The position numbers were made by a program, and so were the translations under genes. Below are positions 1 through 57,166 of a DNA stretch of 57,166 nt, piece after piece. Within the stretch, counting starts at the first letter, position 1. Each line of letters opens with the position of its first letter. This stretch comes from Armatimonadota bacterium (lineage in GTDB: Bacteria > Armatimonadota > Fimbriimonadia > Fimbriimonadales > Fimbriimonadaceae). The stretch is from contig JAGQUX010000019.1 of NCBI GenBank assembly GCA_020438215.1, positions 1 to 57,166 on the forward strand, read 5' to 3'. The notes under the pieces are model-generated. The model saw nothing but the letters and a program-made list of their open reading frames with translations, was not told the origin of the DNA and ran no database searches.

Positions 1-212
1 CCTGTTTGGACTTGATATTTGAGTTCCCTGGGATAAGAACTCTGCTTTTGCGTGTTGAGGAGGATTCGCGTCCATCTATTCAAACGCATGATCTGCGGCA
101 GGGCTTCCCTCGATAGGACCTTTTCCAAACTTGCGCACTTGAGCGCAATCTGGAAATTTTTGTATAGTTTTTACTTTTCGCACCAAAAGTATTGAATAAG
201 ACGGAGACATTT

Positions 213-1151
213 ATGATAGCTCATAAATACAGAGAAATTGCTTTCGAGGTAAAACATAGTCTCAATGCCGTGGAAAGCACTATCAAATCTACCTGGTCGC
301 ATAATCCTAATGTCAAAGGGATGCTATGGCCACTTATACTACTTGCCGCCGTTTCTATATTTGATAGATATATTTATGGACAACAAGTGATTGCCGGAAT
401 GGCACCAGAGACAGTCACTCGAGGTTATCTCTATCTCATGCCTGTTTGGCTAACAGCAAAGCTCAATCGCGGGCTATTTGGCTTAGTCACTGTACTGGCA
501 AGTTCTGCCCTGCTTCTAGACTCACCTTCATCACTCGCAGACAAATCCATCCTGAGTTCGTGGCTTGTGAATATTTTTGTTTTTGTTGGGATATACCTCC
601 TGTTTTGTCACTCGGATATTGTTTTGACAACTGCCCGAGCAAATGCCAACCAAGATGAACTCACTGGGCTCCCAAACCGGCGCGCTATTCAAGAAAGTGC
701 GAAGTCAATTATTCGTCAAGCAAGAAAAGACATATCTCCGGTAAAGGTATTGCTAGTGGATTGTGATGATTTCAAATCAATCAACGATGAATTTGGGCAT
801 AAAGCGGGTGACCAAGCGCTCATCATACTCGCGCACTGTATGAAGCGTTGTTTCGGTGATATCGGCACGATCTCAAGAATAGGGGGCGATGAGTTTCTTG
901 GAATCTGCACCGGTGTAGATGACCGAGCATTCGATGATTTGAAAACACGCTTCGAAAGAATGCTTCTCACAGCATCTGCAAGCCTCCCTTACATGATCAA
1001 AGTCTCAGTAGGTGTCGCTAACCTCCACGAAGATGGACACAACCTAAAGGAGCTTATTGAGTGCGCGGATACCCGAATGTACGCAGAAAAGGCGCATCGT
1101 GCCAAATTCCGCCGGCTTATGCACATCAACAGCATTAGGAACATTCGCTAA
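213..1151 (+). CDS. Membrane-anchored diguanylate cyclase (GGDEF)
   Basis: Predicted to make cyclic di-GMP from two GTP at the inner membrane. The N-terminal part (about residues 40-145) holds four hydrophobic segments. A GGDEF domain follows, with an intact active-site motif (SRIGGDEFLG) and the upstream metal/GTP-site pattern DCDDFKSIND. No RxxD product-inhibition site lies at the usual place before the motif, so feedback inhibition may be absent. The ATG at 213 has a GGAG six bases upstream; an in-frame TTG at 192 has none. The gene is followed by a close paralogue in the same orientation with the same four-helix-plus-GGDEF layout, so the pair probably arose by tandem duplication. The membrane sensor type is not recognised. 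Confidence 0.9.
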   Translation: MIAHKYREIAFEVKHSLNAVESTIKSTWSHNPNVKGMLWPLILLAAVSIFDRYIYGQQVIAGMAPETVTRGYLYLMPVWLTAKLNRGLFGLVTVLASSALLLDSPSSLADKSILSSWLVNIFVFVGIYLLFCHSDIVLTTARANANQDELTGLPNRRAIQESAKSIIRQARKDISPVKVLLVDCDDFKSINDEFGHKAGDQALIILAHCMKRCFGDIGTISRIGGDEFLGICTGVDDRAFDDLKTRFERMLLTASASLPYMIKVSVGVANLHEDGHNLKELIECADTRMYAEKAHRAKFRRLMHINSIRNIR

Positions 1152-1179
1152 GACAAGCAGAGGTTTACAAAAAATGCCC

Positions 1180-1208
1180 AAAACCTAACAAAAGGGGTGA
1201 GGTTTTTT
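1180..1208 (+). terminator. Weak hairpin between the two cyclase genes
   Basis: Seven-base arms (AAAACCT / AGGTTTT) enclose a 13-base loop and run into T residues. It could be a weak terminator for the first cyclase gene. The arms are A/T-rich, so this is a tentative call. Confidence 0.3.
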
Positions 1209-1246
1209 GCCAAGCCTCCGAGGATTTTCGTGAGAGGTTTTTGGTT

Positions 1247-2140
1247 ATGGCGAGGTTACTTTCAGCTTGGAAATCGATCTCAAAACCATTGTCTGAATGG
1301 AGAAAGGGCGTACTCCCGGGCATTTTATGGTCTTTGGGTTCACTTCTTCTTATCACATCGTTTGATCACGTGATCATGCGATTCGCCCCGGAGAGTATGA
1401 CTCTGGGCTATCTCTACTTGATCCCGGTCTGGATTGCGGCAAGAACCAACAGTGGGTGGTTAGGATTCTTGTTCTCCGTATTCAGCGCGACAATGCTCCG
1501 GCTATCGCCGGACACTTTCCCGCATGTTGGCAGTTTCTCGAACTGGCTCGTGGACATATCTGCATTTCTGATTGTGTATGCGATTTTTGAACGGATTGAG
1601 TCTTCACTCAGTTCAGCAAAGAGTCAAGCACATCACGACGCGCTGACAGGCTTGGCGAATCGGAGGGCATTCCATACGCAAGCCAGATTAGCTATTCAGC
1701 GTGCTTGGCGTAAGCAAGAAGATCTGGCCCTTGTACTGATCGACTGCGATAAGTTCAAGGAGATCAACGATCAATATGGACACGACCAGGGCGATAAGGC
1801 TCTAATCGCAATTGGCCGCGCTCTCACAGCGTCCTTCCAAGGACGTGGCGAAGTTGCGAGACTAGGCGGCGACGAGTTCGTGATCCTAATCCCCAATGCC
1901 GATCGGCAGCGAACCAGGCAGTTGGTTGGGCAATTTGAGCGGTCTCTCGCCTTTCTGACAAAGGAGTATCCGTACAAGATCGGCACGTCGATCGGTATAG
2001 CTATCCTGCGGGAAGATGGCACATCTCTCAACGAGATGATGGAACGAGCCGACACCCGAATGTTCCGTTCAAAGAACATCAAACACCAGATTGCAACCGG
2101 AGTCGTGGAGTTCTCGGAGTCAAAGCAAGAAGTCAGCTAA
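1247..2140 (+). CDS. Membrane-anchored diguanylate cyclase (GGDEF), tandem paralogue
   Basis: Second copy of the four-helix membrane module plus GGDEF architecture. The signature ARLGGDEFVILIPNAD is intact, and IDCDKFKEINDQYGHDQGD matches the conserved N-terminal part of the domain, so an active cyclase is expected. As in the first copy, no RxxD inhibitory site precedes the motif. The membrane parts share the pattern of an arginine-glycine-tyrosine-leucine turn (GYLYL.PVW). The ATG at 1247 has GAGAGG nine bases upstream; an in-frame TTG at 1241 lies too close to that site. It converges on a third cyclase gene encoded on the other strand. Confidence 0.9.
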   Translation: MARLLSAWKSISKPLSEWRKGVLPGILWSLGSLLLITSFDHVIMRFAPESMTLGYLYLIPVWIAARTNSGWLGFLFSVFSATMLRLSPDTFPHVGSFSNWLVDISAFLIVYAIFERIESSLSSAKSQAHHDALTGLANRRAFHTQARLAIQRAWRKQEDLALVLIDCDKFKEINDQYGHDQGDKALIAIGRALTASFQGRGEVARLGGDEFVILIPNADRQRTRQLVGQFERSLAFLTKEYPYKIGTSIGIAILREDGTSLNEMMERADTRMFRSKNIKHQIATGVVEFSESKQEVS

Positions 2141-2256
2141 TCTGTGGTATTTCAGTAATGCTAACTTATTGAAATCAGCATAAAGTAAAAGAAAAGCTCG
2201 CTAGACTGTATATATCAATGATACGTATAATCTATGGAGCTTTTTCTTACTTCTTT

Positions 2257-3639
2257 CTAAGCAGATTCGTTCAAAATGCCATGCCCAAAATGGGTGACAC
2301 GATTCTTGCCGTTGCGCTTAGAGAAATATAGCGCACGATCGGCCTCATCAATCAACGCCTGTTCGGATTTTGCCATCGAATAGACAGTTGAGACGCCTAT
2401 CGAAGCCGTAACAGGCCGAGAAGTCGTCTTGGTCATCTGAATTCTCCGACGAAGCTCTTCTGCAACTGCCGTGGCAGCGGTTTCACTCGCGCCAGGGAGG
2501 ATCATCATGAACTCTTCCCCACCATATCGACCAACACCAGATCCGGGCGGGCACGATTGGCGAAGCACATTTCCTAATGCGCGCAGAGCTTCATCACCGG
2601 CAAGGTGGCCATATTCATCGTTGAGTTGCTTAAAGTTATCAACGTCGATGAGGATTACCGAACATGGCGCACCGACGCCCGAGTTCTGCTTCATCTGCCC
2701 GCCCAGGAACTCCATAAGAGTTCTGTGGTTCATCACCCCGGTCAGGCCGTCCATTGTTGCCAGAGCCTGGAGCTTGGCATTCATCTCCGCTAGCTTCGAT
2801 TGGTGTGCTGCCATCGCCTGGTTCTTTTCCGCGATCATGTCCATCTGGTCGCGAATGCGCTCGCCTTGAAGAAGCAATTCTGCCTTTGAGACGCGTAGGA
2901 CAGCCATGCTCTCTACAAGTTCCGAGAGAGCAAGTCCACCGCCCACGAGCAAGATAATCATGATCCCCATCATTGCGTAAATGGCAGATTGCGCCGAAGC
3001 CGCATGTTTCAAGAATTGTTCTGCGGGGAGGCGGAGTACAAGAACGGAGTTCACCTTTCCATTGATATGAACCGGACGGATGATGTCAATCCATGCCGGA
3101 CGCCCAGATTCGGATTTCTCAACATAGAACTGTTGTTTGCCACTGAATGCTCTGTTCAATTGCTCGTTCAAAGCGCGGTAAGGACTCCCCGGTGCCAGTT
3201 TCCTGGTCAAATCGCCGTCTCGTTTTGCCCCCGTCAAAACCAATGAACTGCCATCAGGTTGTGCACGGACAATAGCAACTTCACCAACGATCGGATTAGT
3301 AGCCACCCAACGGTTTGTCAGCGAGTCCAATTCGGTTGGCTTAACGCTGTTCTGGGCTTGTTCAATTGAGTAATCGCCAACCTGATGAGCTTGTAGCGAC
3401 GAAGCGAGCATTGCTCCAAGTCCAGAAGTCGAAACCTCTACGCGGTCAATCTCGTTCTGTTCGGCGGATTGCCCGAGGAAATATCCGCTAGTCAAAACCA
3501 GAGCGACCAATCCAGCAATGACGGAGAACCCTTTCCACGAGCCTTTGGATCGTTGGATGCGAAACGCCATCGCTCCTACTGCCAAAACCGAGAGCAGAAG
3601 GATAATGATAAATCCGATGTGATCGCGTAATAAGTTCAT
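2257..3639 (-). CDS. Diguanylate cyclase with extracytoplasmic sensor region (GGEEF)
   Basis: About 460 residues. Two hydrophobic segments lie within the first 55 residues. An extracytoplasmic stretch of roughly 150 residues follows, with a sequence compatible with a CHASE/dCache-like sensor that I cannot assign. Next come a transmembrane helix (about 215-240), a coiled-coil linker (about 250-295) and the GGDEF domain. The active-site motif is GRYGGEEFMMIL, the functional GGEEF variant. No RxxD site is visible. The start is the ATG at 3639, preceded by an in-frame TTG. The protein differs in architecture from the two upstream cyclases, so it probably answers a different signal. Three cyclases in 3.6 kb suggest local use of c-di-GMP, but no effector or PDE is present here. 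Confidence 0.9.
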   Translation of the reverse strand: MNLLRDHIGFIIILLLSVLAVGAMAFRIQRSKGSWKGFSVIAGLVALVLTSGYFLGQSAEQNEIDRVEVSTSGLGAMLASSLQAHQVGDYSIEQAQNSVKPTELDSLTNRWVATNPIVGEVAIVRAQPDGSSLVLTGAKRDGDLTRKLAPGSPYRALNEQLNRAFSGKQQFYVEKSESGRPAWIDIIRPVHINGKVNSVLVLRLPAEQFLKHAASAQSAIYAMMGIMIILLVGGGLALSELVESMAVLRVSKAELLLQGERIRDQMDMIAEKNQAMAAHQSKLAEMNAKLQALATMDGLTGVMNHRTLMEFLGGQMKQNSGVGAPCSVILIDVDNFKQLNDEYGHLAGDEALRALGNVLRQSCPPGSGVGRYGGEEFMMILPGASETAATAVAEELRRRIQMTKTTSRPVTASIGVSTVYSMAKSEQALIDEADRALYFSKRNGKNRVTHFGHGILNESA

Positions 3640-3718
3640 CAAATTAAGAGCGAAAGCTCTCCAACAACCGGTATTAAGTGTTGGCTTCTGTGAATACGAT
3701 ATTCAGAGCAAAATTAAC

Positions 3719-3752
3719 AAAAAAATCCCCAACAGGAGGATTCCTGTCGGGG
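3719..3752 (-). terminator. Rho-independent terminator after rplI
   Basis: Stem CCCCAACAGGA / TCCTGTCGGGG with a four-base loop. On the minus strand it is followed by an uninterrupted run of seven T residues. It lies 27 bases past the rplI stop. The other face also ends in a T run, so it could terminate both strands. Confidence 0.85.
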
Positions 3753-3778
3753 GTTTTTGAAAGTCGCTTTGAAAAGTG

Positions 3779-4366
3779 TTATTCAGCGGATTCTTCGCTG
3801 GATTCTGCTGCTTCTTCAGCCGGTGCTTCTTCAACAACCGGAGCCGCTTCTGCAACAGGAGCTTCCTCGGTTTCTTCGCCGCGCGCTTGAGCCGCTGCTT
3901 TGCGCTCAGCTTCGATCTGCTCAGGATCAAACACGTTGACCTTCACTTCGATGTGCACTTCGCGGTGAGCGTACAGCTCAACATCGTGGATGCCAGCTCG
4001 CTTGATCGGAGCTACGAGGAGAACATCTTTCTTCTCGAAGTCAATCCCGAGTTGGTTTTTCAGCTCGTCAACGATGTTTTGGGAAGTGATTGCACCGAAC
4101 AGTCGACCAGCGTCGCCAGCTTTGGTTTCGATCTTCAGTTCCTTGCCATTGACCTTTTCTGCCAGAGCTTCAGCAGCAACTTTGGTTTCTGCTAATTGCG
4201 CCGCCATCTTTGCATTGCGGTTTTCCAGCAGATTCAATTGAGCCTTGTCCGCATAAACGGCCATGCCTTGCGGGAACAAGTAGTTGCGGGCGTACCCAGC
4301 TTTTACATTGACTACGGAGCCGTCTTTGCCCAGCTTCGCGACAGGTTTGGTCAAAATGACTTTCAT
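3779..4366 (-). CDS. rplI: 50S ribosomal protein L9
   Basis: L9 binds 23S rRNA through its N-terminal domain and helps maintain reading frame. The N-terminus MKVILTKPVAKLGKDG and the segment GYARNYLFPQGMA are the classic L9 signature. The long connecting helix and the C-terminal domain follow to about residue 148, the usual family length. A further 45 or so residues form an acidic, alanine-rich tail (repeated Glu-Ala-Pro-Val), unlike the standard protein. The gene lies 24 bases downstream of the MlaD-like gene on the same strand and is probably co-transcribed. The usual rpsF-ssb-rpsR partners are not in the window. Confidence 0.97.
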   Translation of the reverse strand: MKVILTKPVAKLGKDGSVVNVKAGYARNYLFPQGMAVYADKAQLNLLENRNAKMAAQLAETKVAAEALAEKVNGKELKIETKAGDAGRLFGAITSQNIVDELKNQLGIDFEKKDVLLVAPIKRAGIHDVELYAHREVHIEVKVNVFDPEQIEAERKAAAQARGEETEEAPVAEAAPVVEEAPAEEAAESSEESAE

Positions 4367-4390
4367 GATTAGACACCTAAATCCGGATTA

Positions 4391-5818
4391 TTATCGTCGG
4401 ATGCCGATCCCAAGAACAGGTGTAGTCCGCCCAAAAGCGTCCTGTAACCCGCCCCATCCGTGGAACCCTTCCGAGAATTGATACCGGAAGCGGATATCCC
4501 AACGGGGGTCGTTCAATCCGAACAATTCACTCCGCAGAGAAAGTCCGGGAGCGACTCGGTAAGATACCCCAACCCCGACTTTACTGGCATAGACCCCGTA
4601 CCTAAGGTCCAGGGCCGGATTCACCGGCCGCTCGAGCATCAAGTTGAGCTTATTAGATTCAAAGGCATCGTAGAGGCCAAATGTGACCTTTTCTCCGCCG
4701 CCAATTGGGAACTTGAGTCCAATGTCGGTGCGAATGTTTCCATCGCGAGTATCTCCGATCAAATCACCTTCAAAATCTAGTTCGGGGAAGAGGTTCACTC
4801 CCCCAGCAGGATTCAAGACTTCCCCCGCACGGCCCTTGATTTCCTCAATCGCCTTACTGATTTCATCTGCGACCTTGTTCGCTTTCTCTAGCAAAGTCTT
4901 GGTTTCATCCGTAATCGCAATACCGTTTTTCGACATGACCTCGGCATCAGCGGCAATGCGGGTACCTGAATCGGACATGGATTCAAAGTTCTTGAGCGTG
5001 TTCTTAAGGCTCGCTTGAAGCTCAGGATCGGATGTCATGGAATGAAGATCGCGCACCATCTCTTCCCCTTCTTTAGCCGCGCTATTGATGGTTGTCATCA
5101 ACTCTTTGACTTGCGCCTGCATGTCGCCATCCTCCGCGAACTTGCGCACTTCCAGCGAAACCGCTTGAAGGTTCTCAAGGCTCACAGCGACAGAATCCAT
5201 GAGCTTGGCGATCTTCCCTGCGTTCTGCCCCACCGCAGAATCAAGAGTAGTCGCCAGGTGTCCAAATTTCTGTGCGGTTGCCTCGCTTTCGGCCATCAAG
5301 CCTTTCACGCCGTCTTTTAGCTCTTGATCGTTCAAAAGGCCCTGAACGGCGATCAAAGTGTTGTTGAGCTCGGCAATCGTCTTATCCGCATCGGGGAGAA
5401 GGCCCTGCATCGGGCTTTCCAGAACACCGGCGATTGGATTGCTTTCATTATCCGGGCTGATAAAGCCAGAGCTTTCCGCAGGAGTTTTGAGATGGAGTTG
5501 TCGATCCCCCAGCGAGATAAACGAGCCAGGCAAAACCGCAACTGTGCCTTGGGGAATCTGCACTCCCTGATCAATGTTCAGGGTGATTGTCGCGCCTGAA
5601 TTTTGAGCAAGCGACACCTTTTGTACGTTCCCGACCTGCACACCAGATAGGAAAACTGGTGCGCCCTCACTCAGGCCGCCTGCATCATCAAAAAGCACCC
5701 AGTAAGTGTCCATCGGTTTTTTGAAGACACTTGTTTGCAAAACGGCAAGCACACCAAAGAACAAGGCTGCAAAAAGTACAACCAGTCCGCCAACCTTGCC
5801 TGCCGCGCCCATGTTCAT
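4391..5818 (-). CDS. MlaD-like MCE protein with beta-rich C-terminus
   Basis: MCE proteins are the periplasmic substrate-binding parts of lipid transporters that move phospholipid between inner and outer membrane. One N-terminal transmembrane helix (about 9-29) is followed by the MCE domain (about 37-112; VFLSGVQVGNVQKVSL and LPGSFISLGDRQL fit). A long helical, coiled-coil-like region follows (about 130-345). The final 112 residues alternate polar and hydrophobic positions in short beta-strand-like runs (for example LDLRYGVYASKVGVGVSYRV). This may be a membrane-inserted or outer-membrane-docking barrel. Trans-envelope MlaD proteins with a C-terminal barrel have been described in Veillonella. 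No mlaE or mlaF neighbour is present. The start has GGAGG nine to ten bases upstream. Confidence 0.85.
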   Translation of the reverse strand: MNMGAAGKVGGLVVLFAALFFGVLAVLQTSVFKKPMDTYWVLFDDAGGLSEGAPVFLSGVQVGNVQKVSLAQNSGATITLNIDQGVQIPQGTVAVLPGSFISLGDRQLHLKTPAESSGFISPDNESNPIAGVLESPMQGLLPDADKTIAELNNTLIAVQGLLNDQELKDGVKGLMAESEATAQKFGHLATTLDSAVGQNAGKIAKLMDSVAVSLENLQAVSLEVRKFAEDGDMQAQVKELMTTINSAAKEGEEMVRDLHSMTSDPELQASLKNTLKNFESMSDSGTRIAADAEVMSKNGIAITDETKTLLEKANKVADEISKAIEEIKGRAGEVLNPAGGVNLFPELDFEGDLIGDTRDGNIRTDIGLKFPIGGGEKVTFGLYDAFESNKLNLMLERPVNPALDLRYGVYASKVGVGVSYRVAPGLSLRSELFGLNDPRWDIRFRYQFSEGFHGWGGLQDAFGRTTPVLGIGIRR

Positions 5819-5925
5819 AATTCTATTCCTCCAGACGACCCGAGTGGCGTTTCCGACGCACCGGTAACATCACCAGGGCAAAAAACCGTTGCAGGTTCCC
5901 TGAGTTCCTGCCAACAATACTAGTA

Positions 5926-5945
5926 CGATTGAGCTAGCTTGATCG
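5926..5945. promoter_or_regulatory. Imperfect 20-bp palindrome upstream of clpC
   Basis: CGATTGAGCTAGCTTGATCG reads as its own complement at 16 of 20 positions, and the mismatches are transitions. It lies about 110 bases before clpC and about 110 bases before the divergent MlaD-like gene. A regulator binding site is one reading. No CtsR box or HrcA CIRCE element was recognised. Confidence 0.35.
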
Positions 5946-6052
5946 TGATTCTCATTAGGCCTCTGGGCACAAAATGGGGGTCTCAGTCGTCTGATTGAAC
6001 ACGGGGTGGTATTTCCCCACCTCTGTCTAACAAAGGAGTTACGAAACAGAAC

Positions 6053-8563
6053 ATGTGGCAACGCTTTACTGAGCGAGCAAGAAAAGTCGTCTTCTTCGCA
6101 CAAGAAGAGGCACAAAAATTCGGCGAAGGTTATGTCTCCACCGAACATCTGCTTCTCGGCCTCGTCCGAGAGTCGGACAGCGTCGCCGCGCGCGTTCTTG
6201 ATAAATTGGGTGTGAGTCTGACCAAAATTCGGTCAGAAGTCGAAGATCAAATTCCAAAGAATGAAGCTCGACAAACCCAAGATATGACCCTGACTCCGCG
6301 GGCTAAGCGCGTCATCGACCTTGCTTATGACGAAGCCCGAAACTTAAACAATAACTACATCGGTACTGAGCACCTATTGCTTGGTTTGATCCGAGAAGGG
6401 GACGGTTTAGCCGGACGCACCCTGAGCAAACTGGGCGTCCAATTGGAGCGAGCACGACAAGAAGTCATGGCTCTGCAAGACAACGAGTCTCAATCCCGAG
6501 CACCGGGAAGCAGTAGCGGAAGCAAATCTTCTTCGTCAAGCAATTCTTCGAATGCTAAAACCCAAACCCTAGACGAATTTGGTCGCGACCTCACCGAACT
6601 CGCCCGCGAAGGCAAGCTCGATCCGGTTGTTGGCCGACAGCAAGAAATCGAACGGGTCATGCAGATCTTGACTCGTCGAACAAAGAACAATCCGTGCCTC
6701 GTTGGTGAACCAGGCGTTGGGAAGACCGCCATTGCCGAGGGCTTGGCACTTCGCATCGTGAGTGGTGATATCCCCGACCTGCTCAAAGACAAACGACTGG
6801 TCGCACTCGATATCGCTGGGCTCGTAGCTGGCACTAAATATCGCGGTGAGTTCGAAGAGCGCATGAAGAAAGTCATGGAGGAAGTGAGAAAAGCCGAGGG
6901 CGAAGTCATTCTCTTCATCGACGAACTTCATACTCTCGTTGGGGCTGGAGCGGCCGAAGGGGCAATTGATGCCTCGAACATCATGAAGCCGGCTCTGGCT
7001 CGCGGCGAACTGCAATGCATCGGCGCAACTACGCAAGACGAATTCCGAAAGTACATCGAGAAAGATGCGGCACTCGAACGACGCTTCCAAGCGGTCAAAG
7101 TTCGCGAGCCAAACGATGAGGAAGCCATTGAAATCCTCAAAGGTCTTCGTGAGCGATACGAAGCGCACCACGATGTTGAAATTACCAATGAAGCGATTGC
7201 ATCGGCAGTACATCTGTCGCAGCGCTACATTACCGACCGCACTTTGCCCGATAAAGCCATCGACTTGATCGATGAAGCAGCAAGCCGTGTTCGGTTGCAA
7301 CGCAGCCTTCCACCATCCGATGTGCGGCAAGATAAGCAAAAGCTTTCTCACCTCCGTGCAGAACTGGATCACGTGCGACGTCACGGCGAGCCAGAAGAAC
7401 TGGAAGCGAAGGAAAAAGAGTTCGAGGAACTTTCACTTTCCATCGAAGAGCGCGAAGAAGTTTGGCGCGACGAAGAAAAGCCAGATGCGGTTGTTGGTGA
7501 AGATGAAATCGCCTCCATCGTCCAAAGCTGGACGGGTATCCCGGTCAAGCGATTGGTGGAAGCAGAAACAGAAAAACTGCTTCGCATGGAAGACGATCTC
7601 TCCGAGCGCGTGATTGGTCAAAAAGAAGCTGTCCAAGCGGTCAGCCGGGCCATCCGACGTTCGCGAAGCGGTCTCAAAGATCCCAAGCGACCGATTGCCA
7701 GCTTTGTCTTCCTTGGCCCCACCGGGGTAGGGAAAACCGAACTCGCCAAAACGCTTTCTGAGTATCTCTATGACAACGAAAATTCGATGGTTCGCATCGA
7801 TATGTCGGAGTACATGGAACGGTTTAGCATCAGCCGATTGGTCGGTGCCCCTCCGGGATATGTAGGATACGATGAAGGCGGTCAGCTCACCGAGCAAGTT
7901 CGCCGCAATCCGTATTGCGTTGTCCTTCTCGATGAAATTGAAAAGGCGCACCCCGAAGTCTTCAACCTGCTTCTGCAAGTGATGGAAGATGGTCAGCTCA
8001 CCGATAGCCAAGGGCGAGTGGTGGACTTCCGAAACACCATTATCATCATGACCAGTAACGTGGGCGTTCGCCCGATTGAACTTGAGAAAGGCCTCGGATT
8101 CCGCGATACCAAGATGGATGTCGATGATCCGAAGACTTACGAAGTCATGAAAACGAAGATGCTAGACGAGATGAAGAAGTCGTTCCGACCGGAATTCCTC
8201 AACCGCATCGACGAGATCATTGTCTTCCAACACCTCAAGCGCGAAGAAATCCTTCAGATTGCCGACCTGTACTTGGTACGCGTCAATAAGCAAGCTAAGG
8301 AACTCGGTATCTCGATTGAACTCAGCGAAGCGGTCAAGACCATGCTGGTTGAGAAAGGCTACGACCCGAACCTCGGGGCACGACCTCTCCGCCGTGCTGT
8401 CCAACGGTTTATCGAAGATCCGCTGAGCGAAGAACTGCTCTCCACAACCTTCAAGGAAGGCGATGAGATCGTCGCGGAACTCGATAAGGATGGCAACGTG
8501 ATCTTCAAGAAGAAAGGTTCCAAGCCAGACGACAAAGAAAAAGAAGCTTTGGTCAATAACTAA
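6053..8563 (+). CDS. clpC: ATP-dependent Clp protease ATP-binding subunit ClpC
   Basis: AAA+ unfoldase that feeds substrates to ClpP. Two Clp N repeats (about 1-140) contain the paired motif [12 protein letters not shown] / [13 protein letters not shown] serine-rich linker (about 150-168) follows. The first nucleotide-binding domain has Walker A GEPGVGKT (about 217-224). The middle domain (about 415-475) is the short ClpC type rather than the long ClpB type. The second nucleotide-binding domain has Walker A GPTGVGKT (about 554) and ends in the usual C-terminal domain. The 836 residues are normal for ClpC. An AAAGGAG lies 14 bases before the ATG, a rather long spacing. No ctsR-mcsA-mcsB genes flank it, so it is a standalone clpC closed by a strong terminator. 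Confidence 0.97.
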
Positions 8564-8573
8564 GCTTCTATCA

Positions 8574-8619
8574 AAAAAAGTAATTGCCCAACACTCAGTG
8601 AGTTGGGCAATTACTTTTT
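8574..8619 (+). terminator. Strong Rho-independent terminator after clpC
   Basis: Arms AAAAAAGTAATTGCCCAAC and GTTGGGCAATTACTTTTT are complementary over their full length around a short loop. The downstream arm ends in five T residues. It begins 11 bases after the clpC stop. Confidence 0.93.
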
Positions 8620-8651
8620 CAGCGCTGCCATCTTTCGGCGATAATGGAGCA

Positions 8652-9104
8652 ATGACTCCCCTGTTCAAAAAGCTCAACTTCAAGGATGAGGAGCGCATCT
8701 GTATCCTCAATGCTCCGGAATCATTTGCTTCAGAAATGGAATCGATGAGCGAAGTCACCGAAGTTCTTTCAGATATCCCAAATCAGAGCGGAGTTCCTTT
8801 TGTGCTTGCTTTCGCCATCACTCAGCAGGAATTAGATCATTACTCTCGTGTAGTTACAAAGTGCGCCGGAAGTGACGCAAAGATCTGGATCGCTTATCCG
8901 AAGAAATCCTCCAAAAAGTACAAGTGCGAATTTGACCGTGACTCCGGCTGGAATGTCCTTGGGGACATGGGATATGAGCCTGTTCGTATGGTTGCAATTG
9001 ACGCCGATTGGTCAGCTCTCCGATTCCGAAGAACCGAGTACATCAAGACACTCACGCGAGGGTTTGCAATCAGCGAAGAAGGCAAAAAGCGAACTTCTGG
9101 CTAG
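8652..9104 (+). CDS. DUF3052-like protein
   Basis: A 150-residue protein of unknown biochemical function. Its pattern fits DUF3052-type proteins: an N-terminal region ending in ILNAPESF, a central segment with KIWIAYPKKSSK, and a C-terminal block MVAIDADWSALRFRR. That last block resembles the family's conserved ending around W-S-x-L-x-F. The ATG at 8652 has GGAG two bases upstream. An in-frame codon at 8598 would start inside the clpC terminator and is unlikely. Its stop overlaps the stop of the convergent DinB gene by three bases. Family assignment is from remembered pattern only. Confidence 0.65.
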   Translation: MTPLFKKLNFKDEERICILNAPESFASEMESMSEVTEVLSDIPNQSGVPFVLAFAITQQELDHYSRVVTKCAGSDAKIWIAYPKKSSKKYKCEFDRDSGWNVLGDMGYEPVRMVAIDADWSALRFRRTEYIKTLTRGFAISEEGKKRTSG

Positions 9105-9565
9105 CTCCAGTGCCAGCCATCATCCCCGATAAGAGTCTGAATGTAGTTGAGCTGCCCGCTGTGGTAACCCACATGCCAGGCCATAAAATACAACTGCCCT
9201 AGAATGTTAGATTCCCCTTGATCCGTCTGAATTTTCTTCAACAAATCTTCTTCAGAAAAACTCTCCGCCGTCTCCATTGTCTTCGCGCGAGACTTTTCAA
9301 AATTGGCGATTACAACATCCTTAGTTTTCTCGGCTTCAGGCGCTACGAGCCAACCACCCTCGGGCCATTCAAACGGGTCTTCGTCACGGATTGTCATCCC
9401 GATATGATCATTCACCAAATTGACTTCGTAAACAATATCGGCGACGGTTCGTGTCTTCTCACCAAAATTTTTATCGAAGGCTTCTTCTGGCAAAGCCGCC
9501 AGGTCCTGCCCAAAACTCGAGAAAGCCCAATTCAAGCGGGCGAGAACAGACTCTTTGTGCGTCAT
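9101..9565 (-). CDS. DinB family protein
   Basis: A 154-residue four-helix-bundle protein of the DinB/YfiT superfamily, whose members bind a metal with three histidines and often act as thiol-dependent transferases. His in VNDHIG (about residue 53) and the two in WHVGYHSGQL (about 130-134) fit the metal triad. Its ending YHSGQLNYIQTLIGDD is nearly the same as in the DinB protein encoded at 20331-20807, so the two are paralogues. Substrate is unknown. It stands alone and converges on the DUF3052-like gene. Confidence 0.82.
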   Translation of the reverse strand: MTHKESVLARLNWAFSSFGQDLAALPEEAFDKNFGEKTRTVADIVYEVNLVNDHIGMTIRDEDPFEWPEGGWLVAPEAEKTKDVVIANFEKSRAKTMETAESFSEEDLLKKIQTDQGESNILGQLYFMAWHVGYHSGQLNYIQTLIGDDGWHWS

Positions 9566-9582
9566 ACGCCCATGTTACCGAG

Positions 9583-11361
9583 CTATGAAACCGTCCGGAA
9601 CGCGGCAGCAATTTTATTGATCAAAGCCGACTGAGATGGCAAGCTCATCCAGGCTGTCATCGGGGATTTGTGCTGAGTCAATTCTTTGACAATATCAGCG
9701 TTAACCAGTTCAGCAACTGACCATGGGTGATTGTGATCGGCGCGAAGTTGACGACTCCATTCCAAAACAGACACTGCCTCACCCAGCAAACCAAGTTCCC
9801 CTAGCCCCCTTGCGGCGGCATCAAGAGAGATTTGGTACGCCCGGAAGTCCTTCTTCCGATAAGAAGAACCTAGCCCAATGATGATGTTCTCAATTCCCTT
9901 TTTCTTGCGACCAAGAATGACCTGGCATGCCCCCAATGTAGACGCACCCATCGTATCAAAAACCGGATAGTTTGCTTTCTCTGCGTATTCCCGGCAAAGT
10001 AAAAAGTGTTCTTCCGCTAACTCGTAGTCATTCTTATAGAAATAAACAAACGCCGAGTTTCCATTATTCACCATTTTAAATCGATCACGTTCGAACTCAG
10101 AAGCTAGCGAGTAATCCTCAGTTTGGTAAACAGCAAGTGCCTCATCCAAAAAGCCACGGTGCCAGTCGTAAGATGCTCTGTTATGCCTTGAAATTTTGAT
10201 CCGGAAATCATTGCCTTCTTCAATTGCAAATTTAATGGAAAGGTCAGAATATTGATATGCTTGATCGTAATCACGGCGAACAAAGCAATCAAATGAAAGG
10301 GAATTGTATGCACTCGACAGACGGCGTGCATCTGTTTCATATGTAACTAGCTCCCTTAACCGCTTTTCAGAATCCGAGGATTGATGCAAAACTGAGTACG
10401 CCATTGCATTAAACAGAACGACAGTATTGCGTTCGGCTCCAGGCTCAATCACTGCGGCGAGGATTTCCTCTGCAAGTTCGTTATATCCCGTGGGCCGCTG
10501 ATACGCTTCCACATTCAAGGCCGCGTGAGAAAGGATCTCCATGTACTTCACGGGATCAGACTTTTTCATCCGCGCTAAACCATTGAGCAACACTTCCTCA
10601 GCTTCTGTTCTCAAAACCGTCAAGTTGTAGTCACTGTGAAGCGTGCCACGACGGGCCATCTTTGCATAACTCAAAAGATCCTTCGAGAATGAAGCTCCAG
10701 ATTCCGCCTCCAGCTTGTATCGAGCCTCATCGAACTCGTCGGTCACCTCAATATGGTTTCGACGATCGGATTCAATTCTGATCAAGCGTTCCCATGCTGA
10801 TTCGTTTTCGGGAGAGCGAGCCACCACACGTCGCAGAGCCTCTGTCACTCTATCAACATCAACTGCAGGCCCAAGGATCTCACACAATTTCAAATCCCGG
10901 TCGTTGAGATTACGCTTCCAAGTGCGCCGAAATGGAGCTAACCAGTCGTCATCCCATTCCGGAACAAGGTCACCATCGAATCGGGAGATGTGCTCTTGGA
11001 TCAGGGCCAAATGCTTGGCTTCATCTTCCGCGAGTGCAGCAGCATCCAACAATTCGCGCGAGGCATTGACGTCAGGTTCTGTGACGCAGAACTCAACTTC
11101 CCGATTGGTTATCGTAACAAATGGCTCAAGGGCATTGTTTTTTGAAATCTCGGAAAGGGCAACACGGAGCCGAGATAGCTTCTTCGCAGAATCACCTTCG
11201 GGCCAAATTTCATCGGCCAATACGGTTCGGAGCATCTTTCCGTTTGGCTCAAGAGCCACTCGTGCCAGCACCTTTGCGGCAGAACTCAACTTAAAGTCAA
11301 TTACCTCACCATTGATAGTGAGTGAGAATCCACCGACAAGTTTGAGTTCGACTTTGCTCAT
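9583..11361 (-). CDS. BTAD/SARP-type transcriptional regulator with TPR region
   Basis: A 592-residue regulator. The N-terminus (about 1-85) is an OmpR/SARP-like winged-helix domain: KLVGGFSLTINGE, then a DEIWPEG turn and LSRLRVALSEI recognition helix. A BTAD-like helical domain (about 90-240) and an array of helical, TPR-like repeats to the end follow. No ATPase domain sits between them, so this is neither a full AfsR nor a LuxR-LAL type. The ATG at 11361 has GGAAG four to five bases upstream; an in-frame start 30 bases earlier is less likely. It is transcribed away from the prepilin-like gene and may control it, which is inference from position only. Confidence 0.8.
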   Translation of the reverse strand: MSKVELKLVGGFSLTINGEVIDFKLSSAAKVLARVALEPNGKMLRTVLADEIWPEGDSAKKLSRLRVALSEISKNNALEPFVTITNREVEFCVTEPDVNASRELLDAAALAEDEAKHLALIQEHISRFDGDLVPEWDDDWLAPFRRTWKRNLNDRDLKLCEILGPAVDVDRVTEALRRVVARSPENESAWERLIRIESDRRNHIEVTDEFDEARYKLEAESGASFSKDLLSYAKMARRGTLHSDYNLTVLRTEAEEVLLNGLARMKKSDPVKYMEILSHAALNVEAYQRPTGYNELAEEILAAVIEPGAERNTVVLFNAMAYSVLHQSSDSEKRLRELVTYETDARRLSSAYNSLSFDCFVRRDYDQAYQYSDLSIKFAIEEGNDFRIKISRHNRASYDWHRGFLDEALAVYQTEDYSLASEFERDRFKMVNNGNSAFVYFYKNDYELAEEHFLLCREYAEKANYPVFDTMGASTLGACQVILGRKKKGIENIIIGLGSSYRKKDFRAYQISLDAAARGLGELGLLGEAVSVLEWSRQLRADHNHPWSVAELVNADIVKELTQHKSPMTAWMSLPSQSALINKIAAAFRTVS

Positions 11362-11517
11362 CTGCTTCCGTAAGGTACCAGCACGAAGCATTCCATAAGA
11401 CAGTGTTAAGTTTTGATTGGCGTTCTGTTAAACGCGATTAAGAGAGCGTTATGGCGAGCTGATGCAAGAGACAATCCTTCCTGTCCGTGACGTGTGCGCG
11501 GACGGTGAGTCTCAAAA

Positions 11518-12489
11518 ATGCGAAAGAAAGCCTTTACTTTGATTGAGTTGCTCGTGGTTATTGCGATCATCGCAATCCTCGCAGCTATCCTCTTCCCGGT
11601 TTTTGCCAAGGCAAAAGAAGCGGCAAAGAAGACCCAAGATCTCTCGAACATGAAGCAGATCGGTACTTCCATCCAGATCTATCTGGCTGACTACGACGAT
11701 ACCTATCCACAAGCCTACTACTATCCAAACGATAGTGGCTCCGGCACAGATGGCAATGGTGTTGGCGGATACGTTCAATGGACCGGTATGATCCAACCGT
11801 ACGTCAAGAACCTTCAAATCTTCGTCAGCCCTGGTGACCCGACAGGTGGCTTGGCACCGACCTGCTACGTTGGCAACAACAATGGCTACGGTGCTCCTTC
11901 CGGACAAACTCCGCAAGCTAGCTGCTCCACCATCCAAGACGTTCAAGCTCCGCGAAACAGCTACACCGCAAACGCGCTGGTTATGCCGCGCAAGCGACGA
12001 ACTGCTGACCCAATGAACGTTGTTGCTGCTACAGTCTTCGACGATATCTCCGGAACGATCATGGTCGCTCCACAAACCCACTATGCAACCTGTATCAACG
12101 GCGTTTCCAACGCTTCCGGTACCGCGTTCAAAACCCACCGACCGGCAAACGGAATCCTTTTGCTCAACGGCGACCGATTCCAAGGCGAAGATCCAGCCGA
12201 AGTTGGACTCTCCGCTTACCTTGCACTCGACCTTGCTCGAGCAAAAGCTGACCTTCAAGCTTGTAAAGATGGTACGCCAGCTGGTGCAGGTGGATTCTCC
12301 CACATCACATATGCTCAACCAGATCGCTGGAATGGCATGAGCGGTAACTACGTCTACACCGACACCCACGCTAAGAATGCAACCCTGGATGCAACTCTGA
12401 ACCCAGATCACTTCCAATGGGGCAAACGCGCATACACCGCTGGTGGCGGCGTTGTCGTTCGAGCTGACGGCGTTACTCCTGTCAACTAA
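11518..12489 (+). CDS. Prepilin-like protein, DUF1559/H-X9-DG type
   Basis: The N-terminus [20 protein letters not shown] is a class III signal. Prepilin peptidase should cut before the Phe of FTLIE and methylate it, and the hydrophobic helix then anchors or assembles the protein. The remaining 290 residues form a globular extracytoplasmic domain. [20 protein letters not shown] and the C-terminal [11 protein letters not shown] resemble the large DUF1559/H-X9-DG family of planctomycetes and Armatimonadota. Such proteins are thought to be pseudopilins, but their role is unknown. It is monocistronic, with a strong terminator. The short six-residue leader is complete. Confidence 0.88.
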
Positions 12490-12551
12490 ACACAAAACTC
12501 TTGTTGGTCTAGCCGGGGTTGGCAACAACCCTGTGTCGATCAAAGGAAACC

Positions 12552-12592
12552 AAGAACCGGGCGGGGGCTATGTCCCCTGCCCGTTCTTTTTT
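12552..12592 (+). terminator. Rho-independent terminator after the prepilin-like gene
   Basis: Arms AAGAACCGGGCGGGG and CCCCTGCCCGTTCTT pair with one bulged C and one G-T pair, and six T residues follow. It ends about 10 bases before the ArsR gene's -35 box. Confidence 0.9.
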
Positions 12593-12601
12593 ACCAGCCC
12601 C

Positions 12602-12651
12602 TTGACATCTTCGGTATTTTAGTGTTATATTTCTATTTGGTTATATAACCA
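12602..12651 (+). promoter_or_regulatory. Promoter and palindromic operator of the arsR-SRPBCC operon
   Basis: TTGACA (12602-12607) and TTATAT (12625-12630) are separated by exactly 17 bases, a near-consensus housekeeping promoter. A perfect 14-bp palindrome, TGGTTATATAACCA (12638-12651), covers the expected transcription start. That position and symmetry suit an autorepressing ArsR dimer. The start codon follows 9 bases later with no clear Shine-Dalgarno. Confidence 0.85.
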
Positions 12652-12660
12652 CTAATTTAT

Positions 12661-13005
12661 ATGTCTACCGATACGCTCAGCCTGACCTTCTTTGCTCTTG
12701 CCGATCCGACAAGACGCAGGATTCTGTCTCGCCTCATCAAGGGGCCAGCGACAGTAATGGAGTTGGCTTCCCCGTTTGAGATGTCTCAGCCCGCCGTGAC
12801 CAAACACCTCAAGGTGCTAGAACGCGCGGGACTCATCAAGCGAGGAAAGAAGGCACAGTATCGTCCGTGTGAACTCAATGCCGAGCCGCTTCAAACGGCA
12901 TCGGCTTGGATCATGGACTACCGCACTTTCTGGGAAGAGAGCTTTGATCGGTTAGACGCTTATTTACAAGAACTACAAACCCAAGAATCAGAGGACGAAT
13001 CGTGA
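12661..13005 (+). CDS. ArsR/SmtB family transcriptional repressor
   Basis: A 114-residue winged-helix regulator. FFALADPTRRRILSRL is the family's first helix pair, and MSQPAVTKHLKVLERAGLI is the recognition helix with the beta-wing start. The metal-binding ELCVCD-type motif of ArsR is absent. This fits the subgroup that regulates SRPBCC genes rather than metal resistance. The stop overlaps the next start by four bases (GTGA), so translation is coupled. It probably represses its own operon through the palindrome at 12638-12651. Confidence 0.92.
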   Translation: MSTDTLSLTFFALADPTRRRILSRLIKGPATVMELASPFEMSQPAVTKHLKVLERAGLIKRGKKAQYRPCELNAEPLQTASAWIMDYRTFWEESFDRLDAYLQELQTQESEDES

Positions 13006-13484
13006 ACTCAGACAAACTCACCGTAACAACTCCCAGCGACACAGAAATCCTGATGACTCGCTATTTCGATGCTCCGAAAGACGTGGTCTTTCGCTTTTTC
13101 ACTGACTATTCCACGCATCCAAAATGGGTGGGATGTGGGATGGCCAAGTCTTTGGAAAGCACAGGCGGAAACAGCATCGGCGATCCTTGGAAATGGGTGA
13201 TGGATATGGGCGATGGCAACATCTGCGAGTTCTTCGGGCAATGTCTGGAACACATCGAAGGTGAAAAATCAGCGCGGACATTCATGTTCAACATGCCCAG
13301 TATTCGTGAAATGGTCACGGTGGAAGTTGCGACATTTACCTCCGAAGGCGATCGAACGAAGATTGAAATTCTTGTCCGCCACCTCGATCAGGCGTCCCGT
13401 GATGGGCAAATTGCTTCTGGAATGGAACATGGCGCGTCAATGACATACGATAATCTAGAGACTCTCATCAAGGAGAATTCATGA
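13002..13484 (+). CDS. SRPBCC (AHSA1-like) protein 1
   Basis: A 160-residue START/Bet v1-like fold protein. These have a deep hydrophobic pocket and bind small ligands or, in the AHSA1 branch, Hsp90. The MTRYFDAPKDVVFRFFTDYS block is the typical first strand and helix, and HGASMTYDNLETLI the final long helix. The start is GTG, overlapping the arsR stop. It differs more from the next two copies than they do from each other. Ligand unknown. Confidence 0.82.
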   Translation: MNSDKLTVTTPSDTEILMTRYFDAPKDVVFRFFTDYSTHPKWVGCGMAKSLESTGGNSIGDPWKWVMDMGDGNICEFFGQCLEHIEGEKSARTFMFNMPSIREMVTVEVATFTSEGDRTKIEILVRHLDQASRDGQIASGMEHGASMTYDNLETLIKENS

Positions 13485-13918
13485 ACCTTCAAACCGTCAT
13501 CATTGAACGAGAATTCGCTCATCCCCTCGAAGTCATCTTCCGAGCGTTTGTTGATCCGGAGATCAGCACCAAATGGATCGCTCCCGATGGCTTCCAATGC
13601 ATCGAGAATGTTAACGAAGCGCGTGTCGGTGGCATATCCCGAACAGTTCTGCAGGATCGCGAAGGCAACACTTCAGTGTGCGAAGGAAATATTATCGAGT
13701 TTATTGAAAACCAAGAATTTGAGATTGAATTTTGGCTCCAGTTCGGCGATTTCAAGATTGAGGGACTCAAGAACAAGACAACATTCAAGCAAAGTGATCT
13801 CGGTACAAAAGTAATAGTCGAACTTCTGGTTCCTGAAGGCGACTTCGTAACAGGTGCTACTGCTGGATGGAACCAATCCTTCGACAACCTGGAGAAGCAA
13901 CTGGAACAAAGCTCATGA
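13481..13918 (+). CDS. SRPBCC (AHSA1-like) protein 2
   Basis: A 145-residue paralogue. The block FRAFVDPEISTKWIAPDGF is nearly the same as in the next gene (FRAFVDPEILPKWIAPDGF), pointing to a fairly recent duplication. The long terminal helix is NQSFDNLEKQLE. The ATG overlaps the previous stop (ATGA), so the genes are translationally coupled. Ligand unknown. Confidence 0.84.
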   Translation: MNLQTVIIEREFAHPLEVIFRAFVDPEISTKWIAPDGFQCIENVNEARVGGISRTVLQDREGNTSVCEGNIIEFIENQEFEIEFWLQFGDFKIEGLKNKTTFKQSDLGTKVIVELLVPEGDFVTGATAGWNQSFDNLEKQLEQSS

Positions 13919-14340
13919 AAGGAAACACAGTATTCGTAGAGCGCGAATTTACCCACCCTATCAAAACGGTATTTCGTGCATTCGTTGACCCTGAAATACT
14001 ACCAAAGTGGATTGCTCCCGACGGGTTCGAGTGTGTCGAGGCATTGTTTGAGCCTTTCGTCGGTGGGAAGACTCGAACGGTATTCCGCAATACGGACGGC
14101 GTTGATGCCGTGACCGAAGGTGTTATCACAGAATTTGTCGTGAACCAAGTCATTTCAATGGAGTTCCAGATTGAATTTGGTGACTTCAGCTTGGACGGAT
14201 TGAGAAACACATGGCATTTCTATGAAACGGGGTCGGGGGTGAGAGTGACATTTGAAACGAACGTGCCCGAAGGTGAGTTTGCTGAAGGTTGTGCCACATC
14301 CACAAACCAATCTTTCGACAACTTGGAGAAAGTTCTCTAG
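13915..14340 (+). CDS. SRPBCC (AHSA1-like) protein 3
   Basis: A 141-residue close paralogue of protein 2. I place the start at the ATG that overlaps the previous stop (ATGA), matching the coupling seen in the two preceding junctions. A longer reading from 13867 would add 16 residues with no SRPBCC similarity. The C-terminal helix TNQSFDNLEKVL is conserved with protein 2. Confidence 0.85.
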   Translation: MKGNTVFVEREFTHPIKTVFRAFVDPEILPKWIAPDGFECVEALFEPFVGGKTRTVFRNTDGVDAVTEGVITEFVVNQVISMEFQIEFGDFSLDGLRNTWHFYETGSGVRVTFETNVPEGEFAEGCATSTNQSFDNLEKVL

Positions 14341-14390
14341 GCATCATTCTGCGGACGCTTCGCTCATCTCATTCAAACTGTAGCTACGAG

Positions 14391-14891
14391 ATGAGCGAGA
14401 CGCCCAGCAAACTCCGAGTATCTATTCCCTACTCCCGCGAGGTCATCATGACGTGGCTCCTCCACGCACCCCGCGATCTTGTTTGGGATGTCATCACCCA
14501 ACCCGAGCATATTGAAAAGTGGTGGGGGCACCGCGATGACGAAGAAGTGTCCGTCTCCATGAAGTCAGACTTCAAGCTCGGGAATCGCTACGATCTTGTG
14601 CTCACCGTCAAAGGAGAAAAGCACCCCTTCCGAGGTGAATATCTCGGCATCTGGTCTCCGCAGGAAGTCAAATTCACGCAGGTCTATGACATCGATCCTG
14701 CCAATCCTCGCGCGGTGACAATCAATCAGAAGCTTGAAGCCCATGACGACCTCACCGAGATGATTATGAAGGTGAAGTTCGAATCCCCCGCCGCACTTGA
14801 CGCTGAACTCGAAAATGGCATGGAGTTTGGGGTCGAGCAAAGCTTCAAAGCACTGGATCAGTATCTGAAAACGCTCGTCACCGAGGAATAA
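14391..14891 (+). CDS. SRPBCC (AHSA1-like) protein 4
   Basis: A 166-residue member of the same fold. WLLHAPRDLVWDVITQPEHI and KWWGHRDD are typical of the activator-of-Hsp90-like branch. The terminal helix is VEQSFKALDQYLKTL. The start at 14391 keeps the SRPBCC N-terminus; an upstream in-frame ATG at 14289 would overlap the previous gene. It lies 50 bases after protein 3, so it may be in the same transcript. It is more distant from the other three. Confidence 0.83.
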   Translation: MSETPSKLRVSIPYSREVIMTWLLHAPRDLVWDVITQPEHIEKWWGHRDDEEVSVSMKSDFKLGNRYDLVLTVKGEKHPFRGEYLGIWSPQEVKFTQVYDIDPANPRAVTINQKLEAHDDLTEMIMKVKFESPAALDAELENGMEFGVEQSFKALDQYLKTLVTEE

Positions 14892-14948
14892 ACACTTTTT
14901 TCTAAAGATTTCTGGAACCGATTCCAGCCTGCCACGATTACGGCAGAC

Positions 14949-15578
14949 ATGCTTGCAAAATCACTTGCTGTTTCCGCGATTGTCGGAGCATCTATCCTGG
15001 CGGTTGCCGCTGTTCAAAACGTTGCATCAAAGCCAGAAGATGCTAAGCCAATCGGTGTCGGCAAGATGGTTCCCAAGGTGAACCTCACGAGCCTGGAAGG
15101 CAAGTCCACTTCCCTGGAATCGATCATCAATAACAAAACCACCGTTCTGATTTTCTACCGAGGCGGATGGTGCCCGTTCTGTATGCGCCACTTGAAGGAT
15201 CTTGGTTCAATCACCGGCGACCTTAAGGAAATGGGAGCGCAGATTGTTGCCATCAGCCCGGATAAGCCCGAAGACCTTAAAGCATCAATCGACAAAAATG
15301 AACTTGCTTACAAACTGTTCTCCGATTCCAGCGCCGAGGCGATGAAAGCGTTTGGTGTGGCCTTCCGGTTGGACGACGAAACTTTTGGCATGTACAAAGA
15401 GCGGTTCAACATCGATCTGGAGCGATCCAGCGGTCAAAACCACCACATCCTTCCTGTCCCCTCGGTTTATGTTGTAAACGGCAAGGGCAAGATCAAATTT
15501 GCTCACAACGACCCGAATTACCGCGTGCGGCTCGAAGCCGATAAAGTGCTCGCCGCCGCGAAATCAGCTTCTCAGTAA
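14949..15578 (+). CDS. Exported peroxiredoxin/AhpC-TSA-like thioredoxin-fold protein
   Basis: A 209-residue protein with an N-terminal signal or anchor helix (residues about 5-22), then a thioredoxin fold. The active site is RGGWCPFCMRHL, a CxxC version of the peroxiredoxin-like family whose peroxidatic Cys sits in this loop. IVAISPDKPEDLKAS and the late LPVPSVYVVNGKGKIKFAH (cis-Pro strand) complete the fold. It probably reduces peroxides or disulfides in the periplasm. No clear Shine-Dalgarno is seen. A terminator follows 20 bases after the stop. Confidence 0.87.
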   Translation: MLAKSLAVSAIVGASILAVAAVQNVASKPEDAKPIGVGKMVPKVNLTSLEGKSTSLESIINNKTTVLIFYRGGWCPFCMRHLKDLGSITGDLKEMGAQIVAISPDKPEDLKASIDKNELAYKLFSDSSAEAMKAFGVAFRLDDETFGMYKERFNIDLERSSGQNHHILPVPSVYVVNGKGKIKFAHNDPNYRVRLEADKVLAAAKSASQ

Positions 15579-15597
15579 GTGACAAGGCAATAGCATC

Positions 15598-15627
15598 GGG
15601 CGCCGATCATTCGGCGCCCATTTTTTT
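15598..15627 (+). terminator. Rho-independent terminator
   Basis: GGGCGCCGA / TCGGCGCCC form a perfect nine-base stem with loop TCAT, followed by A and seven T residues. It separates the thioredoxin-fold gene from the convergent membrane-protein operon, whose last stop codon touches the T run. Confidence 0.94.
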
Positions 15628-16132
15628 ATGGAAAAGTTGGAAAAGTGTTGATGCCTCTGGTCACTTCTGTCCATGTGAAAACAAAAAATATGAGCATCAA
15701 AAAAACGACAGCGTATAGCAAGAACTTTCCAATGTCGTCGAAAAGGCCTTGCTCTTCATTCTCTTCTTCTTTCTGAGCTATCGCTGGGGCGGGCCGAGGC
15801 TTGCGATGCAACAATCTACTTTCTAAAGCTCCGATCTTCCTGGCGTGATGCTTGAGCTTTTCATCCTGCTCATCCACACGATCTTCAAACGCTTCAAACC
15901 GCTGATTGATCAGCTCATCCAAATTCGTCTGCCGAATCTCCGCTAGCATCCTGCCAACGACCAGCGGGCCGGCGCCAGTTGCCTCGCAAACCGCCCCGAC
16001 CGTTGCCTTCTCCGAACCGCCAAACTCGTTGTAACTGAGGCGCGTGAGGATTTCACTCACCTCCCCATCCGTGAGTTCCTCCCGCATCAAAACGCGCTCC
16101 TCTATGGAGAATTGATCTTCAAATTTTTGCAC
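15626..16132 (-). CDS. Membrane-anchored protein with repeated N-terminal helical module (copy F)
   Basis: I do not recognise a named family. Residues 1-75 form a helical module shared with three other proteins of this operon and, in its first part, with a fourth. It includes ELTDGEVSEILTRLS, then EKATVGAVCEATGAGPLVVG, then MLAEIRQTNL, which looks like a helix-turn-helix. A coiled-coil segment (about 78-108) follows. One transmembrane helix (about 136-158) sits near the C-terminus with only about 10 residues beyond it. The start is GTG, three bases after the preceding stop, so it is probably coupled. It is last in the six-gene operon. Confidence 0.78.
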   Translation of the reverse strand: MQKFEDQFSIEERVLMREELTDGEVSEILTRLSYNEFGGSEKATVGAVCEATGAGPLVVGRMLAEIRQTNLDELINQRFEAFEDRVDEQDEKLKHHARKIGALESRLLHRKPRPAPAIAQKEEENEEQGLFDDIGKFLLYAVVFLMLIFFVFTWTEVTRGINTFPTFP

Positions 16133-16135
16133 AGC

Positions 16136-16303
16136 TTACGGCCCAGTGTAGTGGCGCATTCTTTGTGGCCCAACGATCACATCGTCGGCATCTAGATGAC
16201 CAGACATCGTCAAGAGCATTCCGATCACGCCCAGAATAGCGAGAATGCCGACAATCACCCAAAATCCGTTGCCCTTATCTTTTCCGTGACCGTGCTGTAG
16301 CAT
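16136..16303 (-). CDS. Small single-span membrane protein
   Basis: A 55-residue protein (61 if an in-frame TTG at 16321 is used). A Gly/His/Lys-rich N-terminus is followed by one transmembrane helix (WVIVGILAILGVIGMLL) and a short acidic tail. It lacks the shared module of its neighbours. The operon position, with three bases to the next gene, argues that it is real. Function unknown. Confidence 0.55.
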   Translation of the reverse strand: MLQHGHGKDKGNGFWVIVGILAILGVIGMLLTMSGHLDADDVIVGPQRMRHYTGP

Positions 16304-16352
16304 CTCAGTTGACCCATTCAATATTACAGCGATCTGTCTTCCAAAGTTGCGA

Positions 16353-16595
16353 CTAACCCTTCAGTATTGCGTAAAGAAGCAGGAACGAAACAAGCCCAAC
16401 AACAACCAGAATACTCATTACAAGAACAGCATCCAAATGGGCAATTTCTTCGTTTCGGAGCCTCTTGCGGAACCTGATCAAGTGGTTTGGCGTTCGCACA
16501 CCTTCCCGATCCAGTATCTCGCGCACCAAGGAATCCGTGAGCTCTTCTTTCAGAAGCTCACGTTCATCCGGCGAAAACTGTTCTTCAAATCTCAT
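16353..16595 (-). CDS. Truncated/divergent member of the module family (copy D)
   Basis: An 80-residue protein. Residues 1-30 match copies B and C almost exactly (FEEQFSPDERELL.EELTDS), but the following helix-turn-helix-like part is gone. It is replaced by about 22 unrelated residues and a terminal transmembrane helix (VLVMSILVVVGLVSFLLLYA). The start overlaps the previous stop (ATGA). It could be a decay product of a duplication or a dimerisation partner that cannot carry out the module's second function. Confidence 0.6.
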   Translation of the reverse strand: MRFEEQFSPDERELLKEELTDSLVREILDREGVRTPNHLIRFRKRLRNEEIAHLDAVLVMSILVVVGLVSFLLLYAILKG

Positions 16596-17569
16596 TCCGC
16601 AACATCCGCAGCCATTCTTACCTTCTCGACAAACTCGGGAAAATACTCTTTGACTTCCGCCATTGTGGGAATCCGATCCGTTAAGCTTTTTAAATCAACA
16701 ACGTAGCATTCATTGGTCGCCTCAAAATAAAGAATCTTGTGAGTTTCATCAATGACTTTAGCGAGAGGAGGATTCTTAAAATATGCACTGTGATCTGCAT
16801 GCTTAGCCGGGAATGCACGTGAGGCTTCCATGGGAGTAGCCGGCCTGCGGATTGCCCCTCCGTATAAAGACATCACAACATTGTTTACAGCAGGATCATA
16901 TGTAAAGTGTCTATCGAATGGAAGCGTCGTAAATTCCAGCGGCTGAGATGGTTTCGATGTCGAAACATCATTAAAGATCCTTGTTGAACTTCCATAATCA
17001 GGAGTTTCAGTAGGAGTATTTCTTACCGCATTATTGGCCAAAAGGATGAACCCAACAAAAATGGCTAGCACAACGAAGATCGTAGCCTCGATTGTGTTCC
17101 GCTCTTCCCGAAGATTCCGCTTGACTGCTTCCCTACGCCCAATCCGCTCTTCTGCAATCTTTCGCATCTCAAGCTTGAGTTTTCGTTCGTACTCATCATC
17201 TTGCGCTGTTGGTTTGTGATAAGTATGCGAAGATTGCCGCGACACTCTTTTGAGTTCATCGACTGTTGCTTCGATGCGTGAATCTCGCTCCTCGGAACGC
17301 CGTTCAAAATCGGTTACCGTGGTCTCTAAACGGTCAATTCTATGACCAAACAGCTTATGCAAGTTCGTTTGCCGGATCTCCGCCAGCATCCGCCCAACCA
17401 CCATCGGGCCAACACCTGTCGCTTCACACACCGCCCCGACGGTTGCTTTTTCCGATCCACCCAGCTCAGCAACGCTCAACCGATCCAGAATCTCGCGCAC
17501 CTCGGAATCCGTGAGCTCTTCGTTCAGAAGTTCACGTTCATCCGGCGAAAACTGCTCTTCAAATCTCAT
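16592..17569 (-). CDS. Module-family membrane protein with extracytoplasmic domain (copy C)
   Basis: A 325-residue protein. The N-terminal helical module (1-70) is nearly identical to copy B. A charged coiled-coil linker (about 75-155) and one transmembrane helix (about 160-180) follow. The C-terminal domain (about 210-325) is also shared with copy B, with conserved YDPAVN, a CYVVD strand and EVKEYFPEFV. Topology is predicted N-in, C-out. The coiled coil is about 50 residues longer than in copy B. The start overlaps the previous stop (ATGA). I recognise no enzymatic motif. Function unknown. Confidence 0.78.
   Translation of the reverse strand: MRFEEQFSPDERELLNEELTDSEVREILDRLSVAELGGSEKATVGAVCEATGVGPMVVGRMLAEIRQTNLHKLFGHRIDRLETTVTDFERRSEERDSRIEATVDELKRVSRQSSHTYHKPTAQDDEYERKLKLEMRKIAEERIGRREAVKRNLREERNTIEATIFVVLAIFVGFILLANNAVRNTPTETPDYGSSTRIFNDVSTSKPSQPLEFTTLPFDRHFTYDPAVNNVVMSLYGGAIRRPATPMEASRAFPAKHADHSAYFKNPPLAKVIDETHKILYFEATNECYVVDLKSLTDRIPTMAEVKEYFPEFVEKVRMAADVAE
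17360..17569 (-). repeat. Near-identical 5' block, copy 1 (of copy C gene)
   Basis: By hand alignment this 210-base block differs from 18205-18414 at about 11 positions and has no gaps. It encodes the shared N-terminal module. Similarity drops sharply just past it. Confidence 0.88.
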
Positions 17570-18414
17570 TCTGTGTCTTCCGCGATCATGCGCACCTTAT
17601 CGACAAATTCGGGAAAGTACTCTTTGACTTCATCGCGCGTTGGCAAACGATCAAAAAATGATTCTATGTTGACAATATAACATTCCGATGTCTTCTCGAA
17701 AAACACTATCTTTTCTGTACCACTCATTACAACCGACTTTGGAGGCGAAGTGCTGTATTCAGAGAAGTCAAAAGCTTTCTTCCCAAAAGCCTTTTCTGCT
17801 TCTATGGGTGATGCAGGGCGAAATTTGCCATCGTCTATATAGACAAACACTTTGTTGACTGCAGGGTCGTATTTGATTGTTCTTCCATACGGCAAGACCA
17901 CTGACTCAACTGCCTGCGTAACAGGCACTCTACTGACCTTATCAAATTTACTTGCCGGAGCGGTTGAAGGCGGACTCACCAGTGCCATCATCAAGAGGAT
18001 ATAAATGGAAAAACCTACCAAGCCGATAAGAATCATGGGAGAGTTCTCTTTTTTCTTCGGCGTGACACGCGGGCGTGTATGACTCATTGTCTGATAGGCA
18101 GGTGTTTCCTTTCTCTGTGATTCTCTCTTTAGTGTCGTAACCGTCTGTTCCAATTTAGAGATCTTCTGTTCGTGGCTATCAATGCGGTGCCCAAACAACT
18201 CGTGCAAGTTCGTTTGCCGGATCTCCGCCAGCATCCGCCCAACCACTCTCGGGCCAACACCGGTCGCTTCACACACCGCCCCGACTGTCGCTTTCTCCGA
18301 TCCACCCAGCTCAGCAACGCTCAACCGATCCAGTATCTCGCGCACCTCGGAATCCGTGAGTTCTTCGTTCAGAAGCTCACGTTCATCAGGCGAAAACTGC
18401 TCTTCGAATCTCAT
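17566..18414 (-). CDS. Module-family membrane protein with extracytoplasmic domain (copy B)
   Basis: A 282-residue protein with the same plan as copy C: N-terminal module (1-70), coiled coil (about 78-98), transmembrane helix (about 127-147), then an extracytoplasmic domain (about 165-282). That domain contains KYDPAVNKVF and ends EVKEYFPEFVDKVRM. The start codon abuts the previous stop (TAGATG), so expression is probably coupled. The module's DNA is about 95% identical to that of copy C, while the rest has diverged. This suggests recent duplication or gene conversion of just the 5' part. Confidence 0.78.
   Translation of the reverse strand: MRFEEQFSPDERELLNEELTDSEVREILDRLSVAELGGSEKATVGAVCEATGVGPRVVGRMLAEIRQTNLHELFGHRIDSHEQKISKLEQTVTTLKRESQRKETPAYQTMSHTRPRVTPKKKENSPMILIGLVGFSIYILLMMALVSPPSTAPASKFDKVSRVPVTQAVESVVLPYGRTIKYDPAVNKVFVYIDDGKFRPASPIEAEKAFGKKAFDFSEYSTSPPKSVVMSGTEKIVFFEKTSECYIVNIESFFDRLPTRDEVKEYFPEFVDKVRMIAEDTE
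18205..18414 (-). repeat. Near-identical 5' block, copy 2 (of copy B gene)
   Basis: Partner of the block at 17360-17569. About half of the differences are third-codon-position or conservative changes, so the module protein sequence is almost unchanged. Confidence 0.88.
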
Positions 18415-18879
18415 CTAAGGATACAAGCCAAAAGCGTACTGAAATCCCACCAGAATGGTGATGACTCCTATGATACTTGCGGCGATGACCCACTTGTCTT
18501 TTGGGAACATCTTAGTTCGGAACACCTGTTTCTGATCGAACCGGTCAAGGTGATCGTGCCGACGGCTGCTATTCAAAAGTACAACCCGATTCTTTGCGTG
18601 TCCCTGAGAATTCATTTCACTTTTCAAATGAGTCACTGATTCTTCAAGAGTGTCAATCCGTTTCGCGCTTTCTCCGATCAGATCAACGAAGGCATCCAAA
18701 CGACTGCGGCGAATTTCGGCAAGAATGTTGCCAATGACAAGTGGACTGACCCCAACAGCTTCACTCAGATCACCAATAGTGGATAGCTCGCTGCCGCCAA
18801 ACTCTTCCATTGCTAGCCGCTCCAATATCTCACGAATTTCCCCATTCGTTAGCTCTTGTTTTTCAATCTCGCCCTGCAT
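18415..18879 (-). CDS. First gene of the module-family operon (copy A)
   Basis: A 154-residue protein. The N-terminal module (about 8-62) is the most divergent copy (ELTNGEIREILERLAMEEFG, then TIGDLSEAVGVSPLVIGNIL). A coiled coil (about 68-90) and a terminal transmembrane helix (about 130-150) follow. It has the best ribosome-binding site of the set: GGGGAGAG directly before the ATG. It lies 79 bases after mmcQ-like on the same strand. Function unknown. Confidence 0.75.
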   Translation of the reverse strand: MQGEIEKQELTNGEIREILERLAMEEFGGSELSTIGDLSEAVGVSPLVIGNILAEIRRSRLDAFVDLIGESAKRIDTLEESVTHLKSEMNSQGHAKNRVVLLNSSRRHDHLDRFDQKQVFRTKMFPKDKWVIAASIIGVITILVGFQYAFGLYP

Positions 18880-18958
18880 CTCTCCCCTATAACACTTTCT
18901 CAGAGAATCAAATTCCCTTTCCGCTCACAACAAATACTTCTGATAGCCGCAAAGAGTT

Positions 18959-19309
18959 TCAGCCAAACATCTGCTCATCTTGGCTTTTATCGCGGAGCTT
19001 GTCTTTGTTAGGTGCGTTTTCCCATGCCAAACCGATAACTTCTCGTGCTAACTCTTCAGGTAGCCCTTCTAACTTCACGAGTAACCATGGCCATCCATAG
19101 AAGTGGGGGGTAATCACGCAGTGCTCTGGATGCTCAATCAGAAGTCGGTCACGATTTTCCCAGTCGAGCTTTGTAGAAACCGTTGTCCCCTCATTCCGAG
19201 AACCAAGGAATGCCCTTCCCTTTCGCTTGATTGCCGGGTGCCCGTAGTGTGTGGACTCCTCTGTATCGGCAAGCTCCAATGCAATCGCGAAGAACTCTTC
19301 TACTGTCAC
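18959..19309 (-). CDS. MmcQ/YjbR family protein
   Basis: A 116-residue protein of the MmcQ/YjbR fold. HYGHPAIKRKGRAFLGSR and PHFYGWPWLLVKLEGL match the family's conserved strands, as does the acidic-tryptophan segment before it. Members are described as DNA-binding-like, but their true role is unclear. The GTG start overlaps the upstream DinB gene's stop (GTGA), placing it third in a small operon with DUF1579 and DinB genes. Confidence 0.84.
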   Translation of the reverse strand: MTVEEFFAIALELADTEESTHYGHPAIKRKGRAFLGSRNEGTTVSTKLDWENRDRLLIEHPEHCVITPHFYGWPWLLVKLEGLPEELAREVIGLAWENAPNKDKLRDKSQDEQMFG

Positions 19310-19782
19310 GCTTTAGAAACCCAATCGATGTCGATTCCTTCCGCCATAAGCAACTCGGAAAGTTGCCCAACATGTCCCTGCAAATGCTTGAGATTGACAA
19401 GTTGGTGCTCATACTTGCCCATATCCTTGTACCAGTAATAACCAGTTTCCTCGGCTTCCAAGTTGAGCTTTTCAACCAACCCCGGGCAGGCTTCAAACAA
19501 TTGATCGCAATAGCCAAGAAGCTGCTCCTTAGAGAAGAAAACGTCTACCGAAATCGGATCCCAAACATTGTGAGTGACTTCGATATCAGGTTCAAAACTG
19601 ACAAAATCTTCCTCCGTTTGCACCATGTATAGATGAGTGAAATAGAGTGCGTGACCAGCAATATTCCAGTAAGGCCGGTTGTTGCTCTTGTTCCACATAT
19701 GATCCGGGCAAACCTCGATGCACTGGCGAAGCATTTGGAGTGATGCGCGGTATTGGCGCGTAAGTGCAGATTTGATTTCCAT
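19306..19782 (-). CDS. DinB family protein
   Basis: A 158-residue helical-bundle protein. His in NIAGHALYFTHLY (about 44-51) and in LKHLQGHVGQL (about 133-137) fit a DinB metal site. NNRPYWNIAGHALY is typical of the branch found next to SRPBCC and DUF1579 genes. It begins at an ATG sharing one base with the DUF1579 stop (TAATG), so the two are coupled. Substrate unknown. Confidence 0.8.
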   Translation of the reverse strand: MEIKSALTRQYRASLQMLRQCIEVCPDHMWNKSNNRPYWNIAGHALYFTHLYMVQTEEDFVSFEPDIEVTHNVWDPISVDVFFSKEQLLGYCDQLFEACPGLVEKLNLEAEETGYYWYKDMGKYEHQLVNLKHLQGHVGQLSELLMAEGIDIDWVSKA

Positions 19783-20243
19783 TAGTTAATTCTCCGAAAT
19801 TTCATATGCATGAACTTCTCCCAAGTACCATCCGATTTCTGATACTCCGAATAAAATTCACGGTTATTGTCATCAATCCAAAGCAGACAATCATGATAAA
19901 GGCAAGTCTCACCTGGGTTCATAAATGACGGCCCTTCTGCTTCCAATGTGAGGAGATTCCCTGATTCATCTCTCTGCCCTCGATAGTTCCAGATCATGTG
20001 CATCATCGTGCCTGCCCAAGTGCCGATGAACTCCTGTTTGACAGGATCGTAGCCAATTTGCACAAGGGATTCACCCATAGCAGAGCTACCCCGGACATGA
20101 ATCCAACTTTCTCCCATAGCCGTGACGACTTCTTTTCCGGTCATGTGGTCTTCACATTCCGCATCCATGATCGATTCGAATTCCCACGTGCCTATGTGCT
20201 TTTGGAGCCAGCGGTGCTCCCCTGTTATTTCAGGTGGTTCCAT
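19782..20243 (-). CDS. DUF1579 family protein
   Basis: A 153-residue beta-rich protein. EHRWLQKHIGTWEFES is the family's opening motif, and GYDPVKQEFIGTWAGTMM its central strand pair. The family is thought to adopt a lipocalin-like barrel. It is the first gene of a three-gene chain (DUF1579, DinB, MmcQ) with one-base and four-base overlaps. Role unknown. Confidence 0.82.
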   Translation of the reverse strand: MEPPEITGEHRWLQKHIGTWEFESIMDAECEDHMTGKEVVTAMGESWIHVRGSSAMGESLVQIGYDPVKQEFIGTWAGTMMHMIWNYRGQRDESGNLLTLEAEGPSFMNPGETCLYHDCLLWIDDNNREFYSEYQKSDGTWEKFMHMKFRRIN

Positions 20244-20272
20244 GTAGACACAATACCACTACTCTTAAGAAG

Positions 20273-20305
20273 AAAAACACCCCCAAGACCGACATCTTGC
20301 GGGTG
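20273..20305 (-). terminator. Terminator after the DinB gene at 20331
   Basis: On the minus strand CACCCGCAAG pairs with CTTGGGGGTG (one mismatch) around an eight-base loop, and five T residues follow. It lies 26 bases past the stop of the DinB gene. Confidence 0.8.
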
Positions 20306-20330
20306 CCTTATAGATCGTTAAGCGGCTAGC

Positions 20331-20807
20331 TTAGTCGCCCATCCAGTGGACTTTGTCGTCACCCAAAAGACTCTGGATATAGTTCAACTGACCATCGTGG
20401 TACCAAACGTGGCTCACGGCAATCTGTGCGATTGCAAACACCGGCATTTCCATGCCAAACGGTGCGGTCACGGTTGTGTTGAGAAGTTCATCAGAGGCAC
20501 CGGCAAGTGCTGTGTTGAAGTTCTCCATTCCCTTTTGAACGGCAGCGATCGAACCAGCTTTGGTCGCGCAAGCATCGTTGTCTTGGTTCATTTCGCCGGG
20601 CTCGCCGCCATTCAAAACATTGGTGACCCAACTGAGCAATGAAAGTGCATCTGCGGTCAATTCCGAAGCCGGGCGAGTGCATCCCCCCATTGCGGTTGTC
20701 CACTTATCTTCTGGGATCGCGTTGATGTCAGCGCAGTACATCCCAGTAACTGCTTGTGTGAATCCCGACAAATACGCGCGAGCGTCAATTCCTTGAGTTG
20801 TTTGCAT
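20331..20807 (-). CDS. DinB family protein, DUF1569-like end
   Basis: A 158-residue helical protein. Its C-terminus (VWYHDGQLNYIQSLLGDD) closely matches the DinB protein encoded at 9101-9565. The N-terminal half is different and lacks the usual first His at the expected place, although HVWYH near the end keeps two. It is monocistronic, with a clear terminator. Function unknown. Confidence 0.72.
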   Translation of the reverse strand: MQTTQGIDARAYLSGFTQAVTGMYCADINAIPEDKWTTAMGGCTRPASELTADALSLLSWVTNVLNGGEPGEMNQDNDACATKAGSIAAVQKGMENFNTALAGASDELLNTTVTAPFGMEMPVFAIAQIAVSHVWYHDGQLNYIQSLLGDDKVHWMGD

Positions 20808-20914
20808 TTCTACTCCAAATGTTCTCCCCGCCTATTCATAACGCCGATTTGCACTCTTTTGTGTGCACGATTTTGGAAATTTAACGATTCGAGGTTCGTC
20901 TGATTCCCAGTAAA

Positions 20915-21661
20915 ATGTCCTTGATGCTCACTCCCGCTTTAGCAATTGTCTCATCAATGATTCTCACCCAGAATCGGCAAGCGATACTGGAAGCACAAAT
21001 GCTCGGGCGATACGTTAAACTTGGAAGTTATGAGGTCACACTCAATGCAAACCGAACCATCCTCTACAAAGATTACACTTGCTTTGGCACGATAGAAATC
21101 CCCGGGTATTGGCGGTGGAACCTCGATAAAGTTGAACTTATGGATACCGATCTTAACCCCCTTTTTGGTGACGGATTCACCCCTATCCATTTACCCGGAC
21201 GCGGAGTATTCCTTGTAGAAAGCAATGGTGTTCCTTCCCTTGGAAACTTGTTGAATACCGGATATCCAATTACAGATGGACGGCATGGGCCACTGTATGT
21301 GGCAATCAAGCAAGGGAGCGAAAAAGAGCAGCTCACCCGCGTGACAACCGCCGAATTCGATGAGTATTTTGAGAAAGGTGAGCTTTTGCTCACCGTTAAA
21401 CAAAAATTGTCCAAAGGCTTCTATGAACTCACATCCAACCAACCAAAACGAGTCAAGCTTTTCCAGAGGTTTATGAATACTGAATGTGGAAGAGCTGAAA
21501 TCCAGATCATCCAAATCGGCAATCGCATTATTGCCAAGCCGCAATACTTAAGCTATGACGAGCCTCCGCAACTCGGCGACGTTTACTCTTCAGGAATGAC
21601 CCACTTCAGTCCCTCGCCTGAGGACTACGAGCGTTCAGAAACACCGAATGACGAAGAATAG
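20915..21661 (+). CDS. Exported protein of unknown function (pair member 1)
   Basis: A 248-residue protein with an N-terminal hydrophobic segment (about residues 4-18) that could be a signal peptide. It is not assignable to a known family. It is clearly homologous to the protein encoded at 23260-24099: FTPIHLPGRGVFLVE versus FVPIHLPNLGAFLIE, then T..FDEY...GE, then a shared strand ending in IG. A divergent start region of about 110 bases separates it from the DinB gene. Charged C-terminal tail. Confidence 0.68.
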   Translation: MSLMLTPALAIVSSMILTQNRQAILEAQMLGRYVKLGSYEVTLNANRTILYKDYTCFGTIEIPGYWRWNLDKVELMDTDLNPLFGDGFTPIHLPGRGVFLVESNGVPSLGNLLNTGYPITDGRHGPLYVAIKQGSEKEQLTRVTTAEFDEYFEKGELLLTVKQKLSKGFYELTSNQPKRVKLFQRFMNTECGRAEIQIIQIGNRIIAKPQYLSYDEPPQLGDVYSSGMTHFSPSPEDYERSETPNDEE

Positions 21662-21666
21662 CAAAA

Positions 21667-22608
21667 TCATCCCAGCGCGAGATCAACAATGTAGCCTTTC
21701 TCAAATTGTCCCTTGAGATACCTGAGCGATTCTGCTCGATCAAATTCGCTCAAGCCGCCTTCTTCAGACGCTTCGATGGCAAACGCTTTGATCTCCTCAA
21801 GCGCACGGCAGACGCGATAATACTGGAGCATCTCGTCATCAATCACTAGATCACCATAGCCTGCTCGGAAGTGCCTTTCAACATCCGAATCAAGACGGAA
21901 AATCCCACCGCCCAGAAAGAACATCAGATCGCATTCTTTTGGTGCCAGCTTAGCGTCATCCCAATCGATGATGTGAACCCCGCCTTTCCCTTCCACCAGG
22001 ATGTTCCCATGATGTAGATCCGTATGGGATGGAACACGCTTCCCCGCAAACTTGATGCGATTTACTGTGAGTTTCATTTCGAGGAGGACCAAACTCTGAA
22101 TTGTTTGAAAGTGTTCACGAAGTACGGAGCACACTTCTTGCTCGGTTCCCGCCCGTTGCCAAGCGACTATTTGTTCCAAAATTGGTGCAGATCCAACGTG
22201 CGGCATGAAATCCTTGACGTCTTCCTTTTCGCCGGGCATCTCGACACTTTTAATGCGGCGGACGATGTCTCCTATCTTCCGCCAAGTCTCTGCGGTGAAT
22301 TCGGACTCGAACCCGTTCTTCCCATCAACAAATGGAAACACCGCCAAACAACCAGACTTCGTTTCTGCGGATAAGTGACCGTTCTTTGTCCTGACCGGGG
22401 CGACAACCTCTGTTATCCCAGAATCAGCAAGGCGTCTGGCAATATCCCATCCATCTGCAACTTCAGATCGCAATTTGACTACAAAGACGCCCTGCTCACA
22501 ATTCGCCCGTAATGTCTTCGCATTGCGGTCGAGTCCACCCGCCAGCTCCTCAACTCTACAGAGCATTAGGCCGTACTCTCGTTCCAAAATCGGCGCTAAT
22601 TCCTTCAC
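21667..22608 (-). CDS. Phosphotransferase, aminoglycoside/choline kinase-like
   Basis: A 313-residue protein-kinase-like fold phosphotransferase. K45 in VFVVKL is the ATP-binding Lys candidate. The catalytic loop is SHTDLHHGN (H195, D197, N202), and the metal site is IIDWDDAK (D215). This is the APH pattern; the layout resembles the spectinomycin-kinase-like branch. A real resistance function is not implied, since many such proteins phosphorylate ordinary metabolites. The GTG start overlaps the GNAT stop (GTGA), so it is coupled to that gene. Confidence 0.85.
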   Translation of the reverse strand: MKELAPILEREYGLMLCRVEELAGGLDRNAKTLRANCEQGVFVVKLRSEVADGWDIARRLADSGITEVVAPVRTKNGHLSAETKSGCLAVFPFVDGKNGFESEFTAETWRKIGDIVRRIKSVEMPGEKEDVKDFMPHVGSAPILEQIVAWQRAGTEQEVCSVLREHFQTIQSLVLLEMKLTVNRIKFAGKRVPSHTDLHHGNILVEGKGGVHIIDWDDAKLAPKECDLMFFLGGGIFRLDSDVERHFRAGYGDLVIDDEMLQYYRVCRALEEIKAFAIEASEEGGLSEFDRAESLRYLKGQFEKGYIVDLALG

Positions 22609-23162
22609 TTGGCTAATACCCTTTTGACGACAACCCAGTGATGCATTCCGATTCGTCTTTGCCGCTCAAAACCAAGCCTTTCAAACGGATCGACCGTTGC
22701 GTTATATAAGAAAGAAGAGGAAGTTTTACGACCAGAAACGTCCTCAGGGTAGCTCTCCACAATGCCGCCACCGAGCTCCGCAACCTGCTCCAATACCCCT
22801 TGAATCCCGGCGGTAATCACCCCTTGCCCTCGATAGTCTTTATCAACAAAACAACAAGTGATCCGCCAATCGGGGAGTTGCTCCAACTCACTCAAATACT
22901 GCTTGCGATGCTTGATGCGCGGAAGCTCTTCCGGCGTGCCGAACTGGCACCATCCCACGCAAGCTTCCCCATCAAACACCAACGCCGCATGGGCTTTCCC
23001 CTCCATGACCAAGCAATGCTTCTTCTCTTGATTTTCACTTCCGGGCTTTTCATGAAAAGCAATACACCAACATCCACCCCAGACACCGTTGTGCTTCTGC
23101 ACCAAGGCGGCAAAGGCAGTCCAGGTTTCGGGAGTGAGGGGTTTGGTTGTGAACTGCGGCAT
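22605..23162 (-). CDS. GNAT family N-acetyltransferase
   Basis: A 185-residue acetyl-CoA-dependent acyltransferase. The acetyl-CoA loop is CCFVDKDYRGQGVITAGI (R/Q-x-x-G-x-G/A type). The WGGCWCIAFHE segment near the N-terminus suits the branch often annotated as putative acetyltransferase. It is first in an operon with the APH-like gene, a pairing that could modify a common small molecule. Substrate unknown. Confidence 0.85.
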   Translation of the reverse strand: MPQFTTKPLTPETWTAFAALVQKHNGVWGGCWCIAFHEKPGSENQEKKHCLVMEGKAHAALVFDGEACVGWCQFGTPEELPRIKHRKQYLSELEQLPDWRITCCFVDKDYRGQGVITAGIQGVLEQVAELGGGIVESYPEDVSGRKTSSSFLYNATVDPFERLGFERQRRIGMHHWVVVKRVLAK

Positions 23163-23164
23163 GC

Positions 23165-23188
23165 TTTTTAGTAGTATTGAACTAAAAA
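23165..23188. promoter_or_regulatory. Inverted repeat before the GNAT gene
   Basis: TTTTTAGT and ACTAAAAA are perfectly complementary eight-base arms with an eight-base spacer, just upstream of the GNAT start on the minus strand. It could be an operator. It is A/T-rich, and chance remains possible. Confidence 0.3.
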
Positions 23189-23259
23189 TCGGAATCGCAT
23201 GTGCTCCGTTGAAAATTTATCATAGAAACTGTGCCGCGCTTCGTCGCGTCAAAAATATC

Positions 23260-24099
23260 ATGATTGCCGCTAGCCTCGCGCTTTTGGCGCTACCTCATAC
23301 AAGTGTTCCCCCAATTCTGCACGAGGAGCAGATTTGGGGGACATATGGTAACTTCGAGTATTTTATTATTGATGTTGCTCCAGACCAAAACATACGTTGG
23401 GTTTCTAATGGTCATGTCGGTATCACCGGGCTTCGCTGTCATTGGTACTGGGACAATCAGAAAATTGTATTTGATTTGGGAGAGTATCCCGATGTATACA
23501 TCAGTTCCCTCCACAAGTTTGTGCCAATTCATCTTCCCAATCTCGGCGCATTTCTTATTGAAGAGAACAGTATCCCAGCCTTTGCTGACTACGCCAAGAA
23601 ACAAAATTACTCCAAATCAGCTAGTTTTAAGCAATGGCCGTATTTTGCTGTACGCACAGAGAGCTTTGAAGAAGATTTGGTTCAATACACAACACCCGTG
23701 TTTGACGAATATCACAAATTCGGAGAAATCATCTGTACCGTTACTCAAGTGCTTGAAGATAACACCTTTGAACTAAAGTCCGACCAAGCCCATAGGATCA
23801 AGTTAGGAATGCGTTTTTGCATGGACGATTTCAGGCCAGAACTCCAGGTCATATCAATCGGAGATAGTATTCGTGCGAAAGCCAGATTCTGGACGTATGA
23901 TTCCGATCCGGTCAAAGTTGGTGATCAAGGCACAACTGGTCGTCAAGACAGCCGAGTTCTTCCAGAAAACTATCCTAGAAGTAATCAACCTCTGACATAT
24001 CAAGAGTGGAAGAAAATCTATGACCCGGTCTACTCTTCTGATCCCTTTGCGCTCAAAATGACACGCAATGGAATGGGAATTCAACGGCGTGATTATTGA
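23260..24099 (+). CDS. Exported protein of unknown function (pair member 2)
   Basis: A 279-residue protein starting with a signal-like helix (MIAASLALLALPHTS). The ATG at 23260 gives this signal; longer in-frame readings would overlap the GNAT region. It is a paralogue of the protein encoded at 20915-21661, with the matching strands FVPIHLPNLGAFLIE and GDQGTTG. Unlike its relative it has a 50-residue proline- and tyrosine-rich C-terminal extension. No family recognised. Confidence 0.66.
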   Translation: MIAASLALLALPHTSVPPILHEEQIWGTYGNFEYFIIDVAPDQNIRWVSNGHVGITGLRCHWYWDNQKIVFDLGEYPDVYISSLHKFVPIHLPNLGAFLIEENSIPAFADYAKKQNYSKSASFKQWPYFAVRTESFEEDLVQYTTPVFDEYHKFGEIICTVTQVLEDNTFELKSDQAHRIKLGMRFCMDDFRPELQVISIGDSIRAKARFWTYDSDPVKVGDQGTTGRQDSRVLPENYPRSNQPLTYQEWKKIYDPVYSSDPFALKMTRNGMGIQRRDY

Positions 24100-24364
24100 A
24101 TGGAGAGGGCCAGCCCCCTTTCTCTTCATCACGACACCGCCCGATGTCGCCGCAGAAATCAAAGACATCTCCCCGCATGTCACCTACGGCTGGGGATGTA
24201 TCCCTGCGACCGCGACCATCGGAGATACTGAAATCACCACCGCGCTCTTCCCCAAGAACGGCGGCTATCTTGTCCCTGTGAAAGTTGCCGCTCAGCGCGC
24301 CGAAAACATCGGCATCGGTGATACCGCCCGCGTTCGCCTTTTCATCGACCTCAAGCTCCCCTAA
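24068..24364 (+). CDS. DUF1905 family protein
   Basis: A 98-residue beta-barrel-type protein. The WGCIPATATIGDTEITTALFP and GGYLVPVKVAAQRAENI patterns are the DUF1905 signature, as is the closing GDTARVRLFI. It begins 32 bases inside the end of the preceding gene, in another frame. Function unknown. Confidence 0.83.
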   Translation: MEWEFNGVIIEWRGPAPFLFITTPPDVAAEIKDISPHVTYGWGCIPATATIGDTEITTALFPKNGGYLVPVKVAAQRAENIGIGDTARVRLFIDLKLP

Positions 24365-24371
24365 AATACAA

Positions 24372-24403
24372 AGAGCCCTCCAATCCTCAGATCGGAGGGC
24401 TCT
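24372..24403. terminator. Bidirectional hairpin between the DUF1905 gene and katG
   Basis: AGAGCCCTCC / GGAGGGCTCT form a perfect ten-base stem with a twelve-base loop. It sits between convergent genes 8 bases after the first and 12 before the end of the second. T runs are weak on both sides. Confidence 0.7.
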
Positions 24404-24415
24404 GTATCAACATAT

Positions 24416-26623
<2,208 letters not shown>

Positions 26624-26631
26624 TTAGCAAG

Positions 26632-27063
26632 TCACTTGTTTTGGCATTGAGGGCAAGTCCCCCAGTACACAACCTCAGCCTCATCTATCACAAAGCCGTG
26701 GTCTTCATTCGGTTCCAGGCAAGGCTTATCCCCCTTGGCGCAATCAATATCCACCGTTGCATGGCAATGGCGACAAATCAGGTGGTGGTGGTTATCCCCC
26801 ACCCGCGTTTCGTAGAGTGCGGGGCGACCGGCTGGCTCAATCCGGCGGAGAATCCCCGCCGCAACCAATGCGTTCAGGTTGTCGTACACCGCCTGACGCG
26901 AGAGCGAGCCCAACTTCTGCCGTGCGGCATTGACAATGAACTCGGCGTCTTGATGCTTGCCTTCGTGCGCAACCACTTCCAGCACCGCTAACCGAGGCGC
27001 GGTGAGGCGAAGATTCGACTCCCGAAGGAGGGCTTTGACTTCTGGTTGCACTCCATTCAGCAT
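26632..27063 (-). CDS. Fur-family regulator, PerR/FurA-like
   Basis: A 143-residue winged-helix metalloregulator. RLTAPRLAVLEVV and SRQAVYDNLNALVAAGIL are the DNA-binding domain, and HHHLICRHC with CPQC near the end supplies a structural zinc site of two CxxC pairs. Placement directly upstream of katG points to peroxide sensing (PerR/FurA type) rather than iron uptake control; that is inference. It probably binds the inverted repeat over its own start region and represses the operon. Confidence 0.88.
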   Translation of the reverse strand: MLNGVQPEVKALLRESNLRLTAPRLAVLEVVAHEGKHQDAEFIVNAARQKLGSLSRQAVYDNLNALVAAGILRRIEPAGRPALYETRVGDNHHHLICRHCHATVDIDCAKGDKPCLEPNEDHGFVIDEAEVVYWGTCPQCQNK

Positions 27064-27068
27064 ACCAC

Positions 27069-27093
27069 ATTATCTGGACTGGGTACAGATAAT
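27069..27093 (-). promoter_or_regulatory. Inverted-repeat operator of the fur-katG operon
   Basis: ATTATCTG and CAGATAAT are perfect eight-base arms with a nine-base spacer, only 6 bases before the Fur-family start codon. The inner arm contains GATAAT, a plausible -10 hexamer, so transcription may start at or near the ATG (leaderless). Such overlap of promoter and operator suits autorepression. Confidence 0.75.
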
Positions 27094-27539
27094 CACCACT
27101 CTTCTGTCATGATTGGTGGCGGTCGAAAATCCTCGCCAAAACGTGCTTCGCGGCCATGCCAATCAGGCACTTCCCGCCACTTCATTCGGTCGAACTCAAT
27201 GTTGCTGTAACAAAACTCAAAATGGAATCTTGATCGCTCCGGAGAGTCAACACCTGTTTCCTTTATCTCTGCCCCGAAAATGATTTCGTGAGGGCTGAGC
27301 ACAAGCCTGCTTACGCCTTCAAATCTCAATTCCAAAAAGAAAAGTGGACTCATCTGCTTTTGAATCAGCATGCGCACCTGTGCTTTTTCGCGATATTCCA
27401 TCGATCTATCTCGATCAACATAGTTGTCATTGATGTAGTGGACTTCTTTCACCAATCCATCATGTAAATCGACCACAAACTCTAAGAACTTGTCGATCTC
27501 TTCTAACTCAGTGAGAACTGTCCAATCTGACAAATCCAA
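27093..27539 (-). CDS. Protein of unknown function
   Basis: A 148-residue acidic protein, not recognised. LHDGLVKEVHYINDNYVDRD and LELRFEGVSRLVL are its most distinctive stretches, the latter a likely beta-strand. The start is a TTG that directly follows the stop of the M1 peptidase gene (TAG-TTG), so translation is probably coupled. No better ATG is available. The last base of its stop region overlaps the fur operator. Confidence 0.6.
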   Translation of the reverse strand: MDLSDWTVLTELEEIDKFLEFVVDLHDGLVKEVHYINDNYVDRDRSMEYREKAQVRMLIQKQMSPLFFLELRFEGVSRLVLSPHEIIFGAEIKETGVDSPERSRFHFEFCYSNIEFDRMKWREVPDWHGREARFGEDFRPPPIMTEEW

Positions 27540-29126
27540 CTACTCCCGCAACACCCAGCCATCCGGATCAATCACATAACTACCGGCATCCCCAACTTCC
27601 ACCGTCGCCGCACCCAGCATCGACACCCGTTGCGCCTTCCCCGCAACCACAACATCCACGGGCATGGGGAACGGTAAGTCGCCCGGCACCTCCCACTTCA
27701 AATTCAATCGAGAGCCGTTCTGCGTCGCGACCAGCTTAGGGAGTTTTGCTTGACGCACATACACTTCGAAGAACCAGCGCAGGTCTTGCCCCGATTCCTG
27801 GGAGGCGATGTTCACAAAGTCGTCGGTGGTGACCAGCCGCAGGGCGCGTCCATCCGCCCAGGTTTCTGATTCCTTGGTGGGATACGCCATCCGCCGGATG
27901 GAGCGCAGAAACGCGTCATCCCCAATGAGATAGCGAAGCGAGTGCAGAACCAACGCCCCTTTATCGTAGATGTCCCCGCCGTAGGACGCGCTGGAAGTCT
28001 CCTCACGCGGGGCAACGGGAGCCGCGTTCCGAATTGCGCGGCGACGACGCTTCATCCCATCAAAGTAGGCTTGCTTACCCCGGGTTTGCTCGATATAGAA
28101 GGTGTCTAAGAAGCTCTGGAACCCTTCGTGAATCCACATATCCCGCCAGTCGGCATTGCTGACCAGGTTCGCCCACCATTCATGCCCGAATTCGTGGAGG
28201 AGCAGCCAATCGAGGCCGTCTTCCGCAAACCGATAACGGTTTCCGTAGGCAATGGAAGTCGAGTGCTCCATCCCCAGGTGCGGCGTTTCGACAATGCCCA
28301 TTTTTACAGTCCGGAACGGGAACGGCCCGCAATACTTTTCCATGAAGTGGAAGTATTTCTTCTGCTCTTCAATCAGCTTCCCGGCCTTGTCTTTGTTGTC
28401 TGGCAAAACATAGTAATGAACCGGAACAGTCTGTCCCCCAAGGGACTTCACCGAATCCGTAACAAGCTCGTAAGGTGCAGCATTGAATACCAGCGAGTAG
28501 TTGTTGATCGGGAGCGACATATGCCAATCAAAAGTCTTGGTTTGATCGCCGCTCGTTGAGGTTTTCACGAGTTTCCCTGGCCCAACCGCCAATAACCCTT
28601 CCGGCACGGTGATCCGCATGGTCGCCTTGTTTGGGCGATCCGAAGGATGATCTTTGCAGGGGAAAAGGAGGTCGGCACCGGCTCCCTGCAATGCCACCGA
28701 AACCCAGTCCGCCCCGCTCGGAGTCTTCGCCCACATGAACCCGCCATCCCAGGGCGCATTCCGGGCAACATGCGGCACACCATCGTAGGTGATCTCTACC
28801 GACATCTTTTCGCCCGGCTGCTTGGAAAGTGGGAAGTAGACTCTCATGGCACCCGGCAAACGGTCGAATCTCAAGTCGGTCTTGCCATCGGTCACCCGAC
28901 GCACTTCGTACGGATCATCCAGATCAATCAGCACGCTCCCGGTCGGGATGACGATATTGGCATCAATGATCGTCTTTCCTGAGATCGACTTGGTTGCTGG
29001 TTTGACATTCAGGGCGATGTCGTAAGACTGGACATCATAGCAAGCCTGTTCCAGCATCAGCGGGCCACCGGAGATGTGTTGCGGCGGTTGCTGTTGCGCC
29101 AGGAGGAGAAAGAGTGCCGGGGTCAT
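27540..29126 (-). CDS. M1 family zinc aminopeptidase
   Basis: A 528-residue peptidase. The zinc site is H311-E312-x-x-H315 (LLHEFGHEWW) with E334 (IHEGFQS) as third ligand. The substrate-anchoring GAMEN motif appears as GMEHS (285-289), a common variant. The N-terminal beta-saddle domain (about 30-230) is present, but the C-terminal helical domain of full-length M1 enzymes is missing. A short hydrophobic N-terminus (LFLLLAQQQ) suggests export, with possible cleavage. It heads a two-gene operon. Confidence 0.92.
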   Translation of the reverse strand: MTPALFLLLAQQQPPQHISGGPLMLEQACYDVQSYDIALNVKPATKSISGKTIIDANIVIPTGSVLIDLDDPYEVRRVTDGKTDLRFDRLPGAMRVYFPLSKQPGEKMSVEITYDGVPHVARNAPWDGGFMWAKTPSGADWVSVALQGAGADLLFPCKDHPSDRPNKATMRITVPEGLLAVGPGKLVKTSTSGDQTKTFDWHMSLPINNYSLVFNAAPYELVTDSVKSLGGQTVPVHYYVLPDNKDKAGKLIEEQKKYFHFMEKYCGPFPFRTVKMGIVETPHLGMEHSTSIAYGNRYRFAEDGLDWLLLHEFGHEWWANLVSNADWRDMWIHEGFQSFLDTFYIEQTRGKQAYFDGMKRRRRAIRNAAPVAPREETSSASYGGDIYDKGALVLHSLRYLIGDDAFLRSIRRMAYPTKESETWADGRALRLVTTDDFVNIASQESGQDLRWFFEVYVRQAKLPKLVATQNGSRLNLKWEVPGDLPFPMPVDVVVAGKAQRVSMLGAATVEVGDAGSYVIDPDGWVLRE

Positions 29127-29185
29127 GAATCAAGTTTAGACCAAATTCAAGCTCCCGGCACTGCTGTTCTCAATGCTGAGTGAAG

Positions 29186-29659
29186 CTACTTTCCGTCGCC
29201 ATCTTTCGGCGGGGTCCAATCCTGCACTATTGTGTTCTGGAATGTATCAATCAGCCACTTGTCACCGTGTTTGGACATCGCGATTGTTTGTTTGCCATCC
29301 CTCTTCAAATCCTCACTTCCCTTCATCAGTTTCCCTTGTGTTAGGACAACTGCGACATTATCACCGTACCAACGGATCAAGTCAATTTTAAGAACCATTT
29401 GAGTTCCTTTATATGGTCCTTCAAAAATCCCCTTGTGACCTTCTTCAATCACCACGCGAGTTTTGATACGCATTCCACTCCAGACGGTGAAGTCAGCATC
29501 TTCAGAAAATGCAGCGGCAAACGCTTTGGCATCACTTTTTGCCCAGGCAGTTTCTAGTTGATGAAGGACACCCTTGACGGCGTCTTCTTTGGTTTGAAGT
29601 TCGCCACCAGAGAGCACGTTTGTCGATAAAAGCATAGCGAGGACAGACATCTGTAACAT
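29186..29659 (-). CDS. Exported SgcJ/EcaC-like NTF2-fold protein
   Basis: A 157-residue protein with a signal peptide (about 1-18), then an NTF2-like cone. It contains LETAWAKSDAKAFAAAF, FTVWSGMRIKTR and YGDNVAVVLTQG, typical of the SgcJ/EcaC/DUF4440 group. These fold into a pocket of varied use; no catalytic residue is visible. It stands alone, transcribed toward the M1 gene. Confidence 0.8.
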   Translation of the reverse strand: MLQMSVLAMLLSTNVLSGGELQTKEDAVKGVLHQLETAWAKSDAKAFAAAFSEDADFTVWSGMRIKTRVVIEEGHKGIFEGPYKGTQMVLKIDLIRWYGDNVAVVLTQGKLMKGSEDLKRDGKQTIAMSKHGDKWLIDTFQNTIVQDWTPPKDGDGK

Positions 29660-29697
29660 AGCACAGTGATTTTACAGAATTATTCGAGGTTTTGGCA

Positions 29698-30033
29698 TTA
29701 ATGGAATGCGCGGACTTCTACCGAACCGCGACAAGCTAGCGCGGCTTTGCGTCCCCATTCGGTGGCTTCTTCCATGCTCGCCGCCTCGATCACCCAGAGC
29801 CCGTTGACGTACTTCTCAGCGCGGAGGAGCGAGCCCTCTTCTACTTGAGTTATGCCATCTGCGCTCCAGTGGATTGAGGTGGCTGTATCGGGGTCTTGAA
29901 GCCCGCCCACAAAAATGCGGACGCCGGCGGCAACCATCTCTTCATTGACAGCGTCAATATCGCGCATGACTTCCGCCGTGATTTGGGAGAAGTCGTATCC
30001 GTGGGGTCGGTGGATAGTGATGAGAAATTTCAA
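29698..30033 (-). CDS. YCII-related domain protein
   Basis: A 111-residue ferredoxin-like-fold protein of the YciI/DGPF group. It contains GLQDPDTATSIHW and the LWVIEAASMEEATEWGRK segment with its conserved Trp. The DGPF-type end is replaced by AFH. Members often sit next to ECF sigma factors; here it precedes VOC and membrane genes. It is separated from the VOC gene by six bases, so it is likely co-transcribed. Function unknown. Confidence 0.85.
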   Translation of the reverse strand: MKFLITIHRPHGYDFSQITAEVMRDIDAVNEEMVAAGVRIFVGGLQDPDTATSIHWSADGITQVEEGSLLRAEKYVNGLWVIEAASMEEATEWGRKAALACRGSVEVRAFH

Positions 30034-30039
30034 CTGATG

Positions 30040-30516
30040 TCAGCCTTTTACTGCCGCCTCAATCCCAGCGCAATCAATCTTGCCCATCGTCATCATCGCT
30101 TCGAATGCGCGGCGAGCCTCTTCCCCGCCAGCGGCAAGAGCATCGGTCAGAACTCGCGGAGTGATTTGCCAGCTAATCCCCCATTTATCCTTGCACCATC
30201 CGCAGGCACTTTCCTCGCCTCCATTCTCAACGATGGCATTCCAGTAGCGATCCGTTTCCTCTTGGTTATCGGTCGCAATTTGGAATGAGAACGCCTCGCA
30301 GTGAGTGAACGCCGGGCCGCCATTGAGGCCAATACACGGAATTCCGACAACGGTGAAATCCACGGTGAGAACATCGCCTTCCTGACCAGACGGGTAGTCC
30401 GACGGCGCACGGAAGATGTTATTGACCGCGCTATCCGGAAAGGTTGCGGCATAGAATTCAGCTGCTTCCAGAGCATCGTTGTTGAACCAAAGGCAGATCA
30501 TGTTTTTCGGCTTCAT
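30040..30516 (-). CDS. VOC (PhnB/3-demethylubiquinone-like) protein
   Basis: A 158-residue vicinal-oxygen-chelate protein of the PhnB-like group. AAEFYAATFPDSAV and GIPCIGLNGGPAFTHCEAFS are the opening and metal-side strands, and CGWCKDKWGISWQITPRVL closes the pocket. The start at 30516 begins with MKPKNMICLWFNND; a longer in-frame reading would run into the upstream gene. Substrate unknown. Confidence 0.87.
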   Translation of the reverse strand: MKPKNMICLWFNNDALEAAEFYAATFPDSAVNNIFRAPSDYPSGQEGDVLTVDFTVVGIPCIGLNGGPAFTHCEAFSFQIATDNQEETDRYWNAIVENGGEESACGWCKDKWGISWQITPRVLTDALAAGGEEARRAFEAMMTMGKIDCAGIEAAVKG

Positions 30517-30527
30517 GAGTGCATCTA

Positions 30528-31547
30528 TTATGCAGGAGTTGGAGCGGATTTGCCCCACTTTTTGACAAGCGGAAAGACATCGCTCGCCACCAAGTGCATC
30601 CCCACCCAAAGCGTGAACCACTTCACCCCGAGAACGATCTCAAGCCAAGCCATTGACGGGTAATTAGCAACGAAATACCCCAGCGCAAGAATCCCTCCAT
30701 TGATCAGCAGAATCGTGATCGGGAGAAGCCAGATATCCCGCTTTTTCATGCGAGCATTGCCCACAAAGTAGCTTCCAAGATAGTGATAGTAGCTCCCAAA
30801 AGCGATATGGAAGATGTAAACGCCTGCAAGGAAAACAGGGATGTTTTTGTAGCTGAGCGTCCCCCAAACCGCTGCTTCGGCAACAAAGAAAAGGGAGAGC
30901 AGAGTTCCCCGCTTATCCCCGGTCAGGAGGTCTTTCCAACCGCCGGTAGCGAGGATCAGTACCGCAATCGCGACCGATACTCCCCACATGATCCATCGGT
31001 ACTGCGAGATTTCGCCCATATCCAGCAGTACGACCGTCAGCCATCCGAAAGTAAGGATGGGTTGGTACGAGTTGAGCCAACGCTTGAGGATGGGCTCGGG
31101 GACGGCTTTTGGTGATGCAAAGAACTTCTCTGCTTTGAGAAAGTGATCGATGAAGTACACCCAGACCAGTGCCCCAAAAATCGCCGTTCCAATTACGTAT
31201 CGCATCGCTGCCAACACCAGAAATGAACCCACCAGTATCACCAAGTAGATCAGAAGACGTTGGCTCCGATAAGCATCGCGCACTGCGGTAAGGGCACCCC
31301 CTTGCCCTCGATAAGCAAAGACAAAATGCGCCCAACCAGCCCAAGCGGTACAGGCATAGACATTCATCGCTTCTGGAGAAAGGTTGGTCATTGCCCCCTC
31401 AGGAACAAGTTGGAAAGGCAGAGCGAAGGTCAGCCCGATGATCAGGCATGTGAGGGCAAGCAGGATTCTCGGCAATGATTGCGACTGCTGAGCCCCTGCT
31501 TCTGGCATAGCTGATTTTAGCTGGTCACTTCCCCGTGTCGTACTCAT
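30528..31547 (-). CDS. Polytopic membrane protein of unknown function
   Basis: A 339-residue protein with eight or nine predicted membrane helices starting near residue 27. Histidines lie in or beside several helices (WAHFVFAY, YFIDHFLKAE, YIFHIAFGSYYHYLG, GMHLVASD). This could indicate a membrane-embedded metal or cofactor site, as in some membrane oxygenases. No family can be assigned. It is directly upstream of the VOC and YciI genes on the same strand. Start at the first ATG, with a weak ribosome-binding site. Confidence 0.72.
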   Translation of the reverse strand: MSTTRGSDQLKSAMPEAGAQQSQSLPRILLALTCLIIGLTFALPFQLVPEGAMTNLSPEAMNVYACTAWAGWAHFVFAYRGQGGALTAVRDAYRSQRLLIYLVILVGSFLVLAAMRYVIGTAIFGALVWVYFIDHFLKAEKFFASPKAVPEPILKRWLNSYQPILTFGWLTVVLLDMGEISQYRWIMWGVSVAIAVLILATGGWKDLLTGDKRGTLLSLFFVAEAAVWGTLSYKNIPVFLAGVYIFHIAFGSYYHYLGSYFVGNARMKKRDIWLLPITILLINGGILALGYFVANYPSMAWLEIVLGVKWFTLWVGMHLVASDVFPLVKKWGKSAPTPA

Positions 31548-31610
31548 GCTGACTTGGAATCAGCAACAAATCTGATCGCAATACAGTTTCAAATCTGGGA
31601 AAATAGGTCG

Positions 31611-32096
31611 ATGACTAGTTTGGTGGAATATTGCAAACGCGACGCCCTTGATGCGATGGAGCACTTTCTCAGAAATTTCTCGCATGTCCCCGACGACAAG
31701 CTGAACTGGTCACCCACCCCAACATCCAAAAGTGCACTTCGGATTGCGGCTCATACTGCCGTCGCCATCGGGAACTTCACGAAAATGATGCGAGATCGAC
31801 GCCTCCCTTACGGAGACGAGATTCCAGAGTTTATGGCACAAACCGCCGCTCGGGAGGTCGCTATCACCACCCGCGAGGAGGCTGAGGAGTTACTTCGCAA
31901 GAACATGGCCGAGGTGATTACCGCGATGGATGATCTCACGGATGAAGAGGCTGAGATGGTACTGGATACCGGGCAAGGCTGGCAGATGCCCATGTCATTC
32001 CTGATGAAACTTCCCAGTAAGCACACTGCGTGGCACATTGGCCAGATCGATTTTCTTCAAACTTGCTGGGATGATCAGGAGATTTATGTCGGCTAA
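31611..32096 (+). CDS. DinB family protein
   Basis: A 161-residue four-helix DinB-like protein. RIAAHTAVAIGN (about 47) and KHTAWHIGQIDFLQT (about 140-144) provide the three putative metal His. The chosen start at 31611 gives the usual family length; an in-frame ATG at 31554 adds 19 unmatched residues. Its end overlaps the next gene by 11 bases. Confidence 0.83.
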   Translation: MTSLVEYCKRDALDAMEHFLRNFSHVPDDKLNWSPTPTSKSALRIAAHTAVAIGNFTKMMRDRRLPYGDEIPEFMAQTAAREVAITTREEAEELLRKNMAEVITAMDDLTDEEAEMVLDTGQGWQMPMSFLMKLPSKHTAWHIGQIDFLQTCWDDQEIYVG

Positions 32097-32670
32097 CCCC
32101 CCCATACTGCTAAGAACCGAGCACTTCTTGCTCCGCCCCATCACGACCGCAGATGCTCAGTTGGACTACGAGGCAGTCATGGCAACCAAAGACTTCCTCC
32201 GAGGTTGGGAGCAGACCGGCTGGCCCGCAGATGACTTCACAGTTGAGGAGAACAGAGCGGATTTGCTGCGCATGGAGAAACGACACAAGACCGGCGAATC
32301 GTGGAGCTACACGGTTCTTGATCCCAGCGAATCTCAATGCCTGGGATGCGTTTACATAACTCCAACTTCGGCTCCAGTTTTTCAGAAGCCGGAAATTATT
32401 GCACTCGATCACAACAACTGGGCTGACTACGATGTCGCAGTCTACTTTTGGATACGAAAGGAGCTCATGGAAACAACAATAGAAAGGGAGTTTTTGGACC
32501 GGCTCCAAAAATGGTTTGCGGAGACTTGGAAACTCCGAAATGTGCTTTTTATCACTTCAGAAGTTTGTAGCCACCATATCGGACTATTGGAATCGAAGGG
32601 TTATTTGTCCGTTTTCAATCTGAAGTACGCAGATAAACCCGGGCTTGAAGTAGCCTTTGGAAGAATCTAA
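32086..32670 (+). CDS. GNAT-like N-acetyltransferase
   Basis: A 195-residue acyltransferase fold protein. LLRPITTADAQLDYEAV is a typical RimJ/RimL-type start, SWSYTVLDPSESQCLGCVYI the central strands and the final segment the acetyl-CoA half. The start at 32086 has AGGAG upstream inside the DinB gene; the longer reading from 32038 would not. The acetyl-CoA loop is weakly conserved. Its last bases overlap the convergent DUF1801 gene by four. Confidence 0.74.
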   Translation: MSANPPILLRTEHFLLRPITTADAQLDYEAVMATKDFLRGWEQTGWPADDFTVEENRADLLRMEKRHKTGESWSYTVLDPSESQCLGCVYITPTSAPVFQKPEIIALDHNNWADYDVAVYFWIRKELMETTIEREFLDRLQKWFAETWKLRNVLFITSEVCSHHIGLLESKGYLSVFNLKYADKPGLEVAFGRI

Positions 32671-33080
32671 GCCCAATGCTTGATCTCATTGATTAGCACA
32701 TCCATATCGATATCTTTCGTCTTATTGAAACTGATGCAGTAGCCGGTCACTTTTGCCTTTCCAATTGTTGATCCAATTCGTTTCTTCAGAGCCTCTTTGT
32801 CTTCAAGGCCCATGATGAACACAGATATCCCGCTTGCTTTCGCGCTCAGCCCGATCCGAAAAAACTCCTTCTCCGAGCCGTTTGCATATTGGATCGTATA
32901 GAAAGAGTAACCAATCGTCGGGTTCGAAACAATCTTCCCTTCTTCATTGCGACCATCGGAAAACCAAAGTTTGCACCCCGGCAAAGCTGCAGAAATGAGA
33001 TCATGCAGGGTCTGGATTTCCCCTCGCTTTTTATCATCCAAAGCACTAATGAATTGTCTGATTTCTTCTTCGACGGTCAT
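32667..33080 (-). CDS. DUF1801 family protein
   Basis: A 137-residue protein of the YdhG/DUF1801 type. LHDLISAALPGCKLWFSDGR is the family start region, and the closing KITG-like segment appears as GKAKVTGYCISFNKTKDID. The fold is a small alpha-beta sandwich; the role is unknown. It converges on the GNAT gene with overlapping stops. Confidence 0.84.
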   Translation of the reverse strand: MTVEEEIRQFISALDDKKRGEIQTLHDLISAALPGCKLWFSDGRNEEGKIVSNPTIGYSFYTIQYANGSEKEFFRIGLSAKASGISVFIMGLEDKEALKKRIGSTIGKAKVTGYCISFNKTKDIDMDVLINEIKHWA

Positions 33081-33111
33081 GGTTTTTCGTGCTGTAGACT
33101 ACTCCATCGTG

Positions 33112-33639
33112 ATGACCGCGCATGAACTTCTAAAACACCAAGCAGAAATTGCTTATCAGGAATTGCGTGATTCCCTTGAAGGCCTCACCCAGGAGCAGTC
33201 GTGGGCAGTCACAAATCTGCTTCCCGATGAATACCTCCATAGCGAGGGTTCAATTCTCAGCCAAATCGCACACATTGCCAATGGCAAGTTCATCTATGCC
33301 AGCGTTGGATTCCGCAATTCTGAGATCAGATGGCGTGAACTTTCGCCCAAAATTGATTCCCTTTGGCCAAACCTTGAGGCAGTCACTGCTTGGCTGGATG
33401 AAGCCCACCAATATTGGCTTAATGCATGGGCGGAGGTCAGTGATCTTGAAGAAGAGCGACCGAGGTTTGATGGAACGATGTTTCCGGGTTGGAAGCTCAT
33501 TACCATCGGGATCCACCACGACGAATACCATGCAGGGCAGATCCAACTTCAGCGATCAATTCTGGAGCCATCTGATATTCCCCCACAACCTGAAGGTGAT
33601 CTCTGGGAGAAATATTGCAAGGATTTTCCTTGCTGGTAG
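33112..33639 (+). CDS. DinB family protein
   Basis: A 175-residue DinB-like helical protein. ILSQIAHIANGKF (about residue 55) and IGIHHDEYHAGQIQLQRS (about 141-146) supply the putative metal His. The ATG at 33112 starts the bundle; longer in-frame readings have no family similarity. No neighbour in the same direction follows it. Confidence 0.82.
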   Translation: MTAHELLKHQAEIAYQELRDSLEGLTQEQSWAVTNLLPDEYLHSEGSILSQIAHIANGKFIYASVGFRNSEIRWRELSPKIDSLWPNLEAVTAWLDEAHQYWLNAWAEVSDLEEERPRFDGTMFPGWKLITIGIHHDEYHAGQIQLQRSILEPSDIPPQPEGDLWEKYCKDFPCW

Positions 33640-33642
33640 CCC

Positions 33643-34146
33643 TCACTGCTCTGAGCTCAGCTCATTCAGATCCAAGGGCTTTGAATACATGGCAATCCCG
33701 CCATCTTCATCTCTCGGCCATTCGCTCTCCGGGCGATCCCAGTAGAGCTCTACTCCGTTCCCATCAGGGTCAGAAAGGTAGATGGCCTCGCTGACTCCAT
33801 GGTCGCTGGCACCATCAAGCGGATAGCCCGCGTCAATGAGTCGGCGGAGAGCGTCCGCCAGGCTTGCCCGCGTGGGATAAAGAATGGCGAGATGATAAAG
33901 CCCCGTTGTTCCCTTCGGTGGCGGGGAGCCGCCCAAACTCTCCCAGGTGTTCAGCCCGATGTGATGGTGGTATCCACCCGCCGACAAGAAAACAGCACCC
34001 GAGCCGTATCTCTGCGTGATCTCAAAACCCAATATGCCGGAGTAGAACGCAAGCGAGCGTTCCAACTCCGACACTCTCAGGTGGACGTGACCAATCCGCA
34101 CTCCGGGGTCAATCTTGCGGCTCTGACTAATTTCACTCATCTTCAA
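33643..34146 (-). CDS. VOC family protein, extradiol dioxygenase-like
   Basis: A 167-residue VOC protein with paired beta-alpha-beta modules. IGHVHLRVSELERSLAFYSG, then YHHHIGLNTWES, then GLYHLAIL and NGVELYWDRPESEW supply two His and one Glu as metal ligands. The pattern resembles CatE-like catechol 2,3-dioxygenase single-domain halves. It is monocistronic. Substrate unknown. Confidence 0.88.
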   Translation of the reverse strand: MKMSEISQSRKIDPGVRIGHVHLRVSELERSLAFYSGILGFEITQRYGSGAVFLSAGGYHHHIGLNTWESLGGSPPPKGTTGLYHLAILYPTRASLADALRRLIDAGYPLDGASDHGVSEAIYLSDPDGNGVELYWDRPESEWPRDEDGGIAMYSKPLDLNELSSEQ

Positions 34147-34236
34147 CGCAATCTACTCGCATTACTTTGATCTCATTTCTTAGTGAGGTCGATTAGCGAC
34201 GACGGATCATCAGGAACATCCGACTATCTTGCCGTA

Positions 34237-35247
34237 TCAGTCCATATAATGTTGGGGATCCAGAAGCAAATCTGCCAAGAGTTCGGCACGTTCAAAGCAT
34301 TGGTCTATGATTTTGGCTTCACGCTCAGAATCTGGTGTCCAATTGACAATCCCCAATGTATTAGATACAAATGCGATAACTATTGCGTGCTTAATCTGCA
34401 CATTGAACTCTTCGCTGCTTATCTTCATCTCATCAGAATTCAACGCCTCTAAATATGAGTTTGCAATATCAAAATAGTTTGACATATTGCCTACTTGAGG
34501 ACAAATAGCTATGAAATCTAATACGCCAGGACCACGTGTGATATTCGCCCAATCTAAGATAACTGTTTCATTCTCTACAGGAGTAAATAGTATATTATCA
34601 AGATGCAAATCAGAATGTAATAGCGTCGATGGAAGTAGCTCAAGAAACCTTACGGATTCTTGATACATCTTGGGCAATCTGTCAAGCATTGTGCTGGTCA
34701 ATCTTCCAATTTTGCTTTCATGAAGTGAAATCAATTTCTCTCTGCGTGAAACTATCCACTCTACATCACGAGCCACAATTCTTGGGTTGATCCACTCGAA
34801 TTGCAAATTAGGGCTATCCCAGAATTGTGAGTGAAATGTTCCCAGCGTACATGCGATATCTTTCCATGCACCTATATTTGTTCCTGTTAACACATCCCCC
34901 TGTAGACATCCCTCAAATGCTTCTAATACAAGAACGGCTCTTCGCTTATCGAAATCTAAGCCCGCATAGTAACAACGAGGAATCTGGATTGAAATACATT
35001 CTCCGAACTGCTCATAGAAATAGAGTTCTTTATCACTGTGCAATTTCTCTGCATTCCAGAACTTTACGACTATGTTTCGTACTGAATTTAGTCGAACTCG
35101 ATAGATTTCGCTAGCAAAACCGTAATCCTCCCCAATGCGCTCAATACCAAAGTCTGAAAAATCATATTCTTCGTCGATGTGCAATTGGATCCATTCAGGC
35201 GTTAAATCTGAGACAGAGCACGGAACATTTTGTCGATCAATGCGCAC
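34237..35247 (-). CDS. Phosphotransferase, APH-like; AT-rich
   Basis: A 336-residue aminoglycoside-phosphotransferase-fold kinase. K62 (VVKFW) is the ATP-site Lys. H211, D213 and N218 (LLHSDLHLDNIL) form the catalytic loop, and D232 (VILDWANITRG) is the metal-site Asp. By eye its DNA is far more A/T-rich (about 40% G+C) than flanking genes, and its codon choice differs, which suggests recent transfer. No mobile-element scar is seen. A stand-alone gene. Its substrate could be an antibiotic or a sugar or choline-like compound; the sequence does not say. Confidence 0.82.
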   Translation of the reverse strand: MRIDRQNVPCSVSDLTPEWIQLHIDEEYDFSDFGIERIGEDYGFASEIYRVRLNSVRNIVVKFWNAEKLHSDKELYFYEQFGECISIQIPRCYYAGLDFDKRRAVLVLEAFEGCLQGDVLTGTNIGAWKDIACTLGTFHSQFWDSPNLQFEWINPRIVARDVEWIVSRREKLISLHESKIGRLTSTMLDRLPKMYQESVRFLELLPSTLLHSDLHLDNILFTPVENETVILDWANITRGPGVLDFIAICPQVGNMSNYFDIANSYLEALNSDEMKISSEEFNVQIKHAIVIAFVSNTLGIVNWTPDSEREAKIIDQCFERAELLADLLLDPQHYMD

Positions 35248-35553
35248 ATTACTAGAGTACTCCTAGTTTATGATAAAAATATTGAAAGAGCTAATTGAGA
35301 GCCGATTTCTCGCACGCTTGCATCTGACTCACGTCCGCGACGCATAAAAATTGACCCGAGTTTCACTTCTCATATTCACGGTAGTGTTGCCGCATGGCTG
35401 GCGGTAGCTTCTCGATTGCCGCCCGCAAACCTCCCCGGTGCATAACCGAGGCGCACTGATCCTAAATTTGCGAGCTAGCTAACAGAATCGCGCATTTTGG
35501 ATTCACCTATCCGGGTCCCGCCCCTCCCTTCCCACGCGAAGTACCATCTCGCT
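35248..35553. other. Intergenic region upstream of the his leader
   Basis: No gene seen. It should hold the his promoter, but no clear -35/-10 pair is visible. A small hairpin (GGCGG...CCGCC, about 35400-35424) is the only structure noticed. A promoter for the divergent APH-like gene must also lie here. Confidence 0.4.
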
Positions 35554-35604
35554 GTGACCAAAAGTCGCTTCGCAAATCAGCACCATCATCATCACCACGT
35601 TTAA
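35554..35604 (+). CDS. hisL: Histidine leader peptide
   Basis: A 16-codon ORF starting at GTG and ending in TAA: M-T-K-S-R-F-A-N-Q followed by six consecutive His codons (CAC CAT CAT CAT CAC CAC) and Val. It stands 125 bases before hisG and just before a strong terminator. In known his leaders, a ribosome stalled at the His codons when charged tRNA-His is scarce prevents terminator formation. The ribosome-binding site is weak, so GTG as the start is the less certain part. The six-His run itself is unambiguous. Confidence 0.88.
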   Translation: MTKSRFANQHHHHHHV

Positions 35605-35664
35605 TCGGTGGAGGTGATTTGTTGTTTTGCGAAAACCGCCGCCGGGCTTCTGGCGGCGGTTTTT
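35569..35664 (+). promoter_or_regulatory. his attenuator: pairing regions and terminator
   Basis: The terminator is an AAAACCGCCGCC / GGCGGCGGTTTT stem (35632-35643 with 35652-35663) followed by more T residues. Alternative pairings exist. TTCGCAAA in the leader (35569-35576) is complementary to TTTGCGAA (35626-35633), which overlaps the base of the terminator stem. CCAC (35595-35598) can pair with GTGG (35608-35611), and ATCACC (35591-35596) with GGTGAT (35613-35618). These fit the pause and antiterminator hairpins of a ribosome-mediated attenuator. Confidence 0.85.
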
Positions 35665-35729
35665 CTTTGTTAGCTCCTCAAAATTCCTCCACATCAGATG
35701 TTCCGGCTCCGTAGCAGTCAGGAACAGCC

Positions 35730-36596
35730 ATGTCTCAGTCATCAAAAATACAGTTCGCACTTCCCAAGGGAAGGATGTACGAATCCATTATTCAGCTTCT
35801 TGCGGATGCCGGAATCAAGCTCACCACATCCGAGCGAGGGTATCGCCCCTCGCTCAGTCTGGATGAGGTCGACACCAAGATTCTCAAACCCCAGAACATC
35901 ATTGAGATGCTGGATTTGGGCTCGCGGGATGTTGGCTTCGCCGGTGCCGACTGGGTAGAAGAACTTGGCGCAGATGTCATCGAAATCCTAGATACTGGGC
36001 TAGATCGAGTTCAAATTGTTGTCGCTGCTTCCCCGTTGGTAATGAGAGATGGACAGTTGACCAACACTCCTCTCCGCGTCGCCAGCGAGTACGAACGACT
36101 GACTCGCCAGTGGCTTGCAAATTCGAATCGGACGGATACTATTATCCGCTCATTCGGCTCGACGGAAGTCTTCCCACCAGAGGATGCGGATTATGTGATC
36201 GACATCTCGGCGACTGGCTCCACGCTCCGCGCCAACCAACTCTTAGTGATTGAAGAGATTGGCGAATCATCAACGCGGCTGTATGCCAGCCGAAAAGCGA
36301 TGGGCAACCCGGAAAAACGAAAGTGGATTGAGGATCTGCGAATGGTGCTGGATTCCGTTCTGCTTGCCCGCAAACGAGTGATGGTTGAGGCAAACGTAGA
36401 ATCCGCCTGCCTGGACGCAATCATGGCGATCTTCCCGGCGATGAAGCAACCAACCGTTTCTAAACTTGCTGGCAACCAGGGATTCGCGGTCAAAGCCGCG
36501 GTGGAGCGGGATCAAATCTTCCAACTCATCCCGAGCCTCAAGCACGCAGGAGCTTCTGACATTGTCATCACCGACATCTCCAAGGTGGTGCGGTAA
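35730..36596 (+). CDS. hisG: ATP phosphoribosyltransferase
   Basis: First enzyme of histidine synthesis: condenses ATP and PRPP. At 288 residues this is the long (HisG-L) form, with its own C-terminal regulatory domain (about 210-288) for histidine feedback, so no HisZ is needed. FALPKGRMYESIIQLL is the N-terminal signature, and the ISATGSTLRANQL loop the PRPP-binding motif. The stop overlaps the next start (TAATG). First structural gene of the operon. Confidence 0.97.
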   Translation: MSQSSKIQFALPKGRMYESIIQLLADAGIKLTTSERGYRPSLSLDEVDTKILKPQNIIEMLDLGSRDVGFAGADWVEELGADVIEILDTGLDRVQIVVAASPLVMRDGQLTNTPLRVASEYERLTRQWLANSNRTDTIIRSFGSTEVFPPEDADYVIDISATGSTLRANQLLVIEEIGESSTRLYASRKAMGNPEKRKWIEDLRMVLDSVLLARKRVMVEANVESACLDAIMAIFPAMKQPTVSKLAGNQGFAVKAAVERDQIFQLIPSLKHAGASDIVITDISKVVR

Positions 36597-37636
36597 TGGC
36601 GATTCCAATCACTGAACGTTCAAAAAGAATGCCGCTTGCCTACCCAAACACACCAATGGATGTCGATATCCAGCTTGATCTGAAAGACTCCATTCCCAAT
36701 TGGCGAGGACTGGTTCCCGACGTGGAATCCAGCTATCCCGACACATCAACTCTCCAGTGGCGGATTTCAGAAAAACGAGGGGTGAGCATAGATCAAGTGC
36801 GTGTGACTGCCGGGGCCGATGATGCTCTCTGGCAACTGATAACCGCCTTCCTCGAGCCAGGACTGAATTTGATCACCACGTCACCTTGCTTCCCGATGAT
36901 CCCTCGGTATGTTGCGGCGGCAGGAGGAGAACTCAAGACTTGCCAATGGCTCGATGGAGACTTTCCCACTCAGTCTTTGATCAGCCAGATCGATGACAAA
37001 ACGAGCGTTGTGTTAGTCACCTCGCCCAACAATCCAACCGGGCGATGCATCCCTTTTGATCAAATCCTCTCGTTGGCTGAAAACGCTTCCAATTCGGTCT
37101 TTGTTTGGGATGCCGTCTACGCGGATTATTGCAATCAGTCTCCACTGAAAATCTTGGACTGCGTACCGAATTCCGTCATCGTTGAGAGTTTCAGTAAGAG
37201 CTATGGTGTCCCCGGTGCTCGTCTTGGGTTTGCTATCACGTCAAACCCGGAGATCCTTGAGCGGATGGCGCAGGTCGCCCAGCCGTATTCGGTCTCAACG
37301 GGTTCCCTCGCTCTTGGAGCAACGTTGTTGGATCAGGAAACGGAGTTTTCTTCCGCACGGCAGAAGATCATTAAGAACCGTGAGCTTCTACAAAACTGGC
37401 TTCAAGACCAAGGAATTTCAGTGCTTCCCTCGGATGCCAATTTCTTACTGGTCAGATCAGGAAGTGCTACTGAAGCCCTCACTACCTGCGAGCAGTTGAA
37501 GAAAAAGGGGATTCTCGTCAGGAGCTTCGCCCCTGATTCTGAAATCGGCACATATCTCCGTGTTGGAGTCCCCTATACCAACGAGGATTTGGCCTTGTTC
37601 CAATCCGCATGGATGGAGGTGACATCGTGTCAATAA
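36596..37636 (+). CDS. hisC: Histidinol-phosphate aminotransferase
   Basis: PLP enzyme of fold type I, seventh step of histidine synthesis. TSPNNPTGRC is the conserved NPTG motif, and the Schiff-base Lys lies in SFSKSYGVPGARLGF. At 346 residues it is of normal length. The start shares one base with the hisG stop. GGTGG lies about ten bases upstream inside hisG. Confidence 0.95.
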   Translation: MAIPITERSKRMPLAYPNTPMDVDIQLDLKDSIPNWRGLVPDVESSYPDTSTLQWRISEKRGVSIDQVRVTAGADDALWQLITAFLEPGLNLITTSPCFPMIPRYVAAAGGELKTCQWLDGDFPTQSLISQIDDKTSVVLVTSPNNPTGRCIPFDQILSLAENASNSVFVWDAVYADYCNQSPLKILDCVPNSVIVESFSKSYGVPGARLGFAITSNPEILERMAQVAQPYSVSTGSLALGATLLDQETEFSSARQKIIKNRELLQNWLQDQGISVLPSDANFLLVRSGSATEALTTCEQLKKKGILVRSFAPDSEIGTYLRVGVPYTNEDLALFQSAWMEVTSCQ

Positions 37637-38223
37637 AGGTGCACTACATCCCCACCGGAGTCGCAAATCTGGCTTCTCTTCGAACTGGTTTCTGGCAATT
37701 GGAAGCTGAACTGACTCCTGCCGAAACCGCTGACGAAGTGCGGAATGCCGACTATCTGCTTTTGCCAGGAGTAGGAGCCTTCACAGCAGCGATAAACGCA
37801 CTCACAGAGTTGAATATCAAAGAATCATTAACCGAGCGCATTCAATCTGATCGCCCCACTTTTGCCGTGTGCCTCGGGATGCAGTTGCTTGCCCAATCGA
37901 GTGAGGAAGCTCCCGGGCTTCCCGGACTCGGAATTGTCGAGGCAAAGGTGGAATGGCTCGGACGAAACGCAGCCGTTGTTCCCCACATGGGATGGAACCG
38001 TGTCGTAGGATCTGGCGCGGCGGAATACGCTTACTTTGCGAACTCATTCGCCATTCGCGCTGATCAAATCACCGGCTGGAACGTTGCAAGCTTTGAGTAC
38101 GGCGATCAGTACATAGCGATGATGCAACGAGGGGTAACAGTAGCCTGCCAGTTTCACCCAGAGATTTCCGGAAATTATGGCAAGTCGATCATGCGTAACT
38201 GGTTGGAGGGCAAATCATGCTAA
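37627..38223 (+). CDS. hisH: Imidazole glycerol phosphate synthase, glutaminase subunit
   Basis: Class I glutamine amidotransferase that feeds ammonia to HisF. The nucleophile is Cys in FAVCLGMQLLAQ, and His and Glu are in CQFHPEISG. The start is the GTG at 37627, because GGAGG lies seven bases upstream; a longer in-frame ATG at 37609 has no site. It overlaps hisC by ten bases. The 198 residues are normal for HisH. Confidence 0.95.
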   Translation: MSIKVHYIPTGVANLASLRTGFWQLEAELTPAETADEVRNADYLLLPGVGAFTAAINALTELNIKESLTERIQSDRPTFAVCLGMQLLAQSSEEAPGLPGLGIVEAKVEWLGRNAAVVPHMGWNRVVGSGAAEYAYFANSFAIRADQITGWNVASFEYGDQYIAMMQRGVTVACQFHPEISGNYGKSIMRNWLEGKSC

Positions 38224-38957
38224 CGCGGAGGGTGATTCCTTGCCTTGATATTAACGGTGGGCGCGTTGTCAAAGGCGTTCAGTTCCAATCGCTTCGAGAT
38301 GCCGGCGATCCCGTTACCTGCGCAGCACTCTATGAGAGCCAAGGTGCGGATGAGATTGTAGTGCTGGATGTCTCAGCTACTTTGGAAGCGAGAAAAACGG
38401 CTCGTCAGATGGTAAGTGCCATCCGTGGAGTTCTCTCAATTCCATTGACTGTCGGCGGAGGCGTTCGGTCGCTTGATGATGTCTGGCAACTGTTGGAATT
38501 CGGAGCGGACAAGGTCGCAATAAACACCGCCGCCAGCGAAAATCCAGATTTGATCAATCAGGTCGCGGAGCGTTTTGGTCGCCAGTGCACCGTCGTTGCC
38601 ATTGACAACCAGCAAGGTTCTGTTTTTACACACGCTGGCAGTCGAAACACCAATAGAAAAACCACCGAATGGACAAAGGAAGTAGCCGAGCGCGGTGCGG
38701 GAGAAATCCTGCTCACAAGCATTGATTGTGACGGCAAGCAAGCGGGATTCAACACCCAGTTACTGGCCCAAGTCCGCAAGGCAGTCTCAATTCCGATCAT
38801 TGCATCGGGAGGTGCAGGGTGTTTGAAGCACTTTTCCGATGCAATTCAATCTGGTGCCGATGCTGTTCTCGCCGCTAGCCTTTTTCACGACCAAGTGCTT
38901 TCTATCCAAGAAGTCAAATCCTATTTTCGTTCCCAAAACATCGAGGTGCGCTCATGA
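38217..38957 (+). CDS. hisF: Imidazole glycerol phosphate synthase, cyclase subunit
   Basis: TIM barrel that closes the imidazole ring using ammonia from HisH. Catalytic Asp residues are in PCLDINGGRVVKG (D11) and VVAIDNQQGS (about D130). The ATG overlaps the end of hisH. At 246 residues it is of usual length. The stop of hisF overlaps the next start (ATGA). Confidence 0.96.
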   Translation: MLTRRVIPCLDINGGRVVKGVQFQSLRDAGDPVTCAALYESQGADEIVVLDVSATLEARKTARQMVSAIRGVLSIPLTVGGGVRSLDDVWQLLEFGADKVAINTAASENPDLINQVAERFGRQCTVVAIDNQQGSVFTHAGSRNTNRKTTEWTKEVAERGAGEILLTSIDCDGKQAGFNTQLLAQVRKAVSIPIIASGGAGCLKHFSDAIQSGADAVLAASLFHDQVLSIQEVKSYFRSQNIEVRS

Positions 38958-40210
38958 TCATCCCTTCCATTGATATACAAAATGGCCGCGTTGTCCAACT
39001 GCGCCATGGCAAAGAACTGATCTTGGAATCAGACCGCGATCCCATAGAACTGGTCAAGCATTTTTCGATCTGCGGAGAAGTTGCGGTCATTGATCTTGAT
39101 GCGGCAATGGGGCGAGGCAACAACGAAGCCCTAATAACCGAAATGGTCAAGCCTGGCCGGTGCCGAGTCGGCGGGGGTAGCCGCGATGTCGACACCGCCA
39201 TCAAGTGGCTGGATCGTGGCGCACGAAAAGTCATTCTTGGAACGGCGGCAACACCAGAAATCCTCTCTCAACTTCCCCGCTCGCGAGTGATGGCGGCGGT
39301 GGACATCCGAGACGGCAAAGTCTCAACTCAGGGATGGACGAAGGATACGAGTCAGGATGGGCTTGATACTCTCAGGGCTTTACGGGAATATGTCAGCGGC
39401 TTTCTTGTCACGAATATTGGCAGAGAAGGAACTCTGGCTGGCTTAGACAAGCAGTTCGCACTCGATGTCAAAGAGGCGGCAGGGGATGTGCCCGTCACCT
39501 TGGCTGGAGGAATCTCCACGTTGGACGAAATCAAGCAACTCGACACGATGGGCATGGATGCACAGGTAGGAATGGCGATGTATCAAGGTCACTTCACCTT
39601 GGGTCAAGGGTTTGCCGCTTGCTTGAAATCTGATCGCGATGATGGATTGATCCCGACTGTTGTTTGCAACGAGAACGGAGCCTGCTTAGGGTTGGTTTAC
39701 TCATCCCAAGAGAGCCTTGCCCAGGCAATTGATGGAGAGGCTGGAATCTACTATTCTCGCAAGCGGGGAATCTGGAGAAAAGGCGAGTCGAGCGGCAATC
39801 AACAAAAACTCATCCGGGTTGATCGCGATTGCGACTCCGACGCTTTGCGGTTCACAGTGCAGCAAGAAGGCGATGGATTCTGCCACTTAGGTCGTCAGAG
39901 TTGCTTTGGGGAAAGCCGCACCCTTGATGCGCTGGAAGAGCGGATTGATCGTGCGATCGCTTCTGCCGAAGACAGTTCCTATACAAAGCGACTGATTGGT
40001 GACACCAACCTGCTCAACTCCAAAATCAAGGAGGAAGCAGTTGAGCTAGCCGAAGCTGAATCTCGGGAAGATGTCATCTGGGAAGCCGCCGACCTGCTCT
40101 ACTTCGCTACTGTGAAGTTGCGCTCAGCGAATTTGAATTGGGCGGATATCTGGCCAGAACTGGAAAGCAGGTCACTCAGGATCAACCGCCGAAGAGGGGA
40201 TGCAAAATGA
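38954..40210 (+). CDS. hisA/hisI/hisE: HisA-HisI-HisE trifunctional fusion
   Basis: One 418-residue polypeptide combining three activities. Residues about 1-226 are HisA, a TIM barrel with D7 (IIPSIDIQNG), D117 (AAVDIRDG) and the T/GT loop VTNIGREGTLAG. Residues about 228-320 are HisI (phosphoribosyl-AMP cyclohydrolase) with WRKGESSG, DCDSDAL (292-298) and FCHLGRQSCFG (C310, H311, C317). Residues about 324-418 are HisE (phosphoribosyl-ATP pyrophosphatase) with KIKEEAVELAEA and EAADLLYF. HisI-HisE fusions are common; joining HisA in front of them is one I do not know. There is no in-frame stop or start between parts. It overlaps hisF and hisD by four bases each. Confidence 0.93.
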   Translation: MIIPSIDIQNGRVVQLRHGKELILESDRDPIELVKHFSICGEVAVIDLDAAMGRGNNEALITEMVKPGRCRVGGGSRDVDTAIKWLDRGARKVILGTAATPEILSQLPRSRVMAAVDIRDGKVSTQGWTKDTSQDGLDTLRALREYVSGFLVTNIGREGTLAGLDKQFALDVKEAAGDVPVTLAGGISTLDEIKQLDTMGMDAQVGMAMYQGHFTLGQGFAACLKSDRDDGLIPTVVCNENGACLGLVYSSQESLAQAIDGEAGIYYSRKRGIWRKGESSGNQQKLIRVDRDCDSDALRFTVQQEGDGFCHLGRQSCFGESRTLDALEERIDRAIASAEDSSYTKRLIGDTNLLNSKIKEEAVELAEAESREDVIWEAADLLYFATVKLRSANLNWADIWPELESRSLRINRRRGDAK

Positions 40211-41478
40211 GCATCAAGATCATCGCTCAAAGCGAACTCCGAAGCCGAAGCCTGGGCGCAATCCCACAAGGAGTGTTGGAGAAAGCGCGGCACATCGTCG
40301 AAGATATCCGGGCTGGTGGAAAAGAAGCCGCCGTCACTTATGCTCAGAAGTTTGATCAGCTTGGCGATCGCCCATTGCTGGTTACCAAGGAAGAACGAAA
40401 AGACGCTCTTGATCAACTCAAGCCGTCGGATCGCCAAGTTTTAGAATCCGCGGCGGGGCGCATTCGCACATTTGCCGAAGCCCACCGAGCCGCTCTCCAG
40501 GATTTTGAGATCACTGAGCCTTTGAGTGGGGCAAGAATGGGCGTGCGTCACCAGCCAGTGGACTGCGCAGGGTGCTACGCTCCTGGCGGGCGATATCCGC
40601 TTGTCTCCAGCATCCTCATGACGGTGATTCCCGCCAAGGTTGCCGGAGTCAAAGAGGTAGTGCTCGCCACCCCGAATGCGACTCCACTCATGCTGGCGGC
40701 GGCGGAAATTGCTGGCGCCGATGCCGTTCTGAGAATCGGAGGCGCACAGGCAATCGCTTCCCTTGCGTTCGGAATTTCTGGTAATTCTCACTCCGATATG
40801 ATTGTCGGGCCGGGTAATCAGTGGGTGACCGCAGCAAAGCAGATCATCTCTGCGGAGAGGGGAATTGATATGCTGGCTGGCCCATCCGAGCTTCTCATCA
40901 TCGCCGATGATTCTGCGCCGCCGGATTTGATTGCGGCGGATCTGCTGGCTCAAGCCGAGCATGATGTGGAGGCAATCCCGCTTGTGATCTGCACAAGTCA
41001 GGCACTCGCGGAGAAGGTGCAGACAGAGGTGGATGCTCAGCTCAATGCCTTGCCGGAGCCGAATCGCTCAACCGCTCGGGCGGCTTTGGAAAATGGCGGA
41101 GTCGTGATCTCAGATTCGCCTGATGATGCGGTTCGCCTGGCGAACGATATCGCTCCCGAGCACTTGGAGATCATGACGGAGAACCCCGAGGCGCTGGCTT
41201 CGCGGTGCCGGAACTTTGGTGGGCTCTTTATTGGGTCACACGCAGCGGAGGTGTTTGGCGACTATGGGATTGGCCCGAACCACACATTGCCTACTTCGGG
41301 GGTCGCCAAGTTCAGTGCGGGGCTTTCCGTCGCTCACTTCCTTCGTGCTCAGACGTATATTGCCTGCGATCAACCCGTAGGAGGTGAGATTGTCGATCAG
41401 ACTGTGAAGCTGGCAAGGATGGAGGGGCTAGAGGGCCACGCTCAAGCGGCTTTGCGACGAAGGGGTGCTCAATTGTAG
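40207..41478 (+). CDS. hisD: Histidinol dehydrogenase
   Basis: Last two oxidation steps to histidine, zinc- and NAD-dependent. Conserved stretches: GCYAPGGRYPLVSSILMT, IVGPGNQWVTAAK, QAEHDVEAI (zinc His), APEHLEI and GPNHTLPTSG. The final zinc His is in LEGHAQAALRRR. The start at 40207 gives 424 residues and the ATGA overlap with the preceding gene; a longer reading from 40138 adds an unrelated N-terminus. GAGGGG lies upstream. Last gene of the his operon. Confidence 0.96.
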   Translation: MSIKIIAQSELRSRSLGAIPQGVLEKARHIVEDIRAGGKEAAVTYAQKFDQLGDRPLLVTKEERKDALDQLKPSDRQVLESAAGRIRTFAEAHRAALQDFEITEPLSGARMGVRHQPVDCAGCYAPGGRYPLVSSILMTVIPAKVAGVKEVVLATPNATPLMLAAAEIAGADAVLRIGGAQAIASLAFGISGNSHSDMIVGPGNQWVTAAKQIISAERGIDMLAGPSELLIIADDSAPPDLIAADLLAQAEHDVEAIPLVICTSQALAEKVQTEVDAQLNALPEPNRSTARAALENGGVVISDSPDDAVRLANDIAPEHLEIMTENPEALASRCRNFGGLFIGSHAAEVFGDYGIGPNHTLPTSGVAKFSAGLSVAHFLRAQTYIACDQPVGGEIVDQTVKLARMEGLEGHAQAALRRRGAQL

Positions 41479-41483
41479 AGGTG

Positions 41484-41501
41484 GGGGAAAATGGTACTCC
41501 G
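41484..41501. repeat. Left attachment-site-like repeat
   Basis: GGGGAAAATGGTACTCCG: matches the right copy at 17 of 18 positions. The last ten bases equal the (complemented) CCA-end of tRNA-Glu, although no tRNA is here. Confidence 0.8.
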
Positions 41502-41630
41502 AAGTGCACGCGATTAGAACTTCGCTCTTCCGACACTAGCCTATTCAAGTTCGTCAGGTGCATCTATATCCGGGCTAACTCCGTGAGGAATCGCAGACGG
41601 TTCTGGGCGATGAAGATTCACCCCTCAGCC

Positions 41631-43373
41631 CTAGCTCCTTTTCCTCGTCGCAGCGTTTTCGAGGTGGTCGCCACAGTGGTTGACCACGATGAGGCCCGAC
41701 TCTTTATCAACGGCGAAGTGAACGCGCAGGAATCGATTGCGGTCTGATCGATCAAGCTTGGCATGGGGCTCCATCGAGAGCTCTCGCCCTTTGTAATTGA
41801 ACTGCCGTTGGGCCATCAGTTTCGGGTTGCTTCGAGTCGTGTCGGACTCGGTGAACGAAATGTCGCAGCCGCTTTTTGCCCTAAACTCTTGCTCAAGTTG
41901 CCGACGTTCTAGGGACTGATTGAACGACAGATCATGGAGGTCGGTCGCCAGTGACCAAAGCAGGCTCCAAACATCTCCAATGTCACTCCTGACATCGTTG
42001 AACTCGGCATTCTTGGCCGTGCGCATGGCACGCTTCGTAAACACGATTCTTTGCGGATGGAGTTCGGCGATCAACTCAACGCACTCCTGAACCGTTACCG
42101 GCAACTTCCGGAAGTGGTCGATAGCTTCGAGCGCCTTTTTGGCTTGGCCGAGCTGCTTCTCCGCTTCGACCCGCGCCTCGGTTGCGATGGCTTCTTGGTT
42201 ATCGGCGTGTTGCTTGCCTTCCCGAGCCAACTCAAGATCGAATTCCAATTGCTCGTTCTCCTTTTGGAGTTCATCGATCTTCTCCTCCAGACGCTTGTTG
42301 TCAGCTTCAAAGAGTTCAATAAGCTCTGTATCAGTCCCCGGGGCAAGCGACTCACGCAGTTGCCGCAAGCGATTTCGCCGGTGCCGATCTTGAACGTCTT
42401 CGAGCGTAAAAACGGCATCATGGCGACCTAGATCCATCCTTCGAGTCAACGCCCGAATGATTTCGACAGCGACTTGAGAAGCTCCAAGCTCGTCGATCTG
42501 ATTCTTGCTGTAGTAGCGATGGCGTCCAGAATCCCGATCGTCATCGAACCGAACGCCAGGTTGGTAGATGCGTACCATCCCGTCCAATGCTCGGAACCGG
42601 AAAGGCAGTGCTTCGATCAGAGCCGATTCGGCCTCCCCGTCTTGTGAGACAATAATCGCCGCCGCTCCAGCGATTTTCTTAGAAAGTCCTTGCGGGACGA
42701 CGAGAGGATCGAGGTGCGTCCGTTCTCTGGCCACCCATACAATTGGGCATCTCCGCTCCGTGGATGCAAGCAGATCAAGAATGTGGGGGACGTCCTTCAC
42801 TTCAAAAGGCAACGGACCGTTCGTCAAAGGAAGATCGCCTGAATGAGGCATCCAATAATCAGAAAGGAACTGCTCGACGATTTTCGGCGCGGAGAACGAG
42901 GGTGGAACTGGCTCAGCGCCAACATAGCCGTGCCGGATGAAATGGGTCACCGTAATGCCAATCGTGAATTCGCCTTCACCTTGCGCGATGATTCCGATAT
43001 CAGAACACCAATATCGATCCCGAACCGAACTATCCTGAATCTGCATTCTCGCTGCCCAGAACTGGGGCTGATCAGGTGTTCCATTGCCGATCTCGCGATT
43101 CGTCTCGACAAACTGACCCAAAACATTTGGGTGCTTGCAGTTTCCGTAGGTGTAAAACCAGGACTGGCCCAGCTCATCACCCATCCCTGAGCGCTCACGC
43201 ATCCAAGCCCGAACGGTTTTGACCAGGGTCTTCCATGCTTCCGGTGAGCCGTCCTTGGGCCGCACGTCGAATGAAGCTTGGTAATGCAAATTTGTATGAA
43301 GCCGCACTCTACACTTTATACTCGACACTTTGGGTTCGAATGTAACTGAAACCGGAGACTGATCAGACTCCAA
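41631..43373 (-). CDS. Orphan 580-residue island protein of unknown function
   Basis: I do not recognise this protein. The N-terminal half (about 1-330) includes LLASTERRCPIVWVARERTH and MVRIYQPGVRFDDD, patterns suggesting a nucleotide- or nucleic-acid-handling fold that I cannot name. Residues about 345-445 form a long charged coiled coil. The C-terminal part (about 445-580) ends with KLDRSDRNRFLRVHFAVD and VVNHCGDHLENA. The second of these, an H-C-G-x-H-L pattern with nearby polar residues, could be an active or metal site. The start is TTG at 43373, with an alternative GTG near 43307; no ATG is close. As the sole island cargo, a defence or toxin role is an inference. Confidence 0.7.
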   Translation of the reverse strand: MESDQSPVSVTFEPKVSSIKCRVRLHTNLHYQASFDVRPKDGSPEAWKTLVKTVRAWMRERSGMGDELGQSWFYTYGNCKHPNVLGQFVETNREIGNGTPDQPQFWAARMQIQDSSVRDRYWCSDIGIIAQGEGEFTIGITVTHFIRHGYVGAEPVPPSFSAPKIVEQFLSDYWMPHSGDLPLTNGPLPFEVKDVPHILDLLASTERRCPIVWVARERTHLDPLVVPQGLSKKIAGAAAIIVSQDGEAESALIEALPFRFRALDGMVRIYQPGVRFDDDRDSGRHRYYSKNQIDELGASQVAVEIIRALTRRMDLGRHDAVFTLEDVQDRHRRNRLRQLRESLAPGTDTELIELFEADNKRLEEKIDELQKENEQLEFDLELAREGKQHADNQEAIATEARVEAEKQLGQAKKALEAIDHFRKLPVTVQECVELIAELHPQRIVFTKRAMRTAKNAEFNDVRSDIGDVWSLLWSLATDLHDLSFNQSLERRQLEQEFRAKSGCDISFTESDTTRSNPKLMAQRQFNYKGRELSMEPHAKLDRSDRNRFLRVHFAVDKESGLIVVNHCGDHLENAATRKRS

Positions 43374-43436
43374 AGTTCGAATCCCGACTGGTCGGTTCTG
43401 TTCTTGAACCTGAGAGAATTTTCGTTTTGAACCTAA

Positions 43437-43454
43437 GGGGAAAGTGGTACTCCG
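43437..43454. repeat. Right attachment-site-like repeat
   Basis: GGGGAAAGTGGTACTCCG: overlaps the 3' end of the tRNA-Glu gene (last ten bases belong to the tRNA). Pairs with the repeat at 41484-41501. Confidence 0.82.
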
Positions 43455-43520
43455 GACGGGATTCGAACCCGCGACCTTCGCCGTGAAAGGGCGACGTCCT
43501 AACCGCTAGACGACCGGAGC
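43445..43520 (-). tRNA. tRNA-Glu (anticodon UUC)
   Basis: A full cloverleaf on the minus strand. Acceptor arm GCTCCGG / CCGGAGT (one G-T pair), anticodon stem TCGCC / GGCGA with loop CTTTCAC (anticodon TTC), T arm GCGGG-TTCGAAT-CCCGT. Discriminator A and CCA are encoded. Its 3' end is the probable integration site of the adjoining mini-island. The CCA end is intact, so the gene should still function. Confidence 0.97.
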
Positions 43521-43645
43521 AGCCAGGGGATATTGTGCCTCAAACGGGGCACTCGGTGCAAGGCGGGCTTAGGTATCCATTGCAATCGGGCCCACAGCAA
43601 TACCAGTCCAACATCAACCCGCCCCATGAGCGGTACCCTGAACCC

Positions 43646-44491
43646 ATGATGCACTCCGACTTGGAGACCGTTGTCCGAGCGGTAGCCAAGAAACTTAACC
43701 CAGAAAAGGAAGCGACGGACATTCAAGCCCTATCTGGCGGTTTCGCGGCGACAGTCGCATCCTTCCGATTGGGTGAGGAAACACTGGTTTTCAAATATCA
43801 CGGCGAGTGCGAGCACGAAGATCCTTGCGTCGCGCACAAAGAAGTGGCCCTGTTTGAATTTGCGTCCCAGGTTGGGATTCCCAGCCCCCACATGGTTCAA
43901 TCCGTAAGCGTGCCCGAGCTACTTGACTACGACGCGTTGATCCTGAGCTATATGCCGGGGGAAGGGTGCAGAACTATCACGAACTATTCTCAAGCAGGAG
44001 ATCAAGTTGCGATTGTCCTTGCCAAGTTGCACTCCCAAAAGCCTCCTAATTATCCATTTCCAGATATCAACAACTACTGGAGTCAGTATCTCCCTGACGA
44101 TGTGTCCGCACCGAAGTCCAAGAACATGTGCGCTCTCCATGCGGATCTGTGGTTTGGCAACTGCCTATGGAGCAACAGTGAAGTTGTTGGGGTTTTGGAT
44201 TGGGAGGACGGCGGCGTTGGCGATCCCATGATTGATCTCGCCAAAGCCACCGTGGAGGCATCAGCATTTTTTGCGCCACATCTCTTTGATATCATGCCCC
44301 AGGTGTACGCCAAGCACTCAACCCACTCGTTAGAAAATTTACCAATCTGGCAGTTGGCGGTGATTATAAAAACCAAGCAATCGCTTCCCAACTACGGTTT
44401 TGATGCAAAGAAAGAAAAGATCGCTTGGGATCAGCTTGAACAGGATGAAATCACTGTCCGTAAAAGAATAGATGGGCTCACTCAGTGTTGA
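43646..44491 (+). CDS. Phosphotransferase, APH-like
   Basis: A 281-residue kinase-fold phosphotransferase. The catalytic loop is ALHADLWFGNCLW (H-x-D-x-x-x-x-N). The metal-site motif VLDWEDGGVGDPMIDLAK is typical of the family. VFKYHGE may carry the ATP-site Lys. Two adjacent ATGs (43646, 43649) are possible; a longer in-frame reading upstream would overlap the region just outside tRNA-Glu and has no APH similarity. Third APH-like gene in the window. Substrate unknown. Confidence 0.83.
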   Translation: MMHSDLETVVRAVAKKLNPEKEATDIQALSGGFAATVASFRLGEETLVFKYHGECEHEDPCVAHKEVALFEFASQVGIPSPHMVQSVSVPELLDYDALILSYMPGEGCRTITNYSQAGDQVAIVLAKLHSQKPPNYPFPDINNYWSQYLPDDVSAPKSKNMCALHADLWFGNCLWSNSEVVGVLDWEDGGVGDPMIDLAKATVEASAFFAPHLFDIMPQVYAKHSTHSLENLPIWQLAVIIKTKQSLPNYGFDAKKEKIAWDQLEQDEITVRKRIDGLTQC

Positions 44492-44501
44492 GTGAGCCCA
44501 T
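44472..44501. terminator. Hairpin between convergent genes
   Basis: Perfect 13-base stem ATGGGCTCACTCA / TGAGTGAGCCCAT with four-base loop GTGT. It includes the APH stop codon. There is no T run on either side, so it may work as a bidirectional, Rho-assisted or mRNA-stabilising hairpin. Confidence 0.65.
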
Positions 44502-44523
44502 CCTGTGTAATCGATCGGCGGGA

Positions 44524-45795
44524 TTAGCGTCCAGTTACGTCAGTGCCTTGTCGCACCTTATCGACTGAGTTGCGCTCAGTCTCTTCTGCCTCAGCGCGAA
44601 TCTCTTCATTCTCCTTTGCAAGAGAATCCAACTTCGCTTCTGTAAATTCAGTGCGGACTTTGCCCGTCAAGCCAGGCATCCGACGTGCGCCTACATAGCG
44701 AGTCTTGTAATAGCTGTCACTCACCAGAGAGTTCACTTGGACTTTTCCGCCACCACTCGAAGCGTGGATGAACTTGCCATTGCCAATGTAAATTCCAACG
44801 TGACTCACGCGGTTTGCGCGAGTTGTTTTGAAGAAGATCAAGTCGCCCGCTTGCAAGCTAGATCGATCAACTTTCAATCCGTATTGGGATTGTGAGATCG
44901 AAGTTCGCGGAATGGTCATCCCGTGCTTTTGGAAAACGTAATAGACGAATCCACTACAGTCAAATCCAGATCGGCTGGTCCCGCCCCAAACGTATCGTAC
45001 TCCGCGTTGAGCGAAAGCCGTTTCCAGCAAGGAATCAACTTTAGAACCATTTGGTGCCGGGAGAGCCGGTGCCGCATTAGCAGGTTTTGGTGCGTTTGCC
45101 GCTGATTTTGGAATACTTGAAGAAACCGTGGATGCTGGGTCAGCATTCCCCGTGATAATCACTTCTTTATCATCGTTTTTGACGACAACCGGAAGTTCGG
45201 TTTTCTTATCGTTGCCAGACTTAGCATCGGGAGTTTGCGGCAAGGCGGTGGACTTGGTGCTGACTTCCAGCATGTCCTTGCGTACCCACCCGATGGTGCC
45301 TCCAGAAAACTTCAGTTTGTGCCAGCCATCCCGTGATTCGATGATGTCGGCAGTTTTGCCTTTGGTGACCATCGTCACTTTGTCGAATGATGTGCCTGGC
45401 CCTTTGCGGACGATCACGTCAGTCTTTGTGATCTTTGCCGTCTTGGTGCTGGTCGATCGCGATGCCGCAGGAGTTGAGTTTCTGCTATTGCGAGCGGCTA
45501 CCGCTTTCGGGACTTGAATCTTTGCTCCAACCTTGAGCTTTGTCCAGTCCACCTTTGGATTCATTTCACGAATCTCTTCGACGGTAGTGTTAAATTTTTT
45601 GGCAATCGTCCAATCGTTATCGCCCTTTTCGACGGTGTAGGATTGGGTTGCTGCGGGGGTTGGTTGTGGAATAGGCTGAGTGCGCTCCGGCGATGCGGAG
45701 ACAACAGCAGATCCCAGTGTCGTGGCCAAAACCAACGACAACATTAGTCTTTTGCTATTCAAAACGTGAATCCCTCTTCTTTTTATGACGAACAT
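44524..45795 (-). CDS. NlpC/P60 cell-wall hydrolase with LysM and SH3b domains
   Basis: A secreted peptidoglycan endopeptidase. Signal peptide, then LysM (about 52-96), bacterial SH3 (about 122-178), a Pro/Ala/Ser-rich linker (about 180-250) and the NlpC/P60 domain (about 255-370). Its catalytic Cys is C280 (FDCSGFVYY), with His H332 (SHVGIYIG) and H344 (IHASS). The first ATG is 45795. A TTG at 45762 has GAGGG nine bases upstream and would give a compact signal peptide, so it is the likelier true start. A charged Lys/Glu-rich tail follows the catalytic domain. Confidence 0.93.
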   Translation of the reverse strand: MFVIKRRGIHVLNSKRLMLSLVLATTLGSAVVSASPERTQPIPQPTPAATQSYTVEKGDNDWTIAKKFNTTVEEIREMNPKVDWTKLKVGAKIQVPKAVAARNSRNSTPAASRSTSTKTAKITKTDVIVRKGPGTSFDKVTMVTKGKTADIIESRDGWHKLKFSGGTIGWVRKDMLEVSTKSTALPQTPDAKSGNDKKTELPVVVKNDDKEVIITGNADPASTVSSSIPKSAANAPKPANAAPALPAPNGSKVDSLLETAFAQRGVRYVWGGTSRSGFDCSGFVYYVFQKHGMTIPRTSISQSQYGLKVDRSSLQAGDLIFFKTTRANRVSHVGIYIGNGKFIHASSGGGKVQVNSLVSDSYYKTRYVGARRMPGLTGKVRTEFTEAKLDSLAKENEEIRAEAEETERNSVDKVRQGTDVTGR

Positions 45796-45869
45796 ATGTG
45801 CCCGTCAGAAGCTTAAACGTGATTCGAAGTGTACCTTCTCAGTAAAAAACTTAGAATCTTTGAAAATAA

Positions 45870-46835
45870 TTGTCGGGAGTTCGTCCCAGGCAGACGACCC
45901 AAATTGAACTTACGTCCCAGCCGGGTAGTCTTGGCACCTTGCTCAGCATCCTCATTGTCAACTGGAATACAAAGGACAAACTTCTTGCGTGTTTGGCCTC
46001 AATTTCCCGCTACCCAGCCTCAATGGAGATGGAAGTGATCGTGGTTGACAATAACTCCCAAGACGAGAGCGAAGCCGCTGTCCGTGAACAGTTTCCAGAT
46101 GTAAATCTAATCCAGACCGGCGCGAACACAGGCTATGCCGCCGGCAACAACATCGCCTTTTCCCAAGCCAAAGGCGACCTGCTTCTCACTCTCAATGCAG
46201 ATACGGAAATGTACGAGGGCACTCTTGACACCGCCATCCGAGAGTTACAAGCTCACCATGACTGCGGTGTTCTCAGCGTCAAGTTCCGCGGGCCAGAAGG
46301 CGAAGTGCAGTCTTCTGTTCGCGGCTTCCCCACCCTCAAAAACCTTTTTGGTGAGATTCTTGGTATCGCCAAGCGCAAGCCAGGAACTGAATGGGCTTCC
46401 TATTCCCTCCCCGATTTCGACTACCAAAAGAGCCAATACGCCCCACAACCAATGGGGACGTTTCTGCTTTTCAAGCGAGAGGCTTTGGAGAAAGTGGGAT
46501 CAGCAAAGAAGCCGTTTGACGAGCAGTTCCCCATCTTCTTCAACGAAGTTGATCTCCTCAAAAGGCTGGATGATGCAGGAGTGAAATGCTGGTATTGCAC
46601 GGAAACAGAAGTCTTTCATCACCACGGGAGCAGTACCAAACAAGTCCGAGCAAGTATGATTTGGGAATCACACAGGAGTTTAGTGCGTTACCTAAAGAAG
46701 CATTTGAGGGGCGCGGCGCGGATATTCTTACCGCTTGCCGCGCTTGCGAGTTATTGCGGGGCATTTGTTCGCGCTAAGGGCTACCATGCAGGATTTCGAG
46801 CTGAGCATCACAATCTGCAGTTGGAACACGATTGA
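45870..46835 (+). CDS. GT2 family glycosyltransferase
   Basis: A 321-residue family-2 transferase. SILIVNWNTKDKLLACLASI is the nucleotide-sugar-binding opening, LTLNADTEM the DxD-type metal motif and FFNEVDLLKRLDDAGVKCWY the catalytic acid region. A hydrophobic stretch lies near the end (LPLAALASYCGAFV). The start is uncertain: a TTG at 45870, with no ribosome site, is used; the conserved domain begins at about residue 25. First of a three-gene envelope polysaccharide cluster. Confidence 0.9.
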   Translation: MSGVRPRQTTQIELTSQPGSLGTLLSILIVNWNTKDKLLACLASISRYPASMEMEVIVVDNNSQDESEAAVREQFPDVNLIQTGANTGYAAGNNIAFSQAKGDLLLTLNADTEMYEGTLDTAIRELQAHHDCGVLSVKFRGPEGEVQSSVRGFPTLKNLFGEILGIAKRKPGTEWASYSLPDFDYQKSQYAPQPMGTFLLFKREALEKVGSAKKPFDEQFPIFFNEVDLLKRLDDAGVKCWYCTETEVFHHHGSSTKQVRASMIWESHRSLVRYLKKHLRGAARIFLPLAALASYCGAFVRAKGYHAGFRAEHHNLQLEHD

Positions 46836-47685
46836 CGACCTTCGTGCGTGTCTCCAAAGCCTGCGCGATTGTCAGGGCGAAGCCAACTTCGAAGTGCTCG
46901 TCATTGATAATGCCAGCGCCGACGGCTCGCCCGACATGGCGGAAAAGGAATTCCCTGAGTTTCGCCTGCTTCGGCAAACCACTAACCTTGGCTTTACCGG
47001 CGGACACAATCTCGCGATCAAAGAGCGGCGCGGACATCACGTTGCCCTTCTTAATTCCGATACAGTAGTTCACAAAGGAGCCATCAAAACTCTGGTGGAG
47101 TACATGCGCGAGCATCCCGAAGTCGGGATCGTCGGGCCAAAACTACTCAACCCCGATGGCTCGCTCCAATACTCCTGCCGCAAGTTTCCAAATCCAGTTG
47201 CAGCCGCCTTCCGGAACACATTTCTTGGGCGACTCTTCCCTAACAACAAGTACACCCGCGATTATCTCATGCAAGATTGGGATCACAGCCAACCACAAAC
47301 GGTGGATTGGCTCAGCGGGGCGGCCATGTTCATTCGCAAGGAAGTGATTGACAAGGTCGGGGTGCTGGACAACAACCTCTTTATGTACTGTGAGGACGTC
47401 GATCTATGTAAACGGGCGTGGCTCGGCGGATTTCAAGTGATGTATCTCCCCGAGGCAGTGATTACTCACGCCATTGGGCGGAGTACGGACAAAGCCGCGA
47501 ACAAGATGATTATCCGATTCCACCGGTCGATGTTCCGCTATTACGGAAAACACACAGTTAAGGAATCCGCGCTCGTCTTCCGTCCCTTCTTGCTGGCTTT
47601 TGCCGCCCTCGCTCTCACGATTCGTGCCTCACTGTTCCTGCTCAAGAATCTGATTGACGCCATCAGGAGGAAGCTGAACATATGA
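46786..47685 (+). CDS. GT2 family glycosyltransferase
   Basis: A 299-residue transferase of the rhamnosyltransferase-like GT2 branch. FELSITICSWNTIDDLRACL, VLVIDNASADGS, ALLNSDTVV (DxD-like) and FMYCEDVDLCKRAWLGGF are characteristic. The ATG at 46786 has AAGGG upstream and overlaps the preceding gene by 50 bases; a longer start at 46735 is less likely. A C-terminal hydrophobic helix may anchor it. Its stop overlaps the next start (ATGA). Confidence 0.92.
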   Translation: MQDFELSITICSWNTIDDLRACLQSLRDCQGEANFEVLVIDNASADGSPDMAEKEFPEFRLLRQTTNLGFTGGHNLAIKERRGHHVALLNSDTVVHKGAIKTLVEYMREHPEVGIVGPKLLNPDGSLQYSCRKFPNPVAAAFRNTFLGRLFPNNKYTRDYLMQDWDHSQPQTVDWLSGAAMFIRKEVIDKVGVLDNNLFMYCEDVDLCKRAWLGGFQVMYLPEAVITHAIGRSTDKAANKMIIRFHRSMFRYYGKHTVKESALVFRPFLLAFAALALTIRASLFLLKNLIDAIRRKLNI

Positions 47686-49796
47686 AAAAAACGTCTCTAG
47701 CCCCGGAAACAATCCTCCTTGCAATTGCAGCATTTCTTTTGCCATTGATTGGCGGACATGTCGCGGCGGTTTCGGTGCCACTCACTGGAGGAATTTTGGG
47801 TGAGATTTTTGGTGGAGGCGCGCTTCCTCTTACGGCTCGATTTCTGATTGCATTGCTTATTTTCGGCGGACTGACACTCCTCCTGATGAAGCGGCGCGTC
47901 ATCCAAATTCCGAACTTACGACTTGGCTATCTTGTGCTGGGATTGGTGATCGTCCTCGGGCTCTCTATCCTCGGTTCCAGCTTCCAGTTCGCGGCATTCC
48001 GTGAATGGCAATCGTGGGTGCTGATGGTCGCCTGTATGTTCCTCACTGTTTCCGCCGTTGGACGTGAAAAAGGCTGGAATGTCGTGGCAATGGCACTCGT
48101 TGCCGGTGTGACAATCCTTAGCCTGCGCGGTATCTACGAGTACTCGAGCGTCATGCGGAACGAACCCACATACCGCATCTTCGCAGGATGGAGCAATCCC
48201 AATGCTCTCGCGAGTGTGCTTGTTGCTGGTTCGCTTTTGGCGATCGGTTTGACCGCAAAAGCCAAGGGCATTGACCGAATCCTCCTGACCACTTGCGGAG
48301 CGATTAGTGTCGTAGGGCTTGTTCTCACCCAATCAAAGGGTGGGCTATTAGCCTTTGGGATTGGGCTTGTTGTTCTGCTTATCCAGATCGCGCTGACCAA
48401 GCAATACAAAGCCCTGGGATGGAGCATGATGCCGTTTCTAGTTGGGCTCCTGTTGGCAATCGGGCTCGGACAAGTAGCCACCGCGCAATCCCAATCTGGT
48501 CAAGCCTTTGCTCGTGTTGCCAATGCGAGCGGATCAGCCGAACAAAGCCAGGGCTTCCGCAAGAATCTCTGGGTCAATGCGGCAAAACTCGGGATGTCAA
48601 ATCCGATGGGGGTGGGAGTCGGCACTTACCAATACTCCAGCACCAAGTTCGGCCTCACAGAGACAACAGTTTTTGCCCACCAATCGTATCTCCAACTTGC
48701 AGCGGAAGGTGGCCCGCTGGCTGTGCTTCTCTTTGTTGGCGCAGGAGGTTGGTGGCTCGTGATCGTCCTTCGGAAGTCCGGCACGCAACCATCAGATCGG
48801 CGACTCATGAAAGCCGCAGTTGTTGCCGCCGTTGTTGGTCTCGGCGCTCACGGGATGATCGAGAGCAACCTCTCCTTCCTTGGTTCGGGGGCGATGCTTT
48901 TCATCTTGCTCGGTTTAGGCTTGCAAACCGCCACCGATGGCAGCAGCCCGGAAGCACTCCCCCAAACCATGCGATCGACGGCAGCTTTAGTCGGATGCAT
49001 CCTTCCTCTCTTACTCATGGCTCTTGCCGTAAAGGAAGAGATGCAAAAGGCAAGTTTCTTGGCCTCGTTACCTAACCCACGGCCCGAGGCCGTCCAACTT
49101 CTTGCCGCCAGCAAACCCGCTGACCCTGATCTTGGTTACTACTACGCCCTCTATACAGCGGACTCCAAGGAGGATCGCGTCAACAAGCTCAAAGATTTGG
49201 CAAGTGTTGCCCCCAGCCCGCGGAATATCCGTGCGCTGGCGAACGCTGAGCTTGATGCGGGCAATGCGCCAAGTGCCCTCACTACCGTCGAGCGAGTATT
49301 CAACTGGGATCCGAACAACCGGCCCGGCTGGGATCTTAAACTCAAAATCCTCAAGGAGATGGGCGATATCCCTGAAGCGATCAAAGCCGCAGAGGCGTTC
49401 ATCCAAACAGAAAGCCAACCGAGTTTCCAAGTGCGCGCGATTCCCGAGATCATCCCAACGGAAACCTCAGATGCCCGCATCTTCCTTGCTGAGCAGGAAT
49501 CCGATCCGGTCACCAAAGCGAACTATCTCAAAGCCGCGCTAGACATCTACATGAACTACATGCGTACAACTTTCGCGCGAGTTCTCATGATGTCAAAAGC
49601 CGGGCTCCCCTTTGGCGATCAAAGCGAAGAACTTGCCCGCGAGAAACTTGACCGCACTTACGGATTGATTGATGAGCTCACCGAATACTATTCTTCAGTG
49701 GGAGATTCTGTTTCCGTCACAGAAATGGCTGGGCTTCGAGAAGAATTGGATGGCTTAGTCGCTTCTGCGGAAGGCGATTCCTCTGGCGACAAGTAA
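47682..49796 (+). CDS. O-antigen ligase/polymerase-like protein with TPR tail
   Basis: A 704-residue membrane protein. The first 430 or so residues contain about ten to twelve transmembrane helices. The Wzy_C/WaaL-like segment includes GWSNPNALASVLVAGSLLAIG and GVGVGTYQYSS with FAHQSYLQLAAEGG. Its role would be linking or polymerising sugar chains. Residues about 455-690 form a soluble region with TPR-like helical pairs. It is the third gene of the GT2 cluster. Its last 109 bases overlap the end of PBP2 on the other strand. Confidence 0.86.
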   Translation: MKKTSLAPETILLAIAAFLLPLIGGHVAAVSVPLTGGILGEIFGGGALPLTARFLIALLIFGGLTLLLMKRRVIQIPNLRLGYLVLGLVIVLGLSILGSSFQFAAFREWQSWVLMVACMFLTVSAVGREKGWNVVAMALVAGVTILSLRGIYEYSSVMRNEPTYRIFAGWSNPNALASVLVAGSLLAIGLTAKAKGIDRILLTTCGAISVVGLVLTQSKGGLLAFGIGLVVLLIQIALTKQYKALGWSMMPFLVGLLLAIGLGQVATAQSQSGQAFARVANASGSAEQSQGFRKNLWVNAAKLGMSNPMGVGVGTYQYSSTKFGLTETTVFAHQSYLQLAAEGGPLAVLLFVGAGGWWLVIVLRKSGTQPSDRRLMKAAVVAAVVGLGAHGMIESNLSFLGSGAMLFILLGLGLQTATDGSSPEALPQTMRSTAALVGCILPLLLMALAVKEEMQKASFLASLPNPRPEAVQLLAASKPADPDLGYYYALYTADSKEDRVNKLKDLASVAPSPRNIRALANAELDAGNAPSALTTVERVFNWDPNNRPGWDLKLKILKEMGDIPEAIKAAEAFIQTESQPSFQVRAIPEIIPTETSDARIFLAEQESDPVTKANYLKAALDIYMNYMRTTFARVLMMSKAGLPFGDQSEELAREKLDRTYGLIDELTEYYSSVGDSVSVTEMAGLREELDGLVASAEGDSSGDK

Positions 49797-51544
49797 AGTT
49801 TGACAAGTTCTTTTGCAATCGGAGCCGCAACATCGCCTCCGTGCCCGGAGTTCTCAACAATCACGGCAAATGCGATCTTAGGATTCTCGTACGGGGCGTA
49901 ACCCACAAACCAGGCATGGGTTCGGCGGCTTACTGAGTTCTCAGCAGAGCCAGTTTTGCCTGCCATGGCGATGCCAGGGATCGCACTGCGTCGTGCCGTC
50001 CCGGCAACAACAACGTTCCGCATAGCTCCTTGAAGCTGATCCCAAAACGCATCTCGGAGATCAACTTTGTGCTCTGCTTTCGGTTCAACGCGGATGACTT
50101 TCTGATCGCCTTGTGGTGGTAAGAATGCCCGAACCAAATGCGGTCGATACATTGTCCCGCGATTTGCCACAAGTGAGGCAATCGAAGCCATTTGGAGTGG
50201 AGTGGTCAAGACATCGCCTTGACCTATGCCAACGTTAGTCGTGTCCCCCAGCGACCACGGGCGACCGTGCTGCTTCTGGATGAAAGCTCGATCTGGGATG
50301 AGACCGGGTTGCTCGCCAGGCATATCAATCCCAAGGCGGTGCGATAACCCGAGGGCATTGCAAGCCTCGTGCATCCCTTCTGGTCCGACTTGAGTTGCGA
50401 GCCTCCCGAAGTAGGAGTTGCACGACTTCGTAAACGCCATGTTGAAACTGTATGTGGAGGCCGGATGGTTCTCGCAACGCATTTTTCGGTTGCCAACCGT
50501 CAGATAACCAGGGCAGGAAGTCGTCCAACGAGGGTCGTACTTCCCGGCCATTTCTGCCGCAATCGCCGTGACTATCTTGAACGTCGAACCCGGCGGATAC
50601 GCCCCCGCAATCGGGCGGATGAACATCGGCAAATCCTTGTTCTCATAAAGGTATTTGAACTCTTCATCGTTCAGCCCGTCATCGTAAATGCTGAGGTCAA
50701 AAGTCGGCGAGCTAGCAAGACAGATCACTTCCCCGGTGCTCGGTTCAATGGCAACCACTGCCCCTTTTCGATTCCCCAGAAGTTCCAAAGCTCGCTTTTG
50801 AATCTTCAGGTCAACGGTCAGAACCAAACCCTTGCCCGGAACGGCTTTGTCATCGCTGACGGTGCGAATCGGGCGGCGCAAGGTATCGACTGCGACGACT
50901 GTTTGCCCTGGCGTCCCCATCAAGTCTTGTTCGTAATTCTTCTCCACGCCAGAGCGACCCACATAGTCCGCTGGCTCAATTCCCTGCTCGCGGAGTTCCT
51001 TTTCAATCCCTTCCGTTGGGATGGCAACCCAACCCATCACTTGGGCGAGGCTCGCGGTTTCGCGGTACTTGCGGAGGGGTAGATTCTCCACGCCAACGCC
51101 GGGAAGGTTGTCACCCGCCTCGGCGATCTTAGTAGCCCGCTGGATATCCACGCCTACATAAACGGGAGTTGGAAGACCACCTCGGTGGCGGTTCTGCTTC
51201 AGAGGTCTCTCAATCGTTTTAAGCGGTATAGCAAGCATGTCCGCGAGCTTCTGGAGTGTCTCGGGGTCTTTGTCCAGCATCTGCGGCTGAGCGGTGACAA
51301 CCCATTGAGACTCCACATCAGCCAGCACAACTCCGTTTCGATCGATAATTCGTCCACGAGGGGCAAGCGAAGTATCAATAATCCGTCCAGCTGTCTTCGC
51401 TTCTTCCTTCAGCTCATCTGTTTTGACAACCTGCAAAAACCAGAGTCGAAGGAAGAACGCACCCATCGCCAGCAAGAGCACAATCGGGATAACCAGATGG
51501 CGTCCCTGTACGCGATTCTCTTGGGGGGCATGGATGACCGACAT
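49688..51544 (-). CDS. Penicillin-binding protein 2 (peptidoglycan transpeptidase)
   Basis: Class B PBP of 618 residues. One N-terminal transmembrane helix (about 18-38), dimerisation domain (about 60-240), transpeptidase domain with S320-x-x-K323 (PPGSTFKIV), SCN at 374-376 and KTG at 530-532. The PRGRIIDRNG motif near residue 62 is typical of class B. The sequence fits the MrdA/PBP2 branch that acts with RodA in elongation. No rodA or mreBCD neighbour is present. A Ser/Glu-rich tail of about 45 residues overlaps the convergent ligase-like gene. It sits 58 bases after the PBP1A gene, probably in one operon with it. Confidence 0.93.
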   Translation of the reverse strand: MSVIHAPQENRVQGRHLVIPIVLLLAMGAFFLRLWFLQVVKTDELKEEAKTAGRIIDTSLAPRGRIIDRNGVVLADVESQWVVTAQPQMLDKDPETLQKLADMLAIPLKTIERPLKQNRHRGGLPTPVYVGVDIQRATKIAEAGDNLPGVGVENLPLRKYRETASLAQVMGWVAIPTEGIEKELREQGIEPADYVGRSGVEKNYEQDLMGTPGQTVVAVDTLRRPIRTVSDDKAVPGKGLVLTVDLKIQKRALELLGNRKGAVVAIEPSTGEVICLASSPTFDLSIYDDGLNDEEFKYLYENKDLPMFIRPIAGAYPPGSTFKIVTAIAAEMAGKYDPRWTTSCPGYLTVGNRKMRCENHPASTYSFNMAFTKSCNSYFGRLATQVGPEGMHEACNALGLSHRLGIDMPGEQPGLIPDRAFIQKQHGRPWSLGDTTNVGIGQGDVLTTPLQMASIASLVANRGTMYRPHLVRAFLPPQGDQKVIRVEPKAEHKVDLRDAFWDQLQGAMRNVVVAGTARRSAIPGIAMAGKTGSAENSVSRRTHAWFVGYAPYENPKIAFAVIVENSGHGGDVAAPIAKELVKLYLSPEESPSAEATKPSNSSRSPAISVTETESPTEE

Positions 51545-51601
51545 GATAGAGTGCTTCTTACTATTCTATCAACGAATGATGGAAATCAATCGTGCCGCGA
51601 T

Positions 51602-53926
51602 CTAGTGAGGGCCGTGGATAGGACAGACGCCTCTAGGCTCTTTGCCCTTGCTAAACGGTCGCCGGACGGTCTCCGGACAATAAACCGTTGACTTCTGCCC
51701 TGAATCCGCACACACATTCACGTAGATTGTTGCGCCTGTGGTGCCGCCACCACCGCCTCCACCCGAAGTGCTTCCGCCTCCGCCACCACCAGTCGTAGTG
51801 GTCGTCGTGGAATTACGGCCCGTTGTGCCACCCGTTGTGTCACCTGTGGTTCCACCGGTTGTCATTCCTGGAGGGTCTTGAAGAGGTGGAGGCGTTGTTT
51901 CGCCCGTCTCGTCGATCACCGTTGGCGGCTGCTCTGGTAGCGGATCTTCAATTGGATCTGGGGTGTTGTCGTTGTTTTCCTGCTCGCTTTCGCGGACATT
52001 TCCAACGTTCGGAACACCGCTAAACGGACGCGATTTCTCGCCCTTGACCTTCTGAGCCCGGCTCATGATGTAGTTCCAAACCGGAGCGGCCTGTTTACCG
52101 CCTTCGACGCCATACATTCGCTCTGAAACTGGGCGACCGTTCTCCATCACCTCGTTTCCGAGCCAAACAATTCCTAAAAGCGTATCGGTGTATCCGCAGA
52201 ACCAGGCATCTTTGTTGTTCGATGTCGTTCCCGTTTTGCCACGGGCATTGTTGGTTCCGCGAGCCGCTCTCCCTGTACCGCCAGTAACAACTCCCCGCAA
52301 GAAGGCATCCATCGCCTTAGCTGTGCCGGGTGAAAGCGCCCGAGACTGCGGATTTGGGTTCAAATAGCGGATTGTGCCGTCCGGCTCAACAACCTTCTCA
52401 ATCGCATAAGTGGGATAGCGTGTCCCATTATTCTGGAAAGTGTTGTAGGCAGAGGCCATCTCGAGCATATGAGCTTCGCCTGCACCTAAAACGAGAGTTT
52501 CAGCAATCGGGAGATTGCTCGTTTTGAATCCAAAATTCGTTTGCGCGAATCTGATAAAGTTCCGCGTGCCAATCATGGATTGAGCGCGCACTGCGGGAGT
52601 ATTCATACTCGCCGCGAGGGCTGATGCAATGCTCACATTGCCGCGATTAGCCCCACCCTTGATCGGGCGTTTGCGGCCCCGATCGTCAATGATCATGTAA
52701 GGCTCGGTGCTAATGGTGCTTCGGCTTCCGAAAACGCCAAGTTCGATACCAGCGGCATACACAAGCGGTTTGAAGGAAGAGCCAGGCTGTCGCCCGCGCC
52801 CCATCCACATCATGTTGAACTGAGACTTCTCGTAGCTTGGGCCAGGCGTCATTCCAAGGATTCGCCCTTTGGTATCGGTCAGCAAAAACGCCATCTGATT
52901 CACAGATTTCGGGCTATTGCGCAGGCCCCATTTCACACCCGCATCGGTGATTTCTTGGTAGCGCATGTCCAAAGTGGTTTCGATGCGGTAGCCACCCCGG
53001 GAAATGTCAATGCCTTCTTTTTTGAGTTCGGCAAGAACGTAATCAACAAAGTACGGTGCTGTCTTCTTCGCAGTGATAACGCGAGGTTTTTCTTTGCGAA
53101 GCTTGACTTCTTCGTTCTTTGCTTCTTGGTATTCGCCTTCACTGATCATGCCTTCATCGCGCATGATTTTGAGAACGACGTTGCGGTTGGTCACCGCACG
53201 ATCCATGTTGACGAACGGATTCTCGTCGCTTGGGCGGCGGACACAGCGAGAGAGGAGTGCCGCTTCTGCAATCGTCAATTCATCAAGCTTTTTCCCAAAA
53301 TAGACATCAGCGGCGGCCTGGATTCCATAAGCCCCCTGTCCATAAAAAATCTGATTGACGTAAAGTTCAAGGATTTGGTCTTTCGTCAGCATCCGCTCGA
53401 TTTGAACGGCGAGGGCCATGTCCTTGAGCTTTCGCTCAAGAGATTGCTCAGAAGAAGTGTAGACCCGCTTGGATAGCTGCATTGTGAGCGTCGATCCACC
53501 ACCCGAGTTACCGTCATCTTTTGCCCGACGATACAGAATCCGACCGATTGCAATCGGGTCAACCCCGATGTGACTGTAGAAACGCTTATCTTCCGCAGCC
53601 AAAGTTGCATTCACAACGTTCTGGGGGATGTCAGAGCGGTGAACAGGTTTGCGATACTCCGTCTGAATAGTAAACAGAACGGTGCCATCAGCGGCAACGA
53701 TTTGTGAGGGAGAGCTACTGATCTCCGCCATGATGTCCGGCATATTCGGAACCACCAAGGAGGCCGCCTCTAATCGCTTGTAACCTTCATACGATGCGTA
53801 AATGAAGGCCGCCTCTCCTAAAATCAGGAAGACTGCAAAGGCTATCTTTATTCGTCGCCACCACGGAGACCGTTTTTTGGCCTTCGGTTTTGCTGTGCGA
53901 CGAGAGGCTTTCGTAGCTACGCCCAT
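51602..53926 (-). CDS. Class A penicillin-binding protein (PBP1A-like)
   Basis: A bifunctional glycosyltransferase/transpeptidase of 774 residues. One N-terminal transmembrane helix (about 27-47), GT51 domain with catalytic E112 (AAEDKRFYSH) and GGSTLTMQL, and transpeptidase with S383-x-x-K386 (PGSSFKPLVYA), SMN (440-442) and GKTGTTSNN. A long linker rich in Thr/Gly (TGGTTG and GGGGGG runs) follows. The C-terminal tail carries three Cys, ending in VCPIHGPH, which could form a small metal or disulfide knot. Upstream Lys/Arg-rich leader before the helix. Confidence 0.94.
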   Translation of the reverse strand: MGVATKASRRTAKPKAKKRSPWWRRIKIAFAVFLILGEAAFIYASYEGYKRLEAASLVVPNMPDIMAEISSSPSQIVAADGTVLFTIQTEYRKPVHRSDIPQNVVNATLAAEDKRFYSHIGVDPIAIGRILYRRAKDDGNSGGGSTLTMQLSKRVYTSSEQSLERKLKDMALAVQIERMLTKDQILELYVNQIFYGQGAYGIQAAADVYFGKKLDELTIAEAALLSRCVRRPSDENPFVNMDRAVTNRNVVLKIMRDEGMISEGEYQEAKNEEVKLRKEKPRVITAKKTAPYFVDYVLAELKKEGIDISRGGYRIETTLDMRYQEITDAGVKWGLRNSPKSVNQMAFLLTDTKGRILGMTPGPSYEKSQFNMMWMGRGRQPGSSFKPLVYAAGIELGVFGSRSTISTEPYMIIDDRGRKRPIKGGANRGNVSIASALAASMNTPAVRAQSMIGTRNFIRFAQTNFGFKTSNLPIAETLVLGAGEAHMLEMASAYNTFQNNGTRYPTYAIEKVVEPDGTIRYLNPNPQSRALSPGTAKAMDAFLRGVVTGGTGRAARGTNNARGKTGTTSNNKDAWFCGYTDTLLGIVWLGNEVMENGRPVSERMYGVEGGKQAAPVWNYIMSRAQKVKGEKSRPFSGVPNVGNVRESEQENNDNTPDPIEDPLPEQPPTVIDETGETTPPPLQDPPGMTTGGTTGDTTGGTTGRNSTTTTTTGGGGGGSTSGGGGGGGTTGATIYVNVCADSGQKSTVYCPETVRRPFSKGKEPRGVCPIHGPH

Positions 53927-53992
53927 TCGCTCTCTCTTACCAAAACATTATGACGACCGAGAACGTTCCAGAGTTGCTCGGGAATAGGCAGA

Positions 53993-54928
53993 TCAGGGCT
54001 TGACTTTGCTTGCAAGGCTTTTGAGTGTGTCTAATGGCACTTCGCCAATCAGCAAAAACGTGTTGCCGTCCATCTCCCACCGGTAGATGTTCACTTTACT
54101 GTTGGAGTCTCGGCTCTCGCGATAGTTTGTGCCCGCAACTTGCAAAAGCGAGATGCGCAACTTATCGTTGCTAAAGAACTGCCGCAACACCTTGCGGTCA
54201 TCAAAATTCGATTTGCGGGCAAGCATCAAACGAAGGCCGGAATCGGAACCAAGCGTGTAAGGTTTCATGCCTTGTTCGCGCGCAAACTTGACCAAATCGT
54301 CGGCAGGAGTCGCAACTTTCGCTCCGCTAGGAAGGCTGAAAAGCCGATCACTAATCCGCGCATCAAACTTGATGCGCTTATACGCAAAACCAGCAATCGC
54401 TTCGTTCTTCTCATTGAAAAACTCACGACGCAGGACAATGCTCTCGCCCTTGTCGAGCCAAAGCTTTTCGCGGAGCTTAGAATCCTTCGTGTAGATTTTC
54501 AGGACATTGCATCGTCGCCCAGCAACAGAATCTTCACCCGAAGCGCGCAGCAAATACCGATCAGAATTCTTGGTAAACGACTCGAACTGAGAGTCCAAGG
54601 AGCGGAAGCGAGTCTCACGTAGTGAATTTTCTGATTTCAAATAAACCTGGCGTTTCCCATTGATCTCGTAGACAATCTGACCAGAGAATTGGGAATCCGA
54701 CGGGTATTCGATGCGTGTTTTGCCATCTTTACGGAGTACGTGTTCAGTAAACGTCTGCTTTCCGTTACGGGGATCGTTATATTGAACTTCCCGAACACCG
54801 GCAAAGGTGACCTTGCTCCATGATGCAACGCTCTTGCGCAAAAGTTGAACTTCTGAGGAATCTTGGGCAAATGCAAACGGAGTCACTGCAATCATCGCAG
54901 CCAGTCCGATCCATCGAAGATGATTCAT
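53993..54928 (-). CDS. RseB/MucB-like sigma-E regulatory protein
   Basis: A 311-residue exported protein. A signal peptide (about 1-21) precedes a LolA-like domain with the RseB pattern: strands holding VYEINGKRQVYLKS and YLLRASGEDSVAGRRCNVLKI. RseB-type proteins sense envelope lipid or lipoprotein stress and protect the anti-sigma factor from cleavage. It is immediately downstream of an anti-sigma gene, which supports the call. The ATG at 54928 has GGAG upstream; an in-frame TTG at 54943 adds five residues. Confidence 0.84.
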   Translation of the reverse strand: MNHLRWIGLAAMIAVTPFAFAQDSSEVQLLRKSVASWSKVTFAGVREVQYNDPRNGKQTFTEHVLRKDGKTRIEYPSDSQFSGQIVYEINGKRQVYLKSENSLRETRFRSLDSQFESFTKNSDRYLLRASGEDSVAGRRCNVLKIYTKDSKLREKLWLDKGESIVLRREFFNEKNEAIAGFAYKRIKFDARISDRLFSLPSGAKVATPADDLVKFAREQGMKPYTLGSDSGLRLMLARKSNFDDRKVLRQFFSNDKLRISLLQVAGTNYRESRDSNSKVNIYRWEMDGNTFLLIGEVPLDTLKSLASKVKP

Positions 54929-54945
54929 TCGCCCAAACTCCAAAC

Positions 54946-55401
54946 TTAGTACTGGCTCATAAACTCGTCAGATGACTGCGCGAGCTTGACCGGAACATGG
55001 AAGTTGTTGTTGATCTCAAGTTGGTCGATCTCGTAAGACTTGACACCGTAAGACTCCACATCCACCTTCTCGTTTTGCGAAACCATTGGAGCTGGCGGCT
55101 CCACTGTGTCGTTCGACTTAATAGCAAAGAAAGCAAATGCGGCAATCGCGGCGGCAACTGCGCTGGATGAGTACACCCACTTAAGAGAAAACTTCTTCTT
55201 AGTTTCGACAGGAGCCATGGCTTGCAACTTCTGATTGAGCTCGCTTCGCCATGCCAGACTGACTTCCCCATCCGGAAGATGAGAAATTGCCTGAGACAAT
55301 CGGACATGATCACCGGACTCAAGCTGCTGTTCTAGCTCAAGGGCTTCCACCATATTCAAAGATTGTTCTTCCATCAATTTCTTAATCAGGTCGTTGTTCA
55401 T
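54946..55401 (-). CDS. Anti-sigma factor (RseA-like)
   Basis: A 151-residue protein. The N-terminal part (about 1-70) is a helical, acidic domain that should bind the sigma factor; the region fits an RseA-like N-terminus, but no zinc motif is visible. One transmembrane helix (about 76-95, VYSSSAVAAAIAAFAFFAI) is followed by a roughly 50-residue periplasmic tail, the expected site of regulated cleavage and RseB binding. The ATG at 55401 has AGGAGG upstream; the in-frame TTG at 55407 would overlap the sigma stop. Confidence 0.82.
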   Translation of the reverse strand: MNNDLIKKLMEEQSLNMVEALELEQQLESGDHVRLSQAISHLPDGEVSLAWRSELNQKLQAMAPVETKKKFSLKWVYSSSAVAAAIAAFAFFAIKSNDTVEPPAPMVSQNEKVDVESYGVKSYEIDQLEINNNFHVPVKLAQSSDEFMSQY

Positions 55402-55403
55402 TT

Positions 55404-56057
55404 TCAAAGACCCTCCTGCATATAGCGTTCAATTCGTTCTTTAACATGATTTCTGGCAAGAAACAGTCGACTCTTTACTGTTCCAACCGGAATTTCCATT
55501 GCCTGGGCAATCTCGTCGTAGCCCATTTCCTCTTTATCATGCATCAAGAGGACAGTGCGAAGTTTGTCGCTCATGCTGGCGATTGCTTCTTCCATGATCC
55601 CTTGCAGTTCGTTTGCAAGAAGACTTTCAGAAGGATCCCAACTGCGATCGGAAAACTCCATCGGCTCATCGCCTTCTTCATTCGGCTCATAACTGAGCGT
55701 TTTGACTTGGCGACTGACTTTCCGCGCTCGATCCACACACAGGTTGTAGGCAATGCGGAAAAGCCAAGACCGGAGGCTGGCTCGACCATCGAAACCTGCC
55801 ATTCCTTGATAAGCCTTGATAAAGACTTCCTGAGTCACATCCAGGGCTTCTTCATCATTGCGGAGCATACGGCGAACAAAACCGTAAACTCGATTTTGGT
55901 AAGCGTCAACCAGGCGACCAAACGCCTCGAAATCTTGGGTACGACACTGGGCGACCAGCGCCTCTTCATTAATGGCGTTGTTCTGATTCCGTGCTGGCAC
56001 GCGTTCTGCTCCGACCAGTAGGCTCATATCTGTATTGTCCTGACGCCTTTCATTCAT
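55404..56057 (-). CDS. RpoE-like ECF sigma factor
   Basis: A 217-residue extracytoplasmic-function sigma factor. Region 2 (about 45-115) has DVTQEVFIKAYQGMAGF and SWLFRIAYNLCVDRAR; region 4 (about 160-210) has MGYDEIAQAMEIPVGTVKSRLFLAR. It is followed by its putative anti-sigma and RseB genes, an order (sigma, RseA, RseB) matching the classical envelope-stress operon. Neighbouring PBP1A, PBP2 and the outer-membrane protein gene are plausible regulon members; that is inference. Confidence 0.94.
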   Translation of the reverse strand: MNERRQDNTDMSLLVGAERVPARNQNNAINEEALVAQCRTQDFEAFGRLVDAYQNRVYGFVRRMLRNDEEALDVTQEVFIKAYQGMAGFDGRASLRSWLFRIAYNLCVDRARKVSRQVKTLSYEPNEEGDEPMEFSDRSWDPSESLLANELQGIMEEAIASMSDKLRTVLLMHDKEEMGYDEIAQAMEIPVGTVKSRLFLARNHVKERIERYMQEGL

Positions 56058-56085
56058 AGAAGTTCAGCGGTCCCGTGATATCTCG

Positions 56086-56129
56086 TAAAACAATCAGCCT
56101 CAAACCGTATGTCCACGATTTGAGGCTGA
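56086..56129 (-). terminator. Terminator after the outer-membrane protein gene
   Basis: TCAGCCTCAAA and TTTGAGGCTGA form a perfect 11-base stem with a 14-base loop. On the minus strand it ends in TTGTTTTA. It starts about 26 bases past the stop of the next gene and separates it from the sigma operon. Confidence 0.84.
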
Positions 56130-56154
56130 CTTTCCTAAAACAACTCCTGGTTCT

Positions 56155-56667
56155 TTAGAACCGGATTCCGCCCATGATGGCGAAACCGTTGTATCGGGTG
56201 TCACTCGCACCAAAGTACTTGAGTTCGATAAATACTGGGTTGCCAGCCTTCACCAAATCTTTTCCAAGGGAGAACTGATATCCGAAGTCCATCTTGGAAT
56301 CGGAATTGCCACCAAAGTTAGAGTGGATAAACGCCACACCAGCACCGACGGAGTAATAAAGGTTATCCGAATTGCGGGTGGTGAAGTTCATCAGAAGAGG
56401 TGCGCTGTGGAAGCTACCCTTACCGTAGTAATCCAGCGACATGGAGTAATCGCCCATTGCGCCAGCAAATGTGACGCCATCGCGGAAGCGATATTCCAGA
56501 CCGCCAACAAACCAGTTTTGACCTTCGGCATTCTTCAAAGAACCTTGCGCGAGGTACAGACCTGCGCGGAGCGACATGCCCATCGGTTTATCGTAATCTG
56601 CCATGGCAGGTGCGACCAGCGCAACGCCCAAAGTCGTGACAAGAGCTGCTTTACCCAGTGTTTTCAT
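56155..56667 (-). CDS. Predicted outer-membrane beta-barrel protein
   Basis: A 170-residue protein with a signal peptide (about 1-23, cleavage after an Ala-Met-Ala-like motif). Alternating strands follow: LRAGLYLAQGSL, FVGGLEYRFRDG, LYYSVGAGVAFIH, GYQFSLGKDL and a closing YNGFAIMGGIRF. The terminal Phe is the classic barrel-insertion signal. Too small for a large porin; it resembles eight-stranded barrels such as OmpX/OmpW-like proteins. Monocistronic. Specific function unknown. Confidence 0.78.
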   Translation of the reverse strand: MKTLGKAALVTTLGVALVAPAMADYDKPMGMSLRAGLYLAQGSLKNAEGQNWFVGGLEYRFRDGVTFAGAMGDYSMSLDYYGKGSFHSAPLLMNFTTRNSDNLYYSVGAGVAFIHSNFGGNSDSKMDFGYQFSLGKDLVKAGNPVFIELKYFGASDTRYNGFAIMGGIRF

Positions 56668-56757
56668 CCGTGTTATTCCTACTCGTTGAATTGATATGCA
56701 GGCGTAGCTAGCCTGCCGCTACCGCAAAGATAGCACATTCTCTATCCTACGTGACGT

Positions 56758-57166
56758 TCAAACCCGGTGTTTCGCCGCTTCCAAACAGATTTCGTAAGTC
56801 AGTTGGGCGGTATCCACCAAATCTTTGATCGAAATCTCCTCTTCGTGAGTATGGATTTTGTCCATTCCCGTGGCAATCACGATGCTTGGGAATCCGTGGA
56901 CATTAAACATATTCGCATCGCTCCCACCAAGAGTAGTGCGGAGCGCTGGATCAAAGCCCATTTTCCGACTTGCCGTCTGGGCAATCTGAACAACCGGATG
57001 AGAATCTTCAATGGTGTATCCGCCGTAGTGCCGCTTATGATCAATCTCTAATCCCGCCCCCCATTTCTCGCAAGCATCTACAAAGCACTGCTTCATGTGC
57101 GAGATTTGTCGATCCACTTCTTCGGGAGACGTGCTTCTGGCTTCCCCTTTAATCTTCACCGATGGA
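56758..57166 (-). CDS. M20-family peptidase (PepT-like), C-terminal part, partial
   Basis: Only the C-terminal 136 or so residues are inside the window, and the reading frame stays open to its edge. The pattern matches M20/M25 peptidases: KIKGEARS, HPVVQIAQTASRKMGF, TTLGGSDANMFNVHGFPS and KIHTHEEEISI, where the last His-Glu cluster is near the metal site. It probably is a tripeptidase T-like metallopeptidase. The start lies beyond position 57166. Confidence 0.85.
   Translation of the reverse strand, partial: PSVKIKGEARSTSPEEVDRQISHMKQCFVDACEKWGAGLEIDHKRHYGGYTIEDSHPVVQIAQTASRKMGFDPALRTTLGGSDANMFNVHGFPSIVIATGMDKIHTHEEEISIKDLVDTAQLTYEICLEAAKHRV

Follow-up and report, generated by a model that had tools for sequence, protein, structure and literature searches.

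Our analysis suggests, with high confidence, that the hisG-C-H-F-A(IE)-D operon of a bacterium of the family Fimbriimonadaceae, in the little-studied phylum Armatimonadota, is controlled by ribosome-mediated transcription attenuation. The element occupies positions 35554-35664 of the stretch of DNA that was analysed (57,166 nucleotides, referred to below as the window). As a sequence element the attenuator is real, and it very probably functions as proposed in the preliminary description, which also considered that the host might be an Armatimonadota, as it turns out to be. More broadly, we lean towards the view that a deep-branching, horizontally exchanged his operon, containing a hisA-hisI-hisE fusion, has taken a leaderless, ribosome-sensing His attenuator of its own into about ten bacterial phyla; that this one switch functions in hosts whose transcription and translation machineries differ greatly; and that the window species is one recipient.

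The leader and its operon

The features of the leader region, all on the plus strand, are as follows.

35542-35547, plus strand: putative -10 box TACCAT, 6 nt 5' of the leader start codon, with no recognisable -35 (sequence)
35554-35604, plus strand: leader peptide ORF with GTG start, MTKSRFANQHHHHHHV, stop TAA at 35602-35604 (sequence; leader ORFs in relatives)
35581-35598, plus strand: six consecutive His codons, the presumed regulatory codons (sequence; shuffle and family counts)
35569-35633, plus strand: hairpin 1:2, the His codon region with the region past the stop codon, predicted anti-antiterminator (MFE fold; shuffle p 0.035)
35605-35645, plus strand: predicted antiterminator 2:3, core CGGTGG 35606-35611 with CCGCCG 35639-35644 (folds; shuffle p 0.015)
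35634-35664, plus strand: intrinsic terminator 3:4 and U run (sequence, fold and model R1 match 35578-35670)

The leader ORF is 16 codons long, six of them His, and lies ahead of the his operon; this peptide can be read directly in the sequence, as first described. The His run is not a chance occurrence, since (CAY)6 is found once in the window against 0.00 expected from dinucleotide shuffles, and the only occurrence of (CAY)6-NNN-TAA in 85 family genomes is the window leader itself. An in-frame TTG at 35497 could also open the ORF (35 aa). The GTG at 35554 is the preferred start, if not a certain one, because the TACCAT box lies 6 nt upstream of it, as in the relatives. No Shine-Dalgarno (SD) motif was found ahead of the window leader start.

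The genes downstream, again on the plus strand, are as follows.

35730-36596, plus strand: hisG, encoding ATP phosphoribosyltransferase, which opens the presumably regulated operon (TIGR00070 and TIGR03455, both over cut-off)
36596-37636, plus strand: hisC-like aminotransferase (best family TIGR01141, below its cut-off)
37609-38223, plus strand: hisH (TIGR01855 over cut-off)
38217-38957, plus strand: hisF (TIGR00735 over cut-off)
38954-40210, plus strand: hisA-hisI-hisE fusion gene (HisA at 2-216 and HisIE at 224-407 of 418 aa)
40207-41478, plus strand: hisD (TIGR00069 over cut-off)

The hisB gene of this genome is on another contig. The gene order hisG-C-B-H-F-A-I-E-D recurs among relatives in the same HisG clade, with hisC undetected in some lineages, and the hisA-hisI-hisE fusion is a single frame in each of the 36 related loci where this could be assessed. 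Of the five his gene fusions listed in a 2007 survey, none is hisA-hisIE (PMC1963479). Between hisD and a tRNA-Glu (43445-43520), the minus strand encodes a 580-aa protein (41631-43373) with no NCBIfam match.

Alternative RNA folds and the terminator

An intrinsic terminator precedes the first structural gene. Its 12 bp stem (35634-35645 with 35650-35661, loop GCTT) is followed by a T run at 35660-35664, and 65 bases separate 35664 from the hisG ATG at 35730, so that the stem length, T run and spacing noted at the outset are all directly legible in the sequence. The leader stretch has a fold energy of -57.5 kcal/mol, compared with -30.4 +/- 3.3 in shuffled sequences (z -8.2). In this unmasked fold, which corresponds to RNA free of ribosomes, the leader is base-paired to the sequence past the stop codon and the terminator is formed.

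Two further pairings exceed the level of shuffles of the linking segment: the 2:3 pairing, in which 35605-35623 binds the 5' arm of the terminator (-19.0 kcal/mol; p 0.015), and the 1:2 pairing of the His codons with 35606-35619 (-14.5 kcal/mol; p 0.035). Because 14 nt are common to both, they are mutually exclusive, which bears out the alternative hairpins of the preliminary description. Ribosome footprints, taken to extend 12-15 nt past the A site, were used to mask the RNA in further folds. When the His region is masked and the terminator 3' arm is absent, the remainder is predicted to fold as the antiterminator (-19.0 kcal/mol); when a ribosome at the stop codon masks the RNA up to 35617, the terminator alone is left. 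Terminator and antiterminator are thus mutually exclusive and laid out so that ribosome position decides between them, and the predicted fold geometry is that of classical attenuation.

Occurrence of the leader in related operons

The HisG clade to which the window belongs is represented by 65 loci, and a His-rich leader ORF precedes hisG in 46 of them (0.08 expected). A terminator is present in 37 (1.3 expected), and leader and terminator occur together in 33. When only Armatimonadota loci are considered, the leader is found in 10 of the 13 with HisG of this clade versus none of the 23 with other HisG types, the search in the latter covering up to 350 nt from hisG. In three loci (L003, L004 and L030) a leader located by the covariance model described below lies beyond the 350-nt scope, before hisI-hisG. 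A denser sample of one spirochaete and one planctomycete family gives a leader in 36 of 44 loci and leader plus terminator in 30, including all 14 of the spirochaete loci.

The pairings themselves recur. In a set of 30 loci, pairings 2:3 and 1:2 exceed shuffles with Fisher p of 5e-6 and 4e-10, respectively (rows not independent), and their overlap is present in 29 of the 30. Sequences resembling ACGCCGGCC/GGCCGGCGT in the terminator core and GCCGGTGATGGTG in arm 2 are seen again across phyla, and among the relatives 7 of 10 terminator pairs have pair-keeping changes on both sides. The window arms carry different letters (CGGTGG, CCGCCGCC and GGCGGCGG), all three arms having changed jointly; covariation in these letters of its own is not countable, since the window lacks close relatives, the nearest HisG being 58% identical.

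Model R1, a covariance model trained on 46 relatives with the window excluded, matches the window at 35578-35670 with 43.7 bits (E 1.6e-9). It places 17 held-out relatives at the expected position, and its top match across 291 Armatimonadota genomes is the window. Its false positives are genes that end in a His-rich C-terminal tail with a terminator behind it (L206, L208), and because of such gene ends weaker R1 matches in the phylum were not counted. The leader ORF is therefore conserved in relatives, both by the counts in the HisG clade and by model R1. Rfam family RF00514 (His_leader) scores 25.5 bits in the window, under its 49-bit gathering cut-off, and 20 related loci match no Rfam family at its cut-off. 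A known riboswitch or T-box in the window was ruled out, as the sole Rfam match over cut-off is a tRNA.

Within the family, genus g6 (L015-L020) keeps His leaders, with a U-run terminator that is mostly weak or absent; the mechanism may accordingly vary among relatives. In L017-L019 of this genus the His codons serve as the 5' arm of the hairpin, and L018 has paired changes that turn His codons into Arg codons.

Probable leaderless design

A promoter with a TTGAxx-like -35 and a -10 of the form xANNNT, spaced 16-18 nt apart, ends 5-10 nt ahead of the leader start codon in 31 of the 46 leaders (0.54 expected), which would put the start of transcription at about that codon. SD-like motifs are found at 3 of the 46 leader starts versus 13 of the 46 hisG starts. 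Given the position of these promoters and the scarcity of SD-like motifs, the leaders of most relatives are probably translated from leaderless mRNA. In the same test the window lacks the strict -35/-10 pair and has the -10-like TACCAT alone, correctly placed, and a best-score promoter search put its promoter at a distant site. A leaderless start is thus less clear for the window itself and would be read by analogy, TACCAT being well placed with no -35 to accompany it. The word classical in the preliminary description, apt for the leader, the hairpins and the terminator, needs a qualifier, since most of the relatives appear leaderless.

Proposed mechanism and alternatives

In the mechanism that we propose, a ribosome would begin at GTG 35554, probably at the mRNA 5' end or a few nucleotides from it. 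With ample charged tRNA-His it would arrive at the stop codon at 35602 and cover 35606-35611, so that no antiterminator could form; the terminator at 35634-35664 would then form and transcription would end. With scarce charged tRNA-His the ribosome would stall at the first His codons and leave arm 2 (35605-35623) free to capture the terminator 5' arm before the 3' arm is synthesised, and the polymerase would continue into hisG. If the leader were not translated, it would pair with arm 2, and the terminator would again be expected to form. Leader translation, stalling, termination, a histidine response and a leaderless start are what the anatomy of the region and the comparison with relatives point to.

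It is improbable that the leader senses histidine while acting mainly by way of Rho-dependent termination or of first-gene translation, the hairpin playing a secondary part. In five relatives (L015, L016, L020, L038 and L039) the His leader is retained but a U-run terminator is lacking, which speaks for such a scheme, but in the window a strong stem and U run stand immediately behind the alternative pairing, and the hisG start is 65 nt past that U run. Less credible still is a constitutive terminator of an upstream transcript beside a chance His-rich ORF, with no regulation at all. The gene upstream is on the opposite strand, and therefore there is no transcript for such a terminator to end; and leader, pairing and terminator are found repeatedly ahead of hisG across many phyla, much more often than expected by chance, even if the function of the window leader is a prediction and His-rich C-terminal tails followed by terminators do exist elsewhere (L206, L208). 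Ribosome-mediated attenuation thus remains the preferred reading.

Origin of the operon

The HisG of the window is 47-58% identical to that of a clade spanning about ten phyla, including 12 other Armatimonadota, its nearest relative being at 58%, and only about 31% identical to the HisG of six congeners. In most congeners hisG, hisB and hisD are separately placed, and the his genes of the congeners are of another type. On the HisG tree, the window falls with Holosporaceae/alphaproteobacterial MAG sequences (100/99), close to Phycisphaerales. A tree that unites the armatimonad copies in one clade is rejected (AU p 0.009; 7 label changes). Most simply, the operon and its attenuator are a xenologue, probably imported, that replaced the scattered his genes of the genus. 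We consider it unlikely that Armatimonadota had this operon type ancestrally and that the congeners lost it: the same HisG type is present in other Fimbriimonadales, and the deep branches of the HisG tree are only partly resolved, but the tree position of the window, the rejected armatimonad clade and the scattered his genes of another type in the congeners all speak against it.

Direct import from an E. coli-like proteobacterium is ruled out by a HisG only about 28% identical to that of E. coli, and no plasmid relatives of the window HisG were found above 30% identity. Contamination of the MAG is likewise ruled out. The assembly is 99.4% complete with 0.3% contamination, and a gene 3 kb beyond hisD is matched by a counterpart in each of the seven congeners (57-65% across the C-terminal domain), so the contig credibly belongs to its host.

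Other His leaders in the phylum

In seven genomes of the family, of which three are congeners, model R1 also led to His leaders followed by terminators, placed ahead of hisI-hisG operons or of a related hisI. Each of the family's seven hisI-hisG operons has such a leader and terminator. This second set (L168-L174, in genomes G005, G004, G115, G136, G117, G007 and G116) has strong terminators, and no comparable leader-terminator pair was found at 23 further hisI loci of the family. Because these separate leaders precede hisI-hisG or hisI, predicted attenuation of his genes in Armatimonadota extends beyond the imported operon. In a distant family, L201 (G211:C438:264-391) has a possible His leader (MLFNPVPLHHHRRPGHEPG...) upstream of a HisH-end-like stretch. 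Elsewhere in the phylum, L204 (G192:C168:1531-1657) has a short His-rich ORF (...DHQHHHYYHPGGEPG...) followed by a strong terminator.

Comparison with known systems

The same operon family with its predicted attenuator is found in Armatimonadota, Planctomycetota, Spirochaetota, Gemmatimonadota, Myxococcota, Bacteroidota, Acidobacteriota and Verrucomicrobiota, as well as in a Zixibacteria MAG and alphaproteobacterial MAGs. If the switch works in these hosts, ribosome-polymerase coupling would be required at their his locus, and the element would provide a natural histidine-starvation reporter and an example of a regulatory RNA moving along with its operon. Because a 5' untranslated region is apparently absent, leaderless initiation in these phyla can also be put to a direct test.

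Like hisL of enterobacteria (RF00514), the window has a short His-rich leader before hisG, exclusive hairpins and an intrinsic terminator. Unlike hisL, it scores 25.5 bits against the cut-off of 49, differs in gene content, lacks an SD motif at the leader and precedes an operon whose HisG is only about 28% identical to that of E. coli. In the literature searched, His attenuation is described from Proteobacteria, Actinobacteria and some lineages of Firmicutes (PMC9413887, PMC2965389). Within Firmicutes, His attenuators have been predicted in the B. cereus group, Peptostreptococcaceae and Erysipelotrichales (PMC9413887) and, before hisS/hisZ, in bacilli (PMC2965389). These predictions resemble the window in being non-proteobacterial His leaders with a terminator/antiterminator and no RF00514 match. 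They are called lineage-specific, whereas here another phylum is involved and one operon family bears the leader over about ten phyla. The literature searched gave no earlier report of His attenuation in Armatimonadota, although two surveys cited in PMC4833913 may contain earlier predictions for these phyla.

The trp attenuator rnTrpL of Sinorhizobium meliloti has its RNA 5' end at the leader peptide start codon (PMC7298713), and promoter spacing suggests the same design here. The S. meliloti system, however, responds to tryptophan, belongs to Alphaproteobacteria and has a reported 5' end, the 5' end predicted here being least certain for the window. The mechanism itself is known; the novelty lies in the phylum, in the probable leaderless design and in the way the switch accompanies one operon family from phylum to phylum.
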